In this document: one piece after another, positions 1-64,000 of the stretch | Position numbering within the stretch: position 1 is the first letter of the stretch | Layout: each line of letters starts with the position of its first letter | DNA from: Branchiostoma floridae | Taxonomy: Eukaryota > Chordata > Leptocardii > Amphioxiformes > Branchiostomatidae | DNA length: 64,000 bases | NCBI RefSeq assembly: GCF_000003815.2 | Contig: NC_049981.1 | Span: forward strand, 14,172,217-14,236,216 | Reading direction: 5' to 3' | Translations under genes and position numbers: made by a program | Notes under the pieces: model-generated | Database searches by the model: none | What the model saw: only the letters and a program-made list of their open reading frames with translations | What the model was told of the DNA's origin: nothing

Positions 1-539
1 NNNNNNNNNNNNNNNNNNNNNNNNNNNNNNNNNNNNNNNNNNNNNNNNNNNNNNNNNNNNNNNNNNNNNNNNNNNNNNNNNNNNNNNNNNNNNNNNNNNN
101 NNNNNNNNNNNNNNNNNNNNNNNNNNNNNNNNNNNNNNNNNNNNNNNNNNNNNNNNNNNNNNNNNNNNNNNNNNNNNNNNNNNNNNNNNNNNNNNNNNNN
201 NNNNNNNNNNNNNNNNNNNNNNNNNNNNNNNNNNNNNNNNNNNNNNNNNNNNNNNNNNNNNNNNNNNNNNNNNNNNNNNNNNNNNNNNNNNNNNNNNNNN
301 NNNNNNNNNNNNNNNNNNNNNNNNNNNNNNNNNNNNNNNNNNNNNNNNNNNNNNNNNNNNNNNNNNNNNNNNNNNNNNNNNNNNNNNNNNNNNNNNNNNN
401 NNNNNNNNNNNNNNNNNNNNNNNNNNNNNNNNNNNNNNNNNNNNNNNNNNNNNNNNNNNNNNNNNNNNNNNNNNNNNNNNNNNNNNNNNNNNNNNNNNNN
501 NNNNNNNNNNNNNNNNNNNNNNNNNNNNNNNNNNNNNNN
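1..539. other. Assembly gap (N run)
   Basis: All bases are N, so nothing can be said about content. Real sequence starts at 540. Confidence 0.99.
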
Positions 540-1152
540 ACAAGCACGTAGATGATATACTCGATCGTTACACTGAAAAGCAAAACGTTGTACAGCCTTT
601 TCGTAGGTTAGACATCCACGTAATAAGATACACAAAAAGTAGTTACTCAAGCAACTGGATATGGTTTGGAAACGGTCAGACGTTTCAACTGGAATCCACC
701 AGTTTTCGTCAGTGACACTGAATTGATCTGGAAGAAACAGGTCTTTTATACTTTGGAATACAGTCCTCTGCCGCCGTTTATAAAACCTCTTCTAAGGCTA
801 AGGTCACATTCCCACAAAGACACCACATAATTCAACAGCATGCCTTGTACATATTCATTGGCATAAACGTTAATCTTTCTTTTCCGCAAGAAGCCCGGCC
901 GGGCCCCGGGTAGGAAATGTGACGTAGTCCATGACTTTTACCTAGCCCAACGTCTGTGAAATGGAGTTTCATTATCACGAATGATCATCAAAATCATTCA
1001 GAATCATCATATGTCCATGGGGTGGGTTGTAGCGCCACCTGTTACTAGTGTTACCGGCCAACTATCAATCTTGATGACGGGTTTACTCGGATTTAATGGC
1101 TTTATCGGCTTTGACTTCTTGGGCGACACCTTGCAGTGTGACAGGGGCTTCA

Positions 1153-1545
1153 GCTTGTTATATATCGATGTCAACTTCATCTTGTAGCATAATCCGCTTG
1201 CGTCTAAGCTTTTACTTCGAACACAAAGAAAAATCCTCTCAAATATCTTCTTTCAGACGTTGTCTTTCTTGTTGACAGGTGGGTACCATGAATTCACATG
1301 TTCTTTTACGTTTGCTTGTCATATATATCGATGTCAATTTCATTTTGTAAGATTACCCGCTTGTGTCTTTTACCTCAAACACACGGGAAAATCGTCTGAA
1401 ATATCTGCTGTTTTGAATTTGTTTTTCTTTTGTACAAGAGTGTATGAATCAATGTGCCCCCTGCGGTTGCCTGCCATGTAGTGATCTCAAGCTGATTTTG
1501 TTAAATCTCCCGCTATTGTGTTTCATTTCAAACATTTGGTTTCAC
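1153..1545. repeat. Diverged tandem repeat, unit about 155-160 bases
   Basis: A block containing ATATCGATGTCAA, then a purine/pyrimidine spacer and TCAAATATCT, occurs at about 1158-1260. It recurs at about 1320-1420 with scattered substitutions, and a third weaker unit runs at about 1485-1545. The similarity was found by eye and unit borders are approximate. Confidence 0.5.
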
Positions 1546-3096
1546 TGAATTGATCTGGAAGAAACAGGTCTTTTATACTCTAACTATGAATGAAGACAAT
1601 TTCAGATGTCCAATAGGAAACGTTGTAAGACAATTCAGACTGAAGACAGTTGCAAAACCATATCCAGTTGTTTGAGTAACTGCTTTTGGTGCATAATGAC
1701 ATCAGCGAAAAAATCTCTATAAGTCTATTCATGATTCCAAATGTGCATGCGCAGCGAGATACATTCTAGGTACTATGTGAACGTTATTTTTAAAGGGCCA
1801 TGTGACATAAACAAAACAAATTACGCTTGGCATAGACAAGTTAGGGGTCTTTAACTTATATTTACTACCCACAATGCATCTGGCTGTACATGAACGGAAC
1901 GATTGGATCCATAAACAGGCGGCTTATTGGATCCGGACGAGGGGCGTTGCTAAAATGTTACCTTCCGAAGCGTTTGGAGCAGATGAGGGAGGCTGGGCAG
2001 CGGCAGGTCTGCACGCTCCAGGCCTTGTAGTTCCGCACACAGGAGGTGCGCGGGCGGCACTGGAACGGACATTACGTCAGAAACATTGCAGCTAGGTGTC
2101 ACTTCAGTCAAAACGTCCAGTATTATCACATTTACATGGACATTGTCAAACAACAACGTAACAAACAATTTAAGCCAATTTTTAAGATTGTGGTATCAAA
2201 GATGATCGTATTGGTGTTAGTGGACTGATGGTGATGATGATTGACGGTAGTATGAACAGTGGTTTAAACCCGGGTGTCCCGATAGCTGGTACTTACGTCA
2301 GGGAGAACTACAACAGACCCGGCCCTGGCTGCACGTTTGTCCACTGTCGTGTACACTGTGTCTCCCATATCATGGTCACCATCATCGCTCTGGAAAAGAT
2401 ATAAGAAGTTAAACTACAATGTTGATATTTGCAAGCATAAATCATGCATATGTTTTCCTTCACTCAGTCTAGCCTAACGAACTACTACCCTGGTGTTTTC
2501 GTATTCAAATACATAAGCTTTTTAACTGGGTCATGAGGGAGCAGGTAATGGTCAGTCAAACAATATCCTCACAGATGACACATAATAAATCCATAAACAA
2601 ATGCAATAGTGGAATCCTTACTTGGCATGGTAACAAAAGACAGAATTCGAACCTAACTCATGGCTCTTTTGAAAATATCTGGCTGAGGGCTCATGACAAC
2701 CAGTAGGTTACTGGCTCGTTCTCATTTAAATGTCGAAATGCTGTCGCCTGACTTTACGGCTTGATATGGAGAAAATTATAGACAGCATCACTGGTTCCTT
2801 CATTTTTCCATAACCCCTGTAATGTTTTACAAAAGATGCACAACAACATTCGTATTGGTTGATGGCTTAGACGGTTATTATAGCCACGGGTCGGATTTCA
2901 CACCCTAAAAAATGGCTGTCGCCTGAGAAGAAACGAAGAATTCAAATAGTAGCCAAAAATGTAACAATTCAGTTCCCAGAATAATTGTTCGGCAGGTGAA
3001 ACCAGCTACCAAGGCCCTCTGCCCGATCACGTCAGATCGCTCCTGTCACTGATCTTGGAGGCTGTGTGAGGTGGTTTATTCCTGTCGCCAGATTCT

Positions 3097-3471
3097 GTAA
3101 CAAACGTTACCACCACGAGTGCGATGGATGCCACGGTTTTATTATCCACGTATAAGACTAGAAATGACCATTTTTGTGACGCTGTACAGTTTTTCTGGCT
3201 TCCTAAAGAAACAAGAAAGGGTTGTTGACTGTTATTTGTATCCCACCTTGCTTAACAAAATGTTGTACAGAAATGACTGTAACAAACGTTACCATCGTTT
3301 GATGCTGTCTAAGCTTTCTATTTGACCTGGTGTAAAAAAGCTGCCCACTTTTCAAATGTTCCTTGGGACATCCACTTGTACCTAAATGATGTAGTCAATA
3401 AGGTAAGTCCTTTAGAAGAAAACAGGGTTAAGTTTACTGTTGTAACAAACGTTACCGGTAACGTTTGTTAC
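3097..3471. repeat. Repeated GTAACAAACGTTAC motif ending in a 30-base perfect palindrome
   Basis: The 14-mer GTAACAAACGTTAC occurs at 3097-3110 and 3279-3292, and in both orientations at 3442-3471. The last site reads GTAACAAACGTTACC followed directly by its reverse complement. The core AACGTT is itself palindromic. Possible explanations are remnants of transposon ends or a repeated protein-binding site; no function is shown. Confidence 0.7.
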
Positions 3472-3637
3472 CTGCCCTGTGATGTATTACCGATGGGACC
3501 GAAAATAATATATATATATATATTTATTTGCAAATCCATGCCCGTAGGCTAATTGCAATGATACAGACAGTGAAAAGTAACAAGTGTCTATTCTAAATAC
3601 ACACACGTCAGCTATCTATGTACATGCTTCTACTTCT

Positions 3638-5524
3638 TTACTGGGTGGTTTGACTTCTTCTTTGGAGGCAGTGGCTGATGAAAAGTCCCACTTTTTTAAT
3701 GATTAGTGGGTTCTGTGATTTTAACAGAAATATAGTTTTTTTGAAGTCTACTAACTGGTGAAAAGTTGGAAATAATGTTTTGATTGTGTCAAAAAGGTTG
3801 TTTCTTTCGTCCTCATAATGGGGGCAGTTACATATAAAATGTATTTCATCTTCCACTGCATCCGTCGCACAGTATTTACACAATCTATCTTGAACTGGCA
3901 CTTTTTTATAACGACCCTTTTCTATCTCTAGTGAGTGAGCACTGATTCTTATCTTACATACATTGGATCTCTTGTCAGCGTCGTTCTGGTATAGATAGGT
4001 TTCCATGGCATATTCGGTTTTGATATGTTTGTAAAATCTTAGTTTGCCGTTATCTTTAGACAATTGCTGGAAAAAGGTTTGGACATACACGTCTGACAGT
4101 CTTTTCCTTAACAATGTACAAATATGTTTGTTGTCTATTCTAGAGTGAGCATAGTTCCATAGATAGGAATAACCNNNNNNNNNNNNNNNNNNNNNNNNNN
4201 NNNNNNNNNNNNNNNNNNNNNNNNNNNNNNNNNNNNNNNNNNNNNNNNNNNNNNNNNNNNNNNNNNNNNNNNNNNNNNNNNNNNNNNNNNNNNNNNNNNN
4301 NNNNNNNNNNNNNNNNNNNNNNNNNNNNNNNNNNNNNNNNNNNNNNNNNNNNNNNNNNNNNNNNNNNNNNNNNNNNNNNNNNNNNNNNNNNNNNNNNNNN
4401 NNNNNNNNNNNNNNNNNNNNNNNNNNNNNNNNNNNNNNNNNNNNNNNNNNNNNNNNNNNNNNNNNNNNNNNNNNNNNNNNNNNNNNNNNNTATAACATTA
4501 TGGGCTTAATACACGTATGAAATAGCTTAAGTAGAGTCTTAAGGGACATCGTTGAAAGAGTGAGAGGTTTGAGGCCGAATACAGCTTTACGTGCCTTTAG
4601 AGACAGATTCTTTTTAGCTAAGGAATAAGTACCTGACGAGGACAACGTCAGGCCTAGGTAGGGGTAGGAGTTTGCGATTTCGATGTTATCTACGCCAAAT
4701 AAGAAATTTATGTTCTTGAGGAGTCTCCCTGATTTGTTAAAGATCACGGCTTTAGTTTTCTTTAGGTTCACCTGCAGTTTCCATTTTTCGCAGAAGGAAT
4801 GAAGCCTGTCAAGGGCACATTGTAAGCCGGTTTCAGACTCTGAAAGTAGTACTACATCATCTGCGTAAAGTAGACAAGAAACGAGGAGGTGGTGTAGGGA
4901 GGGTGGGTCGCAGTCGGGGGTATCTAAATCTTTAACTAAATCATCTATAAATAAGCTGAAAAGAGTAGGACTGAGGTTGCATCCTTGCCTTACACCTCTG
5001 TCAGTTGTAAACAGTGGTGTAAGGCCGGTAGGAGTTTTAACACATGTCATCGGATTAGAGTACATGGATTTAATCAATTTGTAGAACTTGCCGCCTATGC
5101 CCAGGTTAAGTAGTTTGTAACGTAGACCTTCTCTCCAGACGCAGTCAAAAGCTTTTCTGAAGTCTATAAAGCAGGTGTAGAGGCGTCTGTTGGTGTTGGT
5201 GTATTTTGATATCAGTGTGTCAATAACAAAGATGTTGTCGTTAGTTCCGAAATTCTTTCTGAAGCCAGTCTGGTTGGGGGAAATGAGGTTGTGATCATCT
5301 ATATATTCGGTGAGACGAGTATTCATTATTGTTGTAAATAATTTGGCAAGGCAGCTAATTACAGAAATTCCCCTGTAATTGTTCGGGTCATCTTTTTGAC
5401 CGCCTTTATGTACAGGTACAATGTGGCTTTCACGCCATTGTTGGGGAAAGTGCCCGGTTGAAAGGATTAAATTGAACAGTTTAGTTAATGGATATGTAAG
5501 AATATGTGCTGCGCATTTTAGCAT
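3638..5524 (-). CDS. LINE reverse transcriptase ORF (partial, gap inside)
   Basis: The frame is 628 codons long, of which about 106 are unknown because of the gap. Visible reverse transcriptase motifs, in order, are NNYRGISVISCLAKL (motif 1), FIDFRKAFDCVW (motif A aspartate), GVRQGCNLSPTLFSL (motif B) and LLYADDVVLLSES (the YADD catalytic box), followed by a thumb-like VNLKKTKAVIF. The C-terminus has a cysteine/histidine cluster (CKYC, then EIHFICNCPHYEDER) of the sort found at the ends of several LINE ORF2 proteins. No endonuclease or RNase H is visible. The frame stays open across the gap, consistent with a gap length that preserves the reading frame. It is not a host gene. Confidence 0.9.
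   Translation of the reverse strand: MLKCAAHILTYPLTKLFNLILSTGHFPQQWRESHIVPVHKGGQKDDPNNYRGISVISCLAKLFTTIMNTRLTEYIDDHNLISPNQTGFRKNFGTNDNIFVIDTLISKYTNTNRRLYTCFIDFRKAFDCVWREGLRYKLLNLGIGGKFYKLIKSMYSNPMTCVKTPTGLTPLFTTDRGVRQGCNLSPTLFSLFIDDLVKDLDTPDCDPPSLHHLLVSCLLYADDVVLLSESETGLQCALDRLHSFCEKWKLQVNLKKTKAVIFNKSGRLLKNINFLFGVDNIEIANSYPYLGLTLSSSGTYSLAKKNLSLKARKAVFGLKPLTLSTMSLKTLLKLFHTCIKPIMLXXXXXXXXXXXXXXXXXXXXXXXXXXXXXXXXXXXXXXXXXXXXXXXXXXXXXXXXXXXXXXXXXXXXXXXXXXXXXXXXXXXXXXXXXXXXXXXXXXXXXXXXXXGYSYLWNYAHSRIDNKHICTLLRKRLSDVYVQTFFQQLSKDNGKLRFYKHIKTEYAMETYLYQNDADKRSNVCKIRISAHSLEIEKGRYKKVPVQDRLCKYCATDAVEDEIHFICNCPHYEDERNNLFDTIKTLFPTFHQLVDFKKTIFLLKSQNPLIIKKVGLFISHCLQRRSQTTQ
4175..4490. other. Assembly gap of 316 N inside LINE copy 1
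   Basis: The flanks match copy 2 at 23370 and 23684, so the missing segment corresponds to 23371-23683 (313 bases). The gap estimate differs by exactly three bases. Confidence 0.95.
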
Positions 5525-5530
5525 TTAACT

Positions 5531-8500
5531 TGCCAATTTTTGACTATGGTTAAAAGAGGAATTTTCCTAAACAACCAGGTAGTTTTCACTGAAAATAAAG
5601 CCGATTTATTTTTCGACCAAAAAAATGCCATTTCGACATTTCAGTGAGAGCGAGTGTACTTTGTTCTTGATCTGGCCTCTCTTGTGCTTTGGTCTTTGAA
5701 ATAAGGAACATTTGAAGCATGCAGGACTGGAGTTGGTTGTCAGAGAGCTTTGAAGATTTATGCTTCTATGTGGAGATTTCGGTTTCAGCTTTTCAGCCCG
5801 ATACTGCATCATTTGTATCTTCTGTAGGCGCGAATTTGGAGCTGTGTCCCGTGCTGTGTAGATATATGATGCATGACCGGATGACATTGTACAGAGTACA
5901 AAGGGATAATGTTGACATGAAAGAACAGTGAGAGAAAACGTTTCTTCAAACAAACCACGAAGGAAAACTACAATTCCCTTCTCTCCTTTGAAGAGAATAG
6001 GAAACTTTCTCGCTCTAACTACTGCATTTGACTCGATCATAACGAATAGTCCTTAGAGGGGTGTGACTTATGTGGTAAGGTGAGTAGCCCAGATTGAAGA
6101 ATACTGAATCTGGCAAACTGTGACAGCAAAAGCTGACCTACAAATCATCATCGAGCATGTTGAGCCGTTTTATATTAACTGGGCCCTAACTCATATCAAC
6201 CAATGTGTTACAGTGCCCATGAGTATACAGTGTCATTTGTCCACCAGCCATTTTAAGGAAGAACATATGTTTCAAAATCAACACTGATGTGTTTCAGGTA
6301 CAAGAAGACATATTGGACCATACATACATATATACTAGATACGTATGATAAAGGTTAATAGGTATAGCATTTTTGCGGCTTGGATAAAGCATAAATTCTT
6401 GATTCTATCAAATAGAGCATATTTCTGGACTGTTTTTACGACTAATTGAGTACAGAATTATCCATAACAATTGACATACACAGAAACTAAATCCCTTTAG
6501 CCTCTTGGGCTGGAAGAGGATTTGCACTCGCAAATACACAATTTGTCTTAGATATATTACCTTCATTTTCAAAAAGGTGACAACACATGCACATGTACAA
6601 TACTTCTAGCCTAGATGTGAATAAAAAGAGTGATGTACTATTCGTATATCGTTTTTGTTGATTTTCTTGTTGAAAACATTTTCTCCATATGCAATTTTGT
6701 TTCTAGAAATCAGGTTGGGAGGGAAATTTCCTGGTTGAAAATTGTTGATTTTTGCATAAATGTTTCCTGTTATGATTCATATTCAAAACTAAGTTAGTGT
6801 TTTATAAGGCTCTGCTGTGTCCCGGAGCTACCTTATCGAACAAGATAGCATTATACAACTGAGACAAGCTAATAGGGTAATAAGTATATCAGGAGCCATA
6901 AAGGTGATACATATGTTCCCCAAGGCTTCATTTTGGGGCCCACGCTGCGCCATGAAAATGTCTAAGTGGATCCCAATTAGATCTTCCAGTGAGATACAAG
7001 CCGGAAACTGTGGGTAAATTGACGCTCAATTATATCCACCCCACAGCTGGGTCTACTTGTGTTGGATCTAAGTGGAATATAAATGCTATCTCAGGTGGTT
7101 ATTACTTCTCTTCGTGCTTTCAATGGAGATACGATGGCCGGTCTTACACACAGCACACTCAGCGACTGTCCGAGCGACGCTCTTAGATAACTGTGATTTG
7201 TGCAACCACTGCGGTGTATTAATACAATACTATAATGATGTATTTAACAAATTGCTTCCTCAGAACAAAGTTAGGCCAGTTTTTTCCCCTTTTCATCGTC
7301 ACCTCATTTCAGCTGGGGCCGATGCAGGCCACCACGGCCAGTGCCATTCTCTTCTATTCTGTACTTACTCCCTCACTTCTCCCAGGCATAACACAACTTT
7401 AAAAGTCCCTTATAATGACTGTTTTTCCAAGTCATTTGTTGTCTTCTCCTTTTCTTTTCCTTGTAAAATCCAGTTCAATTCCACCTTTCTGACATGTCCA
7501 ACCATCGCATCCTAGCCTCCACCAGGCCTTCCCATGGGGGTATAGACAGGATGGTCCGTCTGCGGGAAGCTCGAAGTAACCTGGAAATCAGACTTTTAGC
7601 CAGGGCCGTCATAGAATCTGTTCGGCAGCTAAGGCATGTCTTCCGTGGACCTTAGCACTCCGTGGAGGTGTCATGCAGGGAGAGTTTGCCGGCCTAGCTA
7701 GTCTGGTTGCCAGGGTAAATCCGAAGCTAATGAACCCTACGGGGCTTAACTGTTCTTAAGCGTAGAGACTGATCAGACCAGTGCTCTGTGTACTAACTAT
7801 CACAGACAAAGATAGACAGGCGTAGTTGTCCTTTACACTGCCAGGCTGACCGGTTTGAGATATGTTGCTGCTATCTCAAACTGCAAATCATCTGCATTTT
7901 TCAAAACCGTATTCCGAAGAGTCTGAAAGCGCCACAAATCCATTCTGCCTTGTTCTCTTGCTCTATAAATCATTCAGTACTTTGGTTCCACTGTTTAAGA
8001 AACATGTACTTTGATCATTGACTTGAAAACTTGGCTCTTTGCTGCAGCTGCTAAGATTTCAAAAACAGATGTTCACATGAAACTTGTAAAAAGATAGTTG
8101 GCCTTTTACGTTCCCATTATCAGAGTAAATCGTTTTGTAAGAATACATTTCTTTTATTCTCAAAGACACACATGATGAGTGGTAACACGAAACCTACTGC
8201 GATTTCCTGGTTGACATGAACTACCTCATAAACACGCACAAACAAATTTAATCTCTTAAAATCTTGCAAAATGGGAAAATAGAAACGTGTATTTTACGTC
8301 TTGCTTTTAGCTATAAAACAGTGACTTTGCTATGATATAACTGCTAAATGGAAACGTACGAACAATCTTAGTGTTAACGTGCCCGGTATATAGCACATTT
8401 TTAGATGTAACAATAATATCTGAGTGCTTAGTGTAATCTAGCAATGTTGTAGCGTTGATGTAACCTAATAGAGTTGGTCATCTTAGTCTAATTGAAACAA

Positions 8501-9800
8501 ATGGTAAACCTTCGGGCTGTTGCAAATCCAATTGTGTAATTTTGATCTAATTTTTGTGAATGTTTGATCCCGATTTGGTCCGGGAAACTCGGTGAAAGCA
8601 GCCATTATATGAGGTCTTCCAATCAGGAAGTGTCAATTGTCAGTTATATCGCGTATCGATCTAGTACTTCGAACATGATACCATAAAGGGCCGTATATAC
8701 ATTTGTATGTACAAACTATATCTCAATGTATTACTAGTAATTCAAAAGGTATAATTTCTTCACGGCACATCGATAATGCTACAATTGTGGATATCATATT
8801 GGATACGTTAATGGATAAATCCCACAGCTTTTCCTTACCGCTTTAATAGAGAATTTATTGAGAAACTGCTAAGAAATAAGAATATATGTCTTTCCTTAGC
8901 TTAACCGAGAAACAATATGTGCGTAACTTGTCTCTAGATGCACAATGGGCCATAGCGTTCAACTCGCCTTCAGCATACAGATGACACACGTGCACTGATG
9001 GAAATGACACATGGTTTGTTCTAATATGCTTTGAATATTCCCATCAAGATATATCTGCTATTCAATTCTAGAAGAGCACAGAAGTACCATATGGCTATAT
9101 TGTAATCCGATGCCAGATGTTTATAATGTACTTTTACATTGATCTACGGAATAAATTATGCTTAGATACTTGAAGGAGACTTCCAACATCAAGTCTCGTC
9201 ATCTGTCGCTTACAGATGTAACCTTTTATACATACATCTCCTGATCATGAACGCTTTCAAATTTTGCATTGTGCAGGTAAAAGAAGTATCGCTTCGATAC
9301 CAAATAGCAGTGAAATCCTCTGTACCAAATTGAATGTCTTTGTATATTCCTGGGAATTCGGAGTGTATTCTCACTGCATTCCAGATATCTGTACCTATTC
9401 TTGTGGCCGTCTCGAATACGAATACCCAATACAAGACCTTTTATTCAGACGGCATTCCGGCTTATTCCGCCTCTCGTGTGAAGAGGTATTAGGTCCATTT
9501 GGAATTCCCACCCGAATGCCGAATGTGGCACGAATTTTGCAAAGTCTACATTCCGGCTAGTTCTGCTTGATTCCTGCTGATTCGGTTTCAGTGTGTGAAG
9601 GCCATATTACTCTGTGTTTTCAAAGAAGTGTCTTATTTTCTTAGCCTGTATCATATAATATTCTAAATGTTCTTAATACTTTCATGTTGATGCTAACTTG
9701 TACCTTGACCAAAGTGCAGGGTACATATGCTATTTTTAAAAAAGTAGGTCAAGGGCGAAGATAAGATGGGTTTTTGGAAGCGATATGGGCAGTGGGTTGT
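5531..9800. other. Intergenic region without a supportable gene
   Basis: Two frames of moderate length occur (144 codons at 5606-6040 minus, 147 codons at 7072-7515 plus). Neither has recognisable domains or convincing exon borders. 7500-7900 is richer in GC and looks like dispersed repeat sequence. Near 9340-9600 there are several ATTCC/ATTCGG words that resemble transposon ends, but I could not define an element. Confidence 0.4.
6817..6995 (+). pseudogene. Relic of a CR1-like LINE reverse transcriptase
   Basis: One frame reads RSYLIEQDSIIQL, resembling the RSYLxNRxQ segment of CR1-type reverse transcriptases. About 25 codons later, in another frame, the sequence reads VPQGFILGPTL, matching the family motif VPQGSILGPLLF. 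The two parts are in different frames and stops interrupt the rest, so this is a short decayed fragment. It is unrelated to the LINE at 3.5-5.5 kb. Confidence 0.5.
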
Positions 9801-9990
9801 CATACGCTGTTTCATGGGTACGGCATTGGAAGGCGGAGCGAGAAAAGTCGTACTAGTTAATTCCCAAACGGACACGACGTCTAGTCAGAAATGCCAGGAA
9901 CCGAACCCGTGACCGCTGGATCTCGTACCTACTAACTTGGCTTGCCCACTTGGCCCACTCGACGGCACCATTGGTCATATTTTCTTTCCA
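9800..9990 (-). repeat. tRNA-derived SINE copy
   Basis: On the minus strand there is an A-box-like segment (GGGCCAAGTGGGCAAGCC). A B-box-like GGGTTCGGTTCC follows about 45 bases later, and then CTGGCATTTCTGACTAGACG. The same downstream words (CCTGGCATTTTTGACTTGACG) follow the B box of the element at 41145, so the two belong to one family. Internal pol III promoter boxes followed by a non-tRNA body are the hallmark of SINEs. Borders are approximate. Confidence 0.6.
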
Positions 9991-10926
9991 TTGATAATGC
10001 TTGGTACATAGATTATTTGTTAGAATAGTGATGGTGTGTTTTCTATATGACATTGCTTTATTGTCCGTATCTGCCTCGGTCGCTTCCAGTCTCCTTCTCA
10101 GTTTAGACCTTGAATAAAATACATATTCATGAAAAGGTGATATCAAATCTTTATGACTACTTATGAATATTTCAGTATAGTCTACAACAATATTGGCCGT
10201 TATCTTATATGAAGCCCTTTGGGAAATATAAAAAGGACCGAAACATACTCGCGGGGCAATACTTAACGTTGACCCGGCAGTGGTCATGCCATGGAAATTC
10301 CCCTTATACGTGAAGCGCATGTGACTCAGATCTTTTACTACTCTTTTGTTGATTCGAGGCAGCCTTGTAGAGTTCATGTAATTCTTCATCAAAATATCTT
10401 TACGCTTTTGTATGGCATCATGCAAAAATGATGTTGACGAACGCTGATAACTGGCATTTGGGGACTTTTTATTGACATTTTATTACCGCTCTGGTGTAAA
10501 CAAATGGAAAACGTACAGTAAGGAATTTTGTAAGTGTTCAAAGTTTTGAAATCCCTGAAGGCGCAAAAGTAGATAGGTTAGGTGAAAGTTTCAATCCGAA
10601 AAGAGAGTGTGCAACTAGAATCTTGATCATGTTTATCGAGAAATCGACCGCATCGGAGTAAGTAACTGCCAAAAAAATGCCACAATGCCCAGAGGATTTT
10701 TTAGAGCGAAATAACTTTGTTTGGGGAATGAATTCAGACATTCGTCTATTAAAGTTGTGTTAGCCAGTCGGGTGAAGTAACATGTAGAGATCGTACTGCG
10801 TTTGGTGAGTTTTTTTAACGAGTTTGCTCAGTTACAGGTCAAGAGGCCACTAGCCACTGAACAACTTAGATATAATGCCACATAACGAGACCCGGATTCG
10901 AAGGTCACATTTATGACTACATACAA

Positions 10927-11454
10927 GGGGTGATCAATAAGCCGTCGGCCTCACCCAGAAATAATGATCAAAACTCAGATTTGGAAGCATAGATGTCAAG
11001 TATAAAGCCTTAATGAATGTGAACCAAATTGTAAGGTATTATGATCATTACTTTGCAAGCGACGCCCAGTAACCGTAGGTAAGAGAGGAGGAAAAAAATA
11101 TGGACAACTGAGCTGCGGCCTGAGGGGTACGGTCCAACTTGTTCTGATGAAAGTCAGGCACCCAATTCTTTCTACTTGAAATACGAAGGGAAACATTATC
11201 AAACATATTGGCAATGTCTTAAGAGAATTAACGGCATGGGGAACTCGGCTCACACATGTCTGATCACAGTTAACCCTTGTTTTTCTCGCCACTTACCTAC
11301 TGATTTTTAAAAAGGCGTTGCCTGGAAATTAAAGTAATTACTGCAATGATTCGAAATTTGGAGAATAGGCTTTATACTACGGAGTTTGTAGAAAGCCTCG
11401 GAAATATCTGAGTTGTGCTTATTATTTCTGGGTGAGGTCGCATTGATCTCCCCC
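10927..11454. mobile_element. Non-autonomous DNA transposon with about 50-base terminal inverted repeats
   Basis: The left end reads GGGGTGATCAATAAG and continues through CCTCACCCAGAAATAAT to ACTCAGAT. The right end reads inversely GGGGGAGATCAATGCGACC, then CTCACCCAGAAATAAT and ACTCAGAT. The ends match over about 50 bases with a few differences. The interior (about 430 bases) has no transposase frame that I recognise. No clear target duplication was found, so the superfamily is open; mariner is one possibility from the GATCAATAAG-type end. Confidence 0.65.
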
Positions 11455-12201
11455 GTTTATATGATTAGGACTCTATAAGTGAGAAACATCATGATTGAGA
11501 CGAACTGACCCAGTACTAACAACAAATCCATGCATTCTAACGAACCAGAACTAAAAGAGAGTTGCACAATACATTTCTGCATCAGGCCTAAATTTAATCG
11601 CAATAGGCATCGACTACATGATGCGCTGGTGTGATTTAGCCTCCACCAGACTGTCTACCATAGAAATAGTCAAATTTAGCCGACTAGACAGAGTAACCTG
11701 CCAGGGGAGTTGGGCACCGCACGGTATCATTTCTTTGCAGAGTTTACCCATTTCCAAGGGAAAATATTATCCATAGCGCTGGCTCACTCTACTCCTATTA
11801 TTCATCCTATTTCTGTCGAATTGTTACAATCACAAACCCCTAGGGAGACATGGTAAAGGCTTTGAGATAGATAACAAAACTAACTATCAACTACAATTAC
11901 AATAAATAACGGTTGCTAGTCAAAAGGAGCGATATCTTATCAGGCCTTCCAACTTCTGATGAAAATTCCCTGTGAAACTCTAGCGTTGTTTTCCTATGCA
12001 TATGAGCCCCATATTTGCTGGGGAAAGATCAGTAGCTGTGGTGGTGCATCTATGAAACATTGTTTAGTACACGAGTCCGTTGAAGTCTGGCAGCAGAGTG
12101 ATATTGTACAAGTGTATAGGACAGACATGGGCTGATATGATGCAAACGGCAGTATTGTGAATTTGTTGTGTCGTTCTTCTCCGGCTACGTCTTCGGTGGT
12201 A

Positions 12202-12674
12202 ACAGGTTGTTTCGCAACAATGTCAGTTCGCAACCGTTAGTTCGCAACAAGGCAAGCCTTTTCGCAACAAGGTACAAGTCGTTTCGCATCATTTGAATGT
12301 TATTAATCTTGATAGCCTAATAGTATTAGAAATCATATTCCTAACATACTTATACTCATTTCGCGTAAAAATTTTACCGGGTGTGAAAGACAACCCCGGC
12401 GGCAGAGGAACATAGGGCCGCATGGACCTGACAGCCCGATGATTTTCATGCCCCGGGCGGTACAGTTTATACGTGCACATGCACGTGTAGGAGTATAATT
12501 ATGTTAGGAATACGATTTCTAATGCTATAAGGCTATCAAAATTAATAACATGCAAATGTTGCAAAACGACTTGTACCTTGTTGCGAAAAGACTTGTACCT
12601 TGTACATGTTGCGAAAAGACTTGCCTTGTTGCGAACTGGCGGTTGCGAACTGACATTGTTGCGAAACAACCTGT
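12202..12674. mobile_element. Foldback element with long inverted repeats
   Basis: The left arm begins ACAGGTTGTTTCGCAACAAT and runs to about 12360. It is repeated inverted from about 12493 to 12674. The arms consist of tandem words TTCGCAACAAGG and GGTACAAGTC; the right arm has one extra such unit, showing expansion by slippage. The central 130 bases are unique and GC-richer. The arms would form a hairpin of over 150 base pairs. Confidence 0.85.
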
Positions 12675-13013
12675 ATAAAACCGTCTGCGGTCACTTGTAT
12701 TCAAACGATGTGTAAAAGAAAGGACCACCATCAAGCACTATTTGTGTACACAAATATGTCTAGTATTGGTAAAATACCAGCCATGAATTGTAGATGATAA
12801 AGCCGGATCCCCTTCTTTCAAGCCTTTGAGTTTAGAATCATTTTCAAAGCAGAAACAGCTGTACTGAATAGAATGCCTTTGAATGGTTAAATAGTGATAT
12901 TCACTATTTCTGGTCTAGTCTACTCCAATGTTGACTCGAGTGTGTAACTCCATGTATTGTTATTACTCACGTACATATTTGAAAGACTGACAATGTTCTA
13001 CAAGCGTACTGAC

Positions 13014-13151
13014 CTGTGTGGTTTCCTTTCGCATAGGCTCTCCAAAATCTTCCGAGATGTTTTGAAGTTCTGAGTAGTAGTTGTTGTCACCTTGAGACAG
13101 GACTACGCCGCAGAACGCCAGCATTGCGCCAAGAAACAACGAAGTCTTCAT
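13014..13151 (-). CDS. First coding exon of an unidentified secreted protein
   Basis: The exon encodes 46 residues starting MKTSLFLGAMLAFCGVVLSQ, a classical signal peptide with likely cleavage after VLS, followed by an acidic segment (NYYSELQNISEDFGEP). It ends in CACACAG and a GTCAGT donor in phase 0. The ATG lies 90 bases downstream of a TATA box and 135 bases from a CCAAT box on the same strand, which supports a true gene start. Later exons were not found. It lies head to head with the cysteine-rich secreted gene starting at 13881, 729 bases apart. Function is unknown. Confidence 0.65.
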
Positions 13152-13239
13152 CTTTTTTTCTTTGAACTAACGCGGGACAGAGGTGCAAGGAGTGTTCACG
13201 AACTGGATCAATTGCCACAATCCCTCAGTGCGCTTGATA

Positions 13240-13291
13240 CATAAATAACGATTGACGCCCGCCCTCGATGTTCTTTCGGGCCACTGATTGG
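13240..13291 (-). promoter_or_regulatory. CCAAT and TATA boxes for the secreted-protein exon
   Basis: On the minus strand CCAAT lies at 13287-13291 and TATTTATG at 13240-13247, 40 bases apart, upstream of the ATG at 13151. Order and spacing fit a standard pol II core promoter. This is read from sequence only; the transcription start is not shown. Confidence 0.5.
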
Positions 13292-13880
13292 TTGCGAATA
13301 ATATTCAAATGAGAAAGCAAAATAGAAAGCTCTCAGAAAGCAAAATAGGATTCTTGCACTGATTCTTGATATGATGTCTTAATTTCATGTATGTGTCCGT
13401 TTATGTATCAATACAGTAGATATCTTTATTTACACAACAAAGATTCAGAAGGTCTTATTCATATCTATAGATATTCATATATATGCAATGCATTATAGAC
13501 ATATATAAACATAATGTAGACAAGTGTATACAAATGCATTTCATACATGTATGAACATCTATGAATATGAATAGTCAATATGTTGAGTCCAGCGTATCAT
13601 TTACACTATTGTACATAGTACATATGTTTGCCTAATTATTTTCTTGTTAGGGGGCGGCGTTGGTAAAAGTTGACTCAACATCTCGGCGTCGTCATCCCGT
13701 CTAGTTTGTCATATTCGGGCCGACATTTGAACCTATTACTAATACTGTTTACTCGGAAGTGTGTTTTGTAAACAATAGTCACATGAGTCTTTAAACAGAG
13801 AATCCTTAAAAACGAACAACATTTCCGACGTTCATCCTACTAACTTGAAGACAAGACGTACGACATCTCATCATTTCACC

Positions 13881-15988
13881 ATGAAGTTGCTGGTGGTTGT
13901 TGTGTTCTGCTGCATGGTTGGTGCCTCTTTCGGGGCAGCTATCGGTAAGTACAGTAATTCGCGTTTGAACAGTTAACATGCAACGTGTCTCTTGAATTAA
14001 GAGAATAGAGCTAGAAATGCTTTCAAGATGACTTCAGTAGCTGATGTTGAAGAATCGTACAACGTTATTGCATTGAGATAGCCGGTTGACTCCTACTACT
14101 AAAGTATCGCTTCCGACAGCATGTATGTACAAGGAGCTTTACAGGGAGCTTAAAAGCTCCTTGGTATGTACTTATACATGCAAGTACAAAATTAACAGCC
14201 ATCACCTAATTTCCTGCCATATGCTATGTGGCAGTCTGTCTTCAACATACTGAACCAAGCCGACAACTTTATCTATTACCATGATATGATATTAGGGTTG
14301 TTCCTTTTTTTTTGTACCAACAAAAGTACATCTGTAGTATATACTGGGTAACAATTACTCTATTTCTCACATTGTACTGCCCATTAATGCTTTGTAACAA
14401 AAAATTGTGTACAGCTGCGTTTTGCCTTATTCCGACGTCACGAATCATGACGTCACAGATTAGGTCATGGGAACATGACCAGTTGGCACTGTGCAAATAA
14501 TATCGATTGTTAGACACTGCAAAACAAAAGTCTGGCACAACTAAACAATCAATTATAGAATGACAAAATCATGTGAAAAATAACGTTAAACATATGAGAT
14601 ATGTATGAACGTATTCACTAGAAGTCTAGCGAACTTTCTAAATAGTGAATACAATAAGTTTTATTCTTACTGGACTGTCAATTTTCCTGAAATCTAGCTA
14701 TTTTTGTCCCTCCAGCGTCTGTCGAGTGTCCGAACGGGGATCACATTGTGAGCTGTTTTGTTAACCCCTGTACCTACACCCAGTGTAGGGACGGATATGA
14801 ATGCGTGTAAGTCTTCTCTCAATGATAAATTTTAATGGCAACTTTGTGCTTAAGTTGTATAACATTTGGCTCTCTTTTTATTTACATCCCTTAGTTTGTC
14901 CAAGCTAGATTGACCGTCGCGTAGTGATTTTTTACACCCTTTGTCCCAACAGTGCCAACTACTGTGGCGGGTGTAATGCCGTGTGCGTCCCGGCTCAGCC
15001 CCTGATCTCTGGTGAGTTTTTCTACATGTCGTCACGCCCTAGAATATGTCACTTCAAGCAAAACTATTGTGCATGTATACCTAATCATCTCTGCACCCAT
15101 CCAGGGGGACGTATACATACACGTAGTACTAGGCAGCTTTCACTCTCATCCACGTGCTATATTACATGTTATATCACCACCAACGGTACATCTCCTCACA
15201 GGCAGATCATTGAGCGAATCTTCGATGTACATGGAATCTCATGTATGTTTGTTTCACCTGCAGACAACGGATGTCCCCCTGGCGTTCAGGAGGTGAACTG
15301 CTTCGCAGACCCCTGCTTGGCGATGTTGTGCGCACCTGGATACGTCTGCAGGTAGGGGCTAATGTTGCCATAGTTTCCTTCTGACACATACACAGTACAT
15401 GTCCAGATATCGGTATGACTATGTTCAGGAGTTCACTGTATATATCTAGATCTATCTGGGTTTAGTTTTCGGTATTTCATGACATTTATGTAACGCTAGT
15501 TCACCTTTATCCATGGGGTAGCCGTTATCCGTTGTTTTTATAAAGTTTATCTAGGGGTATCAAGTTGACAGACGTACGCGTTGGTTTAAATTGCTGTAAT
15601 ATCTAATTTTCTACATAGTGAAAATATTGCAATTTGAAACCAGCGTCTGTCGACTTAACATCCCTTAATACCCTGTTCCTGTTTTTTAGATAACGGATAT
15701 ATGTTACCCCACGGATAAAGGTGAAAATCTGTTTAAAATCTATAAGTATCTTTTCAACTTTAATCATTGGTCAAACCAAGGTCTAATCAGTTGTGCTGCG
15801 TTTGCAATTGATGCAAGCCTAACCAACATGCACAATGTTTTCATCTTATCTCACTAGAGTGTAGGTACTACAGTATGCGGTATATGCAAATTAACACCAA
15901 CCGTACGCATTTTTATCTCAATATCAGGTCTAACTACTGCGGCGGCTGTAACGGAGAGTGTGTCCTGCAGGACGGGTTGACTATTTGA
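13881..15988 (+). CDS. Secreted two-repeat cysteine-rich protein (5 exons, 120 aa)
   Basis: Exons are 13881-13944, 14716-14806, 14953-15011, 15264-15351 and 15928-15988. All have GT-AG borders and consistent phases, giving 363 coding bases with stop. A signal peptide (MKLLVVVVFCCMVGASFG) is followed by two homologous repeats of about 48 residues. Each repeat has the pattern C-P-x-G, CF(V/A)(N/D)PC, C, GY(E/V)C and then NYCGGCN, C. In both repeats the same phase-2 intron separates the GYxC half from the NYCGGCN half, so the gene grew by duplication of an exon pair. The spaced cysteines imply a disulfide-stabilised extracellular protein. Similar PC...CGGCN units occur in uncharacterised invertebrate secreted proteins as far as I recall; I give no function. 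A poly(A) signal follows at 16044. Confidence 0.85.
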
Positions 15989-16043
15989 ACTGCCTGGTGG
16001 ATATTTACATATCTACAGCAGAGGAAGATCAACCAAAATGACA

Positions 16044-16049
16044 AATAAA
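16044..16049 (+). terminator. Poly(A) signal AATAAA of the cysteine-rich gene
   Basis: AATAAA lies 56 bases after the stop at 15988, a usual distance for a compact 3' UTR. Confidence 0.65.
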
Positions 16050-16081
16050 GAAGGTCTCAAACGGCATATCAACAGGCCTGA

Positions 16082-16087
16082 TTTATT
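16082..16087 (-). terminator. Candidate poly(A) signal of the ROCO gene
   Basis: AATAAA on the minus strand, about 420 bases beyond the ROCO stop codon at 16508. It faces the AATAAA of the convergent gene 32 bases away. Choice among AT-rich candidates is uncertain. Confidence 0.4.
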
Positions 16088-16507
16088 GAACAATATTAAT
16101 GTTGATGTCTAGGATAAGAGTTTGGTTACATTTCTACTTGTGCATGGGGAAAGGGAAGGAATGGATATCTGAGAAAGAATGACAGAACCCACAAGAGTGT
16201 ACCATAGATAGCAATAAATATTTCAAGTTTGATTACGTTACAACCCTCTCTATCACGTACACAAGTCTCACTTTCAACCTGAACTTTTTAGAATTACTCT
16301 AGTAAATGTACTTCTAGGCAAACCTGAATAAACAAATTGGCGGACTTAATTTTGCTACGACCAACATATAATGTGAAATTCACTTGCTCGTTCTGTTTGA
16401 TTTGCTTTGTCTGGTAGTCATTGGATCCATTCTTTTTTCTGTGTAATTCAATAGAACTTTATAAGAAGTGAATCAACAATGTACCGGAGATCTTTCATCA
16501 TTTTGAA

Positions 16508-16773
16508 TCACTTTCTAAAACTCGTAGCGAGTTTCTCTGCTGTAGCGATCTCTTCCGCCGACACAAGAGCATCTTTTAAACTCTCCACACTGGCACTTTT
16601 ACCTGCCATTTGAATCCAAAGTTTGAGAGCTTCCCAGCAACACTCACGCGGGTCCCCTTGATGCTTCTCACTGACTTGGTCAACTTGCGCCTCAGTAAGA
16701 CCAAGTTGGCGGCTGAGCTCAGTCCATCGTGGACACACGTCTTCCACAATGACAGGAAAACAATCCTCTGGAG
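16508..16773 (-). CDS. Last ROCO exon: second death domain and stop
   Basis: It encodes FPVIVEDVCPRWTELSRQLG, then a helix-rich segment with GDPRECCWEALKLW and ESLKDALVSAEE, ending in TGA. The pattern (CPxWxELxxxLxL, GDPRxCCxxxxxxW, LxDALVS) matches the first death domain exon, so the pair arose by tandem duplication. The protein ends about 12 residues after the last predicted helix. Confidence 0.88.
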
Positions 16774-19700
16774 CTTAGCAATATAGAAATGAAAATTCAA
16801 GGGTTACTTTCACACAAAGCTTCTCACATGTTAAGACACTATCAAGGGAAGTTCTAGTAAGACTACGCAACGATTTTCAATACCTCATATATATGCCTTC
16901 GAGGTACAAATGAATGACCCCGAAGCATATCTTGATCTAATTGCCAAAATGACCTTATAGAGAACATAAAGGAAATGAGACAACGAATAATACTGTGTAT
17001 GAACTGATCGCTTGCACTCACCTACTTCTGGTGAAAGCGTAACCCCTGCAGGCTCTGTTTTGCTTGACTTCGACGTGTCTTCTGTAAGCTGTAGCCTGTT
17101 GAGTAAGTCAAGTGGTCAGAGTCTGATGACACGGTGAAATACATGCCAGAGATATAAACATTAACAGCGACATGCTTCACTATAGGACACATGCCCTCCT
17201 CGGGTTCCTGACTTTTGTTCATTTGCCAACGTTCACAAATTTGGACGCGGACAAGCTCAACCTTCGTATCGTGCCAGTATATGGTTACAGCTCTTCCCGG
17301 ACCTGGGCCAGAGGTGACAAACTTGAACACAAGCCGACTTCCTTTTATTGAGATTGAAAAAGTTTGTTATCCGCGTAGAACAGCTAAAATTTGAGATTTT
17401 ATAACTTTTTATCAACATAGAATTTCTACTCACATGTCGTCAATCGCCTCGACCGTTGGCACCTCCCTGATGGAAACAAGTGCATCCCTCAGTCTCTGTA
17501 TGGTTGCGCGGCTGCCATTTACCTGAACCCACCGATCGCAAACAGCCCTGCAACACTTCCTCGGGTCCCCGCGGTAGCGCTCTTCAATCTCGTCGATATT
17601 TGCTGACGGGAGGTCAAGATGGTGGCCGAGCTCTCGCCATTTGGGGCAAGCGTCTCTGACGACGATGTTGAAACATCTCTGCAAACTCGGCACAGCTGAA
17701 AAGGGACGCACAACTTAGACTTTTCATCATACTCAAGTCAAGATTATACAGTTTAAAGTCTTACAATTACGATCGCGATGCTATACAATACAATACAATA
17801 CATCTAGGTCGATTGCGGCACTATGACGCAATTTGACGATATAGTTACCTGCTAGCGGTGACGTAATATCCGATGTTTCAAGTGGCGCCGGCTGCGCTTT
17901 CCCCCATCCGTTGCCACCTTGTGAATATCTGGCATAAAAGAGTCTAAATAGGTTAGCTACATGGCGTACAGTAATATTTGATAATGTGCTTTGAACAAGA
18001 AGCTTTCAACCAGAGACCTCCTTGGTCAGAGAGAGCTCGAACATTATGATGTTTAGTAGATAGTGGTCTTGAATTCTATTCTGCAAATGCTGGCTTAAGA
18101 TGACATTTAATGACCTTAGCTGAAATTTGAAATAATCATTACGGTACTTACGGATCCTGAAACCAGTCGGCAAGACCTATATCTTGGCTGGTGGCAGTTG
18201 CCGGTGCGTAGGTTTCACACACGACTTCTCCATCACTAAAGCATTCAGCAACGCTTGCTTCAGTAATGGGGAGAAAGCGTTCAGCATCTTCTTTCCCTTC
18301 ATGACTCTCACAGCTGCATCTAAGGCACCATTTGTAGCTGATGCCTGGTATCCACTTGTGGATGAGTTCCTTTAGATCTTCATCCAGACCTTCCTTTACG
18401 CTTGGACCATGACTGAACCGACTTGCCTCAGCCTTGACTGACGAGAGCAACTCAATCCTCAGATAGAATCGCTCTTTTGTGACAAGAAAGGTCTGCTTGC
18501 GATTGGTTGTGATGAACCTTGCACATCTTGCGTACGCTAGCTGTGGTTTTACCTTGCTGTGCCGACGCATGCAGCATATGACTAAGCGGTGGTAAAGCCC
18601 AACTGGACAGAATTTACCATCAAATACAATGAATATGGGCTTGCTGCGTGCTATACCCGGAGGATAAAGCTTCGCAAAGTCAGGCTCTGTGGTCAACAGC
18701 GAGGGGACGAAGTATGTTGTCTCTGCTGACTCGTCACCACCAGGACTCTTCTCCCTATCTTCATACCCATGGCACTGAAGGACGAGATCAAACTTGTCCA
18801 TAATGTCCAGCAGTTCTTGCTTATACTCAATTAGATTGTACTGAAGAGCTTCCTTTCTGTGTGTCCACACATACTCTATCAGTCGATCTGTCAGCTCCCC
18901 AGTTTCCTTCAGCCGGTCCCATTCCTCTTTCACCGCCGGATCCCGGTACAGTGGGATGGTGATGATGGTTTTGCAGACATCAACTAACCACTGCGGATCA
19001 AGGATCACAAAGTTCCGGAGACTCTGAGTGGGAAAGAAGATGATGTCTCCTCTGAGATGTAGGAATTGCAGAATACCAATGGCGTTGTCCTCTGACGTGA
19101 CTCCAGTACCCATTGCTTCCATCACCCTCTCCATATTGCAGTACCGTGTACCCTGCTTATACATCTCTAACAACTTTGACCTTAATTCCAGCCACTTGAT
19201 TGGAATCTTCTCTCCCATGTAGCTCTGCTGTCTGGCAATGTCTAAGATGAAGTGCCTTAGGTTTGTCACTTCTGGGTCTTCTGGATTCCGTTTCGTGTTA
19301 TCCACAAAAAAGTACCTGTCCCTTACATGTTTGTCAATGAGCCTGCCTTTCAAGTGCCGTCTGATGCTGCTGTGATATTCTTCTTTACTTTCCTAAAATA
19401 CAATTGAGGAATAAACTTATAAGTCAACCAAAATGTTCCGCAAAGTCCCTCAAATTCCCTTGTAAAGAGCACTATAAAGATAAATTTATCAGAAGGCACG
19501 ATGCATACAAGACTTCCTAATACTGTTCACATAGAGCAATAAATTGCTATGCTTAAACATTTGATGCTCTTTCATGTATACAGTAAATTCTGTGAAATTC
19601 AACTTGAGTTCTATGACATTACAGATGTATCCAAGCACTATAAGAGTATACTCAATAGATAAACCATGCTGGCAGTCAAAGGAATATGTTGGGTGTGCAA

Positions 19701-22700
19701 GATCGCGCCGCGTGCCTGCAAAGCTGATGTGTTACGGAGATGGGTGAATATACCGGCTCCAAGGATAGAGATACAGATATCGGTGGAAGCAAATATGCTC
19801 TAAATTTGCTACCAGTGGATGAATATGTTTATAAACAGCCAATTTGATAGTTATATGTACAGATCACTGACCTTAGTGACTTGGTCACTGTGCGTGCCGA
19901 TGACGACCACAGGTGGCTCGATGTCTCGCTTTCCTGTTGTCTCTTCATCTCGCAATGGCCTTGTGTGAGCTCGAATGGATTCCAGATGATAATCGATGAA
20001 GTCTAATCGTTGTGCATTAAAGACAAAAATCATGAACGTAATCCTTCCTGTCAGTGATACCATTGAGACACTGGTGATTTAGTCAGCAATTGATACAATG
20101 CCAGAGTAGACTAATTTGGTGCGATGTGTACCATTGCTTTCACAGTAGACCAAAGGTCAATATAATCTTTATTAGTACATTTATCTCATAAAAGTCACAC
20201 GCACTGCACTCATACACAGCTGCACAACGCTGTGTGAAGACCGATAACACCATTGCTGATTCGTGTTTACAAGTCATTGCCTTTGACCTACCTCTTTCCT
20301 CAATACATTGGCTTGCTGGACCTCCACCCACAGTGCTTGAATCAACCGGGGCGTGCAAAGGTTTAGCGAGATTCAGGGTAAGACCGTAAATGGCTCGATG
20401 GGTGTAGAAGACCTGTTGGGTGCTGTAGAATATTTCCTGCCCTCCAAAATCCCAGATAGAAATCTGTGGGTGTTCTCTTGTACCTGTTGGGTTTGCCTGG
20501 GCGTCTTTTTCTTGGAGGATTTTTGCTGCTGTAAGAAAGCTCTCCGGTGCCTCGGGCGGCTTGTCAGTGATCTGTGCTTCCTTAAGTAAGTCAGGCAGCT
20601 CCTCGGATGCGAGCACTTCCGTAGAGGAACTTTTACCAATTTTTTCTACCCCTACAAGGTAGATAGATTTTCAATTAGACTCATTCTAGAGCTTTACATT
20701 GGGATGCGTAAAAAGTAACAAAATGACACTACTGTTGTTAGTGACAACACATATCACATACCACCACGTGGAGTGTCAAGCTGCTCGGAGTCAGCTGGCC
20801 CCTCGACATGCTGCTCTGGCTGTGATGTCTTCGACTGTTCTCCTTCTTCATGCCCTCGCTTTTGGGTCTGCAGTTTTTTCATCTGCTCTGCGACAACATA
20901 CGGAAACTGATCCTGGAGACCTGGAAATGATAAATGGTCGAGATATTTTCATTAAATACAGAATAGAGTTCCCGTTAAGCCATATCCGTATATGATGTTA
21001 GGCGTTCAGCTTCAATCCATTATAATGTAGATAATGATATTCAAACGATGGTTTACATTGAGTAGAAAGTCGTCAACTACTAAACAGGTTCATTGATACA
21101 TTTCACAATTTCACGGTGTTCAAAGTCAGAAATGCAAAATTATAGTCAGAGATAGAAAACTAACCAAAGGAAGATATACCTTCGATCTTTTTCCATTGCT
21201 GTGTCTTGGTCATGACGCATGGATGGATTGCGATCCCATCAGTGATTTTCCAGTCCGGTTCAAAGTCCTCTCCCATAAGACTACCAACCAGGTTGGTTTT
21301 TCCGTTACCGTACTTTCCAATAAGTACAAACCTAGTACTATAGACCTCGGTAACACCCTCTTCACAGGCACGGTCATACAGAGCTCTCATTTCAGGGCCT
21401 CCTAGGTCTACCTCCGTTGGTACAGCCCCTTGGTCCTGTGAGGCTGGAAGAATTCTCGAATCATTAAACTCGTGAATTCACTATAAATTCTCCTTCCAGA
21501 AGTTAGACTCCGGTTTAGACTTATTTCAAGCGTGTTGTAGGTCTTGAGCTTCCATCATAATCTGACCTAACCTGTTCTTGCAGAGTAAGAGTACGTCCAA
21601 TTAGCCTCTTAAGTGGAAATTCTGGTAGCCTCAGGAAACCAACGTCAGGACAACTAGGCTATCTATATACAAACGAAGTTTATAGAGAGTGCGAGGGTCC
21701 CTTGGTGTTATTAAAAAATGCCTCTTCCTTATCGACCATTTTATGATCTACCTTTCCAACATCTGCTTGGAGATTACTAGACGGCTGGCGTCATGACGTA
21801 ATATTCAAGCAGTAACAGACAAGCTATAGCATTACGATCTACTGAGTTTTTTACCCTCCCCTGCATGCCATCACGAGAATGAGTTAGGCTGTGATTTACC
21901 CTGAAAGAAAAAAAAAAACAAGTGTGGGTATCTCTTCGCACACATATGGCATTTTGTCATTCATGACATGCCTATGAAAATCCCTTTGTAACGGCAACTG
22001 ACTATTTCAATCTATGTTTTCTTAACGATTAAGAACATGATTGGCATCGATACGGTCAGAAAAATGGCTTTCAAAATAAACAAATCATGGATGATTTTCT
22101 GGAAAGTACAAGGATCTTACTTTATGTTCCTCAAAAACTTTCATTATGGCCTTTCTTTCTTTGGCTGAAACTCTCTTTCCGTATCTGAAGTCCTTCCCAA
22201 TCACCTCATCTGCTCTCTTACCACCCTAGAAGGAAATGCTCGCTTATTAAAGCATCATCGCCTATTAAAGCATCATATACATGTAATAGATTTTCTTTCA
22301 TACGCAATTGCAAGTACGACTTAACTTTAAGAAATGATGTATTTATATCTATTTCAACTGGACACGTACATTATCACGAAAATGTATCGAAAAAACCTTG
22401 ACCTAGAATGCAACTTTCATTTCCTGGAGCATTTAGCATTTATTTTTTTCAGTACGTACTTTATTCTTACTATTGGCGTCTGCTCCTGCTGCTAGTAGTT
22501 GCGCTACACACTTGTGGTGCCCACATATAGCCGCATCATGAAGTGGTGTAACGCCCTGTGTAAAAATTAAACTTGTTTAATAAGTCTAATCGAGGACACC
22601 ACTATCATAAAGTTGTGATAGGCAGCATAGGTTGTATTGATCTCGGGAAATCTTTCCGTAGCCTCCCCCACAAGAACATTTTAGTTTACTTCTTTCCTGT

Positions 22701-25700
22701 AGCAACCTCCCATATAATTTATTTGCAAATCCATGCCCGTAGGCTAATTGCAATGATACAGACAGTGAAAAGTAACAAGAGTCTATTCTAAATACACACA
22801 CGTCAGCTATCTATGTACATGCTTCTACTTTCTTTACTGGGTGGTTTGACTTCTTCTTTGGAGGCAGTGGCTGATGAAAAGTCCCACTTCTTTAATGATT
22901 AGTGGGTTCTGTGATTTTAACAGAAATATAGTTTTTTTGAGGTCTACTAACTGGTGAAAAGTTGGAAATATTGTTTTGATTGTGTCAAAAAGGTTGTTTC
23001 TTTCGTCCTCATAATGGGGGCAGTTACATATAAAATGTATTTCATCTTCCACTGCATCCGTCGCACAGTATTTACACAATCTATCTTGAACTGGCACTTT
23101 TTTATAACGACCCTTTTCTATCTCTAGTGAGTGAGCACTGATTCTTATCTTACATACATTGGATCTCTTGTCAGTGTCGTTCTGGTATAGATAGGTTTCC
23201 ATGGCATATTCGGTTTTGATATGTTTGTAAAATCTTAGTTTGCCGTTATCTTTAGACAATTGCTGGAAAAAGGTTTGGACATACACGTCTGACAGTCTTT
23301 TCCTTAACAATGTACAAATATGTTTGTTGTCTATTCTAGAGTGAGCATAGTTCCATAGATAGGAATAACCATTATCATCAAGTATTTGTTTTACATGTTG
23401 GAGCCAAGTTTTCTTATGATTGTTTAAAGGTACATTTTGTTGACAGAGTAGTGCGTCTATTTGTAAAGGGTGTGTAGAGTAATCTAATTGTTTAAGGCGC
23501 AGCCAGTACTTAACTATGCGGATTGCTATATCTATGCCTGCTGGATAGACTCCGAGTTCTGCTCTACATGCGGAGTTACAGGAATTCCTGTGCACGCCAA
23601 GAATATTTTTACAAAAGCGGGTTTGGATATTTTCCACTGGGCAGTTATCTTTTCCACGGTCTATACCCCAAATCTCACTACCATATAACATTATGGGCTT
23701 AATACACGTATTGAATAGCTTAAGTAGAGTCTTGGGGGACATCGTTGAAAGAGTGAGAGGTTTGAGGCCGAATATACAGCTTTACGTGCCTTTAGAGACA
23801 GGTTCTTTTAGCTAAGGAATAAGTACCTGACGAGGACAACGTCAGGCCTAGGTAGGGGTAGGAGTTTGCGATTTCGATGTTATCTACGCCAAATAAGAAA
23901 TTTATGTTCTTGAGGAGTCTCCCTGATTTGTTAAAGATCAAGGCTTTAGTTTTCTTTAGGTTCACCTGCAGTTTCCATTTTTCGCAGAAGGAATGAAGCC
24001 TGTCAAGGGCACATTGTAAGCCGGTTTCAGACTCTGAAAGTAGTACTACATCATCTGCGTAAAGTAGACAAGAAACGAGGAGGTGGTGTAGGGAGGGTGG
24101 GTCGCAGTCGGGGGTATCTAAATCTTTAACTAAATCATCTATAAATAAGCTGAAAAGAGTAGGACTGAGGTTGCATATATATCGATAGTCTTCTGCTCCG
24201 TGAAAAAAATCATCATAAAAATTATGTCTACAGTTGAAAATCTCGTTCATAGCGCTGATGTACCTACATAGCTATCGCTTGTATTGGGGTCGGCGCCAGC
24301 TTCTAGTAACATTTTCATGGCCTCGGTGTAGCCATTCTGTGCTGCTTCGTGAAGTGGCGAGTTACCCTAGAGCAAACACAGACCCAGAGAAAAATATACA
24401 TATTGATTTACACAGTGCTCACAGATCATAAAGGTTGATATAAAACAAAAGTTCGATACCTCACACTTCCGTGAAATATTTTGTAGCCTTTTTATTGTTT
24501 CATCTGGTCTAATTGATTGTGAAAATAGCTAATTAGCGAAATCTGTTTTATCTCTGTTGGCCCCCTGAAGCAAAAATACATACGCTGTATGTGTAGAAGT
24601 CCTTTATTTTGGCAGAATTTCATGGGTGTGCCTAAATACCACAAACGACCACAAACGACTCGGAAATACCACAAACGACCACAAACGACTCTAATATGCA
24701 GTGTATATGGGTCAAAGACCTTGTGTGGCGCTCTGGAGACATTGTTTACACATTCATGAATTTAAAAAACGCAGCAAGTCCTGCGTATTCACCAGTTATT
24801 TCGAGTTAGTCCGCCGGTTTCAAGATCGAATCGATTCTTGGCCGCCATGTTGGATCGCCCGTGCTAGGAGTCTGCATGGGGAAGTTCTCGATACCTTCCA
24901 CGGCTCCATAGACGACAGGACGATAAAACTATGGACACTGTTGGTTCATAGATTGTAGCATGGCACTATTCTATCATTGTCAACTTATAAAACTTGTATA
25001 CTAAGTGTTTTTCAGCCTCGATGCAAGCACGCATTCATTATAGTGACCGTCATCGTGATTTGCTTCGATCTTGAAACCGGCGGACTAACTTGAAATAACT
25101 GGTGAATACGCAGGACTTGCTGCGTTTTTTAAATCCATAAATGTGTAAACAATGTCTCCAGAGCACCACACAAGGTCTTTGACCTATATACACTGCATTT
25201 TAGAGTCGTTTGTGGTCGTTTGTGGTATTTCCGAGTCGTTTGTGGTCGTTTGTGGTATTTAGGCAGACCGGAATTTCATGTTTACATTTGATAATGACTT
25301 ATGTGAATGAATAACATTTACATGATCTATACATGATATAGACCTTTCAGTAGCTTAGACATATGTCACGAGTAATAAGTAATTCATCATTTACCACTAT
25401 GGAATTATGGATGGCACTTTTACATTAATCGTGCAAATTGGACTCTCGTTACAAAATTAGTATCTGTTGTTTCACCTTCCATTGATAATGTACTTAAAGT
25501 GCATATCGTATCATTGTGGAAAACACCAAAATTTAGTAATTTCTCATGAATTATGCCAAATTGAATTATAATTTGCATAATTTGCACATTAATGCGTACA
25601 TCTCAAAACTACCTGTATACCGAATATCATGGCAATTCATAATAATATGACAATATCCTCCTAAAGATATATTTTTAGAAAAATTCCCTGTAGTTCCAGA

Positions 25701-25994
25701 TTAAGCTGCTAGTGAGCCCAACCCTACACCACTTCCTCAATATGTGACAAGTTATCTGCCACCCAAAAACCATCAATACCTTAGCATGTCTGGGCCAGAA
25801 AAAAAGATAGAAAAAAAAACCAGGGGCCTGAAGTTGACATTGACCTTCGTATTCCCTACACCTACCAACATACCAAATATCATTACAATCCATCCAGAGG
25901 TTCAAAAGTTATGCTGACATTGAATGTGCGAAATTACAAACATGCACGTACGTACACACGCACACGCACGCACGCACGCACATACACAAACACA

Positions 25995-26045
<51 letters not shown>

Positions 26046-26799
26046 ACACACAAACACACACACACACCAAAAACTATACGTCCATTTTTTCTTGGAGGTA
26101 AAAACATATACAAATGTACCTAGTACTACCTACATTTTTATCCCGTGCGTTGGGATTTGCTCCATATTTGATCAGGACCTGTATTGCTCCTGTATGCCCT
26201 CTACCGACTGCGTAGAAAAGGGCAGTGATACCCTGGAAGAAGACATTGTAGTAGAGTGCGAAATGAATATATTTCGCTAACACCTCCGAGGAAGTGAACG
26301 AACTCACTTTTCCTCATGAAATAAAATGAAACAAGAGACAAGTAGTACTGTACATAATAATATGATGATAATAAATGAAATATAATCATGAGCTAACTTT
26401 ACAAGATAAATCAAACTAAATCCGACATAACCTTTGGCGCGATACATTGCAGCAATACATACGAAATAGTTGTCAACTCGTTCTATTTACTAATCAAAAA
26501 ATGAATGCAGTACTGATTAACGGTCATAATTTTCTAAATAGAATACTTGTCAACTTACTTTTTTATCAGTACTGTCAGGGCTTATCCCCTCAGACAGTAT
26601 CTGCTCAACTCTGGCCATGTTGCCGCGCTTGGCAGCGTCCAGTAGCGCCTGAAGGACAGTGGGACATGTTCTGGATAATGTATTTTTTCCAAAATCAAAA
26701 CCCGGATAATGTGATAAAATCTTTATATGTACATAGTACATGCCTATGAACTTAAAATGTTTACCAACGTACCTCCTCCTTAGTCTTCTTCGAGTCCAT
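16508..26799 (-). CDS. ANK-Roc-COR-Death-Death protein (ROCO family, DAPK-like without kinase), 15 exons
   Basis: Coding exons in transcription order are 26799-26773, 26648-26559, 26232-26134, 24366-24268, 22555-22460, 22225-22121, 21435-21180, 20920-20762, 20651-20292, 20047-19872, 19392-18152, 17928-17849, 17695-17434, 17095-17022 and 16773-16508. Every junction has an AG acceptor and GT donor and all phases agree, giving 3390 coding bases (1129 residues). The start MDSKKTKEE has an in-frame TGA upstream. Order of parts: four ankyrin repeats (about 10-137), a basic linker, Roc GTPase (about 200-489) with P-loop GKYGNGKT, DFGGQE and THSD, COR domain (490-900), and death domains at about 931-1016 and 1042-1129. 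Roc-COR proteins are GTP-regulated dimeric scaffolds, and death domains recruit apoptosis or immune partners. DAPK1 has the same order but begins with a kinase, which is absent here. A LINE lies in intron 4. The assembly is mine and no transcript was consulted; the last exon may instead start at 16767. Confidence 0.88.
17434..17695 (-). CDS. ROCO exon: first death domain
   Basis: It encodes CFNIVVRDACPKWRELGHHL, then IDEIEERYRGDPRKCCRAVC and IQRLRDALVSIREV. Six amphipathic helical segments with the conserved tryptophans (CPKW, DRW) fit a death domain. The domain is followed by a 74-base linker exon (17022-17095) rather than by the longer minus-strand frame at 17022-17330, which does not fit the phases. 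Confidence 0.88.
18152..19392 (-). CDS. ROCO exon: COR domain (single 1241-base exon)
   Basis: It joins in frame after the Roc THSD exon. It opens ESKEEYHSSIRRHLKGRLID and contains typical COR segments: IPIKWLELRSKLLEMYKQG, a winged-helix-like GILQFLHLRGDIIFF, and NFVILDPQWLVDVCKTIITI. A C-terminal half follows, with YFVPSLLTTEPDF and FYLRIELLSSVKAEASRF. COR is the dimerisation and signal-output domain that always follows Roc. The exon is much longer than its neighbours, which is common for COR-coding exons. It ends in CAGGATCC and a GTAAGT donor. Confidence 0.9.
19872..21435 (-). CDS. ROCO exons: Roc GTPase domain (4 exons)
   Basis: Exons 21435-21180, 20920-20762, 20651-20292 and 20047-19872 encode the GTPase. 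G1 is GKYGNGKTNL (residues 212-221), G3 is DFGGQE (378-383) and G4 is THSD near the end, after YHLESIRAHTRP. About 160 residues separate the G1 lysine from G3. Much of that is a charged, glutamine-rich low-complexity linker encoded by the 159-base exon and the start of the next. Hydrophobic strand FMIFVFNAQRLDF precedes G4, as usual in Roc. Core nucleotide-binding residues appear intact. Confidence 0.88.
22460..26648 (-). CDS. ROCO exons: four ankyrin repeats, one per exon
   Basis: Exons 26648-26559, 26232-26134, 24366-24268 and 22555-22460 are 90, 99, 99 and 96 bases long, all phase 0. Each encodes one repeat, for example GNSPLHEAAQNGYTEAMKML and GVTPLHDAAICGHHKCVAQL, with the TPLHxAA and LLxxGADxN signatures. 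The exon 22225-22121 that follows (KRADEVIGKDFRYGKRVSAK) looks like the capping end and linker to Roc. One-repeat-per-exon phase-0 structure makes gain or loss of repeats easy. Confidence 0.9.
22718..24176 (-). mobile_element. LINE copy 2, 5'-truncated, inside a ROCO intron
   Basis: It is nearly identical to copy 1 from TTTATTTGCAAATCCATGCC (3' end) up to GACTGAGGTTGCAT, where similarity stops. It therefore retains only the region from reverse transcriptase motif B to the 3' end. The element fills most of the 1712-base intron between the third and fourth ankyrin exons and lies in the same orientation as the host gene. ATATA borders both ends and may be part of a short target duplication. Confidence 0.9.
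22834..24176 (-). pseudogene. Broken LINE reverse transcriptase fragment (copy 2)
   Basis: Two frames (23792-24176 and 22834-23742) cover the YADD region through the C-terminal Cys/His cluster. Relative to copy 1 there is a two-base TA insertion near 23771 and a one-base deletion in a T run near 23811, which shift the frame between them. With the 5' part missing, the copy cannot be active. Confidence 0.88.
24625..25269. mobile_element. Foldback DNA transposon with 205-base inverted arms and 10-bp target duplication
   Basis: Arms at 24625-24829 and 25065-25269 are inverted copies with few mismatches. They start GGTGTGCCTAAATACC on the left and GGTCTGCCTAAATACC in inverse on the right. Subterminal tandem words CCACAAACGA are present in each arm. 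The direct repeat GAATTTCATG lies at 24615-24624 and again at 25271-25280. Long inverted repeats with a duplication of 9-11 bp are typical of Mutator-like elements, so I suggest that group. No transposase is encoded in the 235-base centre. It lies in an intron of the ROCO gene. Confidence 0.88.
25945..26068. repeat. CA microsatellite
   Basis: About 120 bases of imperfect CA/CG dinucleotide repeat with GCACGCAC, ACAAACA and CAGA interruptions, in an intron of the ROCO gene, 65 bases from an ankyrin exon. Confidence 0.95.
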
Positions 26800-27410
26800 A
26801 GCCGCAGGCTTCAGCAAATGTAATCAGTGTACTTGTTACTGAAAGCGAAAGGGAAGCACAGCTGACACAACTTATGTCAATGTTTGATTCGGTAACTTAA
26901 AGGATCTTACAATGAATGACACAATATCGATTGAAATGAAGAAAAATCTAAATGTAGATTTCGTATTTCCATAATGAAAATAAGTAACGTTACCTAAATT
27001 TTCAGAAGAATATAAATTGTTGTCATAGAATATGAATTGTTGTCATCTGAAAAAATACAATGTTGTGATAGAAATATCCTTGAATATCGTCAAACATTTC
27101 TCCGATTCATACACCTGAGTAATACAAACAAGTTAATGTTCCTTATGAATTTAGACAAACCTTTGATTGTAAAGCATATCTGTTCCTAGATTTTCAGCAT
27201 CACAAAGAAGCGAGATGTCGAATTCACTTAGTAGAATATGATCCTTCTGCTGGTTGACATTATAAATATTGCATGTAACGGACTTGTCAACTATCATTTT
27301 GTTGCGACCTGTACTTAACCAAGTGGGTATATATGTTACAATAAAGGTCTTCATCCATTTCTTCATGCATTATTAATGTTCACACTTGGAAAGGACATTC
27401 TTGGTCCAAA

Positions 27411-27541
27411 GTTCTGACAATGACGAAAAATTGTACCTTCATTATGTCTGTCTCGGTGGATTGACTAGTCAGATAAAGGTTCTGACAAAGACGAGAAATA
27501 TTTACCTTTATCATGTGTGTCTCGGTGGATCGACTAGGCGA
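27411..27541. repeat. 68-base tandem duplication
   Basis: The unit starting GTTCTGACAATGACGA at 27411 is repeated at 27479 as GTTCTGACAAAGACGA and continues in parallel through CTCGGTGGATTGACTAG / CTCGGTGGATCGACTAG, with about 80 percent identity by eye. Confidence 0.75.
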
Positions 27542-27556
27542 GGGAAGGCGAGGGAG

Positions 27557-27603
27557 GGTCTGCCTAAACACCGCAAACGAGTGCAAACGAGCTTAGGCAT
27601 ACC
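27557..27603. mobile_element. 47-base miniature relative of the 24625 foldback element
   Basis: The left end GGTCTGCCTAA and the inverse of the right end GGTATGCCTAA match the ends of the 24625-25269 element. The interior contains GCAAACGAG twice, matching the CACAAACGAC pair in its arms. It looks like the fused outer ends of that family with everything between deleted. No target duplication is clear. Confidence 0.55.
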
Positions 27604-28152
27604 CGGGATAGTCAGATAAGATCTACCAATGTCGCTTCATATTCTGGGAAATCCTACCAATATTGTGCCCACGCGGAAATATTCAATGCCTTCCTCACCG
27701 AAATACTAAAATTCCCGAAACTATCCAACAAAGAAAGTGATGCTGCTTCATTAACTTTTCCTAGTAAAATATCGTGGGCGATCCAACAACAAAGGGGTAT
27801 TCGGAAGGAAGTTACCGGATAGTCACGGTCACGGGTTCGTTCGTCACGCGTTGTTTTCTGTTGTTGGTTCTTCAGTTATCTTGTCAAAAGTACGACCCAC
27901 AATACTTGCTACACTACGATGACTTCCAAATCCATGTCATATAGCAACTAGAATGTTTGATAGCACATAAAAAAACTTGATATATGCTGATATAGCCTCA
28001 GGTAGTCCTCTCGGACACGGTCGGTTAAGTCTGAACAATTGTCCCAACTCAGGTTACAGTGTTAACAAAATGGCGACAACATTGTCGTTTTCTGTGTTCG
28101 CGAAAGCATTACCTTTTACTGCTTTTAAATTACACTTCTGTCAAGATCGTAC

Positions 28153-28269
28153 CTTTGTCGGGTTGTCCTCTTAAAATACTGATAGTTGTTGATAGGGTAA
28201 CAGCTTCGCCACACTTGCAAAGGTAATACAACGCCACACCCAAGCTTAGGAACTTGTCCTCCATGTTTA
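28153..28269 (-). CDS. Possible first exon, unidentified
   Basis: After an acceptor-like GGGAAATTGCAG, the minus strand reads TAAACATGG with a good start context. It encodes about 37 residues beginning MEDKFLSLGVALYYLCKCGE and ends in GACAAAG with a GTACGA donor. The peptide has a hydrophobic stretch but no family that I recognise, and no partner exon was linked. It may be chance; confidence is low. Confidence 0.25.
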
Positions 28270-29253
28270 CTGCAATTTCCCACAAGTGAAATGCACTGAA
28301 CCCAAAACATGAGCCAAATATATACAGTACCAAGTGACATTGAGAAAAAAAATGGCACAAATTTTAATTCTTACCATTTTCGAAACGCCACGGAAACTTG
28401 ATTCTTGCAGTAATTTTATGTCTCCTGCTCAAGCCGAAAATTTACGTCATGATCATGTGGATCTATCCATGACCTCCGACATTCAGTGACGTTAATCCCA
28501 AGGAAACGTTACAACAAAACAGGAAGCTCTCGTTTCAGCCTTCATGTCACGCTATGCCAGGGATGTCGAAGCATCCATGAAATAAGAAAGCCGACGAGTT
28601 AAATTTCTGAAGCATCACTGCCAATGTTTACCCAAACCTTGTTAAACAAAAAAAATTGATTTTGAAAGTTGTATGACGTTCATAAACTAGATTCGCCAAT
28701 ATGACTGCTCAAATGAGAAAAAAACGTTTAGTACTTAGGACAGCAAGCTAGCCTATTTTATTCTCGCCTGTAGCATGTATGAACGACAAATGTTTCATTA
28801 TGCAGAACATTTCACCATCACAATGATTGAGATTTTATCAAGCCTGAGTACTGGTTGGTTTGTTCAGGTTTAAATAATTGTCCATGACAATACACGGAGA
28901 ATAAAATGAAACAGGTGACGTTGGTTACTTAAGATAATAAGGTAACGACAAAAACTGAACGCACTGGGTTGTTTTTATTCTGCGCAACTGTACAAATATA
29001 CAGATACAGCAAATTCCATACCTTGTTTCGATCTCTTACACTAGTTCAACTGATGTCAACCAACCGCTTGCATTTGTTTTGTTTTTCTTTCCTTATTAAA
29101 CTGCCTTTTGTATTTCTTCTCCACCTGGCCTTCATAGCAGGCTTTTTGGCTTCAACCAGAACTGATATAAAATTAGAAGACAGTACCAAATAACATGCAA
29201 AAATGTCAATCCAAGATGCCTGCTACGGAGACAAGCTCAACAACTCCTGATCT

Positions 29254-29483
29254 CTAGCCATCCAACATACTCATTACCCATTTCTTCCTTCGTTCCTTCC
29301 TCTCTGATGAATCGTTCCGTCTCCCTTCAAGGTACAAAGCTTTCTCAACAACTTCTTCAGTGCCAGTTTTCAAGTTTACTACCCGCTGAGCAGGCATAAG
29401 GGGGCACACACCAGTTTATTTGGGGGTTCAAATGGAGGCGGCACACCCTCAAGTCTAGCGACCATCTCTTCCAGGGAATTATC
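29254..29483 (-). CDS. Possible terminal exon with a one-base frameshift, unidentified
   Basis: After a good acceptor (TTATTTTCCTTCAG) the minus strand reads DNSLEEMVARLEGVPPPFEP and stays open to TAG at 29379. A second frame continues with PAQRVVNLKTGTEEVVEKAL and a basic tail to a stop at 29254. Both halves look protein-like, and they lie one base apart across a run of five C (GTGCCCCC). A missing base there, in the genome or the assembly, would explain the break. The phase-0 start also fits the donor at 37847 of the PIP5K gene, but I prefer the 34961 exon for that. No family recognised. Confidence 0.35.
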
Positions 29484-30687
29484 CTGAAGGAAAATAACTG
29501 TATATGGGGTGAGAGGATATACCTTCAGCTACAAGACCAACTGAGTTTCGATCCTTCAACTTCTCTAATTTTGAAAAATTATAGGGAAAAAACATTATTT
29601 TCATGTCAAAAATGATGCACAAAATCGGGCATTTTCGCATTGGATAAAAGAGATGAAGAAGATTTTTCCGGCAAGCACGACTGATACTGCCAGAAAGAAG
29701 AAAATCTAAAGACTAATCCAGCCAATTATAAAGAAAATTCTAGTACTACAGTTTTTTTAATCATCCACGGCGCGCGGCATTGCAACTTCGCTCGACACAG
29801 CGCTTCAGAGGTAAATCTAGGTCACGGGCCTCTTTACATTCAGGCGTAGGGATATCGCGGAAGCAACGCGCGGACCAAAACACAATTTGCGCCAAAAACA
29901 CACCATTTCCTACGCTTTTCAGCCATGTAACCGTTTAATGTCATTTCGCAGGAAATAATGAGAAATGTCAACTCAAACATGGGCCCTCGGAAGCCTTTCG
30001 TCACTTTTTGGTCGCGGACTACCACGGACCCGGTCGCGGAAGAACTGGGGTGTGCACCGTTAAGCTGCTATATTTTGTCAAATTTCAGAATGATGATTCA
30101 TGACAATATAAATGCTGCATTGCATATAGAGCTAGATTCATCTAATTTTTCAAGATCACCAACTCTTCCCGCCAGTTTTTTTTTAGCTTATAGGCGAAGT
30201 ATTGTAGTGAGAAATTAAGCTTTTTCTTCATATCTCATGTACAACTGTTGCAAGGGCCAAACCACAAAAGATCGATGAAAAGGCTTTAAAAATCAGCATT
30301 TCTTTGGGTTCATGCAGGTGAAGATACATTCACTTTACCACAGGTAACATCTAGGATCAGAGTAGAGAAATTGAAATTGGCCCCAATAAAAATTCATCCC
30401 TGCCTGTACCACCGAGGAAACTATTAATGATTCAACTAATACGTATACGTAATGGGCTCTAACCCTGGCTTATTCTTGCAAAATGTTAAAATTATTCAGG
30501 TATTGTACAACTTTCACATCGAGTTCCTTTCTTGATGCTTTTCCCTAACCATAGAAGATCATAGAACTTTACTCTCTGCAGCCGGATTGCAGTGCATCAT
30601 GGGAAGGGGCCAGTGACATCCTCTGGGGGCCAACCACCTGCAAATGATGATGTCATGGGAATGATCCCTAAACTCCTCTAGTCTTTA

Positions 30688-30848
30688 TACCCCCCTCACA
30701 TTAGGCGCGATTCGATCGGACGACGAGTCTGCGAGCTCTAAATTACGAGGAGGCATGTCGACCCTGACGGGAAGGTGGAACTCATCCTTGTAAATTAGAG
30801 CTCGCAGACTCGTCGTCCGATCGAATCGCGCCTAATGTGAGGGGGGTA
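30688..30848. mobile_element. 161-base element with 59-base near-perfect inverted repeats
   Basis: The left end reads TACCCCCCTCACATTAGGCG and continues through GATCGGACGACGAGTCTGCG to AATTAC. The right end is its inverse with at most one or two differences, around a centre of about 40 bases. The flanks share TTA-like bases only, so the target duplication is unclear. The high identity of the arms implies youth or selection for the hairpin. Confidence 0.85.
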
Positions 30849-33800
30849 TTAGCGCCCCTTTTACAATGATGGATTGAGAACAGTACATTTAGAATGCTTA
30901 CAGATTTATGCACAGCTTTATGAAACAACAGATATGTAATGAATCATGCAAGAACACATGCTATTTTCAGGTCTTTTTTAATCCACCCATTCCCCCATGT
31001 ACACCACAATATATATAAGCGTAGATTTCACATATTTCTCACAAAATCACGCCTCTGACAACAACTGTTTACAAATCACTGTAGCATTGCACTTACCAGC
31101 CTAACCACCTCTGTCAAAAATGGCACCGTCCCGCTCAACATGACAGTACACTTAACTATGGACGGGTACATAAACCAGCAGGGGTGGCCAGCAATGTAAA
31201 GTGCAGATTACAAATACGCTTTTCTTTCAAATAAAATGATAATACAACATCACAGAACATAAGCTACACATTGAATTACCTACAAAGTATGTTGTGCACA
31301 AGTATTGCAAGTTGAGTCTTCATCTTATTTTGTTTTATACAACTGGTTTCTTCACAAAAGCACGGGTAAGAATCATTCTCAAGTTCATAGACGTATCTAC
31401 TTATCATGTATTACTAGCATACTTGTGGAATGCATGATACAAATGTACAAATATTCAAGCTAGCTATCCCTCCTGTTAAAATGTTACAGACCTGCCTACC
31501 CCATGATTATTTGGAGTATTCCAAACATGTATATTTCTGTATCAAAATCAAAATGCAGTAAAGAAAGTGCAAGATATTAATCTACAAGCCTTTTCTATTG
31601 CTTTGCCAAGTTCTGGCAATGTATGTGTGGCTAGTTATTCTTAAGGTTTCCTGGGATTGATCTCATCATGTCCTAAAGTCAAGATCTTTCCAAAACTTTG
31701 CAGAACTTCTAAGCTTACATGCAGGAGGTCCCTTGAAGAAACCTTTGATAGAACACTGACACAATTTCTACTACTCTTGCAAAGGACACATGGTACATTT
31801 ACCATTACAAGAAATTGTTGTGTACTATCGTCATGTATACAAACCTTGAAAAGCAAAGACTGGACCTTGTTTCAAAACAGTATCTTGCTATATATGGATG
31901 TTGAACTATCAGTATTTTCATTGTAATCTCTGGAAATCCCAAACATTTGAAAAACACATAAAATATCTGCATTTCTAAAGACTTGTGGTGTTTTGCAAGT
32001 TCACAGTTTGATATCATATTAGTATCATGCAGATATGGATCACTTTTCATATAAAACAAAAGTTTTGCAAATTTCAACATTTATGCATTATTTGTAGACT
32101 ACTAGTGAAATAGCTGTTTTCATTGTAAACTCCCAATTCCCTTGACTATATATGGATTATACAGTCCTGCCAAAGGCATTGCCAAAAATACAGGTTCAGC
32201 TTTTTTCAAATATTCATACAAGTGAGCATACATTAGTTTGCTGTGTTGAGTGGAGTTGTCATAGTTAAATTGCTTACCCAAAATGTTCTGAAGCCAAATT
32301 GAATCTAACATTACACATGTACAAGCAATGAAGACTCTTCTATGCTAGTTCTTTAACATTGAGGCCATTATTATCTTCTTGCATATCTCATAGTATGCCC
32401 CAATATGGGGCCTTAAAAATAGCAGTACTGGTCAATGCTTTACAAAAGGAAAGTTATCAATTCGCATTCAAATACGTTCTAGTTACACCGCAGTTAATAT
32501 AGCCAAGCCACAACCAAAGTACTAACAACTGTACATTGTGAAGAAGTTGCACATTGCTTACATGGATGTGAATGTCCAAGCCATTTTCCCATTTCTCCAA
32601 TCTGTTACAAGTAGGTCTGAAAGGAGGGAGTGAAAGAAGCCAGGAGGGAAGAAGATGGGACAAAGAGAAGGAAGAAATGAAACAAAATTAATGATCTTTG
32701 AAGGTGATTGATATTTCAAGAACATACTGTAATGACAAACATGCCATTATGATATGATCAGATTGTCCAAATTTTCACCATTCTGATTGATCACGTGATC
32801 AATTGTCCTGCCAAGTGATTGGTTAGAGATCATGTGACCAAAACATAATCAGCAATAATTCAACAAAAGCTGTCATCTTTTCATCAGACACATGCATACA
32901 GATACACTGAGGATATGATGATAATCAGCAAAGTCAAATGCATGCAAGGCACAATAAGGGACAGGCATTAAGAGTTGAAAAACTAAGATGGTTGTCAAAA
33001 TATATTATCATTATGTTGGAGAAATGGACTGTCAAATTAATGAATTTTCTGAATTACTAGATTCTCTATTTGCTAATGGATTCCCACCTCTAACGTTTAA
33101 CATAAAATCATGAAAACATTCTGAGTGAGTAGTCTTTGGTTGGATGTGTAGGACATGTTCGGAAATAACTTTTGAATCTAACCCTGCAACATTTTGTAGT
33201 TGATCCCTTTTCACTTGAGTAATATGCATCAGCAAAATTTGTGCTTAAATGTGCAGAACTAGTCTTGATATTGAAGCACATTTTGTAAATTGTAAATATA
33301 AAATTGCAGAGGCTACGCGGACGTAGCTACATTAAAGCCACAGTAGTAACTTCATTAGCTTAGCAGATTCTCAAACACAAAGTAGAAGAGCCAGTGCAGA
33401 TGAGATGAAATGAAAAGAACCTCAGAACCATGGCGTAAGAAATAAAGCACATCAGGGGTGAGCTCAACAGACGGGTCTCTCTTGTTGGCTTTCTGAACAC
33501 AGAAAATACGGAACAAAAATCAACCTACAATAATATTAGAGAACTTTTTCTCTAATAGTTTGTCTTGTTACTTTCTTCTGTTGTGATCAATTCCCAACAA
33601 GTGTTGTTCCCCAAAGTGTCGTCCCCATAATTCCACTCCCAAAAGAAGTTTCTGTAAAAGGTTGTTGTTTGATTTGGCTACATTTCAATATATTTCTCAC
33701 ATAGCGAGGACAACAATGTTTCTCACTATGGATGAACTGTTTTCCTTGGTGGATGGTCAGTTTTGTATATGGACATTTTTGTTTACAGCTTGTTGACAAA

Positions 33801-34704
33801 ATGACAGATAAACTTGGGAAACAATCCCAGGGTATATCAACTGCAATAGTTCATATCGGAAGGATCCAGACAGTGGTGTCATTCTGAAAAAAGCAAAGGA
33901 CCATGATTCTGCTGTCTTCCTACGAGTAACTCTGCAAAATGACGCTTGCATTCACTGCAAAGAGACAGAGAAAAGCAAGAACAGGGAATTAGCACAGAAG
34001 AGAGGCAGAAACAATACCACTGCACACCCCCTATAAAACAGTGGAATATCCCAATGGATAAGTATTCGATTCACAGACTTGGGACACTTTCACTTTAAAA
34101 AGGGGGTGCCCAGGTAGGAAAAATGACAGACAAGCAAATTAATTGCATCAAATTCATCCTAACTACCATGATTCACAGGAAGAAATATGTAGCAATTTGT
34201 TAGATGATGGAGAAAAAATGGATGAAGACCTTGTCAGCCCATATCTTGTTCTCAGGTAGGCTTGTGATACAAAATAAGAAGAAAAATGCATAAATTTATG
34301 AAAAATCAGAGCAATTTGGAAAGGGGAAGGACAGGGAGTAGTATTAATCAATGTGACAATCTCATGATTACAAGGTGCACAAAATCTGATTCAACTAGTA
34401 TTTGATTTTGAATGATTATGATTTGTTTTGTTTCATTTGAGGACAGGTATTAGATGGTCTTGAAAGGAAGATGTAGTATTGCATACAGCATAATATCATC
34501 AAATATGAAACTGTATTTCAATCAGTGAGTCTAAATTTAATTTTCAAATCTTTATCTTGAGTCATGTGACTGGATTTAATTTGAGCCATTTTGCTACAGT
34601 TCAAGAACATCACCAATATCAGAATAGCATATCACTAACACATGCCACTGAAATCACATTCAAGGTTGCTAATAAGGAAGTTCATAGTTTGAACCACTCA
34701 TGTG

Positions 34705-34810
34705 CAGGTCAAAGGTGAAAGCCCCTAACACATCAAGACCATGCTTGATACATGTCCAGATGTGTTTGTGTATGTCAGGGCCCTTCAACTTACGTATTAC
34801 CCACAATGCC
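34705..34810. repeat. Short inverted-repeat element (GGGCCTTCAACTT...ACCCACAATGC family)
   Basis: The left side has GGTCAAAGGTGAAAGCCCC and the right side has AGGGCCCTTCAACTT followed by TATTACCCACAATGC. The same end words, inverted to each other, occur at 38128-38264 and 44430-44525, so this is a dispersed miniature element family. Borders are approximate. Confidence 0.5.
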
Positions 34811-34960
34811 TTACACTGCACATGTGCAGTTCAAACTTTGAACAAGCTTCTTCAACGTAGCCAGCCTTACAAAGTGTTTTTCAGTTGACATACACAAAAT
34901 GGTAAATTTTAGCTTCAAATTTGTGTAGCAATACTCTTCAAAGAGAGAAACAGTTTTCCG

Positions 34961-37900
34961 TCAAACTTTTGTTGCATGGTAAACAGAACTGAGTAGCGAC
35001 CCCTTGCTCGGTAGGTTAATGCCTCTGGGAACTGGCCGACCGACTAGCTGCCGACTTTGTGCACCTCGCAGACTATGGGAGTCGGGCGGTGGGTAAGGGA
35101 AGGAGTCAAGCTGAGGGGTCGGAACAAAATATAAAGAGGGGTCAACACAGACATACATGTATGTTGAAATCTACAGCGTGATATGGACTGTAGGAAAGAA
35201 ACATACCAACAGCACTGTAATGTTGTATCATGGCTTAGATCATAAATATTTCATGTTCATTATGATAAAGATTGCAACAATGAGCCAACAATGAGCCAAC
35301 TAGAACATAGAGCCAAGACAGCACAAGCTTGTTGTTCAACCTCCCAACTCTGCTTAGGTTGCCTTTTGGAACAAACTGGTAACAGTCATAGATCAGACAG
35401 TAGAAGGAGGGTTAGAAGTTCTGCTGAATTTCTCTACATTCATTACTGTGCAAAATTACATTTTCTGCAAATTTTATTCTTTAATGGAATTTTTTCAAGG
35501 AATGGCCAAGCCATGGCAGTGGGAATGCACACAAGCAATTTGGCATTTTTTGTATACTTAAGATCAAGAAATCAAATATTGTTTTGCAACAAAAACATCA
35601 CAACAGTATGTACTATTGGTGCAGTATTCTTTCCCACAGTGAAGGCATGAATGTAACTTACGAACAGCAAATGAAGGAAAATGAAATGTTAATGATAAAG
35701 TCTTAGCAATGTTAAGCTGAAAGAGAAGACAAGAAGTTAGAATGGCTAAAAGTGTTAAAAAGAGTAAATAATATTAACAAGCTGTTTACAGGGTAGGTTC
35801 AGAATGTACTGTAGATTAGCCTGGAGAAATTTACGACAAACATGGTAGAAGTGGATTTATGACCATTTTAAGATATTGCATTAAGTGCATCTTCCGTGTA
35901 GGTGGGACTTGTGACACAGTTATTCGTGGATGTGATAATCTTGGTTGAAAAGAAAATGCATTGCCTATATCACCCAAAAAAAGCAGATGTGGTTTTCAGT
36001 GAGGTTTTCTGTTATTAGAGGAGCTCCAAACTTAAAATGATGCACACCTTGTTACTACCGTACCATGCATACTTTTTAATGGTACAATGATTGGAAATGT
36101 TACAGCAGTCATTTGGTTTTTGTTATTACATTAATGTACAGTGACAATGAGGCCTGGTATCATAGACTTGTTGTGACATCATCCCTAATATGAAAACTAG
36201 ACGCATTCTCCCAAATATGCAAATAAGTCAGCTGTCAACTACATGGGCATCTAGGATGATAAAGCAATGATTGACAAGTTGAGAAGTTTATAATATGATG
36301 ATCTATAATCAACGATGATGTCACAGCAATGCCTATGGTGCAAAACTGTGCAACTTAAAGACGGACTATGACATTTTTGTAAATCAAAATTTTGGTGTAA
36401 TCATGTAAAATATATGAGGATATACAGTCATGCAGAGGAGAATGAAATACAACAGCTCACTTTGATCTATCCTTAGCATTATACAATGTGTAAGGTTAAG
36501 ATATTTTGAGGGATCCACAATCTTACATAGTCCATCTTTAAGGGTAGGAGGTGAATGTGCAAATACATGTACATGTACATGTATTTCGTAATGCCTAACT
36601 CTACAAGCAAATTCTCTTATACTGTGAGGAAACATACATTATGCCTGTGAATATATATATATGTACAAAGGAACTACATTTTGCCCTCCAAATAAAACAT
36701 GGAGACAAAATGCATCGAGACTGATATATATACATGGTGTCATACAGTGGGATACACTCTATTAGAATACCACCATACCACAGAACTGGTAAGTAAAGGT
36801 GGCTTCGGTTTCATGTTTAGGCACAAAATATACACAATACACAATGCTTAACAACCTGGTTTCCAGGCATAACATAATATACAGGTAGGACAAAAAATGG
36901 TATAATGTTATGACAAAGTACACCATGCAGATTATCCAACAATGACTGATGTACAGTATGTGAATCATTTAACAATTTAATATGCAGACACATCAATGCG
37001 ATAGCAATGGTGAGATGCTCTTTGAGAATTTTTCAGTAATTTCATATTTGTGGAAAATCGTTGGGCATTCTTAGCCGCACTATTTGATGGTGGGTTGCGC
37101 ATGCTGGTTTACTGAAAAATAAAACATTTATGAAAGTATTGACGTACATTTGTAACACTTAGCACCATTTCAAGATGCCAACCCAGACACCAGGCTGTAA
37201 GGTATGATCCACTCACACCTCGTGATAAGTGTGGTGGGTTCTTTAACGCCCTTGAGGCATGACTATCTTTAAAGACAGGACATTCAGCTTTACGTCCCAT
37301 CCAAGACGATGTTCCTAACCAAAGATAGGTACACTCATCTTCATCCAAGTCAAGGAAGAAAACTGGTGTAAAGTGCGTTTCCCAAGGGCACAGCACAAAA
37401 TACTGCCAAGGAATCTAACCCAGAACCTTGCCACCTAAACAATTTTTTCCAAAATGTAATAATAGAACAGAACGTATACAGGCCTTGCCACAAAAATATC
37501 TACTACTGCAGCATTTCTCCATTGCTATCCCATTTCTGGACCGATAGTGCTTTCTACAGACTTTTGACAAGTTGGTGTATCTATAGATACACAAGTATGT
37601 GCAAGCAGTGTTCATCCACAGGCAGATAGCTTTGCCAAAAGCTTACAACTGTGCAAGTATAGAAATACATTGAAAACTTTGTGTTAAGGAATTTGTCTGC
37701 ATTCATGTATCTATTCTATATGTTTGCACAAGAGTGTTGCAAGTGGAATTTGGATAGCCTTGCACAGGTATAAAGCAGGTGCAAAGGAGTATATCGGAGA
37801 GCTGCATTGTGTGCCACATGTCCAGCTGGGCTCACACAGTACTTACTATCTCTGTAATGGTGATGTCGTCAGTGTCTACGTCTGCCAGGGTCGACTCGCT

Positions 37901-39829
37901 CGACAACGTGCTCGGGTGCAGTGATGACGACGGTTCCGACGAAACACTCAAATTTTGTCTGCAACGGAGGTAAGTCAAATGCACATTGAGCATTAAGTAC
38001 AGGTTTGCAGGCAGAAAACCAAATTTTTCTTCCCTTCTACATGTGAAATATTTCAGAACTCTTGCCTACTAAATGACAAGTATAAGATCACTTCTCACTT
38101 CTGAGTATGCATGTACAGTGACAGGAGTTGTGGGTAATATGTCAAAAAGAAGGTCAGAGACATAAACATAGCACGTCTGGACAACGTTATGGAAATCAGA
38201 CAATGGTCGAGACGTGTAATGTTTTTAAGTCAGGGGCCTTCACCTTTGACATATCAACCACAATTTCTATTGCTGCATATGTGTACTCTGAAGTGCAAAA
38301 ACTCATAGTAAATCTGTTCCTAGTGTTGCCTCCTGCCCCAAGATGTTACCAAAGTTTCCCCCTCACATCCTACCTATCTCTTCTGGATGCAGCAGAGGTT
38401 GATTCTGACTTCGCCGCTGCCTCCGACCCCTCTGACGTGATCTCCACTTCTACTGTTCTAATTGGGAGTGTGGAGGTTGACGAAGTGCTGAAGAAACAAC
38501 ATACAGACATAGTCTGGTAAGGTAAGGCAGTCATTCTCAATTTAGGCAAAGCATTACGCTTTTTTCAAATAGCTAGTGGTAGTGCAATGAGACTTTGCTG
38601 CGGCTCATGTTTTTAGCTAAGCACACTGGGTCACCAACACTGTTCTCGATAAGTGTGTTGGATTCATTTACCTGCAGATATTTCGCTCACACACAGTGCC
38701 AACATCTTTATATCATCATCCGAAATGACAAATGCAATCCCTGCTTACCATGTTCGAGCTGTAGCTGACATCTTTTAAAAACAAGCTACAACTCTTGTTA
38801 CAGACTGAGTGGAAATGTTACAGTGGATATAACATTGAATCTCTTCAGGCTTACAACTTGCTGCAATATCGCCTTTTAATGTTTTATAAGTAGCATTGAT
38901 GCAAAGGTACTGAAACTAGCTGGCAAAAAACAACTGCTTTAAACTTGACTGATCTGTACAGCCATGCATCTTCTGGTACATTCTATTCATTAGTATCACT
39001 GCCTAAGCAAACTGTGTTGCAGCTAAGATCTAGTTTACTTCTTTGGTTATTCATACAAGTTGTGTACATGTATAGTAAGGCACTTCATGTGTAGCTAAAA
39101 AAACAACTGCAGAAGAACCTAACTGTTTTCTGGGAGAGGCTTCTGAGAGTGCTGGTGACATTGTTGACGGCGTTTCTATCGATGTCGGTGTGGAGGCAAC
39201 GTCATCGAAGGAGGGTGGGGTACTGGGGACAATGTCTGGTCTACCTAGGTAAAGAAACATCACAGGAAAGTAAGCATACAATAACAGATTTGATTGTGAC
39301 TGCACATGTACATGAACAATTATGCCTTGTCTACCTAGATAACATGATATCGCAGTCAGAGAATGAAATAGCACATTTGAATTGTAAACACACTGGCACA
39401 CATGTACATGAACTATTTTGTGGTATGGTACCTAAAGCACTAATACAAAAGAATTAATCAAAGCAATTCAAATTGATGTTTAGACTCATTTTCATCGTAA
39501 AAATGAAAGTCTTCAGTGGTACATTCACATCCCATAGTTATAAAACATCATGATACCTTAAATGTGTAACTATTTGGAAGACACAGAATATTGCTGAAGC
39601 AATGACAAGTGAGCAGCCTTACTTTTGACCTCCTCCAGCGCGGGTAAACTTGTTGCTCCAGCCGAGTAATCTTCATCCCTGTCGTTGGAGGCACCTGTCG
39701 CCGACCGTGGCCTTCCCAGAATGCCTGCAGGCCCGACCGCGCCCTTCTTCTTTGACGGGGAATGCTTCAGCGCTGTAGGGGGAGGAAAGATTGAGGTTTG
39801 GGTCGCTATACTTCCCCGAGGCACGGATT
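34961..39829 (-). CDS. PIP5K1: PIP5K C-terminal tail exons
   Basis: Exons 39829-39623, 39244-39124, 38487-38374, 37958-37847 and 35110-34961 encode a Ser/Thr/Pro-rich tail: [52 protein letters not shown] and [20 protein letters not shown]. The [11 protein letters not shown] segment matches the GRPDVLPQTPP segment of vertebrate PIP5K1 tails. The donor of 39244-39124 is GTTAGG, which is weak, but it alone gives the correct phase. The final exon ([16 protein letters not shown]...) has a good pyrimidine-rich acceptor and a GC-rich body in AT-rich DNA. Its assignment rests on phase and position only. Confidence 0.75.
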
Positions 39830-42800
39830 CTGGAAAGAAGAAGAGTGACGTTTTCTGGTTAGATTTTTTTTCGAACAATTTGGGTGGAATTTGTGTGGAT
39901 GCCCACCACCTTCTGTGGCTTAGTGTGAATGGTTTGTACACTGAGTCAATTATTTTAGAATTCCAGAAAATAAGTCAAAATTTTGTAAAACGCTTATTAA
40001 GTTTCTCGTGTCCATGACATGATTCTCATATTTCATGTTGTATACTATGAAGCAACATGTACAAACCACACCTGCGTGCACCTGAATAGACACCAAATGC
40101 CAAATGTCACCATGCCAAAACCATCACCATGTAGATTAGTACATGTATATACATGTAAATGTATATTACAAGTTGAGTACATTACATTCAATAAGCCAGT
40201 TCATGATTTAACTGTGCATGCTCAGTAAGACGCATCTAGGAGAGTATGTCTATGGTGACTGCCCCTAACCATTGTAGACAGTTCTACACATTTTTGATGT
40301 AGATGTCGAGACATTTTTGTTTACCTTTAGGGGCCTTCAACTTGGACATATAACCTACAATGTAACTCGCTACACAGGTACAGTTTAAGCCGTAAACCAG
40401 CATAGTATAATGTACCCAACATTCAACCACAAATCTGTATCTAACAATGTCAATACATCACTAACTTTAAGCATTTAACCAGCAGTATTCTAACCAATGT
40501 ACCAGTGCGATATTCTCGCACTGAGACACTTGCAGAGTGATACAGGTTTGAAGCTTTGGCCATAGCCCATATAAGTGAAAGGGCATCACTATAGTTTTGT
40601 AAATCCAAAGTCAATAGTGCAAAATTTCGTCCTAAAAACAAATCTTTATGCTTTGTGTGTACTATTGTCTTTTAAGTCATACATGTACTTTTACATTTGG
40701 CATGATATTTCAATTATGTAATCAAGAGTTACACAAAAACAATTTAAACAGCAAGATTGCAGCATAATCATCATCTAGAATGAGGACCTATATGTAACAG
40801 CTGTTATTAGTGTTGAACTAAGAGAACAAACCTTTTCCCCTCAGAAATTTTTTCCTGAGCACTACTTACGAATTTTTCTAAAAACTGTCTGACAGAAAAA
40901 GTTCTGGAATCTTGATGCGTAGAAGGCTGGTCTGCACACGGATACTGTGTCACCATCGTGGACAAACGCTTTGAACCTGTGCTCCAGCTTCTTTTTTAAC
41001 CTGCAGAGGGAAACATCAATATCATACAAAACATGAGTCAACCATGACAGCAGGTTGGTGAATGACTGTATACTTGTATGACTGTATTTACAACAGCCGA
41101 AATTTCTGTGACTATGTATCACCTTCTTCAGGGCAATAATGACTGGTTCTACTTCACACTGCAGCTAGGTGTCGCTGCTGAATGGTGTCACTAGCGGACA
41201 CAAGATAGAGACGTCATGGGTACGATTCCTGGCATTTTTGACTTGACGTTGTAACCTTGGAAAAAGCATTTTCCACATTACAACTTTGTGCGAAATGGAT
41301 ACATGATTTTAGCTGCATAGGTAAAATGCAGTGGATGCATAGGTACCATGCCCTGGACAGTGGATAACAAAACTGCCCCTACAGCTTAATACTCTATGGG
41401 ACTACCCTATCCTTTACTCTTTTTTTTTACTGCCTTCTTCAAATGTAACTGAGCCAATCATCATAATGAAGGTCATAGGTTCAACCAAAAATTGCTGACA
41501 AAAAAAGTACTTTTGGGACAGCAAAAGCCCCTTTTTTTTTACATCAGAACATTTTGAGATATACTGGTATTCTAAAGCAGTTGCTATACTTACTTGTAAC
41601 ATTGCAGAATGTCTATGATACCCAGGAAAAGTAGTAGCCTGTCTCCTTTCACATTCTTGGCAGGAATACCTCCCCATCTATGAAGAAGAGGGAGAGAAAG
41701 ATAAAAAGGACTGGTTAGCAATGTAACATCTTTATTTTTACTTCACCTTTCAGAAATGATAGGTATACAGCAATTTGGTAATTAGGCAGACAGTAACTCT
41801 GCACTTTTTTCTACATGTCGCCATGTTCTATTTTGTTTGTCAAGGTACAGCTTTGGAATCAGTCCAGTTGTCCATTTCTATTCATAGATGAAAATCTGAA
41901 GTTTCATATTTGTTTTGTGGTATAACAAGGTTGTTCTCCAAATAGCATTTATCTTTTAACAGATTTTAAGTTTTCCAACAATGAAGTCACATTGCATGCA
42001 ACTTGTCTTTTCCAGTGAAACAAATGAACTGCTGAAAATGCCATCATTTCTAAAAGTACAACATATTCACATACATGTAGGAATCAAAGCAGCTCCCATT
42101 GGCTGATTCTACCAACTAAATCTAGTACCTGATTGGCTAGGGATCCTGGTTGCCCTGGAGACCAATCCTACCATGCATTACATCATAAACTACAGTCTCC
42201 AATTGTTGCTGCACCAAATGTCCTGTCCATCTTAATATTAAGATCCTTTTTGTTCTTCTTTTTCTTTTCTAGGGAGAGGTCCTTTCTTGGAAGGAGTATG
42301 AAATTGATGATCATTTCTCGAATGTGTTGACTTTTTATCTTGAGTTTCCAAAACTTAAGAAAAGGGGAACAGAAAAAGAAACCAAAAGAACCATTGTTAT
42401 TGAGATGGACATCACCATGGAAACCAGAGGCATTTGAAAATGTGGGGTTTTTAAAAAGCTTTTATCAAAGTTATTGGATTTCAAAGAACTGTTGCCCCTT
42501 GAAGTGAAAGTGCAAATATGCCCCCTGGCTTCCATGATAGGTACTGCAGGGACATGCTTTCCCACTGCTCTTACATACATTGCCAGCTGGGAGAGAAAAG
42601 CATGGTGATGTGTTAGACTACACTACCAGCAGGTACCAAGTGCATGCAGAAAAGTAGCGAAGGGAGAGGTGAAGGAAAAAGGTATGGGGGGAGGGTTGGA
42701 GCACATTTCGTGCAGGCACGGCAAACTGCGTGGCTTACATGCTGTCATCTTGCAAACTCCAGAAGACCTCTAACTGCGAACTACATGGAAACAAAGCACC

Positions 42801-45800
42801 AACATCAAACCACAAACCAAACAGAACACAGTACAAATGTAAATGGCTCCGCCCTGGGGGCAACGCCAAAGAAACTCGGCAGTTCACTCATCGAGGAGAA
42901 CACAAAAGGTCAAATTAATCAATCAATATCAATCAACATCAATCATTTACAATATTCAATAACATAGGCATGAAAGTGTTAGGATAGAATCAAACAATGC
43001 GAAGAACTTCACAGTACTCACACTTTAATGTGTTAATCAGGGGGAAATCATATTGCTCAGTGGGAGGGTATAATTTACATTGTGCAGGGGAATTCTTGAG
43101 TGCTGGGAAACTTCAATGGGAAACATTGAGAATTTGTAGTCAGGACAGTTCCTATTGTTTCTTGTTGAGTGAAGTCTGATGGTCTAGTGACTAGCAATTC
43201 CATTTTTAGGGATAACAATATTAGGGCTTGAATTCAGCCAACTTATCATACAAGTTTGCAATGAGAAATTGGGCCCCACCAACACCTTACACAATACTTG
43301 ACACTAAATTGCATACAACTTAATAAATCTAATATCCAACTGTTATTCTGTTCAACTCTCAGTATTGAATTGATGTCACAGCAGAGATTGGAATCCAGAA
43401 TTCTTCTAGGGGAGTTTGGAATTCTTACCAAAATGCTGAAGCCTCTGCTGTATTACTTGTTGCAAAATTTGAAGTTGTTTACCTACTTGTGCACACAATA
43501 TATCAATAGGACTATCGTACATGTGAACATGAAAATTGGGGTTTTACATCATACGTGTACATAATTGTCATTAATGGAAGCAGCAATGTTAACTGTGTAG
43601 GAACATTTGAAATAATGATCATCTTCATCAACTTTGCCTGTTACCATAGATACCTCAAGGACCTGACAACTGAACTTGCGTATCCCTTACACATTTCAAA
43701 GGGTTCTCAAACTGAGGAAAAGAAACCAGATGCAAACCAAAAGCATAACTCACAGAATGCTTTGTTCCCAAGTGATTTTCAAGACAGTAAGGTGTGCACT
43801 TTCCTCATTTTGAAGCCCTTTGCAATGGTTGCCATGGTAACTTACGTATTTTCCGTCAGGTGGTGATAGTCGGCTGGCTCGACCGGCGGCGCCTTGTACT
43901 CCCCCTGGATGGACTCCATTGCAGTGTGGGTAAGTTTGTGTCTGTACAGGGACTTCTGACGGTCCATCTTCCCCCTTCCTGCAGCCACAAAAATGTCTCT
44001 CACATGTACCAACATGTACTACTCACGGATCCCCCCTTTTGCATAGTTTGAAAGGAACACATCTGAGCCTACAGAATACTTCAAATTCCCTTATACCTCT
44101 TCAAAACAATCAACAAAGTTCAGACCTCAAATGTGCATTTGGCAATATTGTACCTGCTACATCAACAAAGGGCTTGTCATGTTGAAGACAGAGTTTGTAA
44201 AAACTACACTATAAGATCAGTGCATGCATTTAAATCTCACTGATTTGCACTGAAGTCGAAATGCATTTCTTGTGTTCTGTCTTTGCGGTTACCTCATCAA
44301 GCAAGCAAGAATATGAATACTGACATAAGTATGATACAAACAACTGACATAAGTACAATACAAACAAAGACCCTTCACCACCTTCTCATCAGCTGGTTCA
44401 CTGTTTGAGCTGCTCATGCAGTTGATGCGCTGTGGGTAATATGTCAAAGTTGAAGTCTGGGCATGTATCTAGCATTGCCTAGACTACTTACAAATACAAG
44501 TTAGAGGCCTTCACCCTTGACCTTGTGCATGTGCACTTCAAACTGAACCAGCTTATGGAGTACAACAATGTTTGACATAAAACATGTAATCTTTTGTCTT
44601 ACAAGTCATCATCAATGCCGAATCAGTGACCCACCTTCATCCTCACTGGACTCTCCCCATGATTCCCCATCAGAGGAATCGTAATACCTCCAGTCCCCAT
44701 TTTGTGCATTCTGCTCAGTAGATGGGTCCCAAATTTGGTTTGACGATATTGCACCTAATAGTACAACAGTCTTCCTCAGTTTTCTGAGTCTTCCCATAGT
44801 TCCTGACCTTCACCCGGGCAACCTTTGAACCTTAACCTCCATGAGCACCCAAAGCCATCAAACCATGCACTGGATCCAGCTCAGATTTATGCCCAAGAAT
44901 AAGCAAAACCTGTGTAAGGTCAGGGTCATTAGTCAACTGCACCTTTGACCCGCTGCACCTCGACCTTTGACCCATTGCCCAACATTCCTTTTGTTACCTT
45001 AGGGACCAGTCACCTTTTATCAGCTCGAGAATCTGACCATTCACCATTTTTACACTCTGACTGAGTCCAATATGCTGCCCAGGAATTGGATAAACAAGAA
45101 CAAGCCTGCGATTTTACAACATTTGCTCTCAGTGTGCGAAACCACTAAACATGACAGCCCGAGGTTGCAGGAAGTTGTTTTTCACCAAATAGAACACAGA
45201 ACACATCTCAGAGACGGCAGTTCTGTGCAGAACCGTGCACAGGACAGGGCTTAGGGTTTAATCACTTTCTAAAAACAAAAGAACAGAGGTTGCAAAGGTG
45301 TGTGACCTGTGAAACCATCCAGTGAAACCCACCAACAGGCCTCAGTAGAGTTGTTGGTTAGTTGTCCAGAAAAACACTTTTCTCCAAAAAGGTTGTGAAA
45401 TTCAGAGCCTTAACATATTTGCCGAACAACTCATCAGTTCCTGTGTCTAATCTTCCTCCTACTCAAGGCTGTAGCTGTTTTTTCCTTGGCTTCGCACACT
45501 GAGAGAAACTGTTATATAATCACAAGGCCGCTTTCTTTTATCCGGATCCAGGGCAGCGATATTGCAGTGCATTATGGGAAGTGTGAAAACAGTGTATGCT
45601 CAACCTTTGAGCCGTGACCTTTGACCTACCTGTGTTTTCTGACTCCTGACCTCTGTCCTCTGACACGGAGGCTCCCTCTGACTCGCCACTGGGAGAGGCT
45701 GCGGAACCAACCAATGGGGTAGCCTGGATAGGAGTGGCGAACAAGTAAGGGTCGGCTGCCTCCGCACCTTCCAATCCAGACTAGCGAGGAAGCAGGGAAG

Positions 45801-48800
45801 GAAGGGGAGGGAATAGAGAAAAGTCAGAACAGCACAGAGAAGAGGTCAGAGGTCAAGCAAATGTTCATGGCACCAATGTCTCCCTCTAAAAAAGTAGATG
45901 TATGTCTAGCAGACATTTGAATCTGTATTAAGTGTTCTATTGTACTTTGGCACTGCAAGAAGGACCAATTTTTTTCCGTTGCGACAAAAACTGGCTGATC
46001 AACCTGAAAAAAGTCGACACTTCAAATTTCTTTAATCCTACAAATAGCCAAACAACTGAAAAAGTGAGTAACATCCTGAAAACAATACTTGACCTTACTT
46101 TTTGATGTACAGTTTATTATACATGTATCAGTCCTTACTACTGGAATGCCAACAAGTTAATTGACAATGTCCAGTTGTTGCTGATTGATAAGTTGGCCTC
46201 ACTACTTTTTTGGCTAACTAATAATACACATGTATGTTACAACATACCAAGAAACTTCTAAAAAAATTACTTCAAAAATGACTTAACAAAAAGCAATGTT
46301 CTGCAATACGTCCACGACAGATAGATAATAAAAACCCTGTCAAAGTTAAACTCAAAGCTGAAAAAGTCTCCTCTCATTTGAAAACGTTACACGAGCAAAA
46401 CATTGAAAAAAGTGAACTTTATGCCATTGCAACCTCAGAAAATACATGCGCACATTGAACATATGGCGGAAACAAGGGAAAAGTAGGAAAGACAGAACGA
46501 AACACAGCCATACAGGGACAGGAACAATAAACAGCAGAAACAGCAGAAACAGACATTTAGCCTGGTTGGTCCACATCAACTGTACTACTTGGTTTGTTTG
46601 TTTGTTTGCTTGTTTGGCGAGCCTTTTTTATCAAATCAAATCAAATCAAAGCAAAGTGCTTTCCATTGAGGTTATAGGGCAAGAGCTTCTTGGACATTCA
46701 AAATAATATTGCTCTAAAACAAAACAAAAACAAATTTAACAAGCATTTTCAGTAATCTTTACTGTACAGTGTTGACTTGCATAATGGCCCCATCCCTGAG
46801 GTGTTGCCAAAAGTTTGTGTGCTAACACTGGCATGCTTTTTTTAGAGGACACGCGATGTGGAAAACCAAGTAGTACAGTTGACATTGTCAACAACAAAGT
46901 GTAACTTTTTATGCATGCATAACATAAAAACAAACCACTGCAGACAGTTCATGACCATGGCAACACATGCAAATGACAATAGCAGCAGAAATTGTAATCA
47001 CTGTTAATAACCATATTGCATACAACTCAATAATAAAGCAACAATAAATAGAAAACCATAACAGGAATTTAATAAATTAAACACAGCTTTGCTGGTTAAC
47101 AAAATTGCTGGTTTAGTGTCATATTTTCATTTCAAAAGATTTTTATTTCATTTTTGTATTACATAAACTACCTTCCCTATTTTTACATAAATAAAAAATT
47201 GACAGATAACTTAAATATATTCTTCATGAAATATGCTTATCATTAAACTTCTAAGTTGCTTTCTTATAACATTGTCTTAAAAGATCATCTGACTGTATGA
47301 TTTTCAAAAATTTTGAAAGATTTGTCTGTCTTACAAACATTGCATCCTTTAGTTATAATGGACTAGCCCATTACAATTAAATCACTTCTTGACTTAGACC
47401 ACAGGACATCAGAAATAGGGGTGGGTGGGGTGTGTTTTAATAATGTACTTACAGCTTTTTCTCTTTCTGCTTGGTCCAGGTTATGGATGCCCAGCAACAA
47501 GCTGTAGTCCATGATTTTGAAGCTCTCTAAAACCTAAACAAGAGAGTTAACAATTCTTAATCAATTCAGTCTTTCTAATCATTTCATTCTACAAAAGCAA
47601 ATAGGCTTCCAAAGGGACCTATAGCACAATTACACAACAAAAATACAAACACAAACACACACACACACACACAGACAGGCACGGACAAGCACAGCCAAAA
47701 CCATACCTCCATTTTTCATGGAGGTAATAATATCACATTATTACAACATCAAGCCCAGAGCATTATCAATACCCAGGAATTAAATAAATCCAGTCTTCCA
47801 TCATGATATGACAACTTAAGAGCATTTAAACTTCCTTTTCTGGTAGAGATTTTCTTTCTTGTCCTTGTCCATAAATTAACATCAACAGAACGAAATACAA
47901 CACAAGATGGCAATATCTGATTCATTTTAACTAGTTCACAGAAAGTTCAATATCGGGTACCTATGAAATCTATGTTTGCCACAAACTTTTAATGTGCTGT
48001 TTGATACTGGCCAATATCATCTAAGCAACAAAGAAAGACAAATGCAGCATTACATAAATCATTGTCCTCACCCTACAATCTCTAGCTATTGTCTTCATCA
48101 TTGCAGTATAGTTGTCTGAGTCCAGCAGAATTCCCTCAGTATGGTCCTCCATGAAGTCCAGATCCTTAAAACAAGGGTTGGGCTTCTGTCTTTCCGCTTT
48201 GGAGGCCTTCCTCTTGTAAGTGGAGCCCTGAATGATAGAATTGATACTTCTGAGTGATACAATATATTTTACTTTCAAATAAATAATGTCTATCAAAAGC
48301 ACTGCACAAAGATTCTGTAAGGAAATATGTTATGATACTGATTATGTTTTCTCAGTTGCTTGAGTGTCAAGGAAACCAGAATATTTAAAAGGAACAATCT
48401 AGTAACTGACAATGTCAAACAAAATCTCTATTCCTATGCTTCCTAATGCTTTTCTGTCCAAAGTACCAAGTCAAAGTTATTTCTTTAGCTACCAGAATTC
48501 ATACTATGAAATATCGAGCATGTCGAGATCTCAACCAATTTATTGAAAACCCTAGAGGTCCATCTCAGTGTGAGTGGACAAAACCTTACAGTCCGGTTAC
48601 TAACTGTACATAACTGGTATGTTACCACTGATGGCAGCTTACTGGATAAGCAAAGCAAACAAGCTCCCTACCTTTAAGTCATATCTAAGGTGCATTCTGA
48701 TGGTGGAGGGCAGCAGGTTGTTCATAACTACCAGACGGATGTTCTTCCCTCCAGACTGGTAACAGTACAGACCAAAGAACTTGGGCAGCAGGGTTCTCGG

Positions 48801-51800
48801 GTTCTGGTTTAGGTTCTGAAAAGGAAGGAAAAACAGCATTGTCATTGGCTTAGTCCTTAATATACAAATCCCATTGTCCACCCACATATTGAAAAAAAAC
48901 AAAACATAATACATGTATAGATGAACATGCAGCAACTCTGTCATTGGTCAACATCCAAATTTCTATGCTATCATTGGCTGTACTGCTAATTGTGATAGAC
49001 AGTCAGGACCTGTCTTTTGCCATAAGCACTTACAAACCTTTCGCTGTACCATGCAATTCTTACAACTTCTTGTGCTTGTACCTAAACTTCTTTGACATGA
49101 AGTCAGTACAAAAATTCAAGATTGACCAGAAATATTTCTAAAAAAAAAGATATCAAGCAATTGATAGCTGGATGGACGGATAGCTGGATTTCATAAGAGA
49201 ACGACCCTACAAAACAACTCCACCCACCATGTAATATCCCGGGAGTAGTTTTTGTAAGAAGTCGGCCTCCTTGTGTTGCACAGTTTTGACAATGAACTCG
49301 TCATCTGCAGTCAGATAGAAGAGGGACCCACTGGCACCTGGGTTGGAGAGTTCCCTCAGGGGCTCACTGCACAGAGAGATCTGGGAACAAGAGTGGAAAA
49401 AGGTTACATACAACACTTAGCATGATAAGTACACACTAATTGTAAAGTTGCAGCCAACATGGACGATAGTTTCACCAGCTTTACCCAGATTGTATGTTTT
49501 ATGTGTGTTTTAGCACCACCGGAGCTTGCAATAGTGGAAAACAAATACTCACAATTTTTTTCCCTTTTACTCAGTATGCAAAAGAAATCTTGACCTTCAT
49601 GGCCATATTAGTCATCATCCCAGGAAAACTTGGGTAAAGAATGCCCCCAAATTAGCAATTTTGGGGTAAGAATTTTATTTCATTGATGATTTTTACCTAA
49701 AATAACATTTCTACAGAAAATATCAACTGAGTCTGTCGGTCAGTGACAAGGCTCCCTTTTCTATTGGAAGTGTCCAAAAAAATTATGTCTTGAGAAGCAC
49801 TAGAGACAGTCAAATCGGCCTCAAATCATTACTCGTAAAAATGATTGAGACCTGCAGCTAGGATTTTGAAACCCACCAAGAAGTCGTCCGGCTGGATCCC
49901 GAAGAGTTGTCTGAAGAAACGGAATGCCATGGGAGCGTACGTCTTAAATCTGAAGTCTGGACAGCGGTGGGCTGGGGTCAGGTTACTGCCCTCACTGGAA
50001 ATAAAAACATCTCTGACTAGTAACACTTTTAGAAAGTTTGACTTATATACTTATGTATATCTAAGGTAAAAGATAAAGGTCCCATAGCCTTTTTGAGATT
50101 GTGGAGAGGGGAATTTAGGTACCACAGTATTGAAGTCCATCCTTCTCCTTATATCACCTTTTACCTTTCCAAACAACGTCAGGTACCCATTTTTACACCT
50201 GGATGACTGTGGAGTGAGGAAAATGGTGTCAAGTGCCTTAGTAATTTTGAATACAAGGTATGATCCCATAACCTGTTGATCCTGTGTACATGCTGTACCC
50301 AAACCACCGTCAGTGGCCGAGACCATAATGCCTTTGCAACAAGAAAATGAACATCTCATACCTCAGTTAAGTAATTCTATTTTTTTGTAATTTCATCCAT
50401 TCATTACTGAAAACATTTCCTTGATCCAGCCTAAGTCATTTTCTTACTGGCTCTGACAAGGCAACAGATTTAAAACAGGAAATGGGATAACCAATCCTGG
50501 AACCTTTGACCTAATTTCCAGTCAGTGTTGCCATCATGCTCATCTGAAAACAAGCCACTCTACTGTATAGAATAGCTACAAACACACAAGCAAACAAACA
50601 AACAGACACACTGAAAACAACACCTCCATGCACAGAGGTAAAAGACCTGTCCTTACCCAGGGAAGAAGACACTCTCCACTACTGAGAAGTCCTGGATCAG
50701 AAGGTCTCTCTCTGGTTTGGAACTCAGGCCTCCTATGGAATGTGAGATCCCCAGTTGGATTGCTGTCATCAAAGCCGACGACGTTGTCTGGAAAATGAAC
50801 ATAGAAACTCAACTTAAGCACTAGTACTAAATACTACCTCTACAAATTTGAAATGTGCGTAAAAGTCTAAAACGAAAAATGCTGCTAATACCATTCAGGC
50901 CACATTATTTTCCTTACTTTCTTCCACAAGTTTACATCATACAATCTATTCATTGCAAACCTTTTTTACTGAAACAATACAAGATATATGTAAGCACCAT
51001 AATTCTACATTCTAAAGCTATTTAAAACTGCCTGGTTCAAAATTACATCCCTTGGTTCCAAACTGTAACTGTGATTAGTGCCTAATTCAGTAATTGTTTA
51101 ATGTCATAAACATTGGTAGTGACATTTACCTTTAAACGCATTATTTAACCCCAGGAGCTTGAAACATACATGTAACACTAACAGTCCCCTCCATCTTAAC
51201 GTCCAACCTAACATGTGCGTACCCAACGTATAAACTACAGGCCTTCGTGCAAGGCACTACCTGCGACTTCACTAAATAATTCATAAAGCAAGACTATATC
51301 ATTAATTCAGAGGACATACAGACCCATCACAATTACTGCTGTGTACAGGCAAAATGCCAACTTCTAATCCAGCACTTTGCATGTTTGTTGGTCAGACTAC
51401 AGTAGTGACCCAACATCAAAAACAGATGTCCCAATGCTCAGGTATATCATGTAACTCTATACTATAAGGAACATGTATTTGTATGCATGAATGATGTGTG
51501 ACTGTAAACAAGTCATGGAATAGCTCATGTAAGGTTACAAAGTTGTAGGGGTGTGTCAACTAGTTGGGCTAGGGTTATTCCATTCTAAATTTATGGGGAG
51601 AGAGCTGTCAGAAACACTTTTTTTCAACTCCTTACTAGTAGATGATCTTTTTTTTGTTTTGAAAAACTTTCCTGCACATGAAAAAGATGACAATTTCAAC
51701 CACGCGAAGGCTAAAAAAGAGACGATCTTGTGTACATATACAATGTTTGTATACATAATATTATGTAAAACCTGAGCAATACAGGATATTTCCAAGTCTA

Positions 51801-54800
51801 ATAAAACCTTTCACTTGGATTTTTCCTTGCATTTTGTCTGACTTCTAAGAAAAAAGCATATCCCGTGACTTGAAATATTTATCAAAAGGTTCAGCTCAGA
51901 AAGCGCATCACACAGTAACAGTATTTTATATAGCAGAATTGTTAGCTAAAATGTCCCGCGTGTTACAACACACTACAGTTTCCATTTCTAACCGATTGAC
52001 TGCTTGTTTGACGTGACGTTTTGCATACACAGACTGCGACCATGGCCTGATACATGTACATTACCAGTCCATGCCTGTCCCTAATGACATCAATCATTAC
52101 AGCATAATGGTCTGCAGTACTGCATGATTGGCACCGATGACATGCCTTCATTTTCTTCATGGCAGACCAGGGAACATGAAATAGACACAGGGCTCGAAAT
52201 TCGTTTTTGGGATTAGGTGCACTGGTGAACCCAGCTCAAAAAATTGGGTGCACCCAAATTCTTTTGGGTGCACCACTTAAATTTAAGTAGAATGTCAGAA
52301 AAACCTAATAACAAAACTTAGTTACAAGCTTTCAAATTCTTAAACAACCACCATGACAGACATTTTTATTATCTTTCTAACACTTAGATGTCAAGAATAT
52401 GATAAACACTAGTATACTTGATATCTTTACATACAAAAAACCAATAGAATATTTAGGTGCACCCTGTGCACCCACTGAAAAAAATTGGGTGCACAGTTCC
52501 AATTTTGGGTGCACCTGGGTGCACATGCACCCAGTATTTCGAGCCCTGAGACATCACATCTCCAAGCAGATCTTACGACGGAAGTTGTGACATATTTTTG
52601 ATAACATCATTTCCTGTGTGCCTGACTTTACAGCAATAAAGTCTTGTACATAGTTGTACATAGGATCAATTAATGTACAATTTTTGAAACAAGCTTTACT
52701 GAGAATTTATAGGTCCGGGGACAGACTGGCTTCTCAACCAGACAACTCGCTAAGTGTTAACCCTCCCCTGCTGAAATAGCATTCTGTCAACAATATTTTT
52801 GTTGTTTTGGGAGCAGGTAGCATTATTCAGGTTAAAAGTAGGGAGGGAAGGTTGAGACTTTATTTTTTCAATAAACTACAAAAAGTACAAGCAAATTTTG
52901 AATCCTTTCTACATGTTCCTTTGAGACTTACATTATTTGAGAGCAGTTTATTGCCATGTTAAATTGTCCAGCCTTCTTGTTTTCTTAACCATTGTTTTCC
53001 CAAGACTTGCAACAAGCTAAGAAACCCTACTCCCGAGTGCTTCCAGTTTGCATGACTAGTTTTCCTAGGTCTTTCTTGCTCCGCCTCTTTCTAATCCTGG
53101 TCGGTAAACAAACGACATGCGAACATCCTGCCCGTGCAAAGAGCCTATCCTCCAAGTTTCAAGGAGTGTATTGTCCTTCTGAGCAGCGAGTCAACAACCC
53201 TGGGTAGCTTGCAGTCTCTTCAAACAGGTTTATACAAACAACGTTCTGGTACTTCTTCTGCACAGACATGTAGAAAATAGGACATGTCTGCAGGACTTCA
53301 CAAATACAACTACAAACTGGCAAAGAAAAAAAAAGACTGAAATTCTAACCATTCTGTAGTTCTCGTAATACATATCAGTAGTTTGTTTTCATACAAAAAT
53401 CAGTGATCATATTTATCTACCGCAATAGAATTTTTTCTACAATAGTCTAAAACTTTTGAAAATACTATTCAATATCGTCAAAAGCAGACTTTTTGAATTT
53501 GATCTTGTTTCTACCTAAACTTTACCTACAGTAACCTTCATTGTTTTAAAGTTTTCAGCATCCAGATGATTGTAATCAGACGCAAAGGTCATTGAACCCC
53601 GGGCCCCACACACCTATGAACAAACCTGCCGTATAGAATTAGTATAACCTTTATCTATGCTTGGGTTTCTGCCCAGAAATGTTGAGTCATATCAAATCAT
53701 GAAAGGTATGCATTTGTGACGACAAATAGTTCATTTTCCAAAAATAACCATAAGTCTGGGATCCTATCAATGGGTATATGATGATCGGAATGTTTTGGAA
53801 GAAACAGACAAATTACCCAGCTAATTACACCTTGTTGTCATGTATGCAAATATTCACCTCTGCTTAGGGTTGTAGCAGGGGGTGTAGCATGCATCATTGG
53901 AATTAAACATTTTATAAAGCAGTAAAATAATCAAACTCTGTTTTCACTGGCTAGTAGTTATAAGACTTCAGCAAGTAAAACTGTGCATAACCAAGTCTAG
54001 CCCCCGTTCTTTTGTGTGCTTTCCTAGAAAAGCTTCAGACAAGTGGAAGACAAACTAAGAGGTGCCCCTCCCACCTCCTTCCTTACCTGTGAGACCACTT
54101 TAAGATTTTGTCTAATAAATGCAAAAGTACAAACATTTCCTAGCCTTTCCAACATAAGCACAAATTGTGCTGGAAATAAAGGTAAGTATGCCTAATAGTT
54201 GAAATGATTGGCATTGTTGTGTTTGGCCTCGTTGTGTGTTTTGATGCATATCCTTCCAATGGTGTCGGATCGTTAGACATCACCAAGGTCAGGTTGTCTA
54301 AACCAAACTTTTAGATTCCGACATTGTCATACATTTCCTATCCTTTTACCTGCACAGTTACGTTGCCTGCATGTTTGACTTGGACCAGGTATTCCCCAAA
54401 AATGTATCAAAGTTTCTGCGTATGAACCATTTCCCCTTACCCTCCTCTCTAGCGTGGTTGAGCCAAACGCTGCCATTTCTATCAGCATGATTTGAGTCGT
54501 GACACTTCCCGAAATCAGGTGTAGAATCCGGAATCGTCCTAAGGTCCCCGTTCCTTGATTTCCAGACGAACATCATCATGACATTCTTTGAAAGCTCCTC
54601 GGAAAGAATATGTCCTTGAAAGCATAGTCGTCTCCTTCAATAATTCCAAGGCTTGTCGCACTAGTAAGTAACCTGTCCTGAACGTATTGTGTCAGCCTGG
54701 GGGTTGTCCGTTGTTGTGCCAGTGGGGCTGTACCATTACAATCTCAAAGGGGGTAATCCTCTTGTCTCCTAACTTCGCAGACCACCATAGACACTGTTTC

Positions 54801-57235
54801 TTTATCAATATTCCATAAGTCTGCTTCTACTGTGCTACAAGTATGACTGTAGCCCTAAAGAATATGCAAAGTCACACCCCTATAAGAGGGTGGGGAGTGC
54901 CTCAGGCTAGATGGAAAAACACCTTGTTTGCATGTTAGCTGCGGAGAGGGCAAAAATAACGGACTAACAAAGAGCGGGGTTTACACAGTGGTGTCGGATT
55001 TCGTTTCGAAGGAGGGATACCTTTCCTTGGAGTGGGGAAGGGCAGTTGGGTTTTAAATAATAACCTGAGCCAGAGGGCCTCGACAGGCATGGGTGCCCTG
55101 TGTCATCAGTGCCTGTATAAGGCCGCCTTTTCAGTATCGCCAAGGTGCAAGTGACTGTACAGCAGCCGATATTGGATTTGCCCAAGTGTAACCCTCGTTT
55201 TCGTTAGACAATTGTGATGCACGATGTAAAAGATTGATTTGAACGCTAACAAAACGCAAATAATGCCAACAAATCTGTTCTTATCTATGAAATTTGATGA
55301 GCAATCTGTAGTCTTGAGTCGCTTGCAGGCGAATTCACCAAATAAGCTTCTTACCAGCACATAATAACAATATCACCTATATAGGTCATGGCAGAGACTG
55401 TGACCTGGCAGCGGCAGTTCTATTGGTCTAGAGACTGTGATCAGAGACTTTACTTTGGATCTTTACTGATAGAATCACCAATTCTAAATTGCCATTTGTG
55501 CTGGTAAAACTGCAAATTGTAATGGTAGAGGTCTCGACAGTGACTCCAATTGTGATCTCTACCAATAGAATCGCTAATTCTACAAGATCACGATTTCTAC
55601 CCAGACATACAAATGTATATCGATAGATAGAGAGGTTCTGTATTATTGGTATACAGAAGCTTTGTCACTAACAACATTCGATCTACCAACCTTTTTGTAC
55701 GTTGTTTCTCCGGTGTCTTCATTTATCCTGCGATGGCCGATCTTCTGTTCTCTCGTGTATTTCGGCGTAACCGGTGGTTTCATCTGATCGCCCGCAACAA
55801 CATCCTTACCTTCTGTTGTTGTCATCTGAAGAAATATAGAACCATATTTGGAAGAAATTGGTTTGTATACATGGTTGGGTTGTGATTTTACGCTTCATGA
55901 ACTTATAGTCAAAGGGTTGCACAGACAGTACCATTTTGTATATAGATGATGGCATTATTCAAGATTTTCCTTTTGCTATCATTAGTATCAATATATCAAT
56001 ATTTTCTAAGTTTGTTCGTTGAATTTCATTTGCAAAGATTTTCCTTTCATCATTGAAAATTTTGCATAACAATATACTTAATTCATACAATTAAAGATTT
56101 CAATGGTCCCTTCCCCAAGTTTTTGAATGGAATAGTCCTTATATAACAAAGTTGAATTTAAGTTCAAAGCCTGGCATGTGGAATGAAATCATTTTAGGAT
56201 AAAGGTGAATACTTCTCTTCGATGCATAACCGCAGGACTTCATACACAATTTTCATAAACTGTTGACAGTACCTTTTCTTTAAGAAAGACTTAGTCTTGT
56301 GACCTATTCACATTTCCAAGAAAAGCCAATTAAAAATCACTTATTCACGGATTCGTTTGTTACATCTGTGTTCATTTTCTTGGCTTTCGCTTTTTCTCTT
56401 TAATATAATAAATTGTGACAGAAAAAATACAGATAATCATAAAAAAAGACCTTGAGTTATTTCAAAGTCTTGGAGTTATTTTTTAAAAAAACATGTAAAC
56501 ACAGGAAAAAGGAACACACACTGAAGCAGATTTAACCAATTTCTGTGGGAAACAGGCACAGGTTGTATATGCTTGGGTTGGCATGAAATTGGACTATTTC
56601 CAGCTGCTATTTACAAAATGCGGAACATCTCTCTCTGTGGAATTTTCATGGACTGTAAAAACAATCAGTAACTTTATTTCACACTTCCTTTGTCTTCTGT
56701 AAGCTGTAAATAAGAAGAAGGAAAATCAAAATCAAAGCAACTTATTTTCTGTTCCATGTGATTGAAACTGTACTAAAGATTCTAAAAGGGGAGGGGCAGA
56801 TTTTTTTATCTGTAAGAGACAAGGAATAAAATGCTATGGAAAAAGTAATGATTACTTCTAAAATGTTACAGATTATGGGACAACATAATTTTCTATACAA
56901 TGAAAAATCATAAGATAATAATCCTGATTGCCTGTTAAAATGAGGCTTCTCAAAATTGATTTCCATGAATGTCAATATGACTTAACCTTCTATTGATATG
57001 TTCCAATAGAATTGCTACAATGGTCAAAGAAAATATCATAAAATATGGATAGAAAAATGCTGAGTATATCTGCAAGTCAATGCCAAAACTTACATAATAA
57101 GATGTTGAATGTTCTCTTTAATTTTTTTTTAAACAAAATGGACTGTACCAAAATATTCTTAAGGGTAAAAGGTACTCACATCTAATGGAGCTGGTTTGGT
57201 CTTCTTCTTGATGGACAGCTTACTCACCAACTTAT
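34961..57235 (-). CDS. PIP5K1: Type I phosphatidylinositol 4-phosphate 5-kinase, 18 exons found, 5' end missing
   Basis: Exons in transcription order are 57235-57180, 55825-55691, 50787-50657, 49994-49877, 49380-49228, 48815-48672, 48227-48072, 47533-47453, 45780-45630, 44754-44635, 43978-43846, 41677-41594, 41000-40870, 39829-39623, 39244-39124, 38487-38374, 37958-37847 and 35110-34961. All junctions are GT-AG with consistent phase and give about 765 residues. The enzyme phosphorylates PI4P on the 5-position to make PI(4,5)P2 at the plasma membrane. Landmarks: [51 protein letters not shown] (nucleotide loop), [31 protein letters not shown] and an activation loop [20 protein letters not shown]. 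The loop glutamate is the type I substrate determinant. The first exon here needs one carried base, so an upstream exon with the start codon exists beyond 57235. The 49-residue last exon is the least certain. Confidence 0.9.
37130..37430 (-). repeat. SINE-like repeat
   Basis: On the minus strand a B-box-like GGTTCTGGGTTAGATTCC is followed by CTTGGCAGTATTTTGTGCTG and a body with CTTGGGAAACGCACTTTACA. These words resemble the other tRNA-derived SINEs in this window (9800, 41145, 50060). It lies in the last long PIP5K intron. Confidence 0.55.
38128..38264. repeat. Short inverted-repeat element, second copy
   Basis: TTGTGGGTAATATGTCAAAA on the left faces CACCTTTGACATATCAACCA on the right, with GGGGCCTTCA internal. 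It belongs to the same family as 34705 and 44430, and lies in a PIP5K intron. Confidence 0.55.
40870..43978 (-). CDS. PIP5K1: PIP5K exons: end of kinase domain with activation loop
   Basis: Exons 43978-43846, 41677-41594 and 41000-40870 encode [40 protein letters not shown] and [20 protein letters not shown] followed by [20 protein letters not shown]. This is the conserved C-terminal part of the PIP kinase fold. IID stands in the place of DFG. The dibasic KK and the glutamate of the activation loop, which direct membrane contact and PI4P preference in type I enzymes, are present. Confidence 0.92.
41145..41330 (+). repeat. tRNA-derived SINE copy
   Basis: It contains GGTGTCACTAGCGGACACAA and a B-box-like TGGGTACGATTCC, then CTGGCATTTTTGACTTGACG and GGAAAAAGCATTTTCCACAT. 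The post-B-box words match those of the minus-strand copy at 9800. It lies in a PIP5K intron. Confidence 0.6.
44430..44525. repeat. Short inverted-repeat element, third copy
   Basis: CTGTGGGTAATATGTCAAAG on the left faces GAGGCCTTCACCCTTGACC on the right. Same family as 34705 and 38128; it lies in a PIP5K intron. Confidence 0.5.
44635..45780 (-). CDS. PIP5K1: PIP5K exons: inserted acidic linker
   Basis: Exons 45780-45630 and 44754-44635 lie between the [12 protein letters not shown] exon and the TAMESIQGE exon. They encode a low-complexity acidic stretch: [38 protein letters not shown] and [17 protein letters not shown]. In vertebrate PIP5K1 proteins the linker at this place is short, so these roughly 90 residues are an expansion in this lineage or an optional splice form. 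Skipping both exons would shift the frame, because the flanking phases are 0 and 1; skipping only the second would keep it. Confidence 0.8.
47453..50787 (-). CDS. PIP5K1: PIP5K exons: N-terminal lobe and catalytic core
   Basis: Six exons (50787-50657, 49994-49877, 49380-49228, 48815-48672, 48227-48072, 47533-47453) encode [100 protein letters not shown] and [20 protein letters not shown]. These align almost residue by residue with vertebrate PIP5K1. At the 50657/49994 junction the codon is GGT, giving PGEGSN where vertebrates have PSEGSN. Confidence 0.95.
50060..50345 (-). repeat. SINE-like repeat
   Basis: On the minus strand GGTTATGGGATCATACC (decayed B box) is followed by a body with GGCACTTGACACCATTTTCC and TGGGTACCTGACGTTG, words shared in type with the SINE at 37130. 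It lies in a PIP5K intron. Confidence 0.5.
52188..52548. mobile_element. 361-base miniature transposon, 5-bp target duplication (AGACA)
   Basis: The ends are CAGGGCTCGAAAT and its inverse ATTTCGAGCCCTG, flanked directly by AGACA at 52183-52187 and 52549-52553. Inside, the word GGGTGCACC and variants recur near both ends in both orientations. No coding capacity. The ends resemble hAT-type termini. It lies in the 4.9-kb PIP5K intron. Confidence 0.85.
54441..54579 (-). CDS. Possible alternative first exon within a PIP5K intron
   Basis: The frame starts [20 protein letters not shown] and runs 46 codons to a GTAAGG donor in GC-richer DNA. Its phase (one carried base) does not fit the next PIP5K exon (phase 0), so splicing to that exon would break the frame. 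It could be a noncoding leader, a different gene or chance. Confidence 0.2.
55691..57235 (-). CDS. PIP5K1: PIP5K exons: N-terminal region
   Basis: Exon 57235-57180 encodes [18 protein letters not shown] and exon 55825-55691 encodes [18 protein letters not shown] through [20 protein letters not shown]. The latter joins in phase 0 to TTSSALM. Its donor is GTTGGT, a weaker consensus. The ATG at the start of the 55825 exon could serve as a start in a shorter transcript. Confidence 0.8.
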
Positions 57236-58393
57236 CTGTGGGATAAAAAAAAACAAGGTTAACACCCCTGTATTCAAGTGGTGCATTCCACAAGGTCAAG
57301 GATCTACAATGTAGACAAAACAATGCAGACACACACCAAATGTAAGTGTTAAATATATACACAGCACTGAAACAACAAATGTGGTCACTGGCAACTTTCA
57401 ATTGTCTTTTCTATAATTTTTTGTTGTTGTCAATATATTTTCATTGTTTTGTTTTGTTTTGTTTGGAAGCCACAAATTGGAATCGACAACAGCCACAAAC
57501 CGGTTTCTTGTGTCTGACCAAAAACACATTCTTGGCATTTTAATGAATAATCAGTACATTAAACCATTTTGTGTAAGACTAAGAGGGGACTAAAAGCCTG
57601 AGATCTGGGAACTACTACAAAGGCATACAATTTACAAAAGGCTGCAACACTGAGGCACACCCTACATCTACTTGAAGATGAACTACACTTGTGTCGAGCA
57701 TTAAATCTAGCTGGTACACATCCTGGCACTTCTTTGCTATGATCATCTCTTTGTATTTTTATTATGATTGAGTATCTATTCATTCATCTGTTTCATCTTA
57801 AATTTAAGACCCCTAGGTGACCCCTTCAACTTCAAAAGTCGATTTCCAAATAAAATCCAATAGGGCCTACCATACATGTTAACATTTTATATGTTACATT
57901 CAGTCAAGTAGAGACACCACGGGACAACATACCACACTGCAATGCATCATAACAAAATCTTTGTCCATTAAGTCATGATCCGAGGTCAAAACCAAAAAAA
58001 TTCAAAAGATGGAGCGGAGATCAGAGGTAAGTCACATGTGACAAACTATCTAAAAATACCAGCCTATTATACATGTAGTAAGGAATCCTGAAAAACAACT
58101 GCTCTACAATAACTGAATGATGCAACAGGAAAAGATTGCAGGCCAAGAATTGATCATGACAATAGAAAGTGTTTTAAGAACTGTGGACTGAACCAGCTTT
58201 AACTGGAAGGGAGCAGGATGTCAAACATAGATTAACTGGTACAATCCAGATGTAACCAAGAACTGAAATGTCATCAACTTTGAAATGAATATCCAAACGG
58301 TTTTGTTCTAAGTGACACAGATGAGTCATAGTCATGCCACCAGTTTCCACTGGATATGGGCCAATAGTGCAGCACAGAATTACAAGCACCATA

Positions 58394-58541
58394 CCACCTG
58401 TTTACTGAGAAACTTGGGACTGTATTTACACAAGTTAAACCTACCACCTGTTTTCTGAGAAACTTGGAACTGTATTTACACAAGTTAAAACTACCACCTG
58501 ATTTCTAAGAAACTTGGAACTGTATCTACACAAATTAAATG
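58394..58541. repeat. 50-base minisatellite, three units
   Basis: CCACCTG begins each unit at 58394, 58444 and 58494. Each continues through TGAGAAACTTGG and ACTGTATTTACACAA with a few substitutions, the third being the most diverged. Confidence 0.93.
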
Positions 58542-59279
58542 TCTTTTTTTTCATACTGTGAATGAATATTAAGATGCAAATGTATATACATTGTAGATTA
58601 GTATATACAACAAAGGAAGTTACTGCAAAACTATGGAAAAGTACTACTAAAACTAAAAGACATATACTCTAAAGCTTGAAATGTTTGCAGTGGTTTTACT
58701 CCGTCTTTCATGACCAACTCAAATGCAATACACCATGAAAAATGCATTTCCAATTAAGTTTCCTTTCTCAGAACTATGTCTCTTTTGACTGAGTCCCTTG
58801 TGCAATCTACAGGAGCCTTATCATACGTTAACATTTCGTTTGATTTTTGAAACAGTACTAAGATCTATAATCATAAATATAAGTTATAACCCTAATCTAT
58901 GACCCCCTACAGCCTATAATGCCAGTGTCTATGTTTGAATAATTCATACCTCATTTTCCCTTTACCAGGCCTATCCCTCTGTCATTGTGATGTCAATGTA
59001 TCCAGAACCAGTTATAACTGGTAGTGGGCAGCCTTGTCTCCGCAGAAGCCCAATAATTTAATATTAATTACGATAATCGGAACACACAAGACTGAGGGTT
59101 AACTTTTGTAGGCTGTGTTCAGCACTGTGCGCCTCAAAAATTGTTCTTGGCCCTATATAACTTTAGATTTAGAAATATATTTCTATAGCCCATATCCCCA
59201 ATTATCCTCTCTTTCATTATTGAAACAAATATTATTACAACAACGTTCCAAGATCAAGGTAAATTTACATATGCGTGTA

Positions 59280-59488
59280 CTGTAAATGCAGAAATGTTCG
59301 TGGTGGATTAATGTTCGCAGTTTTTGACCACTTCACCGCGAATTTAAGACCACCGCAAACATTTTTCCATAATGATACTAGTATTAGATTGCAGTCTATG
59401 GTGTTACCGCGAACTTTAATCCAATGCGAAAAGTCCTTTTTCTCGCTACTGCAAAATTAAATCCCCGCAAACTTAAATACATTTACAG
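59280..59488. mobile_element. 209-base MITE with CTGTAAATG ends and TA flanks
   Basis: The left end CTGTAAATGCAGAAATGTTC is preceded by TA. The right end TACATTTACAG is followed by TA. The interior has CGCGAA/TTCGCG-type words in opposing orientation. TA duplications and such ends fit Tc1/mariner-type miniature elements common in deuterostome genomes. Confidence 0.7.
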
Positions 59489-59930
59489 TATGTGTCAGGC
59501 CCTACTACGTGATCTGGACTATTTCTGGATTTGAAAAAAAAAAGTCCTATTAAGACACACCGTTATTTGTAGATTTAATCAAGTAATCGGGTAAATTTAA
59601 CAGTACTTAGGGTTCAATGACCTGAATAATGACAACATTATGACTCATCATATCATGCCACATCACACCAATTTCTATCATGTATATAAATATAGAATTC
59701 AACACAGTGTATTCAGCATCACCCAAGGTATCAGCCCTCCCACAGGTGATGCGGAACACACCATGTTGTACGAATGTATTCTATTTGAATTGTATCTACC
59801 CAAGAAAACATACCTTTCAATGCAAAATGTGCCAGAAATTGGGAAACTTTGTTCCTCAAACAAGAAAAGGTAACAACAGCAATCCCAATGTCCAAATCCG
59901 GTATTCAAATTCAAACAGCATACTCCGCAC

Positions 59931-60277
59931 CAGGGCTCTAGCCAGCGTCCGTTTTTCCGTCAATTGACGGAAATTTGCTGCGTGTGACGAAAATTTGTTT
60001 AAACCAATCCGTCAACCTTGACAGACAAAAATTCTTGGTGGAAGCTACAAGCTGCTTGGGGACGCTGTCCACGGTCGTAAAAGCCACACACTGTTTGTTT
60101 TGCTATTGTTATGATTGTTGACAATGTGTGTCAGCGCCCTTTCGCATATGATAATCTCATTAAAATAAAAACCTGTTTTTCAAGGTCTCCGCTCCGTCTT
60201 TTTAACTTGATTTTCGCGGTTTTCGCGACAATGGGAATTGGTTGACGGAAAAAAATTTCGAGCTGGCTAGAGCCCTG
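59931..60277. mobile_element. 347-base hAT-type miniature element, 8-bp target duplication (CTCCGCAC)
   Basis: The ends CAGGGCTCTAGCCAGC and inverse GCTGGCTAGAGCCCTG match over 16 bases. CTCCGCAC lies directly outside both ends (59923-59930 and 60278-60285). CAGGG termini plus an 8-bp duplication are the signature of hAT. TTGACGGA occurs inside near both ends. No transposase is present. Confidence 0.92.
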
Positions 60278-61636
60278 CTCCGCACATTCAAAGTGTGTCT
60301 GAAATATTCTACAGAAGCATGTGTGATAACAGTAGAACACCATGTGATAAACTCTCAAATGCTACAAATTCCTGACACTGTGATTTTGCATTTCCAATGT
60401 ACACCACACTGTACAAAGCAAAAACCTCCATTCAGTTCCACTAATACAGCAAAATCCAATCCTCACTCAGTATGTGACAGGCTTGACCCAACCCATCACT
60501 GTGTTCTATCGCATGATGCTTTACAGGTCAAAGGGTGCTTCATCATTATACTGTCAGACACCAAAATAAATACCCCTTAACAGAGCATGTCTTACCACTA
60601 TTCAGCCCTTAGGAAATTCTCTAAAATATGTAGACAAATAAAATACCTTCCTCATTCTACAACACATAGCAATTTCAGTTTGAATCAAATTTTGACATTC
60701 ACTGAACTTTGTAAATATGACACTTCACTGATCTTTGCTGACTTCAGCTTTACCTAATTTGCAGACACATTGCATGGGTGAGTCCACAGCAGAGATAGGG
60801 GGTTAAATTAAAATTTTATTCCTGCTATTCCACCAATGAATTGAAATGAACAATCTGCATACATCCTTTTATACTAATTACAGTACATGTTCATGCACAT
60901 GTCTAAACAAAACTTCATTTTGGTTATTTTAATAAAGATGGCAGGAACTTCTTAAATGGAATAGTCCATGATAATAATAATGAAATACCAGTCCCTAGAA
61001 TCCAGGACATTCATGCAATGTTTTATGTAAATAAGGGTGTGTCAACATCCTGTAGGTCACCTTCTCCTATCATGACCTTTGGCCCTGGGTGTGGCTTTTT
61101 GTCATGCTTAGTTTGAAATGTAAATATGTACATCATAAGGAAAAAATATTTTCTTTCCATAAAAACAACTTTGTTTCAGTCTCAACTTCAAATCTCCAGT
61201 TATTTCAAGAGCATCCAAAATGAAGTCATTTCCCAGAGGTTACATATCAATCAACACTTTTTTTGTTGAATTTCACTTTGCAAAAACATAAGAGGTACAA
61301 ATACACATTTCTTTTTAAAATCTGGCTAAGGCTACAACATCAGCATTCTTGCTAGCATAGTCTGAGTATGGGAGCCCCTATGCTGTGATTTGGACACCCC
61401 TATCAAATTGAAGGCTCTTGGTCACTCTTTGATTCTAGCAAGGGGAATTCTACCATGCATTACTCACAATCACACCACACACGTGCACTTCTAACTATGA
61501 TCCAGCTTATTCAAGGTGTTTACAACATGGAATTGTTAAGTTCATCCAATGTCATAACATGTAATTAATTGACCTACTAGTACTTGTACCTCTGTGTCAT
61601 CAAGGAGACAATCATACAACTTATCTAATTACCAAA

Positions 61637-61973
61637 CAGGGCTCAAAATACTTTTTCTGCATACCTGCACTGGTGCAGGTAACATTGAAAATTACCTGCA
61701 CCAGACAAATTTTACCACCACTTTGAATTTAGGAAGTATGAATTCATACTAAAATTGTTCAGGAACCATTGCTATCATTTCTTTTATACTTTATAGGTGG
61801 TAACAGTCAATGCAGCTAATAACAATCCGCATACACCTACATCATAGGACATTTACGTAGAAAACCCAGTACATGGACCAGTGCAGGTTAGGTGCAGGAG
61901 ACACCAGAATTACCTACACAGCTCCAATTTTACATGCACTAACCTGCATATGCAGGTGGTATTTCGAGCCCTG
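61637..61973. mobile_element. 337-base miniature transposon, 5-bp target duplication (CCAAA)
   Basis: The ends are CAGGGCTCAAAAT and ATTTCGAGCCCTG, flanked by CCAAA at 61632-61636 and 61974-61978. Internal words CCTGCAC and GTGCAGGT recur near both ends. The terminal sequence is nearly that of the 52188 element but the interior differs. Confidence 0.85.
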
Positions 61974-63357
61974 CCAAACCAATCTCTCTCTCTGGTAAGC
62001 TAAATTTCATTACACTCTCCCGCGTCCGTGTGACCTCCGTGAGTCCACAACATTTATCTATATTATAACAGAGTGAGAAGGAGAAAGTCACAGCGTCCCC
62101 GCACACATCCCAAACCAATAACGAGATAATGATAATTTGAATCAGAGCTCATTAAAATGTCATGCATGTACAATTCCATTTGTAAACTTGTTTTAAAACA
62201 TTACGAATTTCAACCTCTATTCAACCTCTGAGATCCCACTGCGAATACACATTTCCAATTAGGAGTGGGTACCAGTACGGTGTACCAGTACAAAACCATT
62301 TCTTTTGTTGGATCAGCCCAGAAAAACCGGACCAGAAAAAATCAGTGAACCGGATCTTGGACCGAATTGGAAAATGAACAGATTATATTGGCAGGCGTTC
62401 ATGCATTTTGAGGCTTACTGGGCCAATAAAATAACAAGAGGGAAGTAAAGGAGAGTTGATCGTCAGCCCTTTAGCTTTAACTTTAAAGTTTAAGCCTAAA
62501 ATGTGTCATAAAACCTCTTTTCGCCTTCTAGTTCTACTGGGGAAAAAAACACAATAGTAAAAGAATTCACTGTGCATGTAGTACCCAGGAAATGGTAAGG
62601 ATGTGATACTTTTTCCATGGATACAAGGATAAAGATCTAAATTGAAACAAAATATCTACTACTCAGCCTTTTGTGAGGCCAGAAAAATAGCCTGTACAGC
62701 AGCCAGCTTAGGCTACAATAGTCACTCCCTTTTCCATCATATCACATTGAACCTAACAAGGAAAACACCCAGGCTATGGATGACATCACAGCCTCACATG
62801 ACATGTACTAATAATACTACAACAACATTGCATGCAATGCCTGTGTGATAAATAATTCACCATGCAAAATCTCCAGTAAGCAAAGCAAAATCTCAGATCA
62901 CAGTAAAATCCAGAATTTAATGGTGTTTTACCATTGCATGGTAATTCAAAATAATACCAAGTAATTAACTCAATTTCACATATTATGTTTACCTTCACAG
63001 AAGGGAAATTTATTGTGTTGTTTATGATTTAATTTTTTGGGGGGAGGTCACTGTTTGTCCATGCTCTCTTTGCTATATACTCATGCCAATATGACACTTC
63101 CTTCCTTTTGAGACATAATTTCTTTTATGAACAAGAAATGATGTCAGTCAAATTACTGCAGACCTGTAATTGATAGATATATCTTAAACATGTTTTCAAT
63201 CATATATCTCTACCTTGGTCAGTATCATGTCATGGTTTGCTTCAAAATAATGCAGCCAATATTTTTCTGAATTTATAAGAAAAGAAAAAATGTAACAAGT
63301 AACATCATACTTAATATAAACAAGGTGCAGTATCACAACATTGAATGCTGTATCACT

Positions 63358-63692
63358 CAAGGTTGGGCAAGTTTTCTAAAATTCACTTGTCCTATTGGGC
63401 AAGTTAACACAGAAAATTTACTTGCCCGAACCAACATTTCACTCGTCCGAAATTAAAATAAAATTTTCAATTCTAGCAATGGAATTCTTTATAAGTAGCA
63501 GTTTTTCATGTATCATTGGTTCCATTTTTCTGTTTACAGTTGAGTAATGCTTGATGCCATGACAGTGAAAAGTATCAAGTGTATCAAAATCTCTGACTCA
63601 CTCATGGAAAAATCTTACTTGCCCGATCGGACAAGTAGGGTAGGACATGCACTTGCCCGGGACAATCGGGCTAGTGAACTTGTCCAACCCTG
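63358..63692. mobile_element. 335-base miniature transposon, 5-bp target duplication (TCACT)
   Basis: The ends are CAAGGTTGGGCAAGTT and inverse AACTTGTCCAACCCTG, flanked by TCACT at 63353-63357 and 63693-63697. The words ACTTGCCCG and GGGCAAGT recur near both ends. Size, layout and duplication length match the elements at 52188 and 61637, although the internal words differ. Confidence 0.85.
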
Positions 63693-64000
63693 TCACTATT
63701 AACCTCCTGGACTCCGGTAGTATCACATTTGTATTTTTCTGGAGAACTGAAACTGACAAACCGGGGACTGCTGGAAAATTGTTTTTTAGCATTTCAATTA
63801 AAAATTACATATCACTAAAAATACAAGGCATCTTTAATATTGACAATGGAAAAAGAACAATATATTCATAATAAAAAGATATTTTCAAATGCTGTCTTTC
63901 TCAATGTAATATTTTAGTTTGAGGTTTATGGCTAAATAGGAAATATTTTCATTATGTGATCATCAATGTAAAAATTATCCATTTTTTAGTTCACATCCAT

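Follow-up and report, generated by a model that had tools for sequence, protein, structure and literature searches.

An ankyrin-Roc-COR gene with tandem death domains in Branchiostoma floridae, one of a set of close relatives with varying end modules

The gene and its domains

The window, that is the whole 64,000-nucleotide stretch of DNA analysed, carries on its minus strand (26799-16508) a gene of 15 exons which encodes, in this order, four ankyrin repeats, Roc, COR and two death domains (Table 1). When the exons were rebuilt one by one from the DNA, the phases agreed throughout, as had been proposed in an earlier reading of the letters without database searches (the sequence-only reading), and all introns were found to be GT-AG. 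The frame closes with a single stop codon, a TGA whose last base is 16508; another TGA, in frame at 26826, precedes the ATG. All 15 exons are coding-like in a leave-one-out codon score, only 0 to 4.5% of 200 intron samples scoring equally high. The gene is confirmed as real and intact.

Table 1. Exons of the ankyrin-Roc-COR-death-death gene, in window positions.
Feature	Position	Strand	Basis
Exon 1, start codon, MDSKKTKEE	26773..26799	-	Splice reconstruction; codon score; upstream in-frame TGA 26826
Exon 2, ankyrin repeat 1	26559..26648	-	Splice reconstruction, Pfam, window ORF comparison
Exon 3, ankyrin repeat 2	26134..26232	-	Splice reconstruction, Pfam, window ORF comparison
Exon 4, ankyrin repeat 3	24268..24366	-	Splice reconstruction, Pfam, window ORF comparison
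Exon 5, ankyrin repeat 4	22460..22555	-	Splice reconstruction, Pfam, window ORF comparison
Exon 6, linker 3' of the ankyrin repeats	22121..22225	-	Splice reconstruction, codon score
Exon 7, first Roc segment (profile positions 2-46), with G1 GKYGNGKT and switch I	21180..21435	-	Pfam Roc 0.00043 alone
Exon 8, part of the Roc insertion, phase 1-1, rich in Gln, Glu and Lys	20762..20920	-	Splice reconstruction, codon score
Exon 9, remaining insertion, then Roc G3 WDFGGQE (profile positions 49-87)	20292..20651	-	Pfam Roc 3.7e-7 alone
Exon 10, corrected start, Roc G4 GTHSD	19872..20002	-	Codon score, AG conservation in paralogues
Exon 11, COR: COR-A and C-terminal part without Pfam match	18152..19392	-	Pfam COR-A 1.6e-17
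Exon 12, linker, phase 2 to 1	17849..17928	-	Splice reconstruction, codon score
Exon 13, death domain 1	17434..17695	-	Pfam Death 3.6e-10; nearest solved structure FADD 1.9e-4
Exon 14, linker, phase 2 to 1	17022..17095	-	Splice reconstruction, codon score
Exon 15, death domain 2 and stop	16508..16773	-	Pfam Death 3.8e-13

The start of exon 10 was set at 20002 because an AG is present at the homologous place in every one of the 24 loci with an exon 10 match (24 of 30 loci, window included). The same conservation rules out a longer exon beginning at 20047, although a simple splice matrix alone favours 20047 over 20002 (0.13 vs -4.20); the 15 extra residues have an intron-like score (-0.49 per codon). 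With this correction the protein is 1114 residues long, replacing the previous estimate of about 1129, which is exactly reproduced with exon 10 taken from 20047.

Pfam profiles were run on the version with the long exon 10 (1129 residues) and on single exons alone. A search with the Ank, Roc, COR and Death profiles, put forward by the sequence-only reading as a check, matched all four families in the protein: Ank (4.2e-28), Roc (5.4e-11, split into two stretches), COR-A (8.6e-17) and Death (1.8e-22, two stretches). Roc is directly followed by COR in a multidomain protein, the arrangement expected of ROCO proteins. The four ankyrin repeats, the intact G1, G3 and G4 motifs and the COR domain noted earlier are thus all recovered, whereas leucine-rich repeats ahead of Roc, which characterize LRRK and MFHAS1, gave no Pfam match even with E values as high as 1. 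Comparison of the window ORFs for ankyrin repeats gave five matches, corresponding to the four repeat exons and exon 6, and none beyond the gene itself.

Roc is interrupted by an insertion of about 110 residues. Exon 7 on its own falls short of the Pfam cut-off for Roc, but each of the two paralogues fetched at length has a match to it (71% and 75%); exon 8, from the insertion, has no Pfam match on its own and only a weak match in one of these paralogues (31%, 7.6e-4). A transcript that skipped exon 8 would stay in frame. No confirmed relative of the COR exon was found in the collections of viral contigs and genome contigs, and a single-sequence AlphaFold model of this exon was too poor for a fold search (mean pLDDT 39.7).

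The death domains reaching to the stop, already recognized as homologous in the sequence-only reading, share 42% identity across 78 residues (E 2e-28), and the exon of each passes the Pfam Death profile alone, so that both carry the death-fold profile of the death domain superfamily. Their pI values are 6.9 and 4.7. Between the window gene and the paralogues designated C6, four of which also have the pair, identity is 62-65% for the first domains and 68-71% for the second, and 43-49% between first and second; since like domains resemble each other more than the two partners do, the pair is older than the split between the window gene and C6. A recent duplication or an assembly artefact is ruled out by the fourfold sites, which agree at 5 of 15 positions, and by the recurrence of the pair in these four paralogues. 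The idea that a two-exon cassette of linker plus death exon may have been duplicated draws on the death exons and on the matching phases across exons 12-15 (2-1, 1-2, 2-1, 1-stop) only; similarity between linker exons 12 and 14 is no better than chance, the score being reached by 1214 of 5000 shuffles.

A family with exchangeable end modules

In the organism's own genome (513 Mb) 13 close COR exons were found, at 59-100% identity with the window included, together with 15 further COR exons at 37-41%; exon 11 is 59-68% identical to its counterparts at the 12 other places. The window gene is not a lone gene; it belongs to a group of 13 close relatives that differ in their end modules. Downstream of the 13 COR exons lie tandem death domains in five cases, one death domain in four and an OTU domain in two, and no module was seen in the remaining two. 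In the COR tree the window gene groups with C6 and with the paralogues designated C10 (support 0.97), and C6 groups with C10 (0.99).

One C10 member has a GT4-conflict domain (8.3e-71) 3' of its OTU domain, which makes this combination present in one of the two OTU cases. A linker exon, phase 2 to 1 like exon 12, leads in phase to the OTU exon, and on this ground OTU-GT4 is probably joined to Roc-COR in C10; OTU/GT4 units flank this member on both sides, so its assignment to the gene is indirect. An exact-pattern check for the same OTU acceptor in a second C10 member found nothing. In a C6 member a death domain (2.3e-8) lies upstream of Roc and is, by position, a candidate N-terminal module of the Roc protein. 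Ankyrin repeats were found in neither of the two paralogues fetched at length, so the ankyrin sensor is not a feature of the family. One C6 COR exon contains a TAG, and for this reason some members may be dead.

Relation to known ROCO proteins and conflict systems

Most work on ROCO proteins has dealt with them as kinases (LRRK2, DAPK1). A natural family which keeps Roc-COR and has death-domain pairs or a conflict-type enzyme in place of the kinase would reveal the role of the switch itself, and would tie animal death signaling to bacterial AP-GTPase systems by means of testable paralogues whose cores are about 60-68% identical. Animal ROCO proteins that have death domains but no kinase are already published. 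Trichoplax has at least 17 ROCO genes in which ROC-COR lies next to death or CARD domains, no kinase being named in the passage concerned (PMC4104024), and an Aplysia ROC-COR protein occurs with TIR and Death (PMC9334734). ROC-COR beside death or CARD domains is shared with the window gene; the order ANK-Roc-COR-death-death is not named for these placozoan and molluscan proteins in the cited passages, nor for any protein in the titles, abstract openings and passages covered from open-licence PMC papers. Human MASL1 (MFHAS1, group 1), in which complex formation is reported to be controlled by GTP binding (PMC3995007), is likewise a kinase-free Roc-COR protein. MFHAS1 proteins have leucine-rich repeats and no death domain, whereas the window gene has ankyrin repeats and two death domains.

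The bacterial AP-GTPase-COR proteins, homologous to DAPK, are described as having N-terminal leucine-rich repeats and at least 24 C-terminal domains, with a C-terminal module that varies between paralogues and includes GT4 (PMC8195603). As far as that account goes, the window family has in common with them the Roc-COR switch and the variable C-terminal modules (here among 13 close members), and the window gene also has N-terminal repeats. These repeats are ankyrin instead of leucine-rich, and tandem death domains stand where the bacterial proteins carry enzymatic or TIR-type effectors. Among published proteins this is a better comparison than the DAPK-like label of the sequence-only reading, which is unsupported in the sense of descent.

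DAPK1 (group 3) has ankyrin repeats, Roc, COR and a death domain in this order (PMC6337361, PMC4917528), an order common to both proteins. Relative to DAPK1 as described in these passages, the window gene has no detected kinase or calmodulin segment, four ankyrin repeats instead of ten, two death domains instead of one, and a stop shortly after the second, with no serine-rich tail seen; its Roc, moreover, contains the insertion. The gene thus departs from the DAPK1 group in kinase, repeat number and C-terminus.

A GTP switch with death-domain output and its alternatives

On balance we favour a kinase-free ROCO-class GTP switch belonging to a lineage-expanded family, with a constant Roc-COR core and exchangeable end modules, that would work like the bacterial AP-GTPase-COR conflict systems. 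The ankyrin repeats may bind a ligand or partner; Roc, with G1, G3 and G4 intact, would cycle between GTP and GDP, and COR would couple this cycle to dimerisation, both by analogy with published ROCO proteins. The nucleotide state would expose the C-terminal death-domain pair, which could recruit partners with death domains, of the FADD or RIPK1 kind, or nucleate their assembly, and so start a response of caspase or NF-kB type. The partners are suggested by sequence proximity: the nearest solved structures are FADD (4.9e-9), RIPK1 (3.3e-6) and ankyrin-3 (2.4e-4), matches which measure fold relatedness and not choice of partner, and, in contrast to FADD, RIPK1 and the ankyrins, the death domains stand here in tandem behind a GTPase in a protein without DED or kinase. 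Paralogues would combine this switch with other parts: a death domain ahead of it, just one death domain at the C-terminus, or probably OTU together with the GT4-conflict glycosyltransferase. The family organization suggests a modular immune or cell-death sensor. More tentatively, it could be a home-grown animal counterpart of the bacterial systems, in which sensors (ankyrin, death domain) and effectors (death-domain pair, single death domain, OTU-GT4) are swapped where intron phases are conserved; its members would then be intracellular immune receptors outside the NLRs, TLRs and DAPK1.

Two other readings are unlikely. The gene could derive from an ancestral kinase-ANK-Roc-COR-death gene which lost the kinase and doubled the death domain, its product still being a scaffold or dominant-negative in the DAPK1 pathway; the shared domain order is as expected from this descent, and s-DAPK-1, a human kinase-less splice form, regulates the level of DAPK1 (PMC4917528). 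Against it stand the differences in ankyrin repeats, death domains and tail set out above, and the two paralogues in which no ankyrin repeats were seen. The best solved-structure matches of Roc-COR are bacterial Roco and LRRK2, but this does not settle the matter, as the best 60 of 76 include no DAPK1 Roc-COR. It is also doubtful that the protein is a negative regulator or decoy in which the death-domain pair would cap FADD/RIPK1-like adaptors or sequester them, with no activation. Pfam finds no catalytic effector in the protein, overexpression of the DAPK1 death domain is reported to lower TNF and Fas death (PMC4917528), and the difference in pI may allow the two domains to pair with each other; a simple decoy, however, needs no intact GTP switch. 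The doubled death domains kept in four C6 paralogues are compatible with the decoy and with the activator reading.

The sequence-only claim of a kinase-free scaffold with doubled death domains is supported, both by the four paralogues with the pair and by the kinase checks in the window: none was detected in the Pfam result of the protein, no kinase motif set occurs among window ORFs of at least 20 residues, and 10 ORFs chosen from the 173 upstream on the minus strand gave no kinase match. That reading had also taken the in-frame TGA as an argument against an overlooked kinase exon; the TGA stands, but a weak AG between it and the ATG permits an upstream exon. A kinase or other N-terminal exon farther upstream and spliced into some transcripts, as this AG and a gene known here from genomic DNA alone would allow, is very improbable given the TGA, the negative kinase checks and the PIP5K-type exons at 48.0-49.4 kb, which lie on the minus strand too but belong to a different gene.

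Gene model and domain composition

The gene was rebuilt on the minus strand as 15 exons with consistent phases, all introns being GT-AG, and an in-frame TGA is located at 26826, upstream of the ATG. All 15 exons appear coding-like by a codon score trained for each exon on the remaining ones (0 to 4.5% of 200 intron samples reach an equal score), and GC content is 0.493 in the coding sequence vs 0.377 in the introns. The sequence-only reading had proposed these exons, phases and upstream stop, which were retained, as well as an exon 10 beginning at 20047 and a protein of 1129 residues, which were corrected. A simple splice matrix alone favoured 20047; however, the first 15 residues of this long form score as intron (-0.49 per codon) and, among 30 loci with a COR match (the window included), an AG occurs exactly at the homologue of 20002 in all 24 that have an exon 10 match. 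The start at 20047 was therefore discarded; exon 10 spans 20002-19872, which gives a protein of 1114 residues.

In Pfam the predicted protein matched ankyrin repeats (4.2e-28) and COR-A (8.6e-17), as well as Roc (5.4e-11) and Death (1.8e-22) in two stretches each, in agreement with the earlier domain assignment. The Roc motifs G1 (GKYGNGKT), G3 (WDFGGQE) and G4 (GTHSD) are intact. The switch I threonine and the G3 aspartate are 141 residues apart. Since the Roc profile match in exon 7 (positions 2-46) ends where that in exon 9 (positions 49-87) nearly begins, the ~110 intervening residues, rich in Glu, Gln and Lys, are an insertion. The nearest solved structures for Roc-COR are 3dpu (5.6e-11), entitled Rab family protein in the database and which we take to be a bacterial Roco, and then LRRK2 (1.3e-8).

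No APE-type, glycine-loop or DxWSxG match was found in six-frame ORFs of ≥20 residues in the window; the same scan returned one HRD-like string outside a kinase context and seven D-F/L/Y-G strings, one being the Roc G3 of this gene. On the minus strand, 173 ORFs upstream of the gene reach ≥45 residues; ten of these were scanned with Pfam and contained no protein kinase (three matched PIP5K, seven had no family above the cut-off). The kinase-free architecture previously claimed is thus supported as far as these two scans of the window reach. No ankyrin-like ORFs besides those of the gene itself were found in the window.

A constant Roc-COR core with differing end modules

An exon-level Roc search of the genome gave at least 147 matches (150 of 370 candidates scored), and 40 were obtained with the COR exon (exon 11). 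The latter include 13 places at 59-100% identity (the window, on contig C3, four on C6, three each on C10 and C18, one each on C19 and C176) and 15 that match most of the exon at 37-41%, the remainder being fragments; one C6 COR exon contains a TAG. In a midpoint-rooted FastTree COR tree of 29 of 30 loci (one was too short), the 13 close members form a single clade (support 1.0), the window grouping with C6 and C10 (0.97) and C6 with C10 (0.99).

End modules were surveyed in 1.5 kb flanks at the 13 loci, with ~4 kb more downstream at seven; for one member on C6 and one on C10 the surveyed stretch was 14 kb. Both death domain types, DD1 (exon 13 in the window) and DD2 (exon 15), occur in tandem in five members (window, four C6), a single death domain in four (C19, C176, two C18) and OTU in two, both on C10; no C-terminal module was seen in the surveyed flanks of the other two (one C10, with 586 N in the locus, and one C18). 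The Roc-COR core is constant and the modules at its ends differ. The 14 kb of the C6 member contain a death domain upstream of Roc (2.3e-8) and no ankyrin match, and those of the C10 member, which include 397 N, neither an ankyrin nor a death match. In the C10 member COR continues in phase via a 56-base linker exon into the OTU exon, followed by a GT4-conflict domain (8.3e-71), which suggests a single Roc-COR-linker-OTU-GT4 gene; a second OTU-GT4 unit upstream complicates gene assignment, and an exact-pattern check for the OTU acceptor in another C10 member found nothing. A DD2 search of the genome gave at least 133 matches (150 of 246 candidates scored), among them candidate death-like stretches upstream of the three C10 COR exons.

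Tandem death domains and a possible mode of action

Each death exon is significant by itself in Pfam (3.6e-10 and 3.8e-13). DD1 and DD2 are 42% identical across 78 residues, and their duplication is old, as 5 of 15 fourfold sites agree. It predates the window/C6 split, since DD1-DD1 (62-65%) and DD2-DD2 (68-71%) identities between these loci exceed DD1-DD2 (43-49%). Phases across the linker and death exons (2-1, 1-2, 2-1, 1-stop) are compatible with a doubled linker-plus-death cassette; the two linkers show no likeness beyond chance (1214 of 5000 shuffles). A DD1+DD2 profile matched solved structures of FADD (best, 4.9e-9), RIPK1 (3.3e-6) and ankyrin-3 (2.4e-4), and the predicted pI is near neutral for DD1 (6.9) vs acidic for DD2 (4.7).

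The ankyrin repeats may act as a sensor, upon which Roc-COR would dimerise in a GTP-dependent manner, and the tandem death domains, then exposed, could recruit FADD/RIPK1-like partners. The scheme itself is inferred; the sequences show the domains, the intact GTPase motifs, the FADD-like death domains and the constant core with differing ends. Complex formation by the kinase-free MASL1 is governed by GTP binding (PMC3995007) and the DAPK1 death domain works via protein contacts (PMC4917528); the window protein departs from DAPK1 in the kinase, the ankyrin repeat number and the C-terminus. In bacterial AP-GTPase-COR proteins, repeats occupy the N-terminus while the C-terminal domain varies among at least 24 kinds, GT4 being one, and many paralogues can co-occur in one bacterium (PMC8195603). 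As a switch, the window protein would fit as their working analogue, except that it has ankyrin in place of leucine-rich repeats. Searches of open-licence papers returned neither an ANK-Roc-COR-death-death protein nor the module exchange around it; animal ROCO proteins that lack a kinase and contain death or CARD domains are published (PMC4104024; PMC9334734), and this architecture is a variant within that kind.

Neighbouring features and repeats

Coordinates of paralogue-associated features and of other features of the window (C and L, contigs and fetched loci of the same genome)
Feature	Location	Strand	Remarks
OTU + GT4-conflict units (two)	L041 1478-5755, L042 1669-3766; C10 ~17.02-17.03 Mb		GT4 3.5e-61 and 8.3e-71; flank Roc-COR paralogue on both sides
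Candidate death-like stretches	C10 16985978, 17010040, 17036232		Upstream of COR exons
GT4-like short stretch	L016 1-111 (C6 ~25.311 Mb)		43% identical to GT4 domain end, 4.3e-5
Dense Roc-match arrays	C3:31.9-33.3 Mb; C14:1.94-2.93 Mb		Long open frames, mostly ~600 to 1600 residues
PIP5K-type phosphatidylinositol phosphate kinase exons	48024-49416	minus	3.4e-18, 1.1e-16, 1.1e-9
Reverse transcriptase fragment, exon 4/5 intron	22837-24271	minus	RVT_1 3.7e-15
Copy of the fragment	3605-4982		Interrupted by N
Inverted repeat, exon 3/4 intron	24625-24837 / 25057-25269		213-nt arms, 95% complementary, 219 nt apart
ORFs with signal-peptide-like start and cysteine-rich stretch	13779-15352	plus	No Pfam match in tested ORFs
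N runs	1-539; 4175-4490

The Roc arrays on C3 and C14 are apparently other large single-exon-type ROCO expansions. The GT4-like stretch is located upstream of one of the Roc-COR members on C6, as in C10. The intronic inverted repeat, foldback or MITE-like, has no further copies in the window, and the reverse transcriptase fragment matches parts of its copy at 99.1% and 98.2% identity. The PIP5K-type exons belong to a separate minus-strand gene that neighbours this one upstream.
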